IMG/VR virus record: IMGVR_UViG_3300046724_000324
Span: 1 to 40,716 of that record
DNA length: 40,716 bases
Direction: 5' to 3' (one strand)
Origin: a virus
Below are positions 1-40,716 of the stretch, piece by piece. A program made the translations under genes and the position numbers. The notes below the pieces were generated by a model. The model was not told where the DNA came from. It worked only from the letters and a program-made list of their open reading frames with translations, and searched no databases. How positions within the stretch are numbered: position 1 is the first letter of the stretch; each line of letters opens with the position of its first letter.

Positions 1-1
1 T

Positions 2-3000
2 GCTGCCGGCATGGGTGCCTACGAGGGCGTGAAGAACGGCAAGATCGAGGGCTACGGCGTCGCCTTCGCTGAGGGCGCCAAGATGGGCCTCCTGATGATG
101 ATGATGGGGGCCATGGGCCGCAGCACGGAGCGGCTCCTGAACCGGACGATCGGCATCCCGGCCAAGCTCGCTCAGGTTCTGTCTGGAGCTGCTGAGGGTG
201 TCGGCTTCGCCCACCTGGATCCCCACACCTGGGAGCTCGGTTGGCAGTTCCTGAAGAACCCCAACGCCGACACCTTCGCCCCCTACGCCAAGGTCATGGC
301 GATCAACTCGATCGCGATGGCGGCGATCAAGGGCGCCACCGGCACGACCCCTGGCGGCATGGCTGGCGAGGGGCTTCGTGACCTCCGTCAGCAACAGGAG
401 CTGTCCAAGACTGCTGCTGGCGCTGCTGCTCCAGAAGAGGTGGCTGCCTCGGCAACCGAGGCAGGGGTCTCAACAGAGGCCCTGGGAGCTCACGGAGAGG
501 CGCTGCGGCAGCGGGAGGTGACGGCAGGGAAGCTGCCGGAGCAGGCGCTGGAGGCACACCAGCGCGTTCAGGAGACCGGGGAACAGCTCAACCTGGAGCG
601 CACCGGACTTGCTTCCACCGAAGGTGAAAAGCAGGACGTGCGGTTCTCCACCGTGGAGGAGCTGCGGCGGATCAAGGAGATGCCGACTGGCCACGAGAAG
701 AACCAGGCGATTATCGACGCGCTCAACAGGTCGCGTGGGGCCCTGGGCAAGAGCTTCGCCAAGTTCGCCGAGGACGTGGTTCCCAAGGTCATTGGCCGTG
801 AGGAGTTGGAGCGTGCGAAGGAGATCGGCGAGGCTGGGCAGACCATCGCCAAGATGCTGGGGGTGCGCTACCGGCCGCCTGAACGAGGCGTGAACGAGAC
901 TGGAAACGAGCCATCCTCGTTCATTCAGCACGTCGCCAGGGAGACTCCGGGCGAAACGCCCATAGTGAGCTCGGGGGCAGATTCTGAGCGCCTCATGGCA
1001 CGAAGTGAGCCTCGACCCACACAACCTGGCACGCCGGCGTCCCAGCGGATGCAGCCGTCACTCGAGCAGGAAGGCGTGCCAGGCACCGCCAAGATCCGAG
1101 CCAGCGACGTGCTCAGGGACATGCAGGGCTACGAGGGTGACCCGGTGCGCGTCCCCATCCGCCAGGGGGTCGGCGTCAGGGGTCACAGCACCAAGGGCAT
1201 CCTGGGCTGGTTCCACACCCACGAGAACATCGTGCGCATGGAGGGCGCCAGGGACATCGTTACCGGGGCGCACGAGTGGTCACACGCCATGGACCGTGCC
1301 GCTGGCTTCTACTCGGAGGGGGTCAAGGACGTGGCTGGCCTCAAGGCTGCTGCTGCCACCTACCCTGGCTTGGAGAAGCTGCCGGAGAAGTCGCAGCGCA
1401 GCGAGGGTTGGGCTGAGTTCTGGGCACGGCACATGCTCGACGACCCGGACCTCAAGAAGGACACCGGCGCCTTCCACGATGAGGCGATGAAGTGGCTGGC
1501 TCAACCGCAACAGGCTGAGATCCGCGCGCAGGTCGAGAGAGTCCAGAGCTCGCTGCGGCAGTATCGAGACCAAGGTGCGGTGAAGCGCGGTGAGGCGGCG
1601 ATTCACTTCTACGACGACGAGAAGAGCATCCAGGAACTCAAGTCAGTCGGCGTGATGAAGGACACGCTGCCGCACAAGGCCGCTGGCTTCTTCCGAAAGC
1701 TGACCACGGCCTTTCGGAAGGCTGTGACTGACGATCTGGTCGGCCTGAAGAACGCTCAGTTCGAAGCGTTGAAGAGGGAGCTCGGTAGCAAGGAGGCGGC
1801 TCAGAAGGCTCTCGAGGAAACGCCGATCACCGCCAACCCGGCGAGGTTGATGGATGTCTTGAGGATGACCGCCAGCAAGCAGGCCGAGAGGTTCTTGCTG
1901 CACTCCACTCACAACTTGAAGGGTGAGCGCACTGGCATCTCAGGTCAGGAGGCTCTTGGAAGTTTCGACAGTAGGCAGCAGCGAGTCGATTTCGAGAACT
2001 ACCTTCGAGCCAAGCGAGAGCTCGAGGACATCGAGAAGGGCAAAGAGACGACCATCAGCAAGCAGGACAACCTGACGACGGTCGCCAAGCTCGAGACCAA
2101 AGACTTTGTGGATCGTGCCGAGGCGCTGAAGCAATACGACAATCGAGTCATCGACTACGGCACGGAGGGCGGCCTCTGGAGTAACGAGCAAGCTGACGCG
2201 ATCAAGAACGCCTACAAGGTCTACGTGCCGTTCATGCGCTTCCTGGAAGGCCCGAAGGTGATCGCGCCAGGTCGCGGAGTTGCCGAGCGTGGCACCGGGG
2301 TCCGCAGTTCTCACGGTTCGCAGCTCGAGATCGTCGATCCGCTCACCTCGATCGCGGACATGACCAGGAACGTCATCACCAAGGCTCAGCAGAACATGGT
2401 GATGAAGGCGATGGTGAAGTTCGGCCTGCATCACGAAGGCGTTGGCAGCTTCGTCACCGAGGTGAAGCGCGGTCTCCTTCCGAAGGATCACCCGCTCCAG
2501 GAGATCGTCAAGGCTTTGCAGGCTGGTGCGCAGAGCGATCAGGCCTCAATGGCTCTCGACAAGGTTGGCGAGCTCCTCGAGTCGATGGAGAAGGCTGGAG
2601 AGATTGGTGCCATGGTCACCCTCTTCGGCCAACAGACCATCCCGAAGGGGAGCAAGCCGTTGATCGCGCACACGCTTCACCTGACTGAGGAAGAGATCAA
2701 CGAGTTGCCGACCGAACGCGCACAGAAGATGGCTCGAGAGAAGAACGGGAAACTGCTGTGGCTCGAGACCGACCTCGAAGCCTACGACGCGCTGATGGGC
2801 ATCGCATCTCCGCAGAGCTTCGTCGATCTGATGCCGGCCTTCGCCAGAGCGATCGTGGAGAAGCCGGCGAAGTGGTTGCGCGCTGGGGCCACTGTCGCTG
2901 CGCCGGCATTCGCTGCGCGCAACCAGGTCAGAGACGCGATCCAGAATGCGGTCTACTCCGGCGGTGACGGCAACCCAGTGGCAGCTGTAGGTCGCGCAAT

Positions 3001-4318
3001 CAAGGGCGCGATGCAGGTCATCGGTGGGAGTGAGGAATCCCAACTGTGGGACGCTCTTGGTGGCAGTGCGTCCACGTTCCACAGCACGGAGATCGCTGCT
3101 GGAAGGGCAGCTCCGATCCTGAGCGGTGAGTCGCGCGGAGTGATGACCAACCTGAAGTTTGCCTACGGCAAGATGGTCGACGCCATCGGCACACCTGAGT
3201 CGTTCCTCCGCGTCCAGGAGATGAAGATGGCCAGGGACAAGGCGCTGGCGGAGGGCAAGCCGACGCTCGAAGCTAACCTGCTCGGACTCGAGGCTGGCCG
3301 CGAGAGCGGGATCAACTACGCGCGCATGGGATCCCTGGTGCGCGGCCTGAACCGGATCACTCCCTACACCGGCGCCTCGGTCAACGCGACCGGCAAGTTC
3401 CTCCGTCAGCTCAGTGGGGCAGACGGAGGCAATGTCGCCTTGAAGACGATGCTGCGTGGCTTCACTTCGATCACGGTGCCGACCCTGGCGCTGTGGTGGC
3501 TCAACAAAGACAAGGAGTGGTATCAGCAGCTGCCAGAGTGGGAGAGGCTCAACTACTGGCACATCGACCTTCCGTTCGGCATTGGAAGGTTGAAGATCAG
3601 CAAGCCGTTCGAGCTGGGAAGGTTGTTCGGGAACCTGCCAGAGCATGTGTTCGACCTGATGCACGGCAGCAACCCGATGAGCACCGGCAAGGTCATGGGG
3701 GACTTCTTCCAAAGCCTTTTGCCGAACTCGATGATGCCCGCTTTCATGGCTCCGATCGTCGCTGCCTGGGCCAACAAGGATCCGTTCACCGGCAGATCTA
3801 TCGTGCCAGACTGGATGGAGCGCAGTCGGCTGCCGCACGACCAGGTGACCGCCTACACCAGGTGGTATGGCAAGATGCTCTCCGATGCCTTCCTGCTGAC
3901 CGGGCTCGACGTTTCACCGATGCACATCGAGCACTTCACCAACCAGATGACTGGTGGAATGATCGGCCGAGTCAGCGACTTCACCGAGTCAATGGCCGAG
4001 CTTGGTGGGTTCGTGAAGTCTCACGAGCACCTGCACGCCACCGATATCCCTGTGGTCGGCACGATGTTCGGCCGAGGAGACTTCACTCAGAGCCGCGACG
4101 TGCAGAAGATCTTCGATCTTAGTTCGGAGTTCGAACAGAAGGCCGGCAGCAAGCAGCTGACCATCGACGACCGTCGGCAGCAGCACCAGGTCGACATGGC
4201 GAAGAAGCGCATCAGCCTGATCATGGGCCAGGCTAGGGATGGGAAGATCTCTCGCGACGACGCGAACAAGCAAGCCTACGATGTCGCCCACGACGCCCTA
4301 GAAAGGTTCAAACCATGA
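2..4318 (+). CDS. Large polyvalent virion protein with metallopeptidase motif and LPD38-like region (5' partial)
   Basis: The frame is open to the left edge and the first ATG (position 11) has no Shine-Dalgarno sequence, so the N-terminus is probably missing; residues are numbered from that ATG. An HEWSH motif at 421-425 followed by acidic residues at 465 and 469 (SEGWAEFW) fits a zincin-type metallopeptidase. Residues about 936-1200 carry features I associate with the large polyvalent protein-associated domain 38 (LPD38): KWLRAGATVAAPAFAARN, then a TPYTGASVNATGKFL stretch and YQQLPEWERLNYW. Proteins of this kind are thought to travel in the virion and enter the cell with the DNA, carrying several effector domains. 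Residues about 140-340 look low-complexity and linker-like. It is followed by a lipoprotein gene with an ATGA overlap. The family call is from recalled motifs; the peptidase activity is inferred. Confidence 0.75.
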   Translation, partial: AAGMGAYEGVKNGKIEGYGVAFAEGAKMGLLMMMMGAMGRSTERLLNRTIGIPAKLAQVLSGAAEGVGFAHLDPHTWELGWQFLKNPNADTFAPYAKVMAINSIAMAAIKGATGTTPGGMAGEGLRDLRQQQELSKTAAGAAAPEEVAASATEAGVSTEALGAHGEALRQREVTAGKLPEQALEAHQRVQETGEQLNLERTGLASTEGEKQDVRFSTVEELRRIKEMPTGHEKNQAIIDALNRSRGALGKSFAKFAEDVVPKVIGREELERAKEIGEAGQTIAKMLGVRYRPPERGVNETGNEPSSFIQHVARETPGETPIVSSGADSERLMARSEPRPTQPGTPASQRMQPSLEQEGVPGTAKIRASDVLRDMQGYEGDPVRVPIRQGVGVRGHSTKGILGWFHTHENIVRMEGARDIVTGAHEWSHAMDRAAGFYSEGVKDVAGLKAAAATYPGLEKLPEKSQRSEGWAEFWARHMLDDPDLKKDTGAFHDEAMKWLAQPQQAEIRAQVERVQSSLRQYRDQGAVKRGEAAIHFYDDEKSIQELKSVGVMKDTLPHKAAGFFRKLTTAFRKAVTDDLVGLKNAQFEALKRELGSKEAAQKALEETPITANPARLMDVLRMTASKQAERFLLHSTHNLKGERTGISGQEALGSFDSRQQRVDFENYLRAKRELEDIEKGKETTISKQDNLTTVAKLETKDFVDRAEALKQYDNRVIDYGTEGGLWSNEQADAIKNAYKVYVPFMRFLEGPKVIAPGRGVAERGTGVRSSHGSQLEIVDPLTSIADMTRNVITKAQQNMVMKAMVKFGLHHEGVGSFVTEVKRGLLPKDHPLQEIVKALQAGAQSDQASMALDKVGELLESMEKAGEIGAMVTLFGQQTIPKGSKPLIAHTLHLTEEEINELPTERAQKMAREKNGKLLWLETDLEAYDALMGIASPQSFVDLMPAFARAIVEKPAKWLRAGATVAAPAFAARNQVRDAIQNAVYSGGDGNPVAAVGRAIKGAMQVIGGSEESQLWDALGGSASTFHSTEIAAGRAAPILSGESRGVMTNLKFAYGKMVDAIGTPESFLRVQEMKMARDKALAEGKPTLEANLLGLEAGRESGINYARMGSLVRGLNRITPYTGASVNATGKFLRQLSGADGGNVALKTMLRGFTSITVPTLALWWLNKDKEWYQQLPEWERLNYWHIDLPFGIGRLKISKPFELGRLFGNLPEHVFDLMHGSNPMSTGKVMGDFFQSLLPNSMMPAFMAPIVAAWANKDPFTGRSIVPDWMERSRLPHDQVTAYTRWYGKMLSDAFLLTGLDVSPMHIEHFTNQMTGGMIGRVSDFTESMAELGGFVKSHEHLHATDIPVVGTMFGRGDFTQSRDVQKIFDLSSEFEQKAGSKQLTIDDRRQQHQVDMAKKRISLIMGQARDGKISRDDANKQAYDVAHDALERFKP

Positions 4319-4710
4319 AGCTCCTCCTGTTCGCTCTCCTCCTCTGCTTTCTGCCGTCCTGCGCCGCCTTCCGCGACCTCGCGAAGAACGAAGCGAGAAA
4401 GCTCTGGAACGAAGAGCTGAAGCCAGCGGTGGAGGAGAAGATCACCGCGAAGCTCAACGAGAAGGCGCCGCAGCTCGTCGCTCAACTCGATACGAACAAG
4501 AACGGGCGTGTCGAGCTCGACGAGATCAAGGGCATCAACGTGAAGGATCCACAGCTGTGGCTGACGGTGATGAACATCATCGGCACCCTGCTGGTCGCCA
4601 ACGGGAGCAAAAAGCGTGATGACCAACTCTGGGACTCGCATGCGGACACGAAGGTCGCAATGGCCACTTCTGGCGTCCCTGTTCGTGGCTTCAGCGGCAA
4701 CAGCAGCTAG
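4315..4710 (+). CDS. Small lipoprotein with an EF-hand-like loop
   Basis: This 131-residue protein begins with a hydrophobic signal peptide ending in a lipobox (LPSC, Cys16), so it is expected to be an envelope lipoprotein. Residues 59-70 match a canonical EF-hand calcium loop (D-x-N-x-N-G-x-V-x-x-x-E), preceded by a helix rich in Lys and Glu (about 20-56). The start ATG overlaps the TGA of the polyvalent protein gene (ATGA), which implies translational coupling. The C-terminal 30 residues overlap another short reading frame. No enzymatic domain is visible. Its position beside other short membrane proteins suggests a lysis or envelope role, possibly an outer-membrane spanin-like component, but that is inference. 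Confidence 0.75.
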   Translation: MKLLLFALLLCFLPSCAAFRDLAKNEARKLWNEELKPAVEEKITAKLNEKAPQLVAQLDTNKNGRVELDEIKGINVKDPQLWLTVMNIIGTLLVANGSKKRDDQLWDSHADTKVAMATSGVPVRGFSGNSS

Positions 4711-4831
4711 TTGCGTCCACACGCTCGATGCAGTGTCGGCGTTGCCCGACGGCTACTGGACTGCGACCTACAATCTTTTTGACGGAGTGCTCTCGGACCT
4801 ATGGTCTCTTCTAGCGATGATCTTGCCGTGA
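4616..4831 (+). CDS. Possible short exported or membrane protein overlapping its neighbours
   Basis: This 71-residue frame overlaps the upstream lipoprotein gene by 95 nt and the downstream gene by 31 nt, and otherwise fills the gap between them. A GGGAG sequence lies about 11 nt before the ATG. The protein has basic residues (RTRR), a hydrophobic stretch (PLLASLFVASAATAASC) that could be a signal peptide or lipobox-like site, and a hydrophobic C-terminus. Short overlapping exported proteins are common in phage lysis cassettes (the Rz/Rz1 type). The lipobox is poor (Ala at -3) and the frame could be chance, so this is a low-confidence call. Confidence 0.35.
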   Translation: MMTNSGTRMRTRRSQWPLLASLFVASAATAASCVHTLDAVSALPDGYWTATYNLFDGVLSDLWSLLAMILP

Positions 4832-5091
4832 AGATCGACCCAGCCGCGGCCTTCCTCAAACTTGGTCCAGCAGTAGGCGTGATGCTCGCCTTCGCGAGCG
4901 GCGCCGTGTGGATCAATGCGAACTTCCAAGAGCTGTCCTTCAGCAACAAGCAGCTCACGCAAGCGATTGGTCAACTCGAGCACCGCATCGACGGAATGCA
5001 GGACCGATGGACAACGAGAGACATGGCACAGTGGGTCGAGCTCCTGAAAGCGAAGAACTCGACCCTGTTGATTCCCGACGTGCCTCGGTGA
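4801..5091 (+). CDS. Single-pass membrane protein with coiled-coil tail
   Basis: This 96-residue protein has one predicted membrane segment at about 20-39 (GPAVGVMLAFASGAVWI), followed by a helical region of coiled-coil character (SNKQLTQAIGQLEHRIDGM) and a C-terminal part with W-x-T-R-D-M-x-x-W and a final IPDVP. Short phage proteins of this shape often sit next to lysis genes, and an inner-membrane anchor with a periplasmic coiled coil is the layout of an i-spanin. No spanin family match can be proven by eye. Its TGA overlaps the ATG of the next gene (TGATG), so the two are probably translated together. Confidence 0.65.
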   Translation: MVSSSDDLAVKIDPAAAFLKLGPAVGVMLAFASGAVWINANFQELSFSNKQLTQAIGQLEHRIDGMQDRWTTRDMAQWVELLKAKNSTLLIPDVPR

Positions 5092-5747
5092 TGTTCAGGA
5101 TCTTCTGGCTCGCCTACTGGACGTTCATCATCCTGCTGTTCGTGGTCCTGCTGAAGGGCTGCGCCTCTCCTCCGCACGCCAAGACCCTTCCGCCTCTCGC
5201 GCAGGCCAAGGAGTCGACGATCGACAAGGTGTTGGAGCGGCCGCTGGTCGATGCTGTGCTGTCGATCCTGGCTGCAGCGCCGCACTACGAGGGGCAGATC
5301 CTCGAGCACTGGGGCACGACGACAGGCCGCAGTCGCGGCGGTGTGAACCCCTACATCTGGCTGCCGAAGACTGACCGGCACCCGAAGGTCGGCGAGGATG
5401 TGGTGCTCACGTTCACTACACGCGCCCTGAAGCCGTTCCCGATCGAAGACCTCTACCTGGTGATCGGCACCAAGATGCTCGACGCGCCGGTGGACTTCAC
5501 GCCCTATGGAATGCCTGGCTCGCAGCTGCTGATTGATCCTGAGTGGATTGTGCGCGTCCCTGCCAGACAAGATGTGGATGGCATGGTAAGGCACCAAGCA
5601 CAGACCGGCGAGGCTGTGCTTCGGTGGACTGCTCCTGTGTGGTCGGCAGGGATGCGCTTTTTCATCCAGATCGTGACTGCGAGCCCCGGCGAGACAGCTT
5701 CAGGGTTTCTTGCCTCTCATGCCGTAGAAGTCCTAGTCGGCTCATAA
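5091..5747 (+). CDS. Membrane-anchored or lipoprotein-like hypothetical protein
   Basis: This 218-residue protein starts at the ATG that overlaps the preceding stop codon. A strongly hydrophobic N-terminal segment (about 5-21) ends in LKGC, with Cys24 in a lipobox-like position; Lys at -2 is unusual, so an uncleaved anchor is equally possible. The remainder is soluble and contains beta-rich stretches (EDVVLTFTTRALKPF, DLYLVIGTKM). I recognise no family. It ends the leftmost plus-strand block, and its last 86 nt are antisense to a minus-strand gene. Confidence 0.65.
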   Translation: MFRIFWLAYWTFIILLFVVLLKGCASPPHAKTLPPLAQAKESTIDKVLERPLVDAVLSILAAAPHYEGQILEHWGTTTGRSRGGVNPYIWLPKTDRHPKVGEDVVLTFTTRALKPFPIEDLYLVIGTKMLDAPVDFTPYGMPGSQLLIDPEWIVRVPARQDVDGMVRHQAQTGEAVLRWTAPVWSAGMRFFIQIVTASPGETASGFLASHAVEVLVGS

Positions 5748-5910
5748 CCCGGAAGATCGCGATCCCGATCCCGACCGCTGCGCAGTCAGGGCCCTCGATC
5801 TTGAAGACCTTGGCGCGTGTCTCCTCGAGGTCACGCAGCAGCGAGACCATCTCCTTGGTCATCTTCAGGCGCGGCCACTTCTTGACCCGCTTGACCTTCC
5901 TGTGCCTCAC
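5662..5910 (-). CDS. Small basic hypothetical protein at the end of the minus operon
   Basis: This 82-residue protein has a Lys/Arg-rich N-terminus (RHRKVKRVKKWPR) and a short, moderately hydrophobic stretch (CAAVGIGIAIF). Its ATG overlaps the TGA of the upstream RecU-like gene (ATGA), the same coupling seen along the whole minus-strand operon, which is the main reason for accepting it. The C-terminal 28 residues or so are antisense to the end of the plus-strand gene that stops at 5747. Function unknown. Confidence 0.55.
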   Translation of the reverse strand: MRHRKVKRVKKWPRLKMTKEMVSLLRDLEETRAKVFKIEGPDCAAVGIGIAIFRVMSRLGLLRHERQETLKLSRRGSQSRSG

Positions 5911-6317
5911 GACTGCAGCGCGTCGTTGAACCAGGCGAGCAGATCACCGACCTTGTAGCCCATCGCGTCCATCAGCGGGATCGACTTGCGACCGACGGCG
6001 AGCCTTGAAGCCTGGTGCCAGTGCATGCACATGATGTCGTCACCGTGCTGCCACACGACGATGGAGATCGCGCCACAGTTCGAAGCCTGGGTCAGTGCGC
6101 GCACCTGATGCACAAGAAGCCCTGGCTCTCCTCCGACAGGAAGAGACGACCGCTTCACCTGCTTGGCTTCGATGACGATCGCTCGCCCCTTGGAGGTGAA
6201 GCCGAAGAAGTCGCACGGTGTCTGTTGAAGCTCCTCCGGCACCTTGAACACAAAGGCGGCCTGCAGGTCGTAGATCGAGCGGAAGACTGAGCGCAGGCGC
6301 AGTTCGAGTTTGATCAT
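5907..6317 (-). CDS. RecU-like / PD-(D/E)XK Holliday-junction resolvase-type nuclease
   Basis: This 136-residue protein carries a PD-(D/E)XK nuclease signature: Asp36 in PCDFFG, then Glu50-Ala-Lys52 in a beta strand (RAIVIEAKQV), followed by a helix beginning HQVRAL (His70, Gln71). The order D...E-x-K...HQ, the short length and the DFFGF...IEAK spacing resemble RecU-type Holliday-junction resolvases and related phage resolvases. These cut branched DNA during recombination and before packaging. It is coupled to both neighbours by 4-nt overlaps and sits downstream of the primase-helicase, as expected for a replication and recombination module. The catalytic role follows from motif logic; the exact subfamily is uncertain. 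Confidence 0.7.
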   Translation of the reverse strand: MIKLELRLRSVFRSIYDLQAAFVFKVPEELQQTPCDFFGFTSKGRAIVIEAKQVKRSSLPVGGEPGLLVHQVRALTQASNCGAISIVVWQHGDDIMCMHWHQASRLAVGRKSIPLMDAMGYKVGDLLAWFNDALQS

Positions 6318-6547
6318 GTCTTCAGCAGCCTAACGAACTCGGCCTCGGCTGCACGGCAGATGGCCGACATCTCCATGTCGCTCTCCGTCGCTTGCATCTT
6401 AGTGGAGAACCTGTCGTCGAGCTCTTCGAACGCCTTCCAGAAGGACTCGGGCATGACCGGCTTCGCGTGCAGGTGGTAGAGCTTCTCGATCGACCGACTG
6501 AGCTCAGCCGCTTTCGACTTCATCCTGAGCTGATGCAGCTTGTTCAT
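6314..6547 (-). CDS. Small helical hypothetical protein
   Basis: This 77-residue, mostly helical, charged protein starts with MNKLHQLRMKSK. The ATG at 6547 is chosen because AGGGAG lies just upstream on the same strand (GAGGGAGATCA before ATG). The frame extends nine codons further, but without a comparable ribosome-binding site. The start lies 44 nt inside the end of the primase-helicase gene, a longer overlap than usual for this operon. It couples to the RecU-like gene by ATGA. I recognise no domain. Confidence 0.6.
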   Translation of the reverse strand: MNKLHQLRMKSKAAELSRSIEKLYHLHAKPVMPESFWKAFEELDDRFSTKMQATESDMEMSAICRAAEAEFVRLLKT

Positions 6548-9500
6548 TGATCTCCCTCTTCCACTGATGCTCAAGCAGGTGCAGCGGCGTGTCGAGTGGC
6601 ACCATGCCGTTCGGCCCGTCCTGGTTGATCGTGCTGACCGCTGGGCCGTTGCGCATCGAGAACCAGGTGCGCACGCCTTGCACTCTCGCTGGCCACAGCT
6701 CTGGGTAGTCCTCGGCCATCAGCAGCGCGCCCTTGACGATCTTGAAGCCGCCCTTCGTGAGGCGCAGCTGCACGAAGAAGCCGCGGCCCCCAGTGCGGTT
6801 GATCTCGAAGACACCCTTCCGCATCAACGTCATCAACCAACGCTCGAAGGCCGAATAGTCCATGCCGACGACAGAGCGCAGCTCTTCCTTGCTGACCGCT
6901 CCGAACAACTTGTTGAGCACGTTCCTCGCCTGCACTGGATCGTCCAGCCCAAGGTTGGCGGCGATCGCGAACTCCACACCGAACGGGTCCAGCACACTTT
7001 GCGAGCTCAGGCAGCTGGCGGAGAAGCGAGCGTAGCCGAGGTCTTCCCAGGTCTGCTCCAGCCACTTGATCGCCCACTGGACGTGGACCTTGCGCACGCT
7101 GCAGGTCGAGAGATCATTGCCCACATGGCTCAACGTCATGTTGGCTACAGCTACCGCGATGCGAAGGACGGAAAGCAGCTTTTCCTTCTGCGTGAACAGG
7201 GGAAGCTCTTCGGAATACTTCGCAGTCCACTCCTCCCCGACAACCTGACGCGCAAGTTCTACGGCCCCTTCAGCAAACGTGATCTGGTCTGGCTCCATGT
7301 TCCAGGCACGGATGACGACTGCCCGCATCAGGTCGACCGTCCAGTGGTTTTCTACATTCTGCGGACCGACGCTTTCCTCCAGCTCGTCGATACCTACGGC
7401 GAAGTCGAGGCGCGAAAGAGACTCTGGCGAGCCATAGAGCTGCAGCAGATGCTCGCACGGGTGAGCGAAGGACCGCTTCCCGCCGTTGAGCCAGTTGCAA
7501 ATCGAAACTAGGCGCACCGCTGCCGGCAGACTCTGCGAGCCGTAGATCTTGGTGCCTTCCACGCGGCCGATGTCTCTGGCGGCCTGCAGCATCGGGAAGA
7601 TGGCGACCTCCTTGCCGTCGTCGCTGAGCATCAGGTGCGCCTCGTCGAGCACGAGCATCTTGCCGTGGTTCCTCGGCAGCAGCCCTGGCTTCATCTTCTG
7701 CTGGCCAGCGACGCTGGCGCTGCCGATCGTGAATCCAGCTCTACTGAAGTTGCCCATCATCGTGAAGTGCTGACCGAGGCCGAGGTGAGCCAGGTAGGTG
7801 CGCGCGGCGACGCTCTTGCCAGACCTCGTTGCACCGATGATCGCGCAGTCGAGCCAGCCCCTCCGTTTGGTCCCCTCGTGGTGGATCCACAGAGCTGAGT
7901 GGGCGGCGAGCTCGAGGGTGGTGTGGATCGACTGCCGGCCGAAGACGTGCGTGACGTGGTTGCTCACGTCCATGTGGCGCACCGCCAGGTAGTCGTCGAT
8001 CTGGTCTGTGTGATCGGCCTTGTATGGCACGAGGTTCAGCAGGTCGAACTTCAACGGGCTGAGGTCGATCAGCTGCTTGTCGAGCGGCACCAGGTTGGTG
8101 CACCAGACCATGGCCGACTTGTTGGTTGGGTAGACCCGGCCGGTGATCTCCATCTCCCCGGAGAGAGGCGGCTGCTCTGTGCTTACCACCTCGATCATCC
8201 GCTGCTCGTCGTCCCCTTCCTTTGCCTGCGCCACCCACGCTGCCCCTGTCGTCCCTTCCTGCGTCTTCACCCTGCAGGGCGTGCATGATCGTGGCTTCCC
8301 AACCACGTTCTCGATGATCCACTCGGAGGGGTTGCGTTGGATCATCGCCTGCGCCAGCTGCTCCTGCCGGCCGCCCCAGTCGAGCACGCCACCTGGCGCG
8401 ACGATCGGTCCCTTGCATTGGGAGCAGATCGCCTTCGTCCCCATGTCGCACTCCAGGATCGAGGTCTTGGGGATCAACAGCACGTCGGTGTTCACTGCGC
8501 CGACCTGGCACCGCATCTTGACATCGGTGTGCAGCTTGTCGAAGACCTCGCCGTAGTTGATCTGCAGCGCCTTGGGCACGCTGCGCCGGCTCGCCTCGAG
8601 CGTGAACTGCGGGATCATCGCCAGGTCTTTGTTGCCTGCGTTCACCCAGTCGCGCAGGTCTGCGCCCCACTTCTCGAGAGGGTTGATCGGGATGGCGCGC
8701 AGGAACACCGGGCAGCGGTTCTGCGCGAAGCTGTCGCCAACGCCTTCGATCAGGTTCTTCCGGCGGCGCAGCATCTCGGTGCGCTTCTTCTCGTCCGGGG
8801 CGATGCTGTCCTCGCCAGGCCCTTGGAAGGTGTCGTTGTCGTAGCAGATCTCGACGGCGTGCCCCCTCCAGGCATCAGGGATGGCATGTGGCGGGATCGG
8901 TGACCCGGCCCCTCCGGTCCAGGTGACGACCATGATCCCCTTCTGTTCGAACTCCAGGGCATCGAGGGCAGCCAGAACGTCCCACTCGCCTTCGCAGAGC
9001 CAGATCAGCTGGTCTGGCTTGATCACGCCAAGGAACGGCCAGAAGCCGAGCGCGCCAGCTGAGCCAGAGACCGCGGCGCTCCAGGACCACTTCCGGTCGC
9101 CACCCGACGGGTTGTAGCGCCGATACCGCGGCCGCAACCTTCCGTCAGGCCAGAACTGCGTGAAGATGATCTCGCCATTGATGGCGCCGAGGTGCAGGCG
9201 CTCGATGCGCTCCTGATCGAAGTGGCCGCACCGCTGACGGAGGAAGGTGCGGAGGCCGTCGTTCTCTTCGTCCTCGAGGAGCGAGCGCGTGCACTCCTCC
9301 ATGAGCTCCACGGTCATCTCCTTCGGCCACGTCTTCGTGCCCTTCCTGCCCTTCCTCACCGGCAGCACGACGCCGAGCAGGTCAGCCAGAGCCTTGCACG
9401 AGTCGAACGGCTTGGTCGGCGAGAGCTGGTCCTTGATCGACCACCAGGCGAAGAGGTCGCCCTTGGTGCCGCATTGGTGGCACGTCAGCCAACCGCTCTT

Positions 9501-9671
9501 GACGCTGACGCTTGCGCTGCCCGACTTGTCAGGGCAGATGGGGCAGGCGACCTGTAACCAGTCGCCCTTGGGGGAATCCGACTTGACCTCCACCCCCATC
9601 TTCTTCAGACTTAGAAGCGGGTTGGTTGCGAAAGCCGACCGAACGAGACCGAAGCTGCCAGTTGCCTGCAT
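6504..9671 (-). CDS. Primase fused to an MCM-like AAA+ replicative helicase
   Basis: This 1055-residue protein starts at the ATG at 9671, seven nt after AGGAG. It opens with a zinc ribbon (Cys43, Cys46, Cys64, Cys67) like a DnaG-type primase, then a TOPRIM-like segment (LIWLCEGEWDVLAAL at 222-236, with YDND at 277-280). A second Cys group follows (408, 416, 419, 463, 466), suggesting a zinc-bearing OB domain. The C-terminal half is AAA+: Walker A GATRSGKS (613-620), Walker B MLVLDEAH (672-679), and downstream an arginine-finger-like ESLSRLD, which recalls MCM helicases more than DnaB. It likely primes and unwinds DNA at the phage fork. The AAA+ and TOPRIM calls are strong; the MCM assignment is an inference. 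Confidence 0.85.
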   Translation of the reverse strand: MQATGSFGLVRSAFATNPLLSLKKMGVEVKSDSPKGDWLQVACPICPDKSGSASVSVKSGWLTCHQCGTKGDLFAWWSIKDQLSPTKPFDSCKALADLLGVVLPVRKGRKGTKTWPKEMTVELMEECTRSLLEDEENDGLRTFLRQRCGHFDQERIERLHLGAINGEIIFTQFWPDGRLRPRYRRYNPSGGDRKWSWSAAVSGSAGALGFWPFLGVIKPDQLIWLCEGEWDVLAALDALEFEQKGIMVVTWTGGAGSPIPPHAIPDAWRGHAVEICYDNDTFQGPGEDSIAPDEKKRTEMLRRRKNLIEGVGDSFAQNRCPVFLRAIPINPLEKWGADLRDWVNAGNKDLAMIPQFTLEASRRSVPKALQINYGEVFDKLHTDVKMRCQVGAVNTDVLLIPKTSILECDMGTKAICSQCKGPIVAPGGVLDWGGRQEQLAQAMIQRNPSEWIIENVVGKPRSCTPCRVKTQEGTTGAAWVAQAKEGDDEQRMIEVVSTEQPPLSGEMEITGRVYPTNKSAMVWCTNLVPLDKQLIDLSPLKFDLLNLVPYKADHTDQIDDYLAVRHMDVSNHVTHVFGRQSIHTTLELAAHSALWIHHEGTKRRGWLDCAIIGATRSGKSVAARTYLAHLGLGQHFTMMGNFSRAGFTIGSASVAGQQKMKPGLLPRNHGKMLVLDEAHLMLSDDGKEVAIFPMLQAARDIGRVEGTKIYGSQSLPAAVRLVSICNWLNGGKRSFAHPCEHLLQLYGSPESLSRLDFAVGIDELEESVGPQNVENHWTVDLMRAVVIRAWNMEPDQITFAEGAVELARQVVGEEWTAKYSEELPLFTQKEKLLSVLRIAVAVANMTLSHVGNDLSTCSVRKVHVQWAIKWLEQTWEDLGYARFSASCLSSQSVLDPFGVEFAIAANLGLDDPVQARNVLNKLFGAVSKEELRSVVGMDYSAFERWLMTLMRKGVFEINRTGGRGFFVQLRLTKGGFKIVKGALLMAEDYPELWPARVQGVRTWFSMRNGPAVSTINQDGPNGMVPLDTPLHLLEHQWKREINEQAASAQDEVESG

Positions 9672-9678
9672 CACAGAG

Positions 9679-9683
9679 CTCCT
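9679..9683 (-). promoter_or_regulatory. Shine-Dalgarno site deciding the primase-helicase start
   Basis: AGGAG on the minus strand lies 7 nt before the ATG at 9671. The frame stays open for 56 codons upstream, but that stretch is Arg-rich, crosses a perfect hairpin and has no such site, so the start is placed here. Confidence 0.7.
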
Positions 9684-9690
9684 GCAACAG

Positions 9691-9725
9691 AAAGGCTCGC
9701 TGCGCGATCCACGCAGCGAGCCTTT
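9691..9725 (-). terminator. Perfect 14-bp hairpin between the SSB-like and primase-helicase genes
   Basis: AAAGGCTCGCTGCG (9691-9704) and CGCAGCGAGCCTTT (9712-9725) are exact reverse complements around a 7-nt loop. The stem is GC-rich with an A-tract on one side and a T-tract on the other, so it could act as an intrinsic terminator or attenuator for minus-strand transcription after the SSB-like gene. The U-tract is short (TTTCTGTT), so read-through into the primase is likely. It may alternatively stabilise or process the mRNA 5' end, being only 19 nt from the primase start codon. Confidence 0.65.
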
Positions 9726-9757
9726 CATCTTTCCGAGCCGAGCTGCCGATGCAAGGA

Positions 9758-10627
9758 CTAGAACGGGTTGTCGTCGCCGCCTTCTTCGTCGGTGCGCAGC
9801 TTGCCGCTTCCGTGCGCAGCCATCACCATCTTGTGCCACTCCATCGCAAGCGCCTGCACTTCGGGCGGCGTGGTCTCGGTGCGCTGCCAGGTGGGCTCCA
9901 TCGAGAAGTAGGTGGTCTGCCGGCCGTCCTCGAGCTGCTTCGGCTTCGCCTTCACCCTGACCACTACAGGGTGTGCCCAGAGGTTCTTGTCGCTCATCAT
10001 CCAGGTGGAGACGAACTGCTTCGCCGCGGTGAAGCTGGTGCGGCTACATCTTAGGATCGCCGGGCCCTGGTCGGTCATCACGACGAAGTTGTGCGACTGC
10101 GCGCCGAGCGGCTTCTGGTTGTCGACCCACTCAGTGCACTTGCCGCACTCTTCGCATGCACCGTAGACGCTGCCGGTGATGGCGTCGCGGCTGATGCACT
10201 TCTGCAGGCCGTTGTAGCGTGCGTCCTTCGGGTTCAGGTAGAGCGCATTGCTCTTGGTGTGCGCGACGAAGAGCAGCCGCAGCGGCGCCGTGAAGACCTG
10301 CTGCGACGCGCTGTCCATGAAGCGGCCAGGGATGGCACCCTCCACGCCTTCGAGCACCGGCGGGCTCATACCCTGCAGCAGTCGAAGCGTCGGCAGAACG
10401 AGGTCGCTCTGCTCCACGTTGTCGCGGCCGACGAGGTGCGACCTGTCGCGCGGCACAGAGGAGAGGACTGGGAGGAGATCGGAGCCGGCGAACGCCGCCG
10501 GCTTCCACGGTGCGATTTCTTGTTTCTCTGGTTCAGTTGTCATGGTTCTTCGGGCCTTCTGTAGTTGACTCCGACCCATCGCTTGCCAATCACGCAAGAA
10601 CGAAGGGTAGTCGTCTATGACGCTCAC
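9758..10627 (-). CDS. Single-stranded DNA-binding-like protein with acidic C-terminal tail
   Basis: This protein of up to 289 residues ends in TDEEGGDDNPF. The acidic tail with a terminal Pro-Phe is the hallmark of SSB proteins, which use it to recruit partners. The middle contains a Cys cluster (CEECGKC) and a beta-rich region. No classic OB-fold signature can be read with certainty, so the SSB role rests on the tail and on its place beside the primase-helicase. The GTG at 10627 overlaps the preceding TGA (GTGA); the ATG at 10543 (MTTEPEKQE) is a credible alternative start. It would protect ssDNA and coordinate replication proteins. Confidence 0.65.
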   Translation of the reverse strand: MSVIDDYPSFLRDWQAMGRSQLQKARRTMTTEPEKQEIAPWKPAAFAGSDLLPVLSSVPRDRSHLVGRDNVEQSDLVLPTLRLLQGMSPPVLEGVEGAIPGRFMDSASQQVFTAPLRLLFVAHTKSNALYLNPKDARYNGLQKCISRDAITGSVYGACEECGKCTEWVDNQKPLGAQSHNFVVMTDQGPAILRCSRTSFTAAKQFVSTWMMSDKNLWAHPVVVRVKAKPKQLEDGRQTTYFSMEPTWQRTETTPPEVQALAMEWHKMVMAAHGSGKLRTDEEGGDDNPF

Positions 10628-11061
10628 TCTTCAGTTGCTCCCTTCCACCCCTTCACCATGACAGTTGGTGTCATGCTGAAGTTGAGGAAGTCGGGGATGG
10701 CGTGTTGATCAATGGTGCCCTTCTCGACGCGCTCCTTCAGCCACGCGACGACGAACGGCTTGAAGAGCACCAGCTTCTCGAACTTGGTGATATCACCGTC
10801 TTCGGTCTCCAGCCAGCTGCGCACCTGCTGCTCGTTGTCTTGAGTGCAACTGACCGCGAAGTTCTTGCGGAGAGAGACGCCGAGTTCGACTGGTGCAACG
10901 CCGTCGAGCTTGAACGACTTGACTCCATCCTCGATCATGGACTCGATGAGTTCCTTCTCCGCTCGTTTGCACTCTTCGTAGGCTCTTGTGTAGACCTCCT
11001 TCTTCTCGTCCATGAGACGGCGCGCATAGAAGTAGGCTTGTGCTTTGTCGAGGTGGCTCAT
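10624..11061 (-). CDS. Hypothetical protein, helical N-terminus
   Basis: This 145-residue protein has a long charged N-terminal helix (about 1-42), a short beta-like segment (DGVKSFKLDGVAPVELGVSL) and a C-terminal helical region. It resembles a loosely defined group of phage proteins encoded beside SSB or recombination genes with the pattern 'helix, then SxKLDGV', whose function is not known to me. The ATG directly follows the TAG of the upstream gene with no spacer, and the stop overlaps the GTG of the SSB-like gene, so a shared role in DNA metabolism is plausible. Confidence 0.65.
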   Translation of the reverse strand: MSHLDKAQAYFYARRLMDEKKEVYTRAYEECKRAEKELIESMIEDGVKSFKLDGVAPVELGVSLRKNFAVSCTQDNEQQVRSWLETEDGDITKFEKLVLFKPFVVAWLKERVEKGTIDQHAIPDFLNFSMTPTVMVKGWKGATEE

Positions 11062-11343
11062 CTAGTGCCTCCCCGCGCTGCGACCGCGACTCTGTGCCGG
11101 TTCCTTTGCTGCTCTGCGTCGGTCGATGACCTGAACAGCCTTGTCTTCGGCCTGAACTGCTGATGGTGGTGCACTCGGGTTTCCGTGTTTGTCCATGAGG
11201 TAGGTGAGCAGAGGCACAACGCGCCCCGGGAAGGTCTTGCAGTAGAACGCGCTGAGCCACCTGTTCGATTCGGTGGTGTAGTTGTTGATGCGAGCCCATT
11301 CGAGAAAGTGCTCGAGCGGGTTGGGTTGGACTGGGTGTGGCAT
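11062..11343 (-). CDS. Small hypothetical protein
   Basis: This 93-residue protein begins [18 protein letters not shown]. The start at 11343 shares one base with the stop of the upstream HNH gene (TGATG). A longer in-frame extension exists but runs through the HNH gene in another frame, so it is not used. The N-terminal half is globular (WLSAFYCKTFPGRVVPLL) and the C-terminal third is disordered and Arg-rich. No family recognised. Confidence 0.6.
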   Translation of the reverse strand: MPHPVQPNPLEHFLEWARINNYTTESNRWLSAFYCKTFPGRVVPLLTYLMDKHGNPSAPPSAVQAEDKAVQVIDRRRAAKEPAQSRGRSAGRH

Positions 11344-11744
11344 CAGCGCCAGATCTTCCTGGCGATCACTCGCCAGACTCGTAGGTAGACCATGTTGAAT
11401 CCAGCAGCGATGTCGCTGATCGACCATCCCTGCTTGTGAAGGCTGCGCATTTTCTCCACTGTTTCGTCCGTCAGTGGGGAGGCGGTTTGACCGCGGCTTG
11501 TGCATCGACCCTTGGCCACCATGTCGTGAGTGTTCTCGGCCATCGTTCCTAGGCGAAGGTGTTCAGGGTTCACGCATGCCCTGTTGTCGCACCTGTGCAT
11601 GACAACCATGCCACCGGGGATCTCGCCGAAACACTCAAGCCAAGCCATCCTGTGCGCGAGCATCTTGCGCTTCTCCATCCGATGCCACGCTTGCCCGTAG
11701 CCGTTGGAGTAGAGCGGGCCCCAGAACTTGATGCAGTCGCTCAT
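11343..11744 (-). CDS. HNH homing endonuclease with C-terminal helix-turn-helix
   Basis: This 133-residue protein shows the HNH layout of free-standing phage homing nucleases: His31, His50, Cys52, Cys57, NPEHL at 59-63, then GTMAEN and KGR. The spacing H-x-C-D-N-x-x-C-V-N-P-E-H-L is typical. A C-terminal part ([20 protein letters not shown] then ISDIAAGF) looks like a DNA-recognition helix-turn-helix. Such genes copy themselves into related genomes by cutting alleles that lack them. It is nevertheless fully coupled into the operon by an ATGA overlap at its start and TGATG at its end. Confidence 0.85.
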
Positions 11745-12001
11745 CGTCCTCTGAGTTTTAGGTAATCCTGATACGTCGAGAATGTAGCTGCCGCGCTGGC
11801 TGCCGGATGTTGATCAGCAACGTGCTTGTCGAGCTCGGCCTTCCGGGTCTCGAGGTAAGCGAAGATCGCCGGGTAGTCGCCGATCCAGCTCTGCGCGCGC
11901 AACCACGCCAGGTAGGCGACCGGCACGTCCTTGATCGCGACACCCTTGTGCACGCCCCAAGGGAGCGCGTCGTCAGGGGAGCATGGTGGGCGCTTGATCA
12001 T
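11741..12001 (-). CDS. Small protein with a DUF3820-like motif
   Basis: This 86-residue protein contains [19 protein letters not shown] followed by AWL, which resembles the 'FGKYKG...DVPxxYLxWL' motif of DUF3820 (putative quorum-sensing-regulated virulence factor superfamily), often found in phage genomes and attached to exonucleases. The ATG at 12001 overlaps the TGA of the upstream gene by one base; a GTG three codons earlier is possible. It couples to the HNH gene by ATGA. The family call is by motif memory only. Confidence 0.6.
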
Positions 12002-12213
12002 CAGTTCCACTCCGCTTTCAGCTTGCCGATCTTCTGTTGCACCAGGTCAACGATCGCCTCAAGAATCTCAACAGTGTTGCCTTGAGCCCAAATGTCGATG
12101 TGCCTCCACTCTCCGTCTTCGTGGTAGGTGACAATCCCAGCTAGAGGAGCTCCATCCCTTTCACGCTCCTCGACTTTGAGCTTCATGTGACGAAGAGCAT
12201 TTTTTGTGTTCAC
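12001..12213 (-). CDS. Small hypothetical protein
   Basis: This 70-residue protein begins with GTG at 12213, which overlaps the previous stop (GTGA); a further GTG one codon upstream is also possible. AGGTGATC lies about 8 nt upstream. The sequence has a beta-like centre (GIVTYHEDGEWRHIDIWAQG) and a C-terminal helix. No known domain seen. Confidence 0.55.
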   Translation of the reverse strand: MNTKNALRHMKLKVEERERDGAPLAGIVTYHEDGEWRHIDIWAQGNTVEILEAIVDLVQQKIGKLKAEWN

Positions 12214-12422
12214 CACGCGATCACCTCGCTCTCTTCATCCGTCAGCATGCGATCGAATCGAACGTGCCTGTCCACCAAGCAGCCTTCAAAGAACGCTTTC
12301 GTGCGACCGTTTAGCAGGCGGCGCAGATGGCTTGGTGTTCTGACCGCGAGAACGAGCTTGTTGTCCTTGCTAGTGAAGTAGGCCACGTCCCAGTGAGGAT
12401 CGGTTCCGAGTTCGCACTTCAT
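12210..12422 (-). CDS. Small hypothetical protein
   Basis: This 70-residue protein begins MKCELGTDPHWDVAYF. The frame can be extended upstream, but that extension is Arg/Ala/Pro-rich and reads through another small gene, so the ATG at 12422 is used; it lies five nt after the preceding stop. It ends with SEVIAW and overlaps the next gene by GTGA. Function unknown. Confidence 0.55.
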   Translation of the reverse strand: MKCELGTDPHWDVAYFTSKDNKLVLAVRTPSHLRRLLNGRTKAFFEGCLVDRHVRFDRMLTDEESEVIAW

Positions 12423-12427
12423 AATGA

Positions 12428-12637
12428 TCAGTTGCTGGTCAGCATGTAGCCGAGCAGGAAGACTGGGCCTTTCGGGTCTGGTGGGAGAAACATCCGGCCT
12501 CCCAGTCTTTGTTCGCGGAACCCGACTGCCTTGAGCTTCTTCATGCCTTGTGGCAAGACGGCTCTGCGCTCTGGCGCGGTGCGCATCCTTGGCACCTGCC
12601 GTTCGGTTCTCTCTCGCCATTCTGCTCCTCCACTCAT
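12428..12637 (-). CDS. Small basic hypothetical protein
   Basis: This 69-residue protein starts at the ATG at 12637, which overlaps the TGA of the upstream gene (ATGA). The N-terminal half is Arg-rich; the C-terminal half (GGRMFLPPDPKGPVFLLGYM) looks folded. A longer frame extends upstream but is an Arg/Ser-rich shadow of the preceding gene. No family recognised. Confidence 0.45.
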   Translation of the reverse strand: MSGGAEWRERTERQVPRMRTAPERRAVLPQGMKKLKAVGFREQRLGGRMFLPPDPKGPVFLLGYMLTSN

Positions 12638-12813
12638 GGTGCTGGTGGTTGCTGTTCCGACTCTTGCTTCGCGGCCCCTATCTTGGCCAGCGCCAGGATC
12701 TCGATGATGCTCTTCGACATCGCGTTGAGCGCGATCGCTATCTCGGTGAGTGCGTCGGAGATGTGACTCAGCACTTCGTTGGCGTGAGGCGGAAGGTCGG
12801 TTGGTTCGCTCAT
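12634..12813 (-). CDS. Very small helical protein
   Basis: This 59-residue protein starts MSEPTDLPPHANEVL at 12813, overlapping the upstream stop (ATGA). The core (about 10-45) is an amphipathic helix (LSHISDALTEIAIALNAM), followed by a Gln/Pro tail. It could oligomerise. Nothing else can be said from the sequence. Confidence 0.5.
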   Translation of the reverse strand: MSEPTDLPPHANEVLSHISDALTEIAIALNAMSKSIIEILALAKIGAAKQESEQQPPAP

Positions 12814-13325
12814 TTCTGATTCTTCCTTTCTTCCCACTTCGCTCGGCCGATGGCGAAATCAGGCTTACTTCTCCACGGCAGATCAATCGCCATAGCTGCC
12901 TGCCCTCCATGGAAGTCGCTCGGCCTGTAGAAGAGGATTGGTATCGACTCCCATGCGTAGAGCGACGGGAGTCCTTCAGTGATGACTCCGAGACCAAGTT
13001 CCAGCTTGATCCCGTCGAGTAGTGCCTTGTCTGGTTGTCCTCCGTCGTAGGGATGAATCATCACACCGAGGCGCGGACTGTGGCATTCATTGACCAACTG
13101 AACCCAGCACGAGTGATCGAACCAGCTCGGATGCTGAACGCAGCAACAAAGAGGATTCCAGCTCTCACGATTCCTGTGCTTCCATGGGTCACAACCTCTT
13201 CCGGTAGAGAGGCGCAGAAGGCAGGCCTCCCTTGTGGGGAAGTGGACCTTGCGTCGATACTTTTTAGCCGGTCTCTGCCAGACCTCTTTTCCGATGAGCC
13301 ATTGAAGTTCAGGTTCACTTCTCAT
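12810..13325 (-). CDS. Hypothetical protein, Cys/Trp-rich
   Basis: This 171-residue protein begins MRSEPELQWLIGKEVW. The ATG at 13325 lies 11 nt inside the end of the upstream gene; longer extensions are Arg-rich shadows. The middle is unusually rich in Cys, Trp and His (NPLCCCVQHPSWFDHSCW), then comes a beta-rich part with HPYDGGQPDKALLDG. Metal binding is possible, but no known fold is recognised. It couples to the next small gene by ATGA. Confidence 0.55.
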   Translation of the reverse strand: MRSEPELQWLIGKEVWQRPAKKYRRKVHFPTREACLLRLSTGRGCDPWKHRNRESWNPLCCCVQHPSWFDHSCWVQLVNECHSPRLGVMIHPYDGGQPDKALLDGIKLELGLGVITEGLPSLYAWESIPILFYRPSDFHGGQAAMAIDLPWRSKPDFAIGRAKWEERKNQK

Positions 13326-13590
13326 TGTTGTCGCCCTCTTCAGCAGCCTTTCGCACGATGTCCTCGACCGAGGTCGGCTCGTTCTTCTTCGGCGCAAGGC
13401 CGAGCGTGATCAGCCGCCGAGCCTTGCTCACCAACGCCTCGGCGATGGCGACCTTGACCTTGATCAGGTGGATCTCGCTTTCGACGAGAACCTTCCTGCC
13501 TATCTGTTTGCGCAGGTCGCTGAGGATGGTGTCCAGGATCCAGAGGCAGCGAGCTCGCTCCTCGGCTGCAGCTTTCTTGACGGCGCTCAT
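13315..13590 (-). CDS. Small helical hypothetical protein
   Basis: This 91-residue, largely alpha-helical protein begins MSAVKKAAAEERARC and ends in acidic EEGDNNEK. The ATG overlaps the TGA of the upstream gene (ATGA). Similar short 'ERARC' helical proteins are common in phage accessory operons without an assigned function. Confidence 0.6.
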   Translation of the reverse strand: MSAVKKAAAEERARCLWILDTILSDLRKQIGRKVLVESEIHLIKVKVAIAEALVSKARRLITLGLAPKKNEPTSVEDIVRKAAEEGDNNEK

Positions 13591-13994
13591 CGGTTATCGT
13601 GTAGCTCGCAGATCTCGTTGAGCAGCTTCTGCAGGTCTCCTTTGTTTGACCACCTGCTCCCACTCCTCAACAGCCTGATCCGGGCAAGCACCTTGAGTCG
13701 ATCCTCGCCGAGCTCGCGGTAGCCGTTGCTGTCGCTCATCAGCTTCCGGTTCTGGTCCCTGAGCTCCAGCAGCTCCTTCTGCCTGCTCAGGTTGGTGCTG
13801 TGCAGGTCGGTGATCAGCGAGAGAAGAACGTGATGCGGGTCGGTGGGGTTGGGCTTCATGGTGTGGTGCTTCGCGTTGGTGAGGTCTTGCACGATCCGCT
13901 TCCAACCGTCAGGTCCAATTGGATCTGGGTAGGCACCGAAGATCGGCTTCTCGATGCGTGGCTCCATGGTTTCCTTGGGCTTGTAGAAGCTCAT
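13587..13994 (-). CDS. Hypothetical protein with central coiled coil
   Basis: This 135-residue protein has a proline-rich N-terminus (about 1-35) and a helical region of coiled-coil character in the middle (SRQKELLELRDQNRKLMSD), ending in another short helix. The ATG overlaps the upstream stop (ATGA). No catalytic motif seen. Function unknown. Confidence 0.6.
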   Translation of the reverse strand: MSFYKPKETMEPRIEKPIFGAYPDPIGPDGWKRIVQDLTNAKHHTMKPNPTDPHHVLLSLITDLHSTNLSRQKELLELRDQNRKLMSDSNGYRELGEDRLKVLARIRLLRSGSRWSNKGDLQKLLNEICELHDNR

Positions 13995-14188
13995 CCCTGC
14001 CGATCCTTCAGCTCAGGATGCTTGCTCGCCATGTGCCGCTGCACGTTGAGGAAGGTGCGATTGCAGCATGGACACCACAGAGTGGTGTCTGTGCCCTCTC
14101 TCCAGGTTTGGCAGAACTTGCTGGTGATGGAGAAGTCTGACGCGCACTTCGTGCAGGTGAGCGTCGTCATGCTTTCGGTGTAGCTCAT
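13991..14188 (-). CDS. C2H2-like zinc finger microprotein
   Basis: This 65-residue protein has two Cys pairs: CTKC near the N-terminus and CPCC in the middle, the latter followed by a helix with H-x4-H (NVQRHMASKHPE). That is the C2H2 zinc-finger pattern. An upstream ATG (14188) and an internal ATG at 14170 are both possible starts; the first overlaps the preceding stop. DNA or protein binding is plausible; the target is unknown. Confidence 0.65.
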   Translation of the reverse strand: MSYTESMTTLTCTKCASDFSITSKFCQTWREGTDTTLWCPCCNRTFLNVQRHMASKHPELKDRQG

Positions 14189-14343
14189 GGTCCAAAGTCT
14201 CCGGTTGCGTGTCGCTGCAGCCGCTTCTCCGCCCTGAGCACTCGCAGCTCCAGGTCGTCGATGATGCGACTCAGGTGGAAGATGCGCAGTGCGAGCATCA
14301 GCATGAACAGCGAGAGCGTGCCGACGAGGATGGTTGTGATCAC
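14185..14343 (-). CDS. Small single-pass membrane protein
   Basis: This 52-residue frame starts with GTG overlapping the TGA of the upstream gene (GTGA) and ends with a TGA overlapping the ATG of the zinc-finger gene (ATGA). The N-terminus is a membrane-spanning stretch (TTILVGTLSLFMLMLAL, about 3-19) followed by an amphipathic basic helix. It exactly fills what would otherwise be a 150-nt gap, which supports it as a real gene. Function unknown. Confidence 0.65.
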   Translation of the reverse strand: MITTILVGTLSLFMLMLALRIFHLSRIIDDLELRVLRAEKRLQRHATGDFGP

Positions 14344-14609
14344 GACTTCCAGCTCCTCATCTGTTCCTCAGCCGCAGCGCCATGCCGATCCATGGCGAGC
14401 AACAGCAGCTTCTGCAGGTTCCTCGAGTCCAGGTTGCCGATGGCTCGAGTCGGAGCTTCACCAAAGGCGAGCGCCTTCTCCTGCTTGTAGCTCCTCACTC
14501 CATCAGGAAAGATGTCTTCGGCGAACTGAATGCCGCTCGCGTTGTGCAGGTAGTGCAGGATCGAGAGTGCGCCGAGCATCTGGTTGTTCTGTGCGAGGTC
14601 GAAGGTCAT
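14340..14609 (-). CDS. Small hypothetical protein
   Basis: This 89-residue protein begins MTFDLAQNNQMLGALSILHY at an ATG overlapping the upstream stop (ATGA). The N-terminal helix is followed by FPDGVRSYKQEKALAFG and a second helix. An extension upstream exists but reads through the preceding gene. No family recognised. Confidence 0.6.
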   Translation of the reverse strand: MTFDLAQNNQMLGALSILHYLHNASGIQFAEDIFPDGVRSYKQEKALAFGEAPTRAIGNLDSRNLQKLLLLAMDRHGAAAEEQMRSWKS

Positions 14610-14794
14610 AGCTTCTCCAAGATGTGCTCGTTGACTGTGCGAATGTATTCGCCTTGTGCGTTGGCAACTTCCCACTGGACGATGATTTGATCACCCTTCC
14701 ACCCGATGACGATGCCACGACAGACTGACTCGTCCTCGAGACCTTTCGGCCTCTTGAACTTGTCCCTCACCACATCACCGATTCTGAGCCTCAC
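14606..14794 (-). CDS. Small SH3/KOW-like beta-barrel protein
   Basis: This 62-residue protein starts with GTG overlapping the stop of the SNF2 gene (GTGA). The pattern 'IGDVVRD...RGIVIGWKGDQIIVQW' is typical of short SH3-like barrel proteins (KOW or Tudor-like). Such proteins often bind nucleic acid or partner proteins. Coupling to the helicase gene suggests an accessory role, which is inference. Confidence 0.6.
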   Translation of the reverse strand: MRLRIGDVVRDKFKRPKGLEDESVCRGIVIGWKGDQIIVQWEVANAQGEYIRTVNEHILEKL

Positions 14795-16749
14795 AGCGCC
14801 TCCACGAGTTGTTGAACCGTCACGTTGCGAAGTGCCTGCTCAGCGTTGGCGTCCTTCGCACTCAACGCCTTGTCGATCATCTTCTCGATCGTGTTGTGCA
14901 CGATCGGAATCTGCACGTTGACCGTGCCCTTGCTGCCGATGCGGTGGCATCGAGCCTCAGCCTGAGCATTGATTGCGGGACTCCAGTCGCGTCCGAGGAA
15001 CAGCACGTCGCTCGCGCTGGTCAGGTTGAACCCCTCCGCCAGCTTCACCTGGCAGAGCATGATGCGCTTCTCCTTGCGGAAGAACGAGTCGAGGAGCAGT
15101 TGGCGGTCGAAGGTGTCGACTGAGCCGACGAGCAGCACTGCCAGCTCCTCATACTTCTTGGCGAGCCAGAGCAACGGCACGTTGAAGCGGCTGAACACCA
15201 CCACCTGTCGGTCGGCGCCGGTGATCTCCTCGATCGCGTCGCAGAGCCACACCAGCTTGGGTGATGCGGGGAACACCAATGCTCCAGGCATGCCGTCGAC
15301 CTTCTCGGCGTGCTTCACCAAGTAGGCAGCGTGCTTGCTGAGATAGGTCTCAGGGATCCCACCGAGGAACCCCTGAGCAATCTGCTCGCAGCGCATTGCG
15401 GCCTCGACCGTCGACCGTGCTGCGGGCTGGAAGATGGTTGTGGTGCGGTTGGTGCACTCGCAGCTCACGATGTCCCTGGGCGCGAGTGGATCGTTCGGGT
15501 CGTCGACTTCGTAGCTGCCTTTCCCTTCGCACTTCGGGCAGCCAGGCAAACCGCTGAGCATCAGCTTCGCCAGCTCGACAACCGCATACTCCTTCATCGC
15601 CTTGTAGACAGAGAGATGTGCGTCCTCGAGCTCGATCAGCGGCTTGGTGTAGATCTTCGGCGGCAGGTCGAGCACGTCTTCCTTCTTCCGCGCCACTCGC
15701 ATCGTGTTGAGCACCGCGTTCAGCTCGGCGACGTTCTTCGTGCCACGCACGATGTTGACCGGCCGCTTGCGACCGTTGAAGGTCGTCGGCACGATCACCA
15801 GGTATCGGTTGCGGAAATCGTGAACGCTTGTCCAACTTCCAGGTCTGACGAACTCGCACTGCGTGAACAGATCCTCGATCGTGTTGCGCACCGGAGTGCC
15901 AGACAGCGCGAGCCTGAACTTCGCTTCGCTGAACAGTTCGAACACCGCTTCGGTTCGCGCTGCGTCGTGGCTCTTGATGTAGTGCGACTCGTCGAGGATC
16001 ACGGCCTGCTCGTCGCACCACGCCTGCAGCAACGCTCGCTGCGGCACTGGCAGCAATCGAAGGCTGTCGTAGTTGATGACGAGGACGGCTCGCTGGTTCT
16101 TCTTCTGGTCGAGGTGATGCGCCAGCGCAGCGAAGGTGTCTGCTCGAGCCGTTGGCGTCCCATCTACGACGAAGCACGGCAGCGCCTCGGGTGGTGCCAG
16201 GGTCACGGCCACCTCGGCTCGCCAGTTGAGCTTCACGCTCTTCGGGCAGACGACGACCAAGCGCCTCCCTGCGGTCCACCACCACGACCATAGCGCCGTG
16301 GCTGTCTTGCCCAGGCCCATGTCGTCGTTCAGCAGGGCTTGGTGGTGGTGCGCTTCGAGCGCCTTGACGGCTTGCCACTGGTGCAGCATGGCCACGCGGC
16401 TCGTGAGCCGTTCGCCTTCGAAGAGGGCAATGGCTACCCGCTCCTGCCGCCCCAGCGCCCGCTCTACCTCCGTCAGGACCGCTACGCACGCCTGCAGCTT
16501 CTCCCTGTCGGAGGGGTGGCATTGGACGGTCCAGGTCGACCGCAGCAGGGGCGCCACGGTGTGGGGCCACAGGCGAGCCCGGTAGAGGGAGCAGGCCGAG
16601 CCGTCCTGCAGCTTCGCCCAGCCAGGCAGCCGCTTCCAGCCCGGCCACCCGCTGACCGTGCGGTGCACCGCGTCGAGGCCCTTCGCCTGCCCGCCCCTGA
16701 GCTCCACGGTGTCGGCGTGAGGCAGGGCGACTTCAACGCGCTCGGTCAT
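14791..16749 (-). CDS. SNF2/SWI2-family DEAD-box helicase
   Basis: This 652-residue protein contains SNF2 ATPase motifs: Walker A DDMGLGKTA (142-150), motif II DESH (253-256), motif III SGTP (283-286), and the C-terminal motif QAEARCHRIG (about 596-605), a version of QAxxRxHRIGQ. A Cys cluster (CPKC...CEC) around residues 400-440 may be a zinc insertion. The ATG at 16749 is preferred over a TTG four codons upstream; GGAT lies shortly before it. SNF2 enzymes translocate on duplex DNA; phage versions are often encoded near primase and PD-(D/E)XK nuclease genes, as here. A role in replication restart, recombination or removal of bound proteins is likely. Confidence 0.9.
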   Translation of the reverse strand: MTERVEVALPHADTVELRGGQAKGLDAVHRTVSGWPGWKRLPGWAKLQDGSACSLYRARLWPHTVAPLLRSTWTVQCHPSDREKLQACVAVLTEVERALGRQERVAIALFEGERLTSRVAMLHQWQAVKALEAHHHQALLNDDMGLGKTATALWSWWWTAGRRLVVVCPKSVKLNWRAEVAVTLAPPEALPCFVVDGTPTARADTFAALAHHLDQKKNQRAVLVINYDSLRLLPVPQRALLQAWCDEQAVILDESHYIKSHDAARTEAVFELFSEAKFRLALSGTPVRNTIEDLFTQCEFVRPGSWTSVHDFRNRYLVIVPTTFNGRKRPVNIVRGTKNVAELNAVLNTMRVARKKEDVLDLPPKIYTKPLIELEDAHLSVYKAMKEYAVVELAKLMLSGLPGCPKCEGKGSYEVDDPNDPLAPRDIVSCECTNRTTTIFQPAARSTVEAAMRCEQIAQGFLGGIPETYLSKHAAYLVKHAEKVDGMPGALVFPASPKLVWLCDAIEEITGADRQVVVFSRFNVPLLWLAKKYEELAVLLVGSVDTFDRQLLLDSFFRKEKRIMLCQVKLAEGFNLTSASDVLFLGRDWSPAINAQAEARCHRIGSKGTVNVQIPIVHNTIEKMIDKALSAKDANAEQALRNVTVQQLVEAL

Positions 16750-16815
16750 GCTTGGATCCAAACTCGCGCAGGGCTCAGTGCAACCGCACCAAGGTCAGCT
16801 CGCAAGCTGCGCGGA

Positions 16816-16844
16816 ACTCAACACGAGCGTTGTGGAAGTGTCAA
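16816..16844 (-). promoter_or_regulatory. Possible promoter upstream of the SNF2 gene
   Basis: On the minus strand TTGACA (16844-16839) is followed after 17 nt by TTGAGT (16821-16816). The -35 is a perfect consensus, the -10 a weak one (3/6). It sits between the terminator at 16855-16913 and the SNF2 start at 16749, the right place to restart transcription. Confidence 0.35.
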
Positions 16845-16854
16845 GTGCGTTGGG

Positions 16855-16913
16855 AAAAAAAACAGCCCGTGAAGGCCAGTCCCAGTTGGTCAAAGGGATT
16901 TCTTCACGGGCTG
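16855..16913 (-). terminator. Intrinsic terminator upstream of the SNF2 gene
   Basis: On the minus strand a 12-bp perfect stem (CAGCCCGTGAAG 16902-16913 paired with CTTCACGGGCTG 16863-16874) encloses a 27-nt loop and is followed immediately by eight T residues (16862-16855). This is a convincing rho-independent terminator shape for transcripts coming from the 17-20 kb genes. The 16750-17079 stretch without a gene otherwise holds a promoter candidate and a short palindrome. Confidence 0.75.
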
Positions 16914-17031
16914 CGAACGGCTCGCCAACACAGCGAGCAATTCTGCGACTCGGCTACCGCGCAACCTCAGAAAGAACGCAAGACTATTGCGCAGCGTTTT
17001 CGAGTCTTCACCTCAGAACACTTCGTCTCAT

Positions 17032-17044
17032 CGTGGAATCCACG
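17032..17044. other. Short palindrome, possible operator
   Basis: CGTGGAATCCACG has perfect 5-bp arms around AAT in the gene-free stretch upstream of the terminator. It could be an operator or chance; no partner site was found. Confidence 0.25.
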
Positions 17045-17079
17045 TTGCAACCCGCCAAGGTCGCAGAGCGCGGGGTGTG

Positions 17080-17289
17080 TCAACTCTCGTTCTCCGTCTT
17101 GCGTTTCACTCGCCTCGCGTCCTGCCGCATGCCCAGCGGCAGCTTCGACTCAGGATACTTGAGGCTCGGCACCAGGCACATCGCGCACTCGTCGAAGTCT
17201 GGCACTTGCGCGTCCTCGCACATCGGGCACAGCGTGCGCCCAGGTGGCACGTCACGCATGCAGTTTCGGTGCGCGCAGTAGGGTGTCAC
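17080..17289 (-). CDS. Zinc-ribbon microprotein
   Basis: This 69-residue protein starts with GTG at 17289, overlapping the previous TGA (GTGA). Cysteines at 5, 10, 21, 24, 35 and 38 (CPMC, CAMC) suggest one or two zinc sites, followed by a basic tail (RRVKRKTENES). A longer frame upstream is Arg-rich and runs through the next gene, so it is rejected. Function unknown. Confidence 0.6.
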   Translation of the reverse strand: MTPYCAHRNCMRDVPPGRTLCPMCEDAQVPDFDECAMCLVPSLKYPESKLPLGMRQDARRVKRKTENES

Positions 17290-17540
17290 TTCGGCTGCGT
17301 CCTCGGTCTGCCAGCCATGATCTCTTCGTTCTCTGCGAACGAGCGCAGCAATTCTGAGCGCGACATCATGCGAAGGTTGCACGGATTCGCTGCCTGCCCA
17401 TCTGGCGAATGACCAGAGATCACGTCGCCGCACTTCGTGGCGGCGAAGACCTTGGACGAAAGGTGTGTGTCGCGCACTTCGCACTTGCACTCAGTGCAGC
17501 GAAACCAGTTGTGCTCTAGCGGATTGTCGTAGTTGGTCAT
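17286..17540 (-). CDS. Zinc-binding microprotein
   Basis: This 84-residue protein has HNWFRCTECKCEV near the N-terminus (Cys15, 18, 20), a later ATKCGD (Cys37) and NPC (Cys54), consistent with a zinc ribbon. The ATG overlaps the preceding stop (ATGA). The C-terminal helix contains RSELLRSFAENEE. Function unknown. Confidence 0.65.
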   Translation of the reverse strand: MTNYDNPLEHNWFRCTECKCEVRDTHLSSKVFAATKCGDVISGHSPDGQAANPCNLRMMSRSELLRSFAENEEIMAGRPRTQPK

Positions 17541-17767
17541 GGCCAGTTCCTTCGATCAGCGGCTTGGTCGCGCTCGAGTCGTGCTCGAGCCTCGGCGAAC
17601 TTCACCTCGGCGTCCTCACGCTTCATGCGATGCCCGAGGCTGTTGTAGATGATCTCCATCGCCTGCAGCTCTTCGTTGCTCAGGTCCTTGGTCTCGAGCT
17701 CCAGGCACGCGCGACAGTAGCGCCCGTGCACCGCGGGAGCACCGCATTGGCATGTTGAGTCGTTCAC
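17537..17767 (-). CDS. Zinc-binding microprotein
   Basis: This 76-residue protein has Cys6, Cys8, Cys18 and Cys21 (CQCGAP...YCRAC), a rubredoxin or zinc-ribbon-like knuckle, followed by a long charged helix. It starts with GTG overlapping the upstream stop (GTGA). Function unknown. Confidence 0.65.
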   Translation of the reverse strand: MNDSTCQCGAPAVHGRYCRACLELETKDLSNEELQAMEIIYNSLGHRMKREDAEVKFAEARARLERDQAADRRNWP

Positions 17768-17997
17768 TCGCTCACCGCCTTGACCAGCGCATTGCGCCAG
17801 TCGGTCACCTTGGTTGCTAGTTGAGTCAGAGCCTTCGCCGCGCTCGCGTCGCCACTACTCGCGTCGATTGCGTAGCTCGCGAGCCGTTGCGCTGCGGTGA
17901 GTAGAACCCAGCTGAACGATGCGCCATCAACGCCAGGCAGACCGTTGGCGAGGATCAACGCAACATCACTGAGCCGTTGCTTTGGCGTTTTGCTCAA
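17764..17997 (-). CDS. Small helical hypothetical protein
   Basis: This 77-residue protein starts at a TTG overlapping the stop of the RadC-like gene (TTGA), an uncommon start made plausible by coupling; no ATG or GTG occurs early in the frame. It is Ala/Leu-rich and helical (LLTAAQRLASYAIDASSGDA). No domain recognised. Confidence 0.55.
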   Translation of the reverse strand: MSKTPKQRLSDVALILANGLPGVDGASFSWVLLTAAQRLASYAIDASSGDASAAKALTQLATKVTDWRNALVKAVSE

Positions 17998-18452
17998 GGC
18001 ATCACCTTGTAGCCTTCGTCAGCGAAGGAAAAGAAGCGTGCGCTACCCAACACCACGTGGTCGAGCAGCTCGATACCAAGCAACACGCCCGCCTCGCGCA
18101 GCCTTTCCGTTAGGCGCTTGTCCTCAGCGGAAGGGCATGGGTCACCAGACGGATGGTTGTGCACGACGACGATCGCGGTCGCGTGGAGAATCAAGGCAGG
18201 GCCGAACACCTCGCGCGGATGCACAAGTGAAACGTCAGCGGTGCCGATGCTGACCACGTGCACGCCGATTGCCTTGTGTCTCGTGTCGAGATAGATGGCA
18301 AGGAAATGCTCGCGTGGATCGTCACCGATCACGGCTCGCGCCAAGCCGGCAGCGTTCTCGCCGCTACTCATCGCCAGCAGACCATCGAATCGCGCCGGTG
18401 CACCCTCGCGCACCAGCGAGACGCGGACTTGTCGCCAAGTGTGGCGGATCAC
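17994..18452 (-). CDS. RadC-like JAB/MPN domain protein
   Basis: This 152-residue protein carries the JAMM-type signature HNHPSG (His98, His100) followed by SAED (Asp111), and the surrounding RadC pattern (AIVVVHNHPSGDPCPSAED then LREAGVLLGIELLDHVVLG). RadC-family JAB proteins occur on plasmids and phages; their historical link to repair is doubtful and their true role is unclear, possibly metal-dependent nuclease or peptidase activity. GTG start overlaps the stop of a 40-residue gene. It sits two genes after DUF932, a pairing also common on mobile elements. Confidence 0.85.
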   Translation of the reverse strand: MIRHTWRQVRVSLVREGAPARFDGLLAMSSGENAAGLARAVIGDDPREHFLAIYLDTRHKAIGVHVVSIGTADVSLVHPREVFGPALILHATAIVVVHNHPSGDPCPSAEDKRLTERLREAGVLLGIELLDHVVLGSARFFSFADEGYKVMP

Positions 18453-18571
18453 TTGCGCACCGCCTTGCGCTGCGCGAGGCGCCGAAGGAAGTCCGCAAGC
18501 GAATCGAGCAAGCGACTAGCTAGCTCGATGCACTTGCGTTGATCGGAGGGCGAAAGGTTGGCGAACATCAT
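18449..18571 (-). CDS. 40-residue basic helical peptide
   Basis: The frame starts ATG-ATG at 18571, two nt after the DUF932 stop, and its TGA overlaps the GTG of the RadC-like gene. The peptide (MMFANLSPSDQRKCIELASR plus a Leu/Arg helix) is amphipathic. It fills an otherwise empty 120-nt gap between two coupled genes, which is the main support. Confidence 0.5.
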   Translation of the reverse strand: MMFANLSPSDQRKCIELASRLLDSLADFLRRLAQRKAVRK

Positions 18572-18573
18572 GG

Positions 18574-19590
18574 TCACACCAACGAAAGCGCCAGCTTGAG
18601 AGTCTTAGACTTCGCCACGTGCGACACGCCGAAGAGGTTGCTGTGCACGCGCGCATCGCTTGTGGCCACGTCTTCGAAGCGGCCACGTTCGTGGTCGTGC
18701 CACTCGGTCACCGCGTTGAACGCGGCCCACACACTGCCAGCGATGGCGGGCGTGCGGTCGCATTCCGCGGAGTAGATTTCAGCCCAGCGGTTTTGCGTCT
18801 CCCGGCGCTTTGCTTCCCACTTCTCGGTTGCTTCCACGTCGTCAGCTGACGGAGCGGCGAACGTCGCGCGGAACGCACGGTCAAGGAATGAGGCGATGCC
18901 AGCACCAGACGGCCGCGCCGCGACCATTGCCTTGATTTGTTCGTCCAACCGTTCGAGTTCCTTGTGGGCGAACCCGAGGACCAGACGGGCGGTAGCCAGC
19001 TTGCCCTTGAGGTCGCCAGTGTGCACGAACCGTGCGCCCTGACTGAGCGACTGCTCGGACATGCGGAGCGTGTTGTTGCACACGATGCGCACCGTGGTCG
19101 GGTAGGCCGCGAAGGCGGCGGTCCCGCCGTGGCCGTTCGTGATGGCGATGTAGCGGGCAAGGTCGTCACCCTGGGCAGCGTGCAAGTCGCCCGGGAGGCG
19201 GATCAAGGCGAACACTTTGCGGCCATCGAACAGCGAGCCCGCGGTTTCGCACGTCGCTGCGCGGTCCTCGCCCAGCACCGCGTCAGCGAAGGTCGCCAGG
19301 TCGCGGTTGTCGATCGGCTTGTAGCCATCGGAGACAAGGCCCAGGACTTGGCCAGTGTCGCTCCGAATGTGCGCCCGGTGCTCCGGCAGGTTGATGGTTT
19401 CGACGCCAGTCGGCGTCACCCTGTCGGCCCTGACGGGGAGTAGCTCGGTCGCCCAGTCGAGCCCGATCATGGGGAAGGCGGTTGTGCAGTCGATGCCTTC
19501 GGGAATCTCCACGCCCAGGCCGTGCCAAGCGCGTTTGCCCTGAGCCCTCACTTCGCCGAAACGATCACTTGAGCGGATTTCGTGTGCCAT
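18574..19590 (-). CDS. DUF932 family protein
   Basis: This 338-residue protein matches the phage/plasmid DUF932 layout: RAWHGLGVEIPEG near the N-terminus, VSDGYKPIDNRDLATFADAV in the middle and a VRIVCNNTLRMS segment after a beta-rich core (FALIRLPGDL). The family is widespread on mobile elements and its biochemical role is unknown to me. AAGGAAAG lies just before the ATG, one of the clearest ribosome-binding sites in the window. It is the first long gene after the control region and so is probably expressed early. Confidence 0.85.
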   Translation of the reverse strand: MAHEIRSSDRFGEVRAQGKRAWHGLGVEIPEGIDCTTAFPMIGLDWATELLPVRADRVTPTGVETINLPEHRAHIRSDTGQVLGLVSDGYKPIDNRDLATFADAVLGEDRAATCETAGSLFDGRKVFALIRLPGDLHAAQGDDLARYIAITNGHGGTAAFAAYPTTVRIVCNNTLRMSEQSLSQGARFVHTGDLKGKLATARLVLGFAHKELERLDEQIKAMVAARPSGAGIASFLDRAFRATFAAPSADDVEATEKWEAKRRETQNRWAEIYSAECDRTPAIAGSVWAAFNAVTEWHDHERGRFEDVATSDARVHSNLFGVSHVAKSKTLKLALSLV

Positions 19591-19632
19591 GTTCTTTCCT
19601 TGGCCAGTGTTGGTGGCCGTTCTAGAGGCTAG

Positions 19633-19725
19633 CTAGCGGTGAAAGTAGAGCGTTGCAACGCTCAGCAGTGTGCCGAGCGCGCAACCGACGAAGAGTAGCA
19701 TGCGGAAGCGTTGACGGGTAGTCAC
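19633..19725 (-). CDS. Possible 30-residue membrane peptide
   Basis: A GTG-started frame between the DUF932 gene and the Cys-rich gene encodes a short basic N-terminus followed by a membrane-spanning stretch (MLLFVGCALGTLLSVATLYF). An AGG lies about 12 nt upstream. A single-pass peptide of this size may be real or chance. Confidence 0.4.
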   Translation of the reverse strand: MTTRQRFRMLLFVGCALGTLLSVATLYFHR

Positions 19726-19739
19726 TGCGTCAGCTTACC

Positions 19740-20045
19740 TCAGATTAGCCACTTTGTTGGCGGCTTCGCAGACTTGATCGTGGATTCGTCCATGATGTGG
19801 GGGACACCAGCGCAAGCTTTCTCGGCTTGCTCGGCTAGTTGTGTGAAGTGTTGCCAGGCGTGGGCGTAGCAATAGCCTCGCGTCGGCACCATGCCAACGG
19901 CGATGTATGCAATGCGTGCGCTACATCTGTTGCCACATGGTTCGTCGTTGCGCTTGAAACAGCATTGGGTCTTAGCCCTGAATACAACGCGCTTCAACAC
20001 TGAGCCAGGAGGCAACCAGTCTGTGTCCGTAGATCGCCTTGGCAT
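19740..20045 (-). CDS. Cys/His-rich protein, first gene of the minus operon
   Basis: This 101-residue protein has a cluster of potential zinc ligands (Cys28, 29, 37, 41, 59, His62, His66) in a compact core, with basic and polar ends. Its ATG has no Shine-Dalgarno and lies only 9 nt after a promoter -10 candidate, so its mRNA may be near leaderless. As the first gene leaving the divergent control region, it is a candidate regulator or early protein. No family recognised. Confidence 0.65.
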   Translation of the reverse strand: MPRRSTDTDWLPPGSVLKRVVFRAKTQCCFKRNDEPCGNRCSARIAYIAVGMVPTRGYCYAHAWQHFTQLAEQAEKACAGVPHIMDESTIKSAKPPTKWLI

Positions 20046-20054
20046 GTTGTTGAG

Positions 20055-20083
20055 CTTCTACATGGTTGCGGTGGCAACGTCAA
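20055..20083 (-). promoter_or_regulatory. Leftward promoter candidate
   Basis: TTGACG (20083-20078), a 17-nt spacer and TAGAAG (20060-20055) on the minus strand. The -10 matches TATAAT at 4 of 6 positions. The start codon of the first gene (20045) follows after 9 nt, which would give a leader of only 2-3 nt. Confidence 0.45.
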
Positions 20084-20097
20084 TTGCATAGTGGTTT

Positions 20098-20114
20098 AGT
20101 GCGATACCCGCACT
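20098..20114. other. 6-bp dyad
   Basis: AGTGCG and CGCACT flank ATACC. A possible operator or hairpin just upstream of the leftward promoter candidate. Confidence 0.35.
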
Positions 20115-20124
20115 GGACCAGGTG

Positions 20125-20142
20125 AGATACCGGTCGGTATCT
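20125..20142. promoter_or_regulatory. 18-bp near-perfect palindrome, operator candidate
   Basis: AGATACCG and CGGTATCT are exact reverse complements separated by GT, giving AGATACCGGTCGGTATCT. A dimeric repressor half-site of 8 bp is plausible. Part of a half-site (GATACC) recurs at 20103-20108. Confidence 0.5.
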
Positions 20143-20178
20143 TACGGCGACCAAGAATGCGGCCTAATCTGCCACTCA

Positions 20179-20192
20179 AGTAGAAATAGATT
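20179..20192 (+). repeat. 14-bp direct repeat, copy 1
   Basis: AGTAGAAATAGATT, identical to 20399-20412 and 220 bp away from it within the same control region. It could be an iteron or operator. Confidence 0.55.
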
Positions 20193-20263
20193 CCTGACGT
20201 TGCAGCGTAACAGTCATAAGTGATTATGCATTCAAGCATTGCGAGTTTGCGAGGTCCGATCGT

Positions 20264-20282
20264 CCGCGGCGCGGCCCCGCGG
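20264..20282. other. GC-rich hairpin
   Basis: Two CCGCGG hexamers (20264-20269, 20277-20282), each self-palindromic, flank a GC-only 7-nt loop. It borders the A-rich tract. Confidence 0.3.
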
Positions 20283-20398
20283 CCAGGAAGTGCAAAGTCC
20301 GCTCTCGCGTATAGTCCTCACGGAAAACACGAGCGCACCAGAAAAAATCCTGCAAAAATTGCCGACAGAAAACAGAAGAGCAGTGAGATAGAAGTAGT

Positions 20399-20412
20399 AG
20401 TAGAAATAGATT
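20399..20412 (+). repeat. 14-bp direct repeat, copy 2
   Basis: AGTAGAAATAGATT, identical to 20179-20192. It follows a GTAGTAG run and lies at the end of the A-rich tract. Confidence 0.55.
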
Positions 20413-20420
20413 GATTCTTT

Positions 20421-20438
20421 CCTCCTCCTCCTCCTCCT
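20421..20438 (+). repeat. CCT trinucleotide run (6 copies)
   Basis: Six perfect tandem CCT units in non-coding DNA. On the opposite strand this is an AGG run, which resembles a repeated Shine-Dalgarno, though no start codon follows at a useful distance. Confidence 0.6.
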
Positions 20439-20491
20439 GTAAGGGGGCCCATGTGTGTGCTGCAGTGCAAACCTATGTAATCTACTTCCTA

Positions 20492-20517
20492 CAAACCATT
20501 CACTGCAGTGTGGTTTG
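20492..20517. promoter_or_regulatory. 26-bp interrupted dyad, operator candidate
   Basis: CAAACCA (20492-20498), TT, the 10-bp palindrome CACTGCAGTG (20501-20510), then TGGTTTG (20511-20517). The outer and inner arms are mirror-symmetric apart from the 2-nt TT bulge. A related CTGCAGTGCAAACC string lies nearby at 20460-20473. It sits just upstream of the rightward promoter candidate. Confidence 0.5.
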
Positions 20518-20526
20518 ATGCCGTCC

Positions 20527-20536
20527 TTTTCGAAAA
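20527..20536. other. Palindrome TTTTCGAAAA
   Basis: A perfect 10-bp palindrome flanked by GCCG and CGGC halves, 7 nt upstream of the TTGACA box. A possible repressor site or an A-tract bend. Confidence 0.35.
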
Positions 20537-20542
20537 CGGCAG

Positions 20543-20571
20543 TTGACACGCGCATTCGGAAACTGTATTTG
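20543..20571 (+). promoter_or_regulatory. Rightward promoter candidate
   Basis: TTGACA (20543-20548), a 17-nt spacer, then TATTTG (20566-20571). The ATG at 20579 follows after 7 nt, and no Shine-Dalgarno precedes it, so the transcript may begin at or near the start codon. Confidence 0.5.
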
Positions 20572-20578
20572 GCAGCGC

Positions 20579-20965
20579 ATGGCACGATCAGGCATCACTC
20601 TGTCCGACCAGGCCCTTGAAGCCTTCGATTCCGTGGTGGCACGGCTGAAGATGGACTTCGATCGCGGCGTCGGGTTCACCCTTTGGTCGCCAACCCAGTC
20701 GAAGGTGGCTGAGTTCTTGGCGTGGACTTTCAAGCGGTTGCTCGAGAAGGGCTCGGTCAACCTGAGAGACCTCAACGAGTTCATGCCGGCGACGCTGCCG
20801 CAGGGTCGGAAGCGGTATGTGCCTACCGCGCATCAGTTCTCAGTGGCGTCGAAGATGCTGATCCAGAAGTTGCAGCGGGAACCGACACACGACGAGGTGA
20901 TGTCGTTCCTGAAGCGCAACCCGGACATTGGAAAGTGGGAGCATCCACTGGCTGGTGGACAGTGA
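20579..20965 (+). CDS. Hypothetical protein, first gene of the rightward operon
   Basis: This 128-residue protein begins MARSGITLSDQALEAFDSVV. A TTG 12 codons upstream falls inside the promoter -35 and is not used. It appears largely alpha-helical (HQFSVASKMLIQKLQREPTH). No ribosome-binding site is visible and the promoter candidate lies just upstream, suggesting leaderless translation. First-in-operon position suggests an early or regulatory role; no family recognised. Confidence 0.65.
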   Translation: MARSGITLSDQALEAFDSVVARLKMDFDRGVGFTLWSPTQSKVAEFLAWTFKRLLEKGSVNLRDLNEFMPATLPQGRKRYVPTAHQFSVASKMLIQKLQREPTHDEVMSFLKRNPDIGKWEHPLAGGQ

Positions 20966-21180
20966 AGCCCAACGAAAAGAACGAGATCAGCCTCAGTTTC
21001 AGCGAGCGGAGGCAGATGCGACTGGAGGAGTTGCTTACTGAGCTAGGTGCGCCGGCCCCATGGACTCACGAATGGCTCAAGTGGAGTCGCGAGAACGCAT
21101 CCAAGGTCACCAACGCCTACAACGAGGCCGAGAAGTGGGCGGAAGAGAACACAAACGTGAGGAAGCGGTTGCAACCGTAG
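20962..21180 (+). CDS. Small helical hypothetical protein
   Basis: This 72-residue protein starts with GTG overlapping the previous stop (GTGA). It is rich in Glu, Lys and Trp and looks entirely helical (WAEENTNVRKRLQP at the end). A longer upstream frame reads through the previous gene and is not used. Function unknown. Confidence 0.6.
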   Translation: MKPNEKNEISLSFSERRQMRLEELLTELGAPAPWTHEWLKWSRENASKVTNAYNEAEKWAEENTNVRKRLQP

Positions 21181-21205
21181 CTGCCACCCGCTACGAGTGG
21201 CAACC

Positions 21206-21571
21206 ATGAGTGAAACGCAAGCTCTCTCGACCCCCACCGACGCTACACCAACTCCGAAAGGCAAGCGCGCGAAGAAGCAGCGGCGCTACCGGCTGTTCCC
21301 TGGCGACGATGGCGGCGACTTTAGGATCTACGTCATCAGCGAAGACCCGGCGCACGCGAAGGGGACGCTGATCCCGGCGCCCGGCGTCGGCGGATTCGAC
21401 TCCACGCACGCAGCGCAGAAGTTCCTGCGCGCTGAGGGCCATCGGTTCGTCGGCCTGCAGCTGATGATCAGCAAGGCCGTGCACATGGCGCGCATCGCGC
21501 TCGAGGAGAAGCCGCAGATCAAGGTCGAGTGGAAGCCGCGCGCGCAGGTCAGTGGGCCGCCGAAGGAGTAG
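21206..21571 (+). CDS. Hypothetical protein
   Basis: This 121-residue protein has a Thr/Pro/Lys-rich, disordered N-terminus (about 1-27) and a globular part with FPGDDGGDFRIYVISEDPAH and GLQLMISKAVHMARIALEEK. ATG at 21206 is preferred; a GTG three codons earlier lies in a TGCCAC/GTGGCA hairpin (21182-21202). No family recognised. Confidence 0.6.
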   Translation: MSETQALSTPTDATPTPKGKRAKKQRRYRLFPGDDGGDFRIYVISEDPAHAKGTLIPAPGVGGFDSTHAAQKFLRAEGHRFVGLQLMISKAVHMARIALEEKPQIKVEWKPRAQVSGPPKE

Positions 21572-21577
21572 CCTGCC

Positions 21578-21916
21578 GTGTCGGTGGTCGATGACATCAT
21601 CGCCGCCGACAAGCTGAAGCCCAACCCGCTCCTGCTCTACGACGTTCTGTCCGCGATCATCGACACCATGGATGCACAACACCCCTTCGACGCGATGCAC
21701 GACAAGAAGCGTGGCCGCCAAGCGGTCACGCCTCGCAGCATGTGGCTCATGGAGCGCGCGCAGTGCCTCGGCGCGGTGATCGACGACACGCTGGCCGAAG
21801 GCAGTGTGGGTGGGGTGGCGGAGCTGACCAGCGAACTGCAGAGCGTGCTCGACATGATCCGCGCTGAGTCGCCGGTCCAAGGCGTTGGACCGATAATGAT
21901 GGGGAGAAGCCGATGA
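21578..21916 (+). CDS. Hypothetical protein
   Basis: This 112-residue protein starts with GTG at 21578, 6 nt after the previous stop. It looks helical (LLLYDVLSAIIDTMDAQHPF; WLMERAQCLGAVIDDTL). Its end overlaps the next gene by ATGA, so it is coupled to the Acb2/Tad1-like gene. Function unknown; coupling to an anti-defence candidate is noteworthy. Confidence 0.6.
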   Translation: MSVVDDIIAADKLKPNPLLLYDVLSAIIDTMDAQHPFDAMHDKKRGRQAVTPRSMWLMERAQCLGAVIDDTLAEGSVGGVAELTSELQSVLDMIRAESPVQGVGPIMMGRSR

Positions 21917-22221
21917 CTGCACCATCCGATCTGCCACCTGGTTCGATCATCGAGATCAAGGACCGGCCGCTGCTCGTCCGCAAGCCAACGGACGCCGAGC
22001 TGCGCAACAGGTTCTTCTACCACCCGCCGACCGCGGACACGCTGCCGCGGTTCGCCGCGGTGAACGAAGCTTGCTTCACGCTGGCGAAGCTGCTCCGCGA
22101 CACGGTGCCAGAAGGCCGCGGTCTCTCGTTGGCGCTGACGCGCCTCGAGGATGTGCGCATGCGCGCGAACTTCGGCATCGCCACGGAGACGAGCGAAGCA
22201 GTGACGCCGGTGAAGCCGTGA
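21913..22221 (+). CDS. Acb2/Tad1-like cyclic-nucleotide sponge (anti-CBASS/anti-Thoeris candidate)
   Basis: This 102-residue protein contains the pattern I associate with the Acb2/Tad1 hairpin domain: RNRFFYHPPTADTLPRF (residues 31-47), then a helix (ACFTLAKLLRDTVPEG) and SLALTRLEDVRMRANFGIA (72-90). The family consensus as I recall it has 'RFxYHPP...RSLALTxLEEAxMWANAxIA'; here MWANA has become MRANF. Acb2-type proteins bind the cyclic nucleotide messengers of CBASS, and Tad1-type proteins the messenger of Thoeris, keeping the defence silent. The 30-residue N-terminal segment looks extra. It lies in the first genes of the rightward operon, fitting early expression. Which ligand is bound cannot be told from sequence alone. 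Confidence 0.8.
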   Translation: MTAPSDLPPGSIIEIKDRPLLVRKPTDAELRNRFFYHPPTADTLPRFAAVNEACFTLAKLLRDTVPEGRGLSLALTRLEDVRMRANFGIATETSEAVTPVKP

Positions 22222-22224
22222 GCT

Positions 22225-22962
22225 ATGGCCAAAAAGGTCGACACGCAGATCCTCGACCCGAAGGCCAAGGACAAGCTCGAGCAAGCGGCGGCCGCGGTCG
22301 GTCTCTCGTTCCAGCAGCTGGTCGAGCTCGTCTCTGACAGCGGCGCGCTCGCCTCTCCGCCAGCTAAGGACAAGGATGGGTTCACGCCGACGATCACCAT
22401 GCGTGACCTCGGTCGGCGGATGTGGACCGAGCTCCAGATCACGCAGCGGCCGGAGCGAGCCAAGTGGTTCACGACGCTGCTGCGGCCGCAACAGGTCGCG
22501 CTGATCGTCACGCTGCGCGAGCAGGGCTACCGCAGCGAGGTCATCGGCCACGAGCTGCAGATGGACCCGCTCGAGGTGGCGCGGCTGTTCAACGAGCATG
22601 CCGACAACATCGGCGCGCAGGTGAGTCAGATCCGGCTCAACACCCTTGCCGGTCACATCCAACTCGCCTACGAGCGAGCGCAGCAGGGCTTGATCGAGCA
22701 GGAGGAGTGGGCCGCCTACTTTAGGGTGACCAAGGAGATGGTAGGCCTGCTCCAGTCGCTCGGCATCGTCGACAGCGCGGTGCGCCGCGTCGAGGTGACG
22801 CACAACGTCAACTTCGGCGAGCAGCAGAAGGCCGAGGTCGAGGCGATGGTGCAGCTCGAGCTGAAGAAGAAGAAGCGCATCGAAGAGATCAAGCAGGCCG
22901 ACTTCGTGATGATCGATACCGTCAAGGGCCTGAAACTCGAAGGCGAAGGAGAGACCAAGTGA
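22225..22962 (+). CDS. Putative terminase small subunit
   Basis: This 245-residue protein precedes the large terminase by one small gene, the usual place for the small subunit. The middle (about 75-140) reads like a helix-turn-helix DNA-binding region (QQVALIVTLREQGYRSEVIG then HELQMDPLEVARLFNEH), and the C-terminal third is helical and charged (VEAMVQLELKKKKRIEEIKQ). It would recognise phage DNA and stimulate packaging. I assign it by position and fold features; no diagnostic motif exists for this group. Confidence 0.55.
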   Translation: MAKKVDTQILDPKAKDKLEQAAAAVGLSFQQLVELVSDSGALASPPAKDKDGFTPTITMRDLGRRMWTELQITQRPERAKWFTTLLRPQQVALIVTLREQGYRSEVIGHELQMDPLEVARLFNEHADNIGAQVSQIRLNTLAGHIQLAYERAQQGLIEQEEWAAYFRVTKEMVGLLQSLGIVDSAVRRVEVTHNVNFGEQQKAEVEAMVQLELKKKKRIEEIKQADFVMIDTVKGLKLEGEGETK

Positions 22963-23186
22963 CCGTGATCGCACACAAGACCAAGTTCCTCGGCATCGGC
23001 GTTCCTTCGAGACCAGGCAAGTGCCCGCACTGCAGCAACGAGATGCCGGTGGACTCGGCGGCCTTCTGCGACGAGGAGAAGTGGCTCGGCTACGCCACGC
23101 TGTTCTGCTCCGAGGAGTGTCTGCAGGCTGGTCACTTGGTCATGGCCAAGGAGCATCACGTCGGTGGGCACATGATCAAGTGGTGA
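22959..23186 (+). CDS. Zinc-binding microprotein
   Basis: This 75-residue protein has CPHC (Cys22, 25), Cys37, and a C-terminal FCSEEC (Cys50, 54), an MYM/FCS-like zinc site. GTG start overlaps the preceding TGA (GTGA), and its own TGA overlaps the terminase ATG by one base. Function unknown; being wedged between the two terminase genes suggests a packaging role. Confidence 0.6.
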   Translation: MTVIAHKTKFLGIGVPSRPGKCPHCSNEMPVDSAAFCDEEKWLGYATLFCSEECLQAGHLVMAKEHHVGGHMIKW

Positions 23187-24901
23187 TGGAAGAGTCGACC
23201 CTAACGCTGGAGCAGCTTCGCACCGAGCGGTTGAGCCGGGAGCGCGACTACTACACCTCGGACGAGGGCTTCCTCGACTTCGTGCGCGACAGCGGCGCGG
23301 CGCCGGACGCTGAGTGGCAGCCGCACGGTCGCTACGCGCAGTCGCTCGTCACCTGGCAGGGCGACCCGGACCCGGACAACCAGGAGATCACCAACTTCAA
23401 GTCGAAGATGGCGCTCTGGCCGCGCGGCTCCTTCAAGAGCCAGGTGTTCACGATCGGCCAGGCGGCGTGGCTGATCGCGCGTGATCCTAACATCCGCATC
23501 CTGATCTGTTCGGAGACCGCGCGTCAGGCGCAGAAGTTCGCCGCCGAAGTGATGAAGATCGTGGACAGCCAGTGGTTCCGCGATCGGTTCGGCGTGCACC
23601 GCGGCGACAAGTGGAAGGAGGCTTCCGGCGTCTTCTACTCGGCGCTGCGCACTCGGCAGGGCATCAAGGATCCGACGCTGGCCTCGTCGGGCGTCGGCGA
23701 AGTGCAGACCGGCGCGCACTGGGACGTTGTTCTCATGGACGACGTTTGCTCGCAGGAGAACACCAAGACGCCGGAGTCGATCGACTCACTGTGGTCGTGG
23801 TTCTCCGAGGTGCAGTCGCAGCTCGACCCCGGCACCAAGCTCTTCGTCATCGGCACGCTCCACCACTACAACGACATCTACTGTCGCATCATCAAGGATC
23901 CGGCGATCGCCGCGACCTTCGAGATCAGCAAGCACGCATGGTGCGAGCCGCTGGTGGATCCGCGAGGCAAGGATCCGACGACGCTCTTCTTCCCGAAGAG
24001 GCTAACGCGCGCGTTCATCGCCGACCGCAAGGTGAAGCAGGTGCCGCGCCTGTTCGCGTGCTTCTACGAGAACAAGCCGCAGACCGGCGACGACCAGATC
24101 TTCCACGAGGACTACTTCCACGTCATCCGCGATCAGGACGTGCCCGGTTCTGTGTGGACCTACGTGCTCACGGACTTCGCGTTCACAGCCGACGAGAAGA
24201 AGTCGAAGTCCAAGTCGGACCGCTGCTGCTTCTGGGTGGTGAGTCTAGACTGCAACCGCACCGCCTACGTGCGCGACCTCTACATCGGTCGCTGGCGGCC
24301 TTCGGATTCCTGCCGGATCGTGTGTGACTTGTGGACCAGGTTCCAGCCGCTCAACGTGAAGGGCGTCGGCGTCGAGAAGACGACGCACAAGGAACTCCTC
24401 ATGTCGCTGTTCGAGGAGGTGCGTCGACAGACCTTCATCCGGCCGCGCTTCATCGAGATCGCTGGGCGCAACCAGGAGATCAAGGACATCAGGATCGAGT
24501 CGATCGAGCCGCGCTTCCGCGGTGGCAACATCTACTTCACCGAGTTCGTGCGTCAGCAGTTCGCCACGAAGTGGAAGCCGATGCTCGACGAGATGACCGA
24601 GTGGCCGTTCAGCGCGAACGACGACATCCCAGACGCGATCAGCGACCTCGACAAGGTGGACGACTCGGGCAAGTTCTACTTCCCTGGGCCGCCGCCTGGG
24701 TGGACACCACTCGAGGTGAAGCGATTCACACCACCGACGGTCGACGGGCGCTATAACCCCGAAGCCAAGTATCCAGCGCGCGAGTTCACCAAGAACAAGG
24801 AGCATGATCTGTGGGGCAGCAAGAACAGCGATTCCGCACCGGGAAGCCTCTTCCGCGGAACCTCCAACCAGTCAAATCGCGACATCTTCGGCCCGCAGTA
24901 G
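23186..24901 (+). CDS. terL: Terminase large subunit
   Basis: This 571-residue ATPase-nuclease shows an atypical Walker A (PRGSFKS, 79-85), Walker B VVLMDDV (181-187) and a coupling motif GTLHHYND (223-230). The RNase H-like nuclease half has Asp330 (YVLTDFAF), Glu397 (GVGVEKTT) and Asp480/Asp483 (NDDIPDAISDLD). It drives DNA into the prohead and cuts it. The ATG overlaps the previous stop (TGATG); a longer frame upstream is a shadow of the microprotein. Family and role are well supported. Confidence 0.9.
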   Translation: MEESTLTLEQLRTERLSRERDYYTSDEGFLDFVRDSGAAPDAEWQPHGRYAQSLVTWQGDPDPDNQEITNFKSKMALWPRGSFKSQVFTIGQAAWLIARDPNIRILICSETARQAQKFAAEVMKIVDSQWFRDRFGVHRGDKWKEASGVFYSALRTRQGIKDPTLASSGVGEVQTGAHWDVVLMDDVCSQENTKTPESIDSLWSWFSEVQSQLDPGTKLFVIGTLHHYNDIYCRIIKDPAIAATFEISKHAWCEPLVDPRGKDPTTLFFPKRLTRAFIADRKVKQVPRLFACFYENKPQTGDDQIFHEDYFHVIRDQDVPGSVWTYVLTDFAFTADEKKSKSKSDRCCFWVVSLDCNRTAYVRDLYIGRWRPSDSCRIVCDLWTRFQPLNVKGVGVEKTTHKELLMSLFEEVRRQTFIRPRFIEIAGRNQEIKDIRIESIEPRFRGGNIYFTEFVRQQFATKWKPMLDEMTEWPFSANDDIPDAISDLDKVDDSGKFYFPGPPPGWTPLEVKRFTPPTVDGRYNPEAKYPAREFTKNKEHDLWGSKNSDSAPGSLFRGTSNQSNRDIFGPQ

Positions 24902-24912
24902 AAGCCGGCCAG

Positions 24913-25329
24913 ATGGTGCGCGAGCTGCTCATCAATGAGTTCGGCGAGGACGCTCCGTTCCTGCAGCAGGCTCAGGATGGCGTCGAGGTCTTCGTGCATC
25001 GCTGCATCGAACAGCTCGGTGCCCCTGGTCCGGTCGGCAACGCGCTTCCGATCCAGCACGGCTCTGACTACCGCATGCCGGCGCGCAACGCTCAGCAGCT
25101 CCGAATGGACAAGGCCGCCGACGAACGTCAGGTGAAGCGAGCGCCAGGCCGCGAAGCCGTCGTCAACGAGCACGTCACCGAGGAGGAGATGGACCGCCGC
25201 GGCGAGCTCGCGAGCCCGGTCGCTCCTCTGCCGAAGAAGCGCGAGCTCATCCTTCCGGCATTCACTGAGCCAGTGTCTCCTGGTCAGCCGATCAAGCGAG
25301 CATCGAAAGCAAGCGATTGGGTGCTGTGA
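24913..25329 (+). CDS. Hypothetical protein next to the terminase
   Basis: This 138-residue protein begins MVRELLINEFGEDAPFLQQA, 11 nt after the terminase stop. The N-terminal part is helical; the C-terminal half is basic and proline-rich (VAPLPKKRELILPAF). A frame extension upstream overlaps the terminase end and is not used. It overlaps the next gene by GTGA. No family recognised. Confidence 0.6.
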   Translation: MVRELLINEFGEDAPFLQQAQDGVEVFVHRCIEQLGAPGPVGNALPIQHGSDYRMPARNAQQLRMDKAADERQVKRAPGREAVVNEHVTEEEMDRRGELASPVAPLPKKRELILPAFTEPVSPGQPIKRASKASDWVL

Positions 25330-25535
25330 TCTACGAAACAGTCACGGTGCATTGCTTCGGCTGCGGCAAAGAAGTAGTCATCCCTTCAGGCCCACACAAG
25401 GCGGCGATACGCGATGGAAAACAGAGACCGATTTTCTGCTCCCGGCGGTGCAACCAAACCTTTGTTGCCAGGGAAGGGGCCAGATCTCAAGAAGGAGGTT
25501 CCACGCCTCACCATCCTGCTCTCGGTTCCAGCTGA
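25326..25535 (+). CDS. Zinc-ribbon microprotein
   Basis: This 69-residue protein starts with GTG overlapping the previous stop (GTGA). Cys10, Cys13, Cys38 and Cys42 (CFGCG...CSRRC) form a zinc-ribbon-type set. Its last 40 residues are encoded in the same DNA as the start of the next gene, in another frame, and are low-complexity (Gly/Ser/His), suggesting the C-terminus is a by-product of the overlap. Confidence 0.55.
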   Translation: MIYETVTVHCFGCGKEVVIPSGPHKAAIRDGKQRPIFCSRRCNQTFVAREGARSQEGGSTPHHPALGSS

Positions 25536-26097
25536 GAAGGTCGATCTCCTCGACACGGCTGTGAACTGGATCGAGAAGAACACTCCGCTCAAGCACAGGC
25601 TGGTCATCGCCCTGATCGGCGCGCTGAGCGAAGAGAAGGTCGGCTGGGTCACGTCGTTGATGTCCGCGATTCGTGGCGCCGATTGGGTGCTGATGCAGTC
25701 AGCCGAAGGCGTGAACCAGGCGATCGACCGCGACCTTGCCAACGCCACGACCGACTACATCCTCAGCATCCCGGTCGATTGCCTGCTCACCGACCCGGAG
25801 TGGTTCGGCAAGATGCAGATGCCGTTCACCAAGGACTCCAGCTGCGGTATGTCCTTCGCGTTCGACGACATGGCTGGCAACACGCGGCCACCGCATCGCT
25901 GGGATCCTCGACAGGACGTTCCCGGTCGCGTCTTCATGGTGCAGCGGTCGTTCGTCGCTTCGGCTCTTGGTCAGATCAAGTTCGGCTTGGCCGAGGACGA
26001 CTACAGCAGCCCGCTGCAGCATGCGCTTCGCGGTCTCGGCCTGTGCTCGTGGGCCATCCCTTCCGTCAGGCTCACGCTGCTCAAGCCGGCCAAGTGA
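25414..26097 (+). CDS. Glycosyltransferase GT-A/family 2-like protein
   Basis: This 227-residue protein shows GT-A-like traits: a beta strand-helix start (LTILLSVPAEKVDLLDTAVN) and a central AIDRDLANATTDYILSIPVD followed by CLLTDPEW, where GT2 enzymes usually carry a DxD. Here the site reads VDC, so a classical DxD is missing. The protein is shorter than most GT2 enzymes. It begins inside the preceding gene by 122 nt and overlaps the following CgeB-like gene by GTGA. It could modify a virion protein, DNA or a host molecule. Family assignment is moderate. Confidence 0.5.
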   Translation: MENRDRFSAPGGATKPLLPGKGPDLKKEVPRLTILLSVPAEKVDLLDTAVNWIEKNTPLKHRLVIALIGALSEEKVGWVTSLMSAIRGADWVLMQSAEGVNQAIDRDLANATTDYILSIPVDCLLTDPEWFGKMQMPFTKDSSCGMSFAFDDMAGNTRPPHRWDPRQDVPGRVFMVQRSFVASALGQIKFGLAEDDYSSPLQHALRGLGLCSWAIPSVRLTLLKPAK

Positions 26098-27443
26098 ACC
26101 GTGTGGTCGGTAGGTCAGGGCCTCCGCGCGTCGCGATCGCTGACGACGCCGGCCTGATCTACAGCGACGACTGGCGCATGGGTTGGTTGGCAGGCTTCAA
26201 GAGCATGGGCTGTGAAGTGCTGGTGACCGATGTCTCGCCGCTGCGCCGCGGCGGAGGCGGTCACCTCAGCACGCGCGGCGGCACGATGTCGCGGGGGATG
26301 GCCGAGAACATCATCGCGTGGCGTCCAGACCTGCTCTGGTGCCACCACGGACGCGCAGCCGGCAACGAGTCGTTCCTGTCGCAGTTCAAGCGCCGCGGCA
26401 TCCCGACCGCGGTCTACCTCTGCGACGAGCCCTACGAGACGGGCGAGACCGCGCGCTACAGCCCGCGCTTTGATTTCGTGTTCACGATGGATCCGTGCAC
26501 CGTGAAGGCGCACGCCGAATCGCGGTCACAGACGCAGAGGCGCGGAGTCTTCTACTTGCCGCCGTGCGTCGACACAGAGCTATTCACGCTGCGCGACTAC
26601 TCGAGCAGGACGGTGCCAGCCTTCTTCCTCGGCAACCCGATGCTGAAGCCGCGCGAGCCATACCTGCGCGCAGTTGAGAAGCTGGTGAGTGGTGCGGAGA
26701 TTCGCTACTGGCCGAGACCGAGAGCTGGCCGGCACTCGATCGTCGCCAAGGGCAACCCTGATTGGATCCCGTGGGATCAGCATCCGCGCTACTACTCCAG
26801 CTGTGTCGTCGGCCTCAATGTGCACAGGAGCCCAGGCATCACGAGAGAGTGCTTCCGCAATCGCGTCGAGCGGCGTCCCGCGACCATGACCCTTCCGACA
26901 GGTCTGCAGCTGTGCAAAGAGATGCCGCCGGAGGATGGCACCGGCTTCTGGAACGACGCGAACCTTCCAGCGGCGCACATCAACCCGAGGTTCTTCGAGA
27001 TGGCAGCGTGCGGGACTCTGGTCGTCAGCGATGACTCGAGGTCAGAGCTCCGACGCATGTTCCCAATGGCACCGCGAGCAAGCAGCGTCGAACACTTCGT
27101 CTCGCTCGTGCTCTACTACCTTGAACACCATGGCGAAGCCGAGGAGATTGGACACGCATGCTCCAACCAGATTGGCAGGCGGCACACCTACCGGCACCGC
27201 GTGGCCGAAGTCCTGGTGCGAACTGGCTTGATGGATCTGCTGCCGGCAGAAAAGTCTTCTTGCTTGGGGGAGCTGGGGGGCTGGTTGAGTCCGCAGGCTT
27301 TGCCGCTGCAAGAGGTGAGCTCTCCATCGGCACCAACTGGACCCTCCGAGTCGTGGTCCCCAGCATCTGGCTTGTCGTGGACGCGGGGGTCTGGAAGTGC
27401 GAAGGATCTCAACTCGCTCGATGTCCCGACTCCATGGTTGTAG
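26094..27443 (+). CDS. CgeB-like GT-B glycosyltransferase
   Basis: This 449-residue protein starts with GTG overlapping the previous TGA (GTGA). It has GT-B features: a Rossmann-like N-terminal half (RPDLLWCHHGRAAGNESFLS), then PPCVDTELF, and late on NPRFFEMAACGTLVVSDD (about residue 295) with a final helix RRHTYRHRVAEVL, as in CgeB-type spore-maturation and phage glycosyltransferases. The last 65 residues or so are Ser/Pro/Gly-rich and lie over the start of the next gene in another frame. Likely substrates are nucleotide sugars. It is the best-supported enzyme of the cassette. Confidence 0.7.
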   Translation: MNRVVGRSGPPRVAIADDAGLIYSDDWRMGWLAGFKSMGCEVLVTDVSPLRRGGGGHLSTRGGTMSRGMAENIIAWRPDLLWCHHGRAAGNESFLSQFKRRGIPTAVYLCDEPYETGETARYSPRFDFVFTMDPCTVKAHAESRSQTQRRGVFYLPPCVDTELFTLRDYSSRTVPAFFLGNPMLKPREPYLRAVEKLVSGAEIRYWPRPRAGRHSIVAKGNPDWIPWDQHPRYYSSCVVGLNVHRSPGITRECFRNRVERRPATMTLPTGLQLCKEMPPEDGTGFWNDANLPAAHINPRFFEMAACGTLVVSDDSRSELRRMFPMAPRASSVEHFVSLVLYYLEHHGEAEEIGHACSNQIGRRHTYRHRVAEVLVRTGLMDLLPAEKSSCLGELGGWLSPQALPLQEVSSPSAPTGPSESWSPASGLSWTRGSGSAKDLNSLDVPTPWL

Positions 27444-28147
27444 TTGCGGGGTCGAACATCTTCGGCGGCGGGGTCTTCAGCACAGCGCACGCGCGACGCA
27501 TGAAGATGGTTGGGCAGGGGCAGCGAGCGATCACTGAGATCAAGATCAAGCCGATCGGTGGTGCCAAGCGCACGAAGACTGGGGCGATCGAGTTTGCGAC
27601 GCACCCACCCTACCTGCCGAACTCCGCGGCCGAGCCTCTTCATCCGGGAGCCAACAGCCTGTGCTTCGCCATCCAGCTGGCTCACCTGATGGGTTGCAGC
27701 CCGATCTACGCAGTCGGTTTCACGCTGCAGAACGGCGTCGGCTACCACTTCGGGCACACCAACCCGGTGACGCGGAAGAGCACGTTCTACGAGCAAAAAA
27801 GAGCCTTGGCATGGTGCGCATGGTATGAAGCCCAGCACCCAGGCCGGGTGTTGCTTGATCCCGGCTTCAGCGGTCCGATCTACGACATCTTCCAGAAGGC
27901 GAACTTCGATGCGAACCAAGAACGCGCCGGATCACATGCTGCCGACGATGGCGGACACGAACCAGAGTCGGGAAACGAGCATGCCGCTGAAGAAGAACCA
28001 GTTCGACACGATGGCAACCGAGATCGACCCCTACACGAAGATGGGGTCCAACCCAGCGGTGAGTGCGAAGCAGCAGAGGTTCATGGGGATGTGCGCCCAC
28101 TCACCGGGCAAGGCGAAGGGGCAGTGCCCGTCGCAGTCGGTCGCTGA
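27158..28147 (+). CDS. DUF115/MAF-like glycan-transfer protein, overlaps neighbours
   Basis: The recognisable domain begins with GRKVFLLGGAGGLVESAG (residue about 30) and continues to SLCFAIQLAHLMGCSPIYAV (about residue 166) and GYHFGHTNPV. This resembles the DUF115 or Maf-type family, implicated in sugar transfer, which uses a Rossmann-like 'GxGxSL...AIxxAxxLG' pattern. Start at ATG 27158 gives 329 residues, but the N-terminal 30 read as shadow sequence and the C-terminal 80 are low-complexity where a downstream gene overlaps. The domain may instead be reached by a frameshift from the preceding gene. The domain is real; the exact ends are not. Confidence 0.5.
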   Translation: MLQPDWQAAHLPAPRGRSPGANWLDGSAAGRKVFLLGGAGGLVESAGFAAARGELSIGTNWTLRVVVPSIWLVVDAGVWKCEGSQLARCPDSMVVVAGSNIFGGGVFSTAHARRMKMVGQGQRAITEIKIKPIGGAKRTKTGAIEFATHPPYLPNSAAEPLHPGANSLCFAIQLAHLMGCSPIYAVGFTLQNGVGYHFGHTNPVTRKSTFYEQKRALAWCAWYEAQHPGRVLLDPGFSGPIYDIFQKANFDANQERAGSHAADDGGHEPESGNEHAAEEEPVRHDGNRDRPLHEDGVQPSGECEAAEVHGDVRPLTGQGEGAVPVAVGR

Positions 28148-28169
28148 AGAGTTCTCGCACAAGGACTGA
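27909..28169 (+). CDS. Small DUF3008-like protein
   Basis: This 86-residue protein contains SAKQQRFMGMCAHSPGKAKG, which resembles short phage proteins of the DUF3008 type ('AQQRFMGM'). Several starts are possible: 27909, 27948 or 27981 (MPLKKNQF). It overlaps the end of the preceding gene by at least 167 nt in another frame, and ends 3 nt before the portal gene. Function unknown. Confidence 0.5.
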   Translation: MRTKNAPDHMLPTMADTNQSRETSMPLKKNQFDTMATEIDPYTKMGSNPAVSAKQQRFMGMCAHSPGKAKGQCPSQSVAEEFSHKD

Positions 28170-28172
28170 TCC

Positions 28173-30614
28173 ATGACCGTTGCTTCCGACAGGATGCAGA
28201 TCGGGAATGGCACGAACCCGCCGATGACGCGGGTCAATTCGTATGCCACGCCCAACCGCGGCATGGGCGCGGCTGCCAAGCGCAAGGGGACCGATCCAGT
28301 CTTCGGCGCGCACTCGCTGATCGAGACCTACCAGGACAACCGGAACGTCGAGAAGGTCAGCAAGCTCTACAACGAGATGGTCGGGTTCCCAAACCTGGCC
28401 GAAGATCCGTTCGTGTTGGAACAGGCGAAGGCGGCAGTGCTGGCGTCGCTGAAGGACGTCTTCGCGACGATGCAGTATCTGCGGAACAAGTGGCTGATCC
28501 TCTACCGGCTCTACCGCGGCGAGACGATCAACCAGTTCAACTACGGCCGCATGCAGCTGCACTCGCCGACGCCGTTCAAGCTCGTCGAGTCGATCCACCC
28601 GCGGATCATGCGGACGGTGTTCGGCAGCGACAACTGGTTCAAGCTCTACGGCGTCGATGATGAGCACGACGTTCCGGCCGCGGCCCAGGAGATGCTCAGC
28701 TACGACCAGCTGCGCGTCTGCAACTACAAGCAGAAGGCTTCTCGCTTCATCCGCGACGGCTTGATCTACGGCACCGCGATCCAGAAGACCTACTGGAAGC
28801 AAGAGATCGGCGAGCGTTCCTATCGCGTGGCTCGTCGCGTCCCGCACCCGACGATTCCCGGCGCCTCCAAGGTCGACCTGGAAGCGACGACGAGGAAGGA
28901 GCTGCTCTTCGACGGCAACGATGTGCTGCCGATCAGCATCTTCGACTTCCAAGCTTCGCCGTGCGCATCGTCGATCGACGAAGCTGAGTGGTGCCTCGAT
29001 CGCTCGATGTGGCCAGACTTCCGAGTGAAGCAGATGATCGAGATGGGCCACTGGCTCGGTCTCGAAGCTCTGAAGAGCTACGGAGGCAGCAACGACTTCA
29101 GCTACGAGGATCCGTTCAAGCAGCGCAAAGCCTACGCCTACGGTGTCTACGACAATCGCAACGGCGCCCAGGCTCCCCACATCCCGCACTACGAGTGCGT
29201 GGACTGGTGGGGCCCGCTGGTGATCAAGGACGAAGGCGGCTCCTACACCACCCGCATCTGCAACGTGGTGATGCTGGATCCGAACGGCTTGTCGCTGATC
29301 CCGCGCGTGACGCAGAACCCATTCTGGCACGGCAAGAAGCCGTATCAGGTCTGGCGGCCGATCGAGCTCGAGGGCGAGTTGTTCGGCATGGGTGTGATCG
29401 AGCCGATCGCGCGGCTCTCAGTGGAGAAGGACACGAAGCGTCAGCTGCTGATGGCGGCCACGCAGCTCGAAGGCAACCCGATGATGGTGGTCTCAGACCA
29501 AGCCAACATCGCCGCTGGCCAGCTGCTTGCGCAACCCGGCCTGATCATCCGTGTGCCCGGCAACCCGAACGAGGCGGTGATGCCGGTGCAGTTCAATCAG
29601 GTGAGCGACACCGTGCTGCGTGCTGAAAACGTGCTCGAGGTCGAGATGCGTGAGGTCACTGGCGTCACCGCGCCAGTCCTTGGCGCGACCGATCCACTCG
29701 GTGGATCAGGCAAGACGGCGACGCAGAGCAACAACGACCTCAACGAGGCGAACATGCGCCTCAGTGGTCCGATCAACAACTACGACACGGAGGTCACCGT
29801 GCCGATGCTGGACATGATCTGCTGGAACAACATGCAGTTCATGTCGATGGCGAGAGTGATCAGGCAGATCGGACCGATGGGGATGAGCTACCGAGATCGC
29901 TTCATGGTTCGCCCCGAGGACATCATCGGTCGCTTCATTTGCCAACCGCTGTCCGGCTTCAAGCTGATGACGAAGCAGACGCAGGTGCAGCAGCTCGTCA
30001 ACATTCTCGATCGCGCGCCGATCATCAACCAGCAGTATGGGCCGAAGGCCGTGAACATGCCGCGGCTGATGGCCTACATCTTGGAGACCGGCTTCGACAT
30101 CAGGAACACCGACGAGTTCATTCAGCGATCGCCGGACGAGTCTCGCCTGCTCACCGCTCTCGAGGAGCACGAGCTCTGGTATCACGGCAACGTTCCGCCG
30201 CGTCGCGCGGACGACAACGACTACCGTCACTGGCTGGCGCACAGCGAGGAGCTGAAGAGCGAGCGGTTCCAGTTCCTGCAGGATTCGGATCCGGCGACCG
30301 CTGCAATGGCGCGTGCACACATTGCCGACCACATGAGGAAGCTCGCCAGGTTGGCCGAGGCCCAGGAACAGATGATGATGATGATGCAGCAACAGGCGAC
30401 GCTGCAGAATCTCGTCGGCGCCGGTGTCGACGCTGGCGGTGGCATGACCGACGAGTTGGGGACCGACAACGGCGTGGCGCCGGAAGGTGCCGGCACGCCC
30501 GACCAGCAACCGACGAGTCCCAAGGTTCGAACCAACGAGTTCGATCGACAGGGGCCGTCGGCTGACGTGAAGAGCCCGGCCATGGCCGGCGCACCCAACC
30601 CCGGCGCCATGTGA
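28173..30614 (+). CDS. Portal protein
   Basis: This 813-residue protein is placed and shaped like a podovirus-type portal: next to the terminase, before scaffold and capsid, with a long helical part and an acidic, Gln/Met-rich C-terminus (EQMMMMMQQQA). Internal stretches such as GKKPYQVWRPIELEGELFG, GMGVIEPIARLSVEKDTKRQ and MREVTGVTAPVLGATDPLGG are typical of this group. It forms the dodecameric ring through which DNA enters and leaves. AAGGA lies about 8 nt before the ATG. Confidence 0.85.
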   Translation: MTVASDRMQIGNGTNPPMTRVNSYATPNRGMGAAAKRKGTDPVFGAHSLIETYQDNRNVEKVSKLYNEMVGFPNLAEDPFVLEQAKAAVLASLKDVFATMQYLRNKWLILYRLYRGETINQFNYGRMQLHSPTPFKLVESIHPRIMRTVFGSDNWFKLYGVDDEHDVPAAAQEMLSYDQLRVCNYKQKASRFIRDGLIYGTAIQKTYWKQEIGERSYRVARRVPHPTIPGASKVDLEATTRKELLFDGNDVLPISIFDFQASPCASSIDEAEWCLDRSMWPDFRVKQMIEMGHWLGLEALKSYGGSNDFSYEDPFKQRKAYAYGVYDNRNGAQAPHIPHYECVDWWGPLVIKDEGGSYTTRICNVVMLDPNGLSLIPRVTQNPFWHGKKPYQVWRPIELEGELFGMGVIEPIARLSVEKDTKRQLLMAATQLEGNPMMVVSDQANIAAGQLLAQPGLIIRVPGNPNEAVMPVQFNQVSDTVLRAENVLEVEMREVTGVTAPVLGATDPLGGSGKTATQSNNDLNEANMRLSGPINNYDTEVTVPMLDMICWNNMQFMSMARVIRQIGPMGMSYRDRFMVRPEDIIGRFICQPLSGFKLMTKQTQVQQLVNILDRAPIINQQYGPKAVNMPRLMAYILETGFDIRNTDEFIQRSPDESRLLTALEEHELWYHGNVPPRRADDNDYRHWLAHSEELKSERFQFLQDSDPATAAMARAHIADHMRKLARLAEAQEQMMMMMQQQATLQNLVGAGVDAGGGMTDELGTDNGVAPEGAGTPDQQPTSPKVRTNEFDRQGPSADVKSPAMAGAPNPGAM

Positions 30615-31021
30615 CGCAACTCGACTTCTCAGCCCCTCCGCCAGAACTGACTGCTTTCCGAGATGTTCGGGAGCAGGAGAAGGAAGTCATCGAGTCGTGC
30701 GATCGCCGCATCGCCACCCTGAAGGCCGCCATCGAGATGGCTGATGGCGTGCTGCAGATGGCGTCCAGCGTCGGTTTCAAGCAGTTCGTGCAGGCGCTTG
30801 GAGACATGCGCCAAAGCCGGATGCGCGAGCTGTTTGCCGCCAAGACGGACAGGGAAGCGAACATCCTGACCGGGCGTGTGCAGGAGATCGAGGCCGTGAT
30901 CAATGTGGTCGGCCGGACCAACAGCACTCGGCAGAGTCTTGCAGAAGCTCTCGCCGGAGCAGAGGATGCCAAGCACCAGATCGAGCGCCGGATTCCCCCG
31001 GCACCCAAGGAACCCAAATGA
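30611..31021 (+). CDS. Hypothetical coiled-coil protein after the portal
   Basis: This 136-residue protein starts with GTG overlapping the portal stop (GTGA). It is helical throughout (EQEKEVIESCDRRIATLKAA), with coiled-coil periodicity, and ends in a proline-rich tail. Post-portal position suggests a head accessory or scaffold-related role; no family recognised. Confidence 0.6.
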   Translation: MTQLDFSAPPPELTAFRDVREQEKEVIESCDRRIATLKAAIEMADGVLQMASSVGFKQFVQALGDMRQSRMRELFAAKTDREANILTGRVQEIEAVINVVGRTNSTRQSLAEALAGAEDAKHQIERRIPPAPKEPK

Positions 31022-31278
31022 CCGGACACGCAACAAACGAAGGCGTCGGCGCGGCACAGTCCAAGGCCGGCGACATGGCAACCCCACTGAATCGCGGCAT
31101 GGGGCACGCAGCCACCATGGAAGCGATGAACAGCAAGACGCGGAGCCCGCACAACGCAGCGGGCGGTCCTGCCTACGACTACCAGGATGTCGACGGAGCG
31201 AGCGCAGACGAGCACGTTGTCGGTTACGAGACCGGCAACGGCGGATCGAGCGACACGCCCGCTGGCACCCACGGCTGA
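31018..31278 (+). CDS. Small disordered hypothetical protein
   Basis: This 86-residue protein starts with ATG overlapping the preceding stop (ATGA). It is rich in Gly, Ala, Asn, Ser and Thr and looks mostly unstructured. Function unknown. The 152 nt after it hold no gene; I see GGGCC/GGCCC halves but no T-run. Confidence 0.55.
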   Translation: MTGHATNEGVGAAQSKAGDMATPLNRGMGHAATMEAMNSKTRSPHNAAGGPAYDYQDVDGASADEHVVGYETGNGGSSDTPAGTHG

Positions 31279-31430
31279 TGAGATCGGGCCAGTTCGCCGC
31301 ACCACCGAGGCCCTAAACCCTAGTGCGGTCCCGGTTCTCCCGATGGGTCATTCGAGAGACCACTGATGCTCGGAGTCGTGACCGAGGCTTTGGCACTGAA
31401 GCTGCGGGAGTCGTGCGCCGCGAAAGTTCG

Positions 31431-32459
31431 ATGACCACAAACCAACCCAGTCAATTCTCAGCACGCTCCGACCAGGCGGCACTCGCTCTGAAGGCAAGCA
31501 TGAAGGATCGCCAAGGCAATCCACTGCAGCCCAGGAGTGTGCCGGTCGATGCTGATGGTCAGCCGGCTCGTCCACTGCCCCCGGAAGGTTCCTACGCACG
31601 TCAGCAGATTGAGGCTCAGCGCGCTGCAGCAGCGGCGCGCATGAATCCTCAACAGCCCGTGCCGACCCAGCCGGCAGCGCAGAACGGACAGCCACAAGGG
31701 CAACCACCCCAGCAGCCGAACGCAGAGCCGCCAGCTCAGGACGTTTCTCCGAACGCACAACGACGCTTCAGTGAACTGACCGCGACTCTGCGACAGCGAG
31801 AGCAAGCCCTGCAACAAGCAGAGACGAGAAGCCGACAACTCGAAGAGTCCCACGCCCAGCTGCAGGCTCGCCTGCAGTCGGTCGAGGAGGGCTACAAGAA
31901 GGTGATCGGACAGAACCTGGAATCACTCGATCCCGAGACGCGCGCTGCAGTGATGCAGGACGCGCGCATGACCGAGCTGGTTGCCGGGATCGAGTCTCGT
32001 CTCTTGCAGCGGATCGACCCGATGCTGAAGACAGTGCGAGACCGTGCCGCTCAGGACGATCTCTCGCGACTGGCTTCCAAGTATCCGGGCTTCCGCCTGG
32101 ACACGCATCTTGAGCTGATCGAGATCTTCCGCGAGAAGAACCCAAACTGCAGCATCGAGCAGGCGTTCCGCGCCGTCGCGGAGCCGGAGGAGCTCATCCC
32201 GAGTCAGGACCGTGCGCCCGCGATCCCACCCATCGCGATGCCGTCTCCTGGCAACGTTGCTCCAAGGTATGTCCCGCAGCCTGATCCGAAGCAGTTGACC
32301 CCTGAACAAGAGGTCGAGATCGACAGGCAGCGAGCGTTCGAGTTGGCTCGTAGCACGAACACGGTGGATCGGCGAAACGCCGGTCGCGCCATGGACGCGC
32401 TGATCAAGAGCAAGCTCGCCGCAAGACTCCCGAAGGGGCCGCCGAGCTATCAGCGGTAG
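31431..32459 (+). CDS. Scaffold protein candidate
   Basis: This 342-residue protein sits directly before the capsid gene and has the usual scaffold features: a Pro/Gln-rich disordered N-terminal third (QPQGQPPQQPN), a long coiled-coil helix (RQREQALQQAETRSRQLEES) and a charged helical C-terminus ending PPSYQR. It would guide prohead assembly and leave before or during packaging. The ATG at 31431 is chosen because the 36 codons upstream are Arg-rich; a GTG at 31413 is possible. Confidence 0.7.
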   Translation: MTTNQPSQFSARSDQAALALKASMKDRQGNPLQPRSVPVDADGQPARPLPPEGSYARQQIEAQRAAAAARMNPQQPVPTQPAAQNGQPQGQPPQQPNAEPPAQDVSPNAQRRFSELTATLRQREQALQQAETRSRQLEESHAQLQARLQSVEEGYKKVIGQNLESLDPETRAAVMQDARMTELVAGIESRLLQRIDPMLKTVRDRAAQDDLSRLASKYPGFRLDTHLELIEIFREKNPNCSIEQAFRAVAEPEELIPSQDRAPAIPPIAMPSPGNVAPRYVPQPDPKQLTPEQEVEIDRQRAFELARSTNTVDRRNAGRAMDALIKSKLAARLPKGPPSYQR

Positions 32460-32506
32460 CGCGCTGGGTTGGATCTCGGTCAACCACGACCGCAGACCTG
32501 ACCCAA

Positions 32507-33538
32507 ATGACCTCCTTCATCGGTGACACTTCGATTCTGTCCACGTTCGATATCGAGCGTGGCAACCGTGAGGATCTCCTCGAGATCATCACCAACATCT
32601 CGCCCATGGACACGCTCATGCTGTCCGGGCTCGAGAAGGTTCCAGCCTCCAACACCACGCACGAGTGGTTGGTGGACATCCTCGCCGACTTCGGCGACCC
32701 GGACGTTGGCAATGCCGACGTGCAGGCCGTCGCGGAAGGCTCGGACGCGACCTTCGAACCGCTTGTCCCGCGCAAGCGCCTGTGCAATCTGACGCACATC
32801 ATCCGCCGGACCTTCGATGTGTCCGACACCCAGCGTGACGTGAACACCGCGGGCATCCGCGACGAATACGTCTACCAGCTGCGCAAGGCGTCGATGGAGC
32901 TCGCCCGCTTCATCGAGTTCGCGCTCGTGCATTCGATCCGTCAGTTCCAGACGGCTCAGGGCAACCACGTCGGCGTGCTGCCGCGCAAGATGGACGGCTT
33001 CTACGCCTTTGCGGCGGCCAACGATCCGACCTGCGTGACGACCCTCGGCCTCTCCGAAGAGGAAATGGGCACCGTCACTCACGTCACCGGCAACTCGCCG
33101 ACGAACTGCATCACCGAGTGCATCCTCAACGAGCAGCTCGAGGCGATGTGGAACAAGGGCGCGATGACCGACACCATCTGGGTGAACGCGCCGCAGAAGC
33201 GGAGCCTGTCGAACCTGGTGCTGAACCCGAACAGCCAGGTCCGCTACAACATCAACGTCGCCGAGCGCACGGTGATCAACACGGTCGACTTCTACCAGTC
33301 CGACTTCGGCACGCAGAAGATCTACCTGCACCGCTACCAGTCCAACGACGTGATCTCGATGGCCGAGGCCAACAAGATCCGCATCGCCGTGCTGCGCCCG
33401 GTGCTCGCCGTCGAGCTCGCCAAGGTCGGCTCCTCGACCAAGGGCATGATCGAATGGGAAGGCACCCAGGAGTTCCTGGCCCCCAACGCCATCGGCTTCA
33501 TCTTCGGCCTGTGCGAGGGCGTCGCCGGCTGCCCGTAG
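32507..33538 (+). CDS. Major capsid protein, SU10/DUF5309 type
   Basis: This 343-residue protein matches the SU10-like capsid family (DUF5309): RGNREDLLEIITNISPMDT near the N-terminus, then NTTHEWLVDILADFGDPD, NLTHIIRRTFDVSDTQRDV and a C-terminal QSDFGTQKIYLHRYQSNDV. It builds the icosahedral shell with an HK97-like fold. There is no clear Shine-Dalgarno before the ATG; a small GGTTG/CAACC hairpin lies in the 47-nt leader. Strong call. Confidence 0.85.
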   Translation: MTSFIGDTSILSTFDIERGNREDLLEIITNISPMDTLMLSGLEKVPASNTTHEWLVDILADFGDPDVGNADVQAVAEGSDATFEPLVPRKRLCNLTHIIRRTFDVSDTQRDVNTAGIRDEYVYQLRKASMELARFIEFALVHSIRQFQTAQGNHVGVLPRKMDGFYAFAAANDPTCVTTLGLSEEEMGTVTHVTGNSPTNCITECILNEQLEAMWNKGAMTDTIWVNAPQKRSLSNLVLNPNSQVRYNINVAERTVINTVDFYQSDFGTQKIYLHRYQSNDVISMAEANKIRIAVLRPVLAVELAKVGSSTKGMIEWEGTQEFLAPNAIGFIFGLCEGVAGCP

Positions 33539-33541
33539 TCC

Positions 33542-33667
33542 GTGCAGCGTCTCTGTCGACTCTGCGGTGGCCTTGTCGTCGCGAATCGCGACGGCAAGGC
33601 CGTCACCATGACTTGCCAGGGCTGCGGCCGGAAGGAGATGAAGTATCTCACTTCGAAAGGCGGTTGA
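33542..33667 (+). CDS. 41-residue zinc-ribbon microprotein
   Basis: A GTG-started frame just 3 nt after the capsid stop encodes two perfect Cys pairs (Cys5, Cys8, Cys25, Cys28: CRLCGG and CQGCGRK), the classic zinc ribbon. It is short, but the Cys spacing and its tight position between capsid and the next gene argue for a real gene. Function unknown. Confidence 0.6.
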   Translation: MQRLCRLCGGLVVANRDGKAVTMTCQGCGRKEMKYLTSKGG

Positions 33668-33714
33668 CGGAAGTGCACTGACCCTCGCCGTGTGCGAGTG
33701 ATCGCGAGACCCTG

Positions 33715-34137
33715 ATGCTCTACACCTACACTTGCAAGTCGTGCGGTTGGTCGGACACGCTCATCCGTCCAGCGTCCCAATGCGACACGCCGCAACCATG
33801 CCCGAATGGTCACCTTGCCGATCGTGACTTCCTCGCTGACTGGAAGACGATCCAGACGCCATCGAGCTCACGCAACGCGAACAAGGTGAAGGACAGCAAG
33901 CGCATCTACGGGGCCAGCACGAAGGCTGCCGCTCGGCGCAAGGAAGCCGCCTACGGCGAGCACATCCACGAGCGCAGGAAGCAGCTCGCCAACGACGGTA
34001 ACAAGCGATCGTCGTTCAAGCACACGCACTCGATCCCGGCCGAGCTCTTCCACGGCAAGAAGAAGGAGACCGGCGATGACCAATACTGGAACGATCCGAA
34101 GAACGTCGCCAAGCACAGCGACTTCAAGGTGAGCTGA
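33715..34137 (+). CDS. FmdB-like zinc-ribbon protein
   Basis: This 140-residue protein has an N-terminal zinc ribbon (MLYTYTCKSCGW, then CPNGH; Cys7, 10, 23, 29, His33), as in FmdB-type small zinc-ribbon proteins. The rest is Lys-rich and basic, possibly nucleic acid-binding, and contains HIHERRKQLANDGNK. Its TGA overlaps the adaptor ATG (TGATG). Role in the head region is not known. Confidence 0.65.
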   Translation: MLYTYTCKSCGWSDTLIRPASQCDTPQPCPNGHLADRDFLADWKTIQTPSSSRNANKVKDSKRIYGASTKAAARRKEAAYGEHIHERRKQLANDGNKRSSFKHTHSIPAELFHGKKKETGDDQYWNDPKNVAKHSDFKVS

Positions 34138-35822
34138 TGAGCTCTACATTCCAGGACGACTTCGATCGCGTCGATGGACCGATCGGCAGCGACTACCTGA
34201 TCCCATGCGGCATGGTCTCTATCTCGAGTGAGGCCGTGATCCCGGTCGGCCTGTCCGGCAACTCGCCAGAGACCTTCGATCCCACGTCGGTGAAGACGCA
34301 GGTGCTGGTGGTCTCCGAGGACATGGACTCGCCAGACCAGGTGCTGCGCGCGGTCTGGGCCCGCGACCTGAATCCTCCGACAGGAGGAGCGCCGTTGTCG
34401 GTCGACACCGATCCAGCCTTCTCGATCCTGGCCAGGATGAGCAAGGATCCGTTGATCGTCGACCTTGGTGCGGACGAGGATCCCTACTGCTACGACCAGG
34501 GCTATGGGCTGCGGGTGACGTGCCCGATCGACAACAGCGCGCCGATCCTCAAGATCATCAAGTTCCAGCCGCTGCGCCGAGCTCCTGGGCTCAACCGGCC
34601 TTCATCGAGCGAGCCGGACGGCGCCACAGTGCTTGCGAGCTACACGCTGCAGGCGCCAGATCTCAACGTCGATCCGGTGTGGTTGGCGGCGCAGTCGCTC
34701 ACGGAGCCGGTCACTGGCGACATCCCCTACCAGGGCTTCTGGCAGGACATGCGCCTTCGCATCCGCCGCGGCGAGGCCGAGGTCATCCTCGAGGCGTTCA
34801 TCAACGACCGCCACCTGAACCAGCCGGCACTCACCTACACCGACAAGCGCGACCCATTGTGGTCTGTGGTCGGCCGTCCTGGCTTCGAGTTCCTGTCGGC
34901 CACGGACGACTCGCAACCTGTTGGCGCCAGTCCATACGCGCTGATCGGCGAGCCGCTGATGCGCTGCACGCTGTTCGCGACGCAGACGGTCAAGGAGTTC
35001 ACCAAGCCGGTTGTTCTCTCGCCCGACAACTTCTTCACCTACGACGAGGTGGTGAACCGCGTCGTGACTCTGGTCGAGAAGAACGGCGACGCCAAATACA
35101 ACAAGACCACGGCTGGCCAGACCAAGCTCGCTGTCTACCTGCAGTTCGTTCTCGACGCCGAGGCGCACATCATCAGGAAGACCGGCTTCTGGCAGTGGCT
35201 CTGGCGTGAACAGTCGATCTACTTCATCAATGGAGTTGCCAACTACGAGCTGCCTGACGACTGCGGCATGGTCAACCTGATCAGGCCGGGCAACTACAGC
35301 GGTCCGCCACTGAAGCAGATCCCGATGTGGGAGTTCAGGAAGCGGTATGGCTCGGTGAGTGGTGCCGGCGGTCCGCCGCGCATCTACATGCTCAAGGGCG
35401 AGTCGGTGAACAATCGCCAGGAGATCCTGGTCTACCCGACGCCGACCGTGCTGACGGCAACAGGCATGGTCCCAGCCGTGCAGATCGAGACCTCGTTGGT
35501 CGCCGACGCCTACATGCAGGTCGAGTATTACGCCAAGCGTCTCCGACCGACGAAGACCGACAGGCAGATCCCCTACATCCCGCAGGAGCACATCGACGTG
35601 CTGATCTGGGGCGCCGCCGCGCACGCGATGGTGCTCGACACCGATGCCGACAACACCGCGGCGACGCAGCAGGTGTTCGAAGGCAAGCTGCGTGACCTGA
35701 TCCGCGAGCAGTTCCGCGGCAACAGCAACGCGCCGGAGGTGGTCCGTTCCGCAGCCGACCTCGGCCCTGTTGGCATCTCGGTGCCGCTGCTGCGCTACCA
35801 GCAGTTCGAAGGTTTACTGTGA
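34137..35822 (+). CDS. Head-tail adaptor with an N-terminal jelly-roll-like domain
   Basis: This 561-residue protein has two parts. Residues 1-290 begin FQDDFDRVDGPIG, the 'DDFxRxDGxLG' signature of concanavalin-like jelly-roll domains, and are beta-rich. Residues about 291-561 look like a phage head-tail adaptor: NFFTYDEVVNRVVTLVEKNG, FWQWLWREQSIYFINGVANY, a beta segment, and HIDVLIWGAAAHAMVL. Adaptors are usually 200-270 residues and lack such a domain, so this is a fusion. The domain may decorate the virion. ATG overlaps the preceding stop. Confidence 0.7.
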   Translation: MSSTFQDDFDRVDGPIGSDYLIPCGMVSISSEAVIPVGLSGNSPETFDPTSVKTQVLVVSEDMDSPDQVLRAVWARDLNPPTGGAPLSVDTDPAFSILARMSKDPLIVDLGADEDPYCYDQGYGLRVTCPIDNSAPILKIIKFQPLRRAPGLNRPSSSEPDGATVLASYTLQAPDLNVDPVWLAAQSLTEPVTGDIPYQGFWQDMRLRIRRGEAEVILEAFINDRHLNQPALTYTDKRDPLWSVVGRPGFEFLSATDDSQPVGASPYALIGEPLMRCTLFATQTVKEFTKPVVLSPDNFFTYDEVVNRVVTLVEKNGDAKYNKTTAGQTKLAVYLQFVLDAEAHIIRKTGFWQWLWREQSIYFINGVANYELPDDCGMVNLIRPGNYSGPPLKQIPMWEFRKRYGSVSGAGGPPRIYMLKGESVNNRQEILVYPTPTVLTATGMVPAVQIETSLVADAYMQVEYYAKRLRPTKTDRQIPYIPQEHIDVLIWGAAAHAMVLDTDADNTAATQQVFEGKLRDLIREQFRGNSNAPEVVRSAADLGPVGISVPLLRYQQFEGLL

Positions 35823-35827
35823 TGCTG

Positions 35828-35856
35828 TTGACAAGTGGAGATGATCATGGTTGCAT
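35828..35856 (+). promoter_or_regulatory. Promoter candidate before the HNH gene
   Basis: TTGACA (35828-35833), a 17-nt spacer, then TTGCAT (35851-35856), with the HNH ATG at 35863 six nt later. The -10 is weak (3/6). It could let the HNH gene be expressed on its own. Confidence 0.3.
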
Positions 35857-35862
35857 GCCGAC

Positions 35863-36327
35863 ATGGCAAGCAAATCGATCTCTGGTTCCAACTACCTGAT
35901 CCACGACGATGGTCGAGTCCAACATTCCGAGACTGGAACAGTGCTCAAGCCGTGGTTGGCCGGCGGGAGATTCACCGTTGGTTTTCAGCGCGATGGAAAG
36001 CGCATCGACTGCAAGATTCACCTCCTTGTGCTACTCGCCTTCGTTGGTCCACCAGGCAAGAACCAAGTGGCAATGCACCTGGATGCTGATCCGACCAACA
36101 ACAGGCTCTCCAACCTCAAGTGGGGAACTAGGAAAGAGAACCAGCAGCAGATGTTCCTCGATGAGCATGCTCACTGGCAGAAGCTCACTGCCGAACAGGT
36201 TCGAGAGATTCGGCGGCGCAAGGAAGCTGGAGAGACCTACAAGGAGTTGGCTGAAGCCTTCGGCATGAACTCCATCACTAGCATCTACAACATCTGCAAG
36301 CGGATCACTTGGGGGTGGCTCAAGTGA
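35863..36327 (+). CDS. HNH homing endonuclease with C-terminal helix-turn-helix
   Basis: This 154-residue protein has an HNH core (His53; His72; NNRLSNLKWGT at 79-89; KENQQQ) followed by a helix-turn-helix with KLTAEQVREIRRRKEAGETY and KELAEAFGM. The C-terminal layout parallels the HNH at 11343. It interrupts adaptor and tail genes, a typical homing site. The ATG at 35863 is used; a TTG four codons earlier is possible. It overlaps the next gene by GTGA. Confidence 0.8.
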   Translation: MASKSISGSNYLIHDDGRVQHSETGTVLKPWLAGGRFTVGFQRDGKRIDCKIHLLVLLAFVGPPGKNQVAMHLDADPTNNRLSNLKWGTRKENQQQMFLDEHAHWQKLTAEQVREIRRRKEAGETYKELAEAFGMNSITSIYNICKRITWGWLK

Positions 36328-37244
36328 CCAAATGGCAAGCGTTCCCGCTTCGTCAGGCTGGCCAGCCGTGGCCTGGCACCAACGAGAAGGGTGGCAAGCT
36401 CGATGACGGCCGCGGCAACCTCAACAAGAACTCGAGTAACTGCACGATCAACCGTGCTGACGAGCTCAGCAAGCGCAAGGGCTTCGTTCGCGGACTGAAC
36501 GAACGCTTCGGCACCGTGGTCTGCGGCCTCTTCCCCTACACGGATGGGTGTGGCCGGGAGTGGCTGCTGGTGGCCAGCGACGACGGGATCGCCATCAGGC
36601 AGCCGTTCGTCATCCCCACCTTCACCGTGGACGACAGCTACCCTTCCGACAGCTTCGACGACGTGGCCGGCATCAGCACGCTCGACTGGCGGAACACCGA
36701 GCTCTACGAGGCGGTGGCCGGCTCGCTGCTGCGGTCGGTCGGCACCTCGACGGCGCCGTTCGACGCGGCGAGCTACCTTCGCTGGTTCAAGGCCGCGGCG
36801 TCGCAGTCCTACCAGGTGCAGATCGAGTATGCGTTCACCGCGGCGCTCACGACGACGCAGGTCGTCAGCATCGCGATCAAGGGCAACAACGACCTGTTGA
36901 CCGGGGCCTACCTGCAGGCCGACCTGCAGTTCGCTGCCGGCGGCGCCTACGTCGCCAAGCTCTACAAGATCAACGCCTCGAGGACGCGATCGCTGCTCGG
37001 ACAGATCGTCGTCTCTGGGTCGGTGGTCAATCCGAGCGGCTTCCTGACTCTCACCTACACGAAGACCTTCGGGTCCACGGCGACATTCATTCCGAAGATC
37101 AGCGTGGTTCCGACCGGAGGCTCTCTGCAGGAGTTCTCACCGTCGTCGTTGAGCTCGATCGAAGATGCTGACCTTGGTCAGATCTCGGCGATCGGCTGCA
37201 ACGCGAACGCTTCGATCCTCGTCGTCTCTGGCGGAGCAGTCTGA
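36324..37244 (+). CDS. Tail protein with nozzle/TTPB-like N-terminus
   Basis: This 306-residue protein starts with GTG overlapping the HNH stop (GTGA). The first 90 residues (NCTINRADELSKRKGFVRGL, then GREWLLVASDDGIAIR) resemble the start of podovirus tail-nozzle or tubular B proteins, where an 'N-x-D-x-L-x-K-R-x-G' stretch opens a beta-propeller. The remainder is beta-rich and Ser/Thr/Gly-rich without a known fold. Its stop overlaps the next gene by TGATG, and the next gene supplies a fuller propeller-like region, so nozzle functions may be split across both. Confidence 0.6.
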   Translation: MTKWQAFPLRQAGQPWPGTNEKGGKLDDGRGNLNKNSSNCTINRADELSKRKGFVRGLNERFGTVVCGLFPYTDGCGREWLLVASDDGIAIRQPFVIPTFTVDDSYPSDSFDDVAGISTLDWRNTELYEAVAGSLLRSVGTSTAPFDAASYLRWFKAAASQSYQVQIEYAFTAALTTTQVVSIAIKGNNDLLTGAYLQADLQFAAGGAYVAKLYKINASRTRSLLGQIVVSGSVVNPSGFLTLTYTKTFGSTATFIPKISVVPTGGSLQEFSPSSLSSIEDADLGQISAIGCNANASILVVSGGAV

Positions 37245-40200
37245 TGACCGTCCTCGGCCTCCGCTTCCCGAAGATGTTCGAGCATGCGTTCATGTCGGCG
37301 AGCAACACGCCGGCAACGAACGCAGCCACGCTCACCTCGCTGACCGGCACCCCATACGCCTTCGGCATCGTTTCCTCGGTCATCCCGATCGCCACCGCGC
37401 GCTACAGCGAGGTGCGCAAGGTCGTCTTCTACTGCTCGGTGCGCAACGTCGCGATCCACGCGAAGTGCAGACTCAGAGTTGCGGCAATGTCGAGCAGCAG
37501 CTCGGCGATCGTCCCGCAGCCGTTCACCCTGGCGCCGAGTCAATTAGTCAGGACTGTCGGCAGCGGCGCTGTTTTCACCAACACGCCGCCAGACGTGGAT
37601 CACGTCTTCACGAAGGCCGGTAGCACGACTGTCGCGAACGTCCCGCAGAACGACAACATGATCGACGGCCCAGCGGTGACGCTGATGGTCGAGTTCGATC
37701 GCTTCCTTGCTGACTCCGCCGACTTCTTCGCCTACTGGGACAGCCAGGTGGCGGCGAATGCCTACCTTGGCTTCCGCATGGTGGTGGAGAGGACGGACAC
37801 GAACTGGGGAGCCTCGACGCAGGACATCGCCACCTTTGCTGACGTTGGCGTGTCGATCGTGCAGGCGCCTGGTGTGAACAACAAGTCGGTGACCTTGGTG
37901 CCGGCGACCGTCGGCTACATCAACGACAGCGTGATGGCGACCGCCTACCCACAGCTCTACCGCGGCAGGCTCTTCCGCTACATCGCCGCTAACTGGGACA
38001 ACATCACTTCGGTGAACATGCTGTCCTACTGCTTCTGGGCGAACAACGCGACGCGCACGTTCAGGGTTGGACTCCACAATCTCACGAGCTACTCACCGAA
38101 CGCCTTCAACCTGCTCTACGAGGAAGAGTTCTCGGACAACGCTGCAGGCAGGGCCTCTGGCGACGTGATGCTCTGCCGGTCAGCCGACGTGAAGAGCTTC
38201 CTGGTCGATGGCGCAGACCACTGTGTGCTCTACGACAACCAAAATGCTGGCGCGATCAGCGAGCCGGCGACCTGGTTCGAGATCATCCAGAGTGGCTACT
38301 CGAAGACGGAGTGCCACCACGACGGCGGCAACCAGTATCGGGTCGACTCGACACCGACGCTCTACGGCTCGCCGGCCTGCCCGCCGTTCGATCCGACCTG
38401 GTATCAGTCGTTCCCAGACGATCGCATCCTCGATCGGCGCCTGTTCCTGGCGCACGACCACATCAGCACGGTCACGCAGACGACGACTCGTCTGCACATG
38501 GACGCCAACCTCGAGAGCAACATCATCGGGCTCTCTGGCACCTCAACCACACTGGTCGGCATCAGCCCGCAGCTGACCTCCACTCCGTCAGCCACCGCCG
38601 GCACCAAGACTCTCTACACCTCGGCTTTCTCGCCTGATCCGATCAACCTGGCTGGAGTGAGGAAGCTCATCTGGGGCATCGTGGTTGGCACCGGCGTCGG
38701 CACCGACGACCTGATCGGCACCGCTGAGCTGATCTACGTGCTGAACGTGCCGGCGAGCGAAGAACCGGAGATCGGCAGCATCTTCGAAACCGCGGCTTTC
38801 GACCCTGAGGGGTGCGCGAGCACGGCCGCTGGCCTTGGTGACCCTGGCGTGTTGGTGATCACCAACGGCGACACGGTGCCGCAGAAGTTCGACCCGGTGC
38901 ACGAGGCGATCGAGGACGCCGGAATGCAGGCTCCGTTCTGTGACGAAACGCTGCCGACATCGGTGGTGCACGACACAGCGAGCTCGCCAGATGGCGGCCT
39001 CGGCATCGGGACTTACGTCTACCGCTACACCTTCCGCAACTGCTGCACGGGCAAGGAGAGCAATCCGAATGACGCAGATATCGTCGTCGACACGAGCGGC
39101 GCTTCGCCAGCTGCTGAGGTCACACTCAACTTCACCAATGTGCGAATCCCAGGAGACCCCCAGATCTGCGAGATCTGCCTCTACCGCACCGTGCTCGATG
39201 GCGCCTACCCAGTGCTCGCCAAGGTGGGTTGCTTCGACCCAGACACCACTAGCACCTTTACCGACGTGCTCGCCGATGCCGATCTTGATTTCACCAACAA
39301 TGGGCTGAGCCTGCTGAACGCGCCGATGCCGTGCGTTCCGATCGTGGTCGACTTCGCGAACCGGCTCTTCGGCATGGGCAACATCCCGGACCTGTCGCCG
39401 GCCGGCACGGTCAGCGCGGTAACTGGTAGCGACATCATCGTTGGTGACTTCGACGTGCAGTGGACGCGCTGCCTCGAGGGCCAATACATCCAGCTAGAGG
39501 GTGACTGCCGCGCCTACGAGATCGCGTGCGTGATGCCTCCGCCAGTTGGTCTGTCGCCGCCGTTCGGGCAGCTGAAGCTGACGGAGAACTACGAAGGCAC
39601 GGACGTCACTGGCAAGCTCTACACGATCTGCGGGCGACCCAATCGCATGATGTGGAGCGAGCCGTTCGAAGCGGAATACTGGCCGGAGGCCAACTTCCTC
39701 GACATCGAGCCTGGCGACGGCGATCGCCTGATGGGTGCGGTCTCCAACTTCGACAGCCTGGTGATCTGCAAGCGCCGGAAGACCTACGTGCTGCGCTACA
39801 GCACCACGCCGTCCGAGGTCTTCGTGCCCGCGAGGATCAGCAGCGACATCGGTTGCATCGCCCCACGCAGCTTCGCGCAGGTGGAGTCAGGCAGCGTGTG
39901 GCTCAGCGATCGCGGCCTCGCCATGTTCGATGGCAGGTCGGTGCACATGATCGAAGAGTCGGTCGCCTTCTCGGAGATGTTCACCGACCCGGACGACGCC
40001 GACTACGTGCGGCGTGACAGCAACGGCCGCGTGATCGGAGCGTGCGCGGTCTACTACCCGAAGCGACAGCAGTATCTGATCCTCCTGCCGACCGTGCAGA
40101 CGGATCGTGGCGCCAACCTGGTGATGGTGTGGGACACGCAACTGCGGAACATCACGCTGCATCGCTACTGCCAGGAGTTCCTGGCGATCGCGATCGGCAA

Positions 40201-40716
40201 GGACTCGGACGGCAACCAGCGCGTCTACGCGGGGGACTCCAATGGCTTCGTCTGGCTACTCGACATCGGCGACAGCGATGGAGTCGGCTTCCCTGGCCAG
40301 ACAGGAACCGTCACTGGCACGGTCACCGCGACTGGAACTGGTGCAGGACTTGGAGCCAGTTTCATCGAGGATGAGAACGCGAGCTTCATCGAGGGCGGCC
40401 TACCAGCTCTCGCCGGCCTGTCGGGTATCACTGGACTTTCTGGGGCCTTCGATGGAACCGATCTGGGTCTTGCCGGGGTTTGCGTTTTCTACCGCGCTTC
40501 TGACGCTGCGCCCGATGACCCTTGGAGCGTGAGGACGGTCTTCGCTGCATCCGAGCATCGTCTGTTCGTGACGCCAAGCTTCACCAACGACGCACCGCCT
40601 GTCGGCTACGACTACATGATCGGGCCGATCGACTTCCGTGCCGAGTTCAAGCCGACCAACTATGGCGACGACGATGTGCTGAAGAGGAACTGGCGCCAGG
40701 CGCTGGTCTACGAACC
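37244..40716 (+). CDS. Large tail nozzle/hub-like protein (3' partial)
   Basis: An ATG at 37244, overlapping the previous stop, opens a frame with no stop through the right edge, giving at least 1157 residues. The middle contains a beta-propeller-like repeat typical of phage tail nozzle or hub proteins: VDFANRLFGMGNIPD, MMWSEPFEAEYWPEANFLDI, GDRLMGAVSNFDSLVICKRR, ISSDIGCIAPRSFAQVESGS, VWLSDRGLAMFDGRSVHM. The first 500 residues are beta-rich with no family I recognise. It likely forms the distal tail channel. The 3' end lies outside the window. Confidence 0.8.
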   Translation, partial: MTVLGLRFPKMFEHAFMSASNTPATNAATLTSLTGTPYAFGIVSSVIPIATARYSEVRKVVFYCSVRNVAIHAKCRLRVAAMSSSSSAIVPQPFTLAPSQLVRTVGSGAVFTNTPPDVDHVFTKAGSTTVANVPQNDNMIDGPAVTLMVEFDRFLADSADFFAYWDSQVAANAYLGFRMVVERTDTNWGASTQDIATFADVGVSIVQAPGVNNKSVTLVPATVGYINDSVMATAYPQLYRGRLFRYIAANWDNITSVNMLSYCFWANNATRTFRVGLHNLTSYSPNAFNLLYEEEFSDNAAGRASGDVMLCRSADVKSFLVDGADHCVLYDNQNAGAISEPATWFEIIQSGYSKTECHHDGGNQYRVDSTPTLYGSPACPPFDPTWYQSFPDDRILDRRLFLAHDHISTVTQTTTRLHMDANLESNIIGLSGTSTTLVGISPQLTSTPSATAGTKTLYTSAFSPDPINLAGVRKLIWGIVVGTGVGTDDLIGTAELIYVLNVPASEEPEIGSIFETAAFDPEGCASTAAGLGDPGVLVITNGDTVPQKFDPVHEAIEDAGMQAPFCDETLPTSVVHDTASSPDGGLGIGTYVYRYTFRNCCTGKESNPNDADIVVDTSGASPAAEVTLNFTNVRIPGDPQICEICLYRTVLDGAYPVLAKVGCFDPDTTSTFTDVLADADLDFTNNGLSLLNAPMPCVPIVVDFANRLFGMGNIPDLSPAGTVSAVTGSDIIVGDFDVQWTRCLEGQYIQLEGDCRAYEIACVMPPPVGLSPPFGQLKLTENYEGTDVTGKLYTICGRPNRMMWSEPFEAEYWPEANFLDIEPGDGDRLMGAVSNFDSLVICKRRKTYVLRYSTTPSEVFVPARISSDIGCIAPRSFAQVESGSVWLSDRGLAMFDGRSVHMIEESVAFSEMFTDPDDADYVRRDSNGRVIGACAVYYPKRQQYLILLPTVQTDRGANLVMVWDTQLRNITLHRYCQEFLAIAIGKDSDGNQRVYAGDSNGFVWLLDIGDSDGVGFPGQTGTVTGTVTATGTGAGLGASFIEDENASFIEGGLPALAGLSGITGLSGAFDGTDLGLAGVCVFYRASDAAPDDPWSVRTVFAASEHRLFVTPSFTNDAPPVGYDYMIGPIDFRAEFKPTNYGDDDVLKRNWRQALVYE

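Follow-up and report, generated by a model that had tools for sequence, protein, structure and literature searches.

The window, a stretch of 40,716 bases that constitutes a virus record without an attached host genome, contains a short open reading frame that raises the question whether this virus encodes a sponge for defence signals and, if so, for which class of signals. Other genes of the window match families of the terminase large subunit, the portal and the major head protein as well as the helicase, primase and Holliday junction resolvase families, and these matches to terminase, portal, head and replication families identify the window as DNA of a tailed phage. At the DNA level, the region from position 21000 to 24000 matched none of the named phages. 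The features at the locus, which lies upstream of the terminase gene, are the following:

21578-21916 (+): fast-evolving companion gene, overlapping the sponge gene by 4 nt and with homologues in three related phages
21901-21906 (+): GGGGAG, a probable ribosome-binding site read from the sequence, 6 nt 5' of the ATG
21913-22221 (+): candidate sponge gene of the Acb2/Tad1 hairpin family, 102 aa (PF24729, phrog_1454, AF2 fold, dN/dS)
21913-21981 (+): N-terminal extension, codons 1-23, apparently private to the window genome (absent from the three closest phages, pLDDT about 50)

The open reading frame at 21913-22221 (+) is a real gene. It has a GC3 value of 0.84, a coding level like that of its neighbours, and its start overlaps the preceding gene. 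Its conserved core is under purifying selection, with dN/dS values of about 0.15-0.3 in comparison with three relatives. The motifs RNRFFYHPP and SLALTRLEDVRMRANFGIA, on which a sequence-only reading had based the proposal of an inhibitor of CBASS or Thoeris signalling, were found exactly as quoted, as were the coordinates. Since no other ATG, GTG or TTG start is present 5' of the conserved core, translation of the gene would include the extension.

Membership in the Acb2/Tad1 hairpin family, previously proposed from the motifs, was borne out by profile searches, as the 102-aa protein matches the Pfam family PF24729 (Acb2_Tad1_hairpin) with an E-value of 2.9e-11 and 43.8 bits, compared with a curated cut-off of 27 bits, and phrog_1454 with an E-value of 1.1e-16. 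The Vs.4 protein of phage T4 and Tad1 of SBSphiJ7 match PF24729 as well. The family is large, with relatives of the sponge protein in 117 phage records and in at least 427 viral stretches, yet its branch phrog_1454 is filed by PHROGs under unknown function. A phmmer search with the single protein against PDB chains gave no match and profiles were needed; with profiles built from the relatives, Acb2 homolog 43 (PDB 9ptq) was the top solved match (E-value 4e-8), followed by Tad1 chains. Acb2 homolog 43 has PEGREKS...TKLEEAM in common with the window protein and differs from it by Lys at position 51, Met at 82 and Thr at 36; no paper on this structure was found. Models of NCBIfam and PADLOC did not match the sponge protein. 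A PADLOC match to the SNF2-type defence helicases ZorD and DpdE was obtained elsewhere in the window, for the helicase gene at 14791-16761 (-), which also matches phrog_62 and is most likely an ordinary phage helicase. A further open reading frame of 1435 aa at 11-4318 (+) matches phrog_9854, listed as unknown function, in its C-terminal part.

An AF2 model of the core, built with 77 sequences, reached a pLDDT of 89 and predicts a short N-terminal helix followed by two long antiparallel helices (residues 27-34, 44-64 and 69-90). The Acb2 protomer has been described with the same layout (PMC10419184), and the predicted fold of the 102-aa protein is accordingly that of an Acb2 protomer. The Acb2 proteins of known structure (T4 Vs.4, PDB 7uq2; p26, PDB 8h2j and 8h2x) belong to the same Pfam hairpin family and likewise consist of a short N-terminal helix and two long helices; the window protein differs from them by a shorter loop between the long helices, by R69 and by the extension. 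In a Foldseek search Vs.4 was top-ranked, but with an E-value of about 0.9 and a Z-score of 6.5 it was tied with unrelated hairpins; fold searches of the PDB are crowded by generic helical hairpins, weak E-values are expected for such folds, and the searches support the predicted fold without proving it. As judged from the profiles and the model, the 102-aa protein adds a new member to the Acb2-type branch within the hairpin family.

The N-terminal extension had been estimated at 30 residues; it is real, but measures 23 residues relative to the closest kin. In the three closest phages, whose terminases are identical to that of the window at 99% in two cases and 87% in one, the core begins at M(T)KPTE without any extension. 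The extension gave no match to phages at an E-value of 10 and no convincing one among the fetched loci, and it was modelled with low confidence. It looks like a private addition.

The same N-terminal region bears on the choice between CBASS and Thoeris. A Tad1-like sponge of cADPR isomers, blocking Thoeris, would be compatible with the common hairpin family and with the second half of the hairpin, where the window protein has the R...AxT...EEALMW pattern (R...ALT...EEALMW-like) in common with Tad1 (SBSphiJ7; CbTad1, PDB 7uav and 8kbf). Tad1, however, possesses a long N-terminal region and lacks an FxYHPP segment, whereas the window protein shows the FxYHPP segment and the short N-terminal helix of the Acb2 type but no counterpart of that region: roughly 85-90 residues precede the hairpin in SBSphiJ7 Tad1, the annotated form of which enters the Pfam model only in its second half, compared with the 23-residue low-confidence extension. 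Loops of the N-terminal region of Tad1 help to build the gcADPR pocket (PMC12043709). We consider a Tad1-like sponge highly improbable. Since the N-terminal domain of Tad1 is absent, the designation 'CBASS-type sponge' fits better than 'Thoeris sponge'; a role of the window protein against Thoeris is unlikely, and the Thoeris half of the original proposal is weakly supported.

The ligand pocket was compared with that of Vs.4, using residue equivalences from Pfam, HMM and MAFFT alignments. In the complex of Vs.4 with cGAMP, Y8 and F82 stack on the ligand, hydrogen bonds and salt bridges are contributed by Y8, H11, K23 and R79, and the exchange S74N disturbs cGAMP contacts (PMC10097602). The relevant codons of the window gene are:

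22018-22020 (+): Y36, equivalent of the cGAMP-stacking Y8 of Vs.4
22063-22065 (+): N51, corresponding to K23 of Vs.4; 64 of 76 relatives have Arg here
22117-22119 (+): R69, near-invariant in the family and coupled with position 76
22138-22140 (+): T76, corresponding to T68 of Vs.4, near-invariant across the family and coupled with position 69
22156-22158 (+): R82, the relocated basic residue, at the position of S74 in Vs.4
22162-22173 (+): R84-A-N-F87, covering RANF of the altered motif; most relatives carry W84 and A87

The stacking tyrosine is kept as Y36, at a position occupied by Y, F, H or W throughout the comparison of 76 relatives, whereas N51, the equivalent of K23, carries no basic residue; the basic residue is found at position 82 instead. 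W76, R79 and F82 of Vs.4 correspond to R84, F87 and A90, and nearly all members of phrog_1454 likewise lack counterparts of R79 and F82. The positions of the Vs.4 hexamer interface are partly kept, with L29, A66 and A77 retained as L57, A74 and A85 and with V81 in place of A73. The replacement of the usual MWANA by MRANF, noticed by the sequence-only reading, is evident from the 76 relatives, of which 61 have W and nine have R at position 84, while 70 have A and four have F at position 87. Judged from the alignments, the MRANF change is part of a clade with a putatively reorganised pocket. The suggestion that the divergence matters thus gained support, although the main difference appears to lie elsewhere than in MRANF, in a basic residue moved from position 51 to position 82.

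Positions 51 and 82 follow a strict rule. The majority of the family has Arg at 51, and sequences with N, S, T or G there carry Arg at 82. A first count of 126 distinct sequences yielded a basic residue at 51 in 105 and at 82 in 21, with no other state. A follow-up scan searched viral contigs for DNA that encodes R82-M-W-A-N while leaving position 51 unconstrained: all 11 contigs with Arg82 have N, S or G at 51, and a twelfth contig combines Ser82 with Arg51. Altogether, 133 distinct relatives comprise 105 with basic 51 and 28 with basic 82, and none with both or neither; the patterns of the main family scan span neither position. A T4-like set of 36 sequences, including p26, has K at position 51 in every case and no basic residue at 82 wherever this position is readable. 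Of 1711 pairs in a coupling analysis, 51-82 ranked first when the alphabet was reduced and second under the full alphabet, the other top pair being 69-76. On a tree computed after removal of the trait columns, the 51/82 label switches six times, at least three switches being forced by supported branches, and a formal sign test of co-change had too few independent pairs for significance. Both positions lie at one level of the hairpin, since 51 and 82 add up to 133 just as the residues at the helix ends, 64 and 69, do. Most simply, the pocket would require a single arginine, and this arginine can come from either helix. The interpretation of N51 as the mark of a dead pocket was rejected, as R82 is present whenever position 51 loses its charge. 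By these alignments the rule appears to split the phrog_1454 branch into two classes and to place the window protein, with N51, R84 and F87, in the R82 minority clade. A subfamily of the domain (L155, L164, L173, L176 and L180) lacks R69 and T76 and has Arg at position 76, which may represent another exchange of an arginine, here at the second of the conserved sites.

From the profile matches, the model and the analogy with Vs.4, the gene probably encodes an Acb2-type cyclic-oligonucleotide sponge directed against CBASS-like signals, with R82 as the basic residue of its pocket. Such a sponge would bind the cyclic oligonucleotide alarm signals of CBASS-like defence without degrading them, and sequestration of the signals would keep the defence effectors off. 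By analogy with Vs.4/Acb2 the protein would assemble into a hexamer, in whose inter-subunit pockets the ligand may sit flanked by Y36 and a basic residue that grips its phosphate; in the R82 clade this grip would be provided by R82 on the second long helix, replacing Lys or Arg 51 on the first. We infer the hexamer, the ligand class, the contact of R82 with phosphate and the action against CBASS from these likenesses. Against this reading, many of the residues known to contact cGAMP are missing (N51, F87, A90). The original observation is confirmed and its interpretation partly supported.

Acb2 and Tad1 are reported to bind trinucleotides at a separate site at the trimer interface (PMC12043709), which raises the alternative of a sponge mainly for cyclic trinucleotides, with the dinucleotide pocket altered or lost and R69 and T76 binding cA3-like signals of CBASS or type III CRISPR systems. 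R69 and T76 are the best-kept positions and form the other top coupled pair, and the R...ALT motif is common to the window protein and Tad1. The conservation of Y36 and of the exchanged 51/82 arginine nevertheless suggests that the dinucleotide pocket is still selected, and it is we who infer the role of R69 and T76 as the trinucleotide site; we regard this alternative as unlikely.

Rather doubtful is the idea that the R82 clade represents a separate class of sponges for a different cyclic nucleotide, diversified further by tandem duplication and possibly evading Panoptes-like sensing of sponges. Panoptes detects phages via Acb2: once its decoy nucleotides are sequestered, a toxic effector is released, and phages whose acb2 has been disabled escape it (PMC12657218); this cost is a possible reason for pocket turnover in the Acb2/Tad1 hairpin family. 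Under the separate-class reading the relocated arginine would, together with R84 and F87, reshape the pocket, and duplication may keep the binding of CBASS signals while avoiding Panoptes. The 51/82 rule provides a marker of the ligand pocket that is readable from sequence and, should the two classes differ in the signals that they bind, this single residue pair would help to predict the defence that a phage evades.

A tandem duplication is present in the related phage L002, whose terminase is 99% identical to that of the window and which carries two adjacent sponge copies (L002:4319-4561 and L002:4571-4816). The second copy is 71% identical to the window protein and retains R82 but has Y36 replaced by D, R69 by I and T76 by M, the last exchange corresponding to T68M of Vs.4, which is reported to lower binding of T4 Acb2 in Bas35 (PMC12657230). 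Its dN/dS value relative to the first copy is 0.63, compared with 0.15-0.32 for the other copies, a figure that comes from short sequences and to which an indel near the end adds noise. The second copy may be a decayed or repurposed partner, and it provides a natural test case for the retention of a non-binding partner by phages. This copy without Y36, R69 and T76, together with N51, R84, F87 and A90, which depart from the known contact residues, would fit the view that the window protein is itself a decayed, inactive sponge. The window copy, however, retains Y36, R69, T76 and R82 under purifying selection, and many phages carry the R82 class, so that decay of the window protein is most improbable.

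The companion gene may encode a partner of the sponge. Its homologues, found in all three related phages, are 28-45% identical and overlap the sponge gene by 4 nt in every case; a search of the gene against Pfam gave no match. The slot between two conserved genes (window 21578-22224, L001:4798-5542, L002:4053-5018, L003:4744-5602) differs among near-identical phages, with the extension in the window, an additional 81-aa open reading frame in L001, and the second sponge copy and a QSregVF_b (PF12843) gene in L002.

The location upstream of the terminase gene in the window, and near the terminase in some mycobacteriophages, could also point to a packaging or regulatory protein with the same hairpin but without a counter-defence role. 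This position is not fixed, since relatives elsewhere adjoin genes for portal and RNA ligase, SSB, RecA-like, WhiB or tail proteins, and the strongest coupling is seen at positions located at the ligand in Vs.4; such a role is very unlikely. A scan of genome contigs yielded only two distant relatives, in the BMS3Bbin02 assembly and in a Planctomycetota MAG, and a SMODS (CD-NTase) match in the latter but not in the former says nothing firm about the host of the window phage. In cyanophage S-2L an open family member without CDS annotation is located 5' of the annotated tail assembly gene (L008:3001-3204), and a 195-aa protein of mycobacteriophage MalagasyRose, encoded directly 5' of the terminase small subunit gene, contains the hairpin as one of its domains (L010:922-1509).
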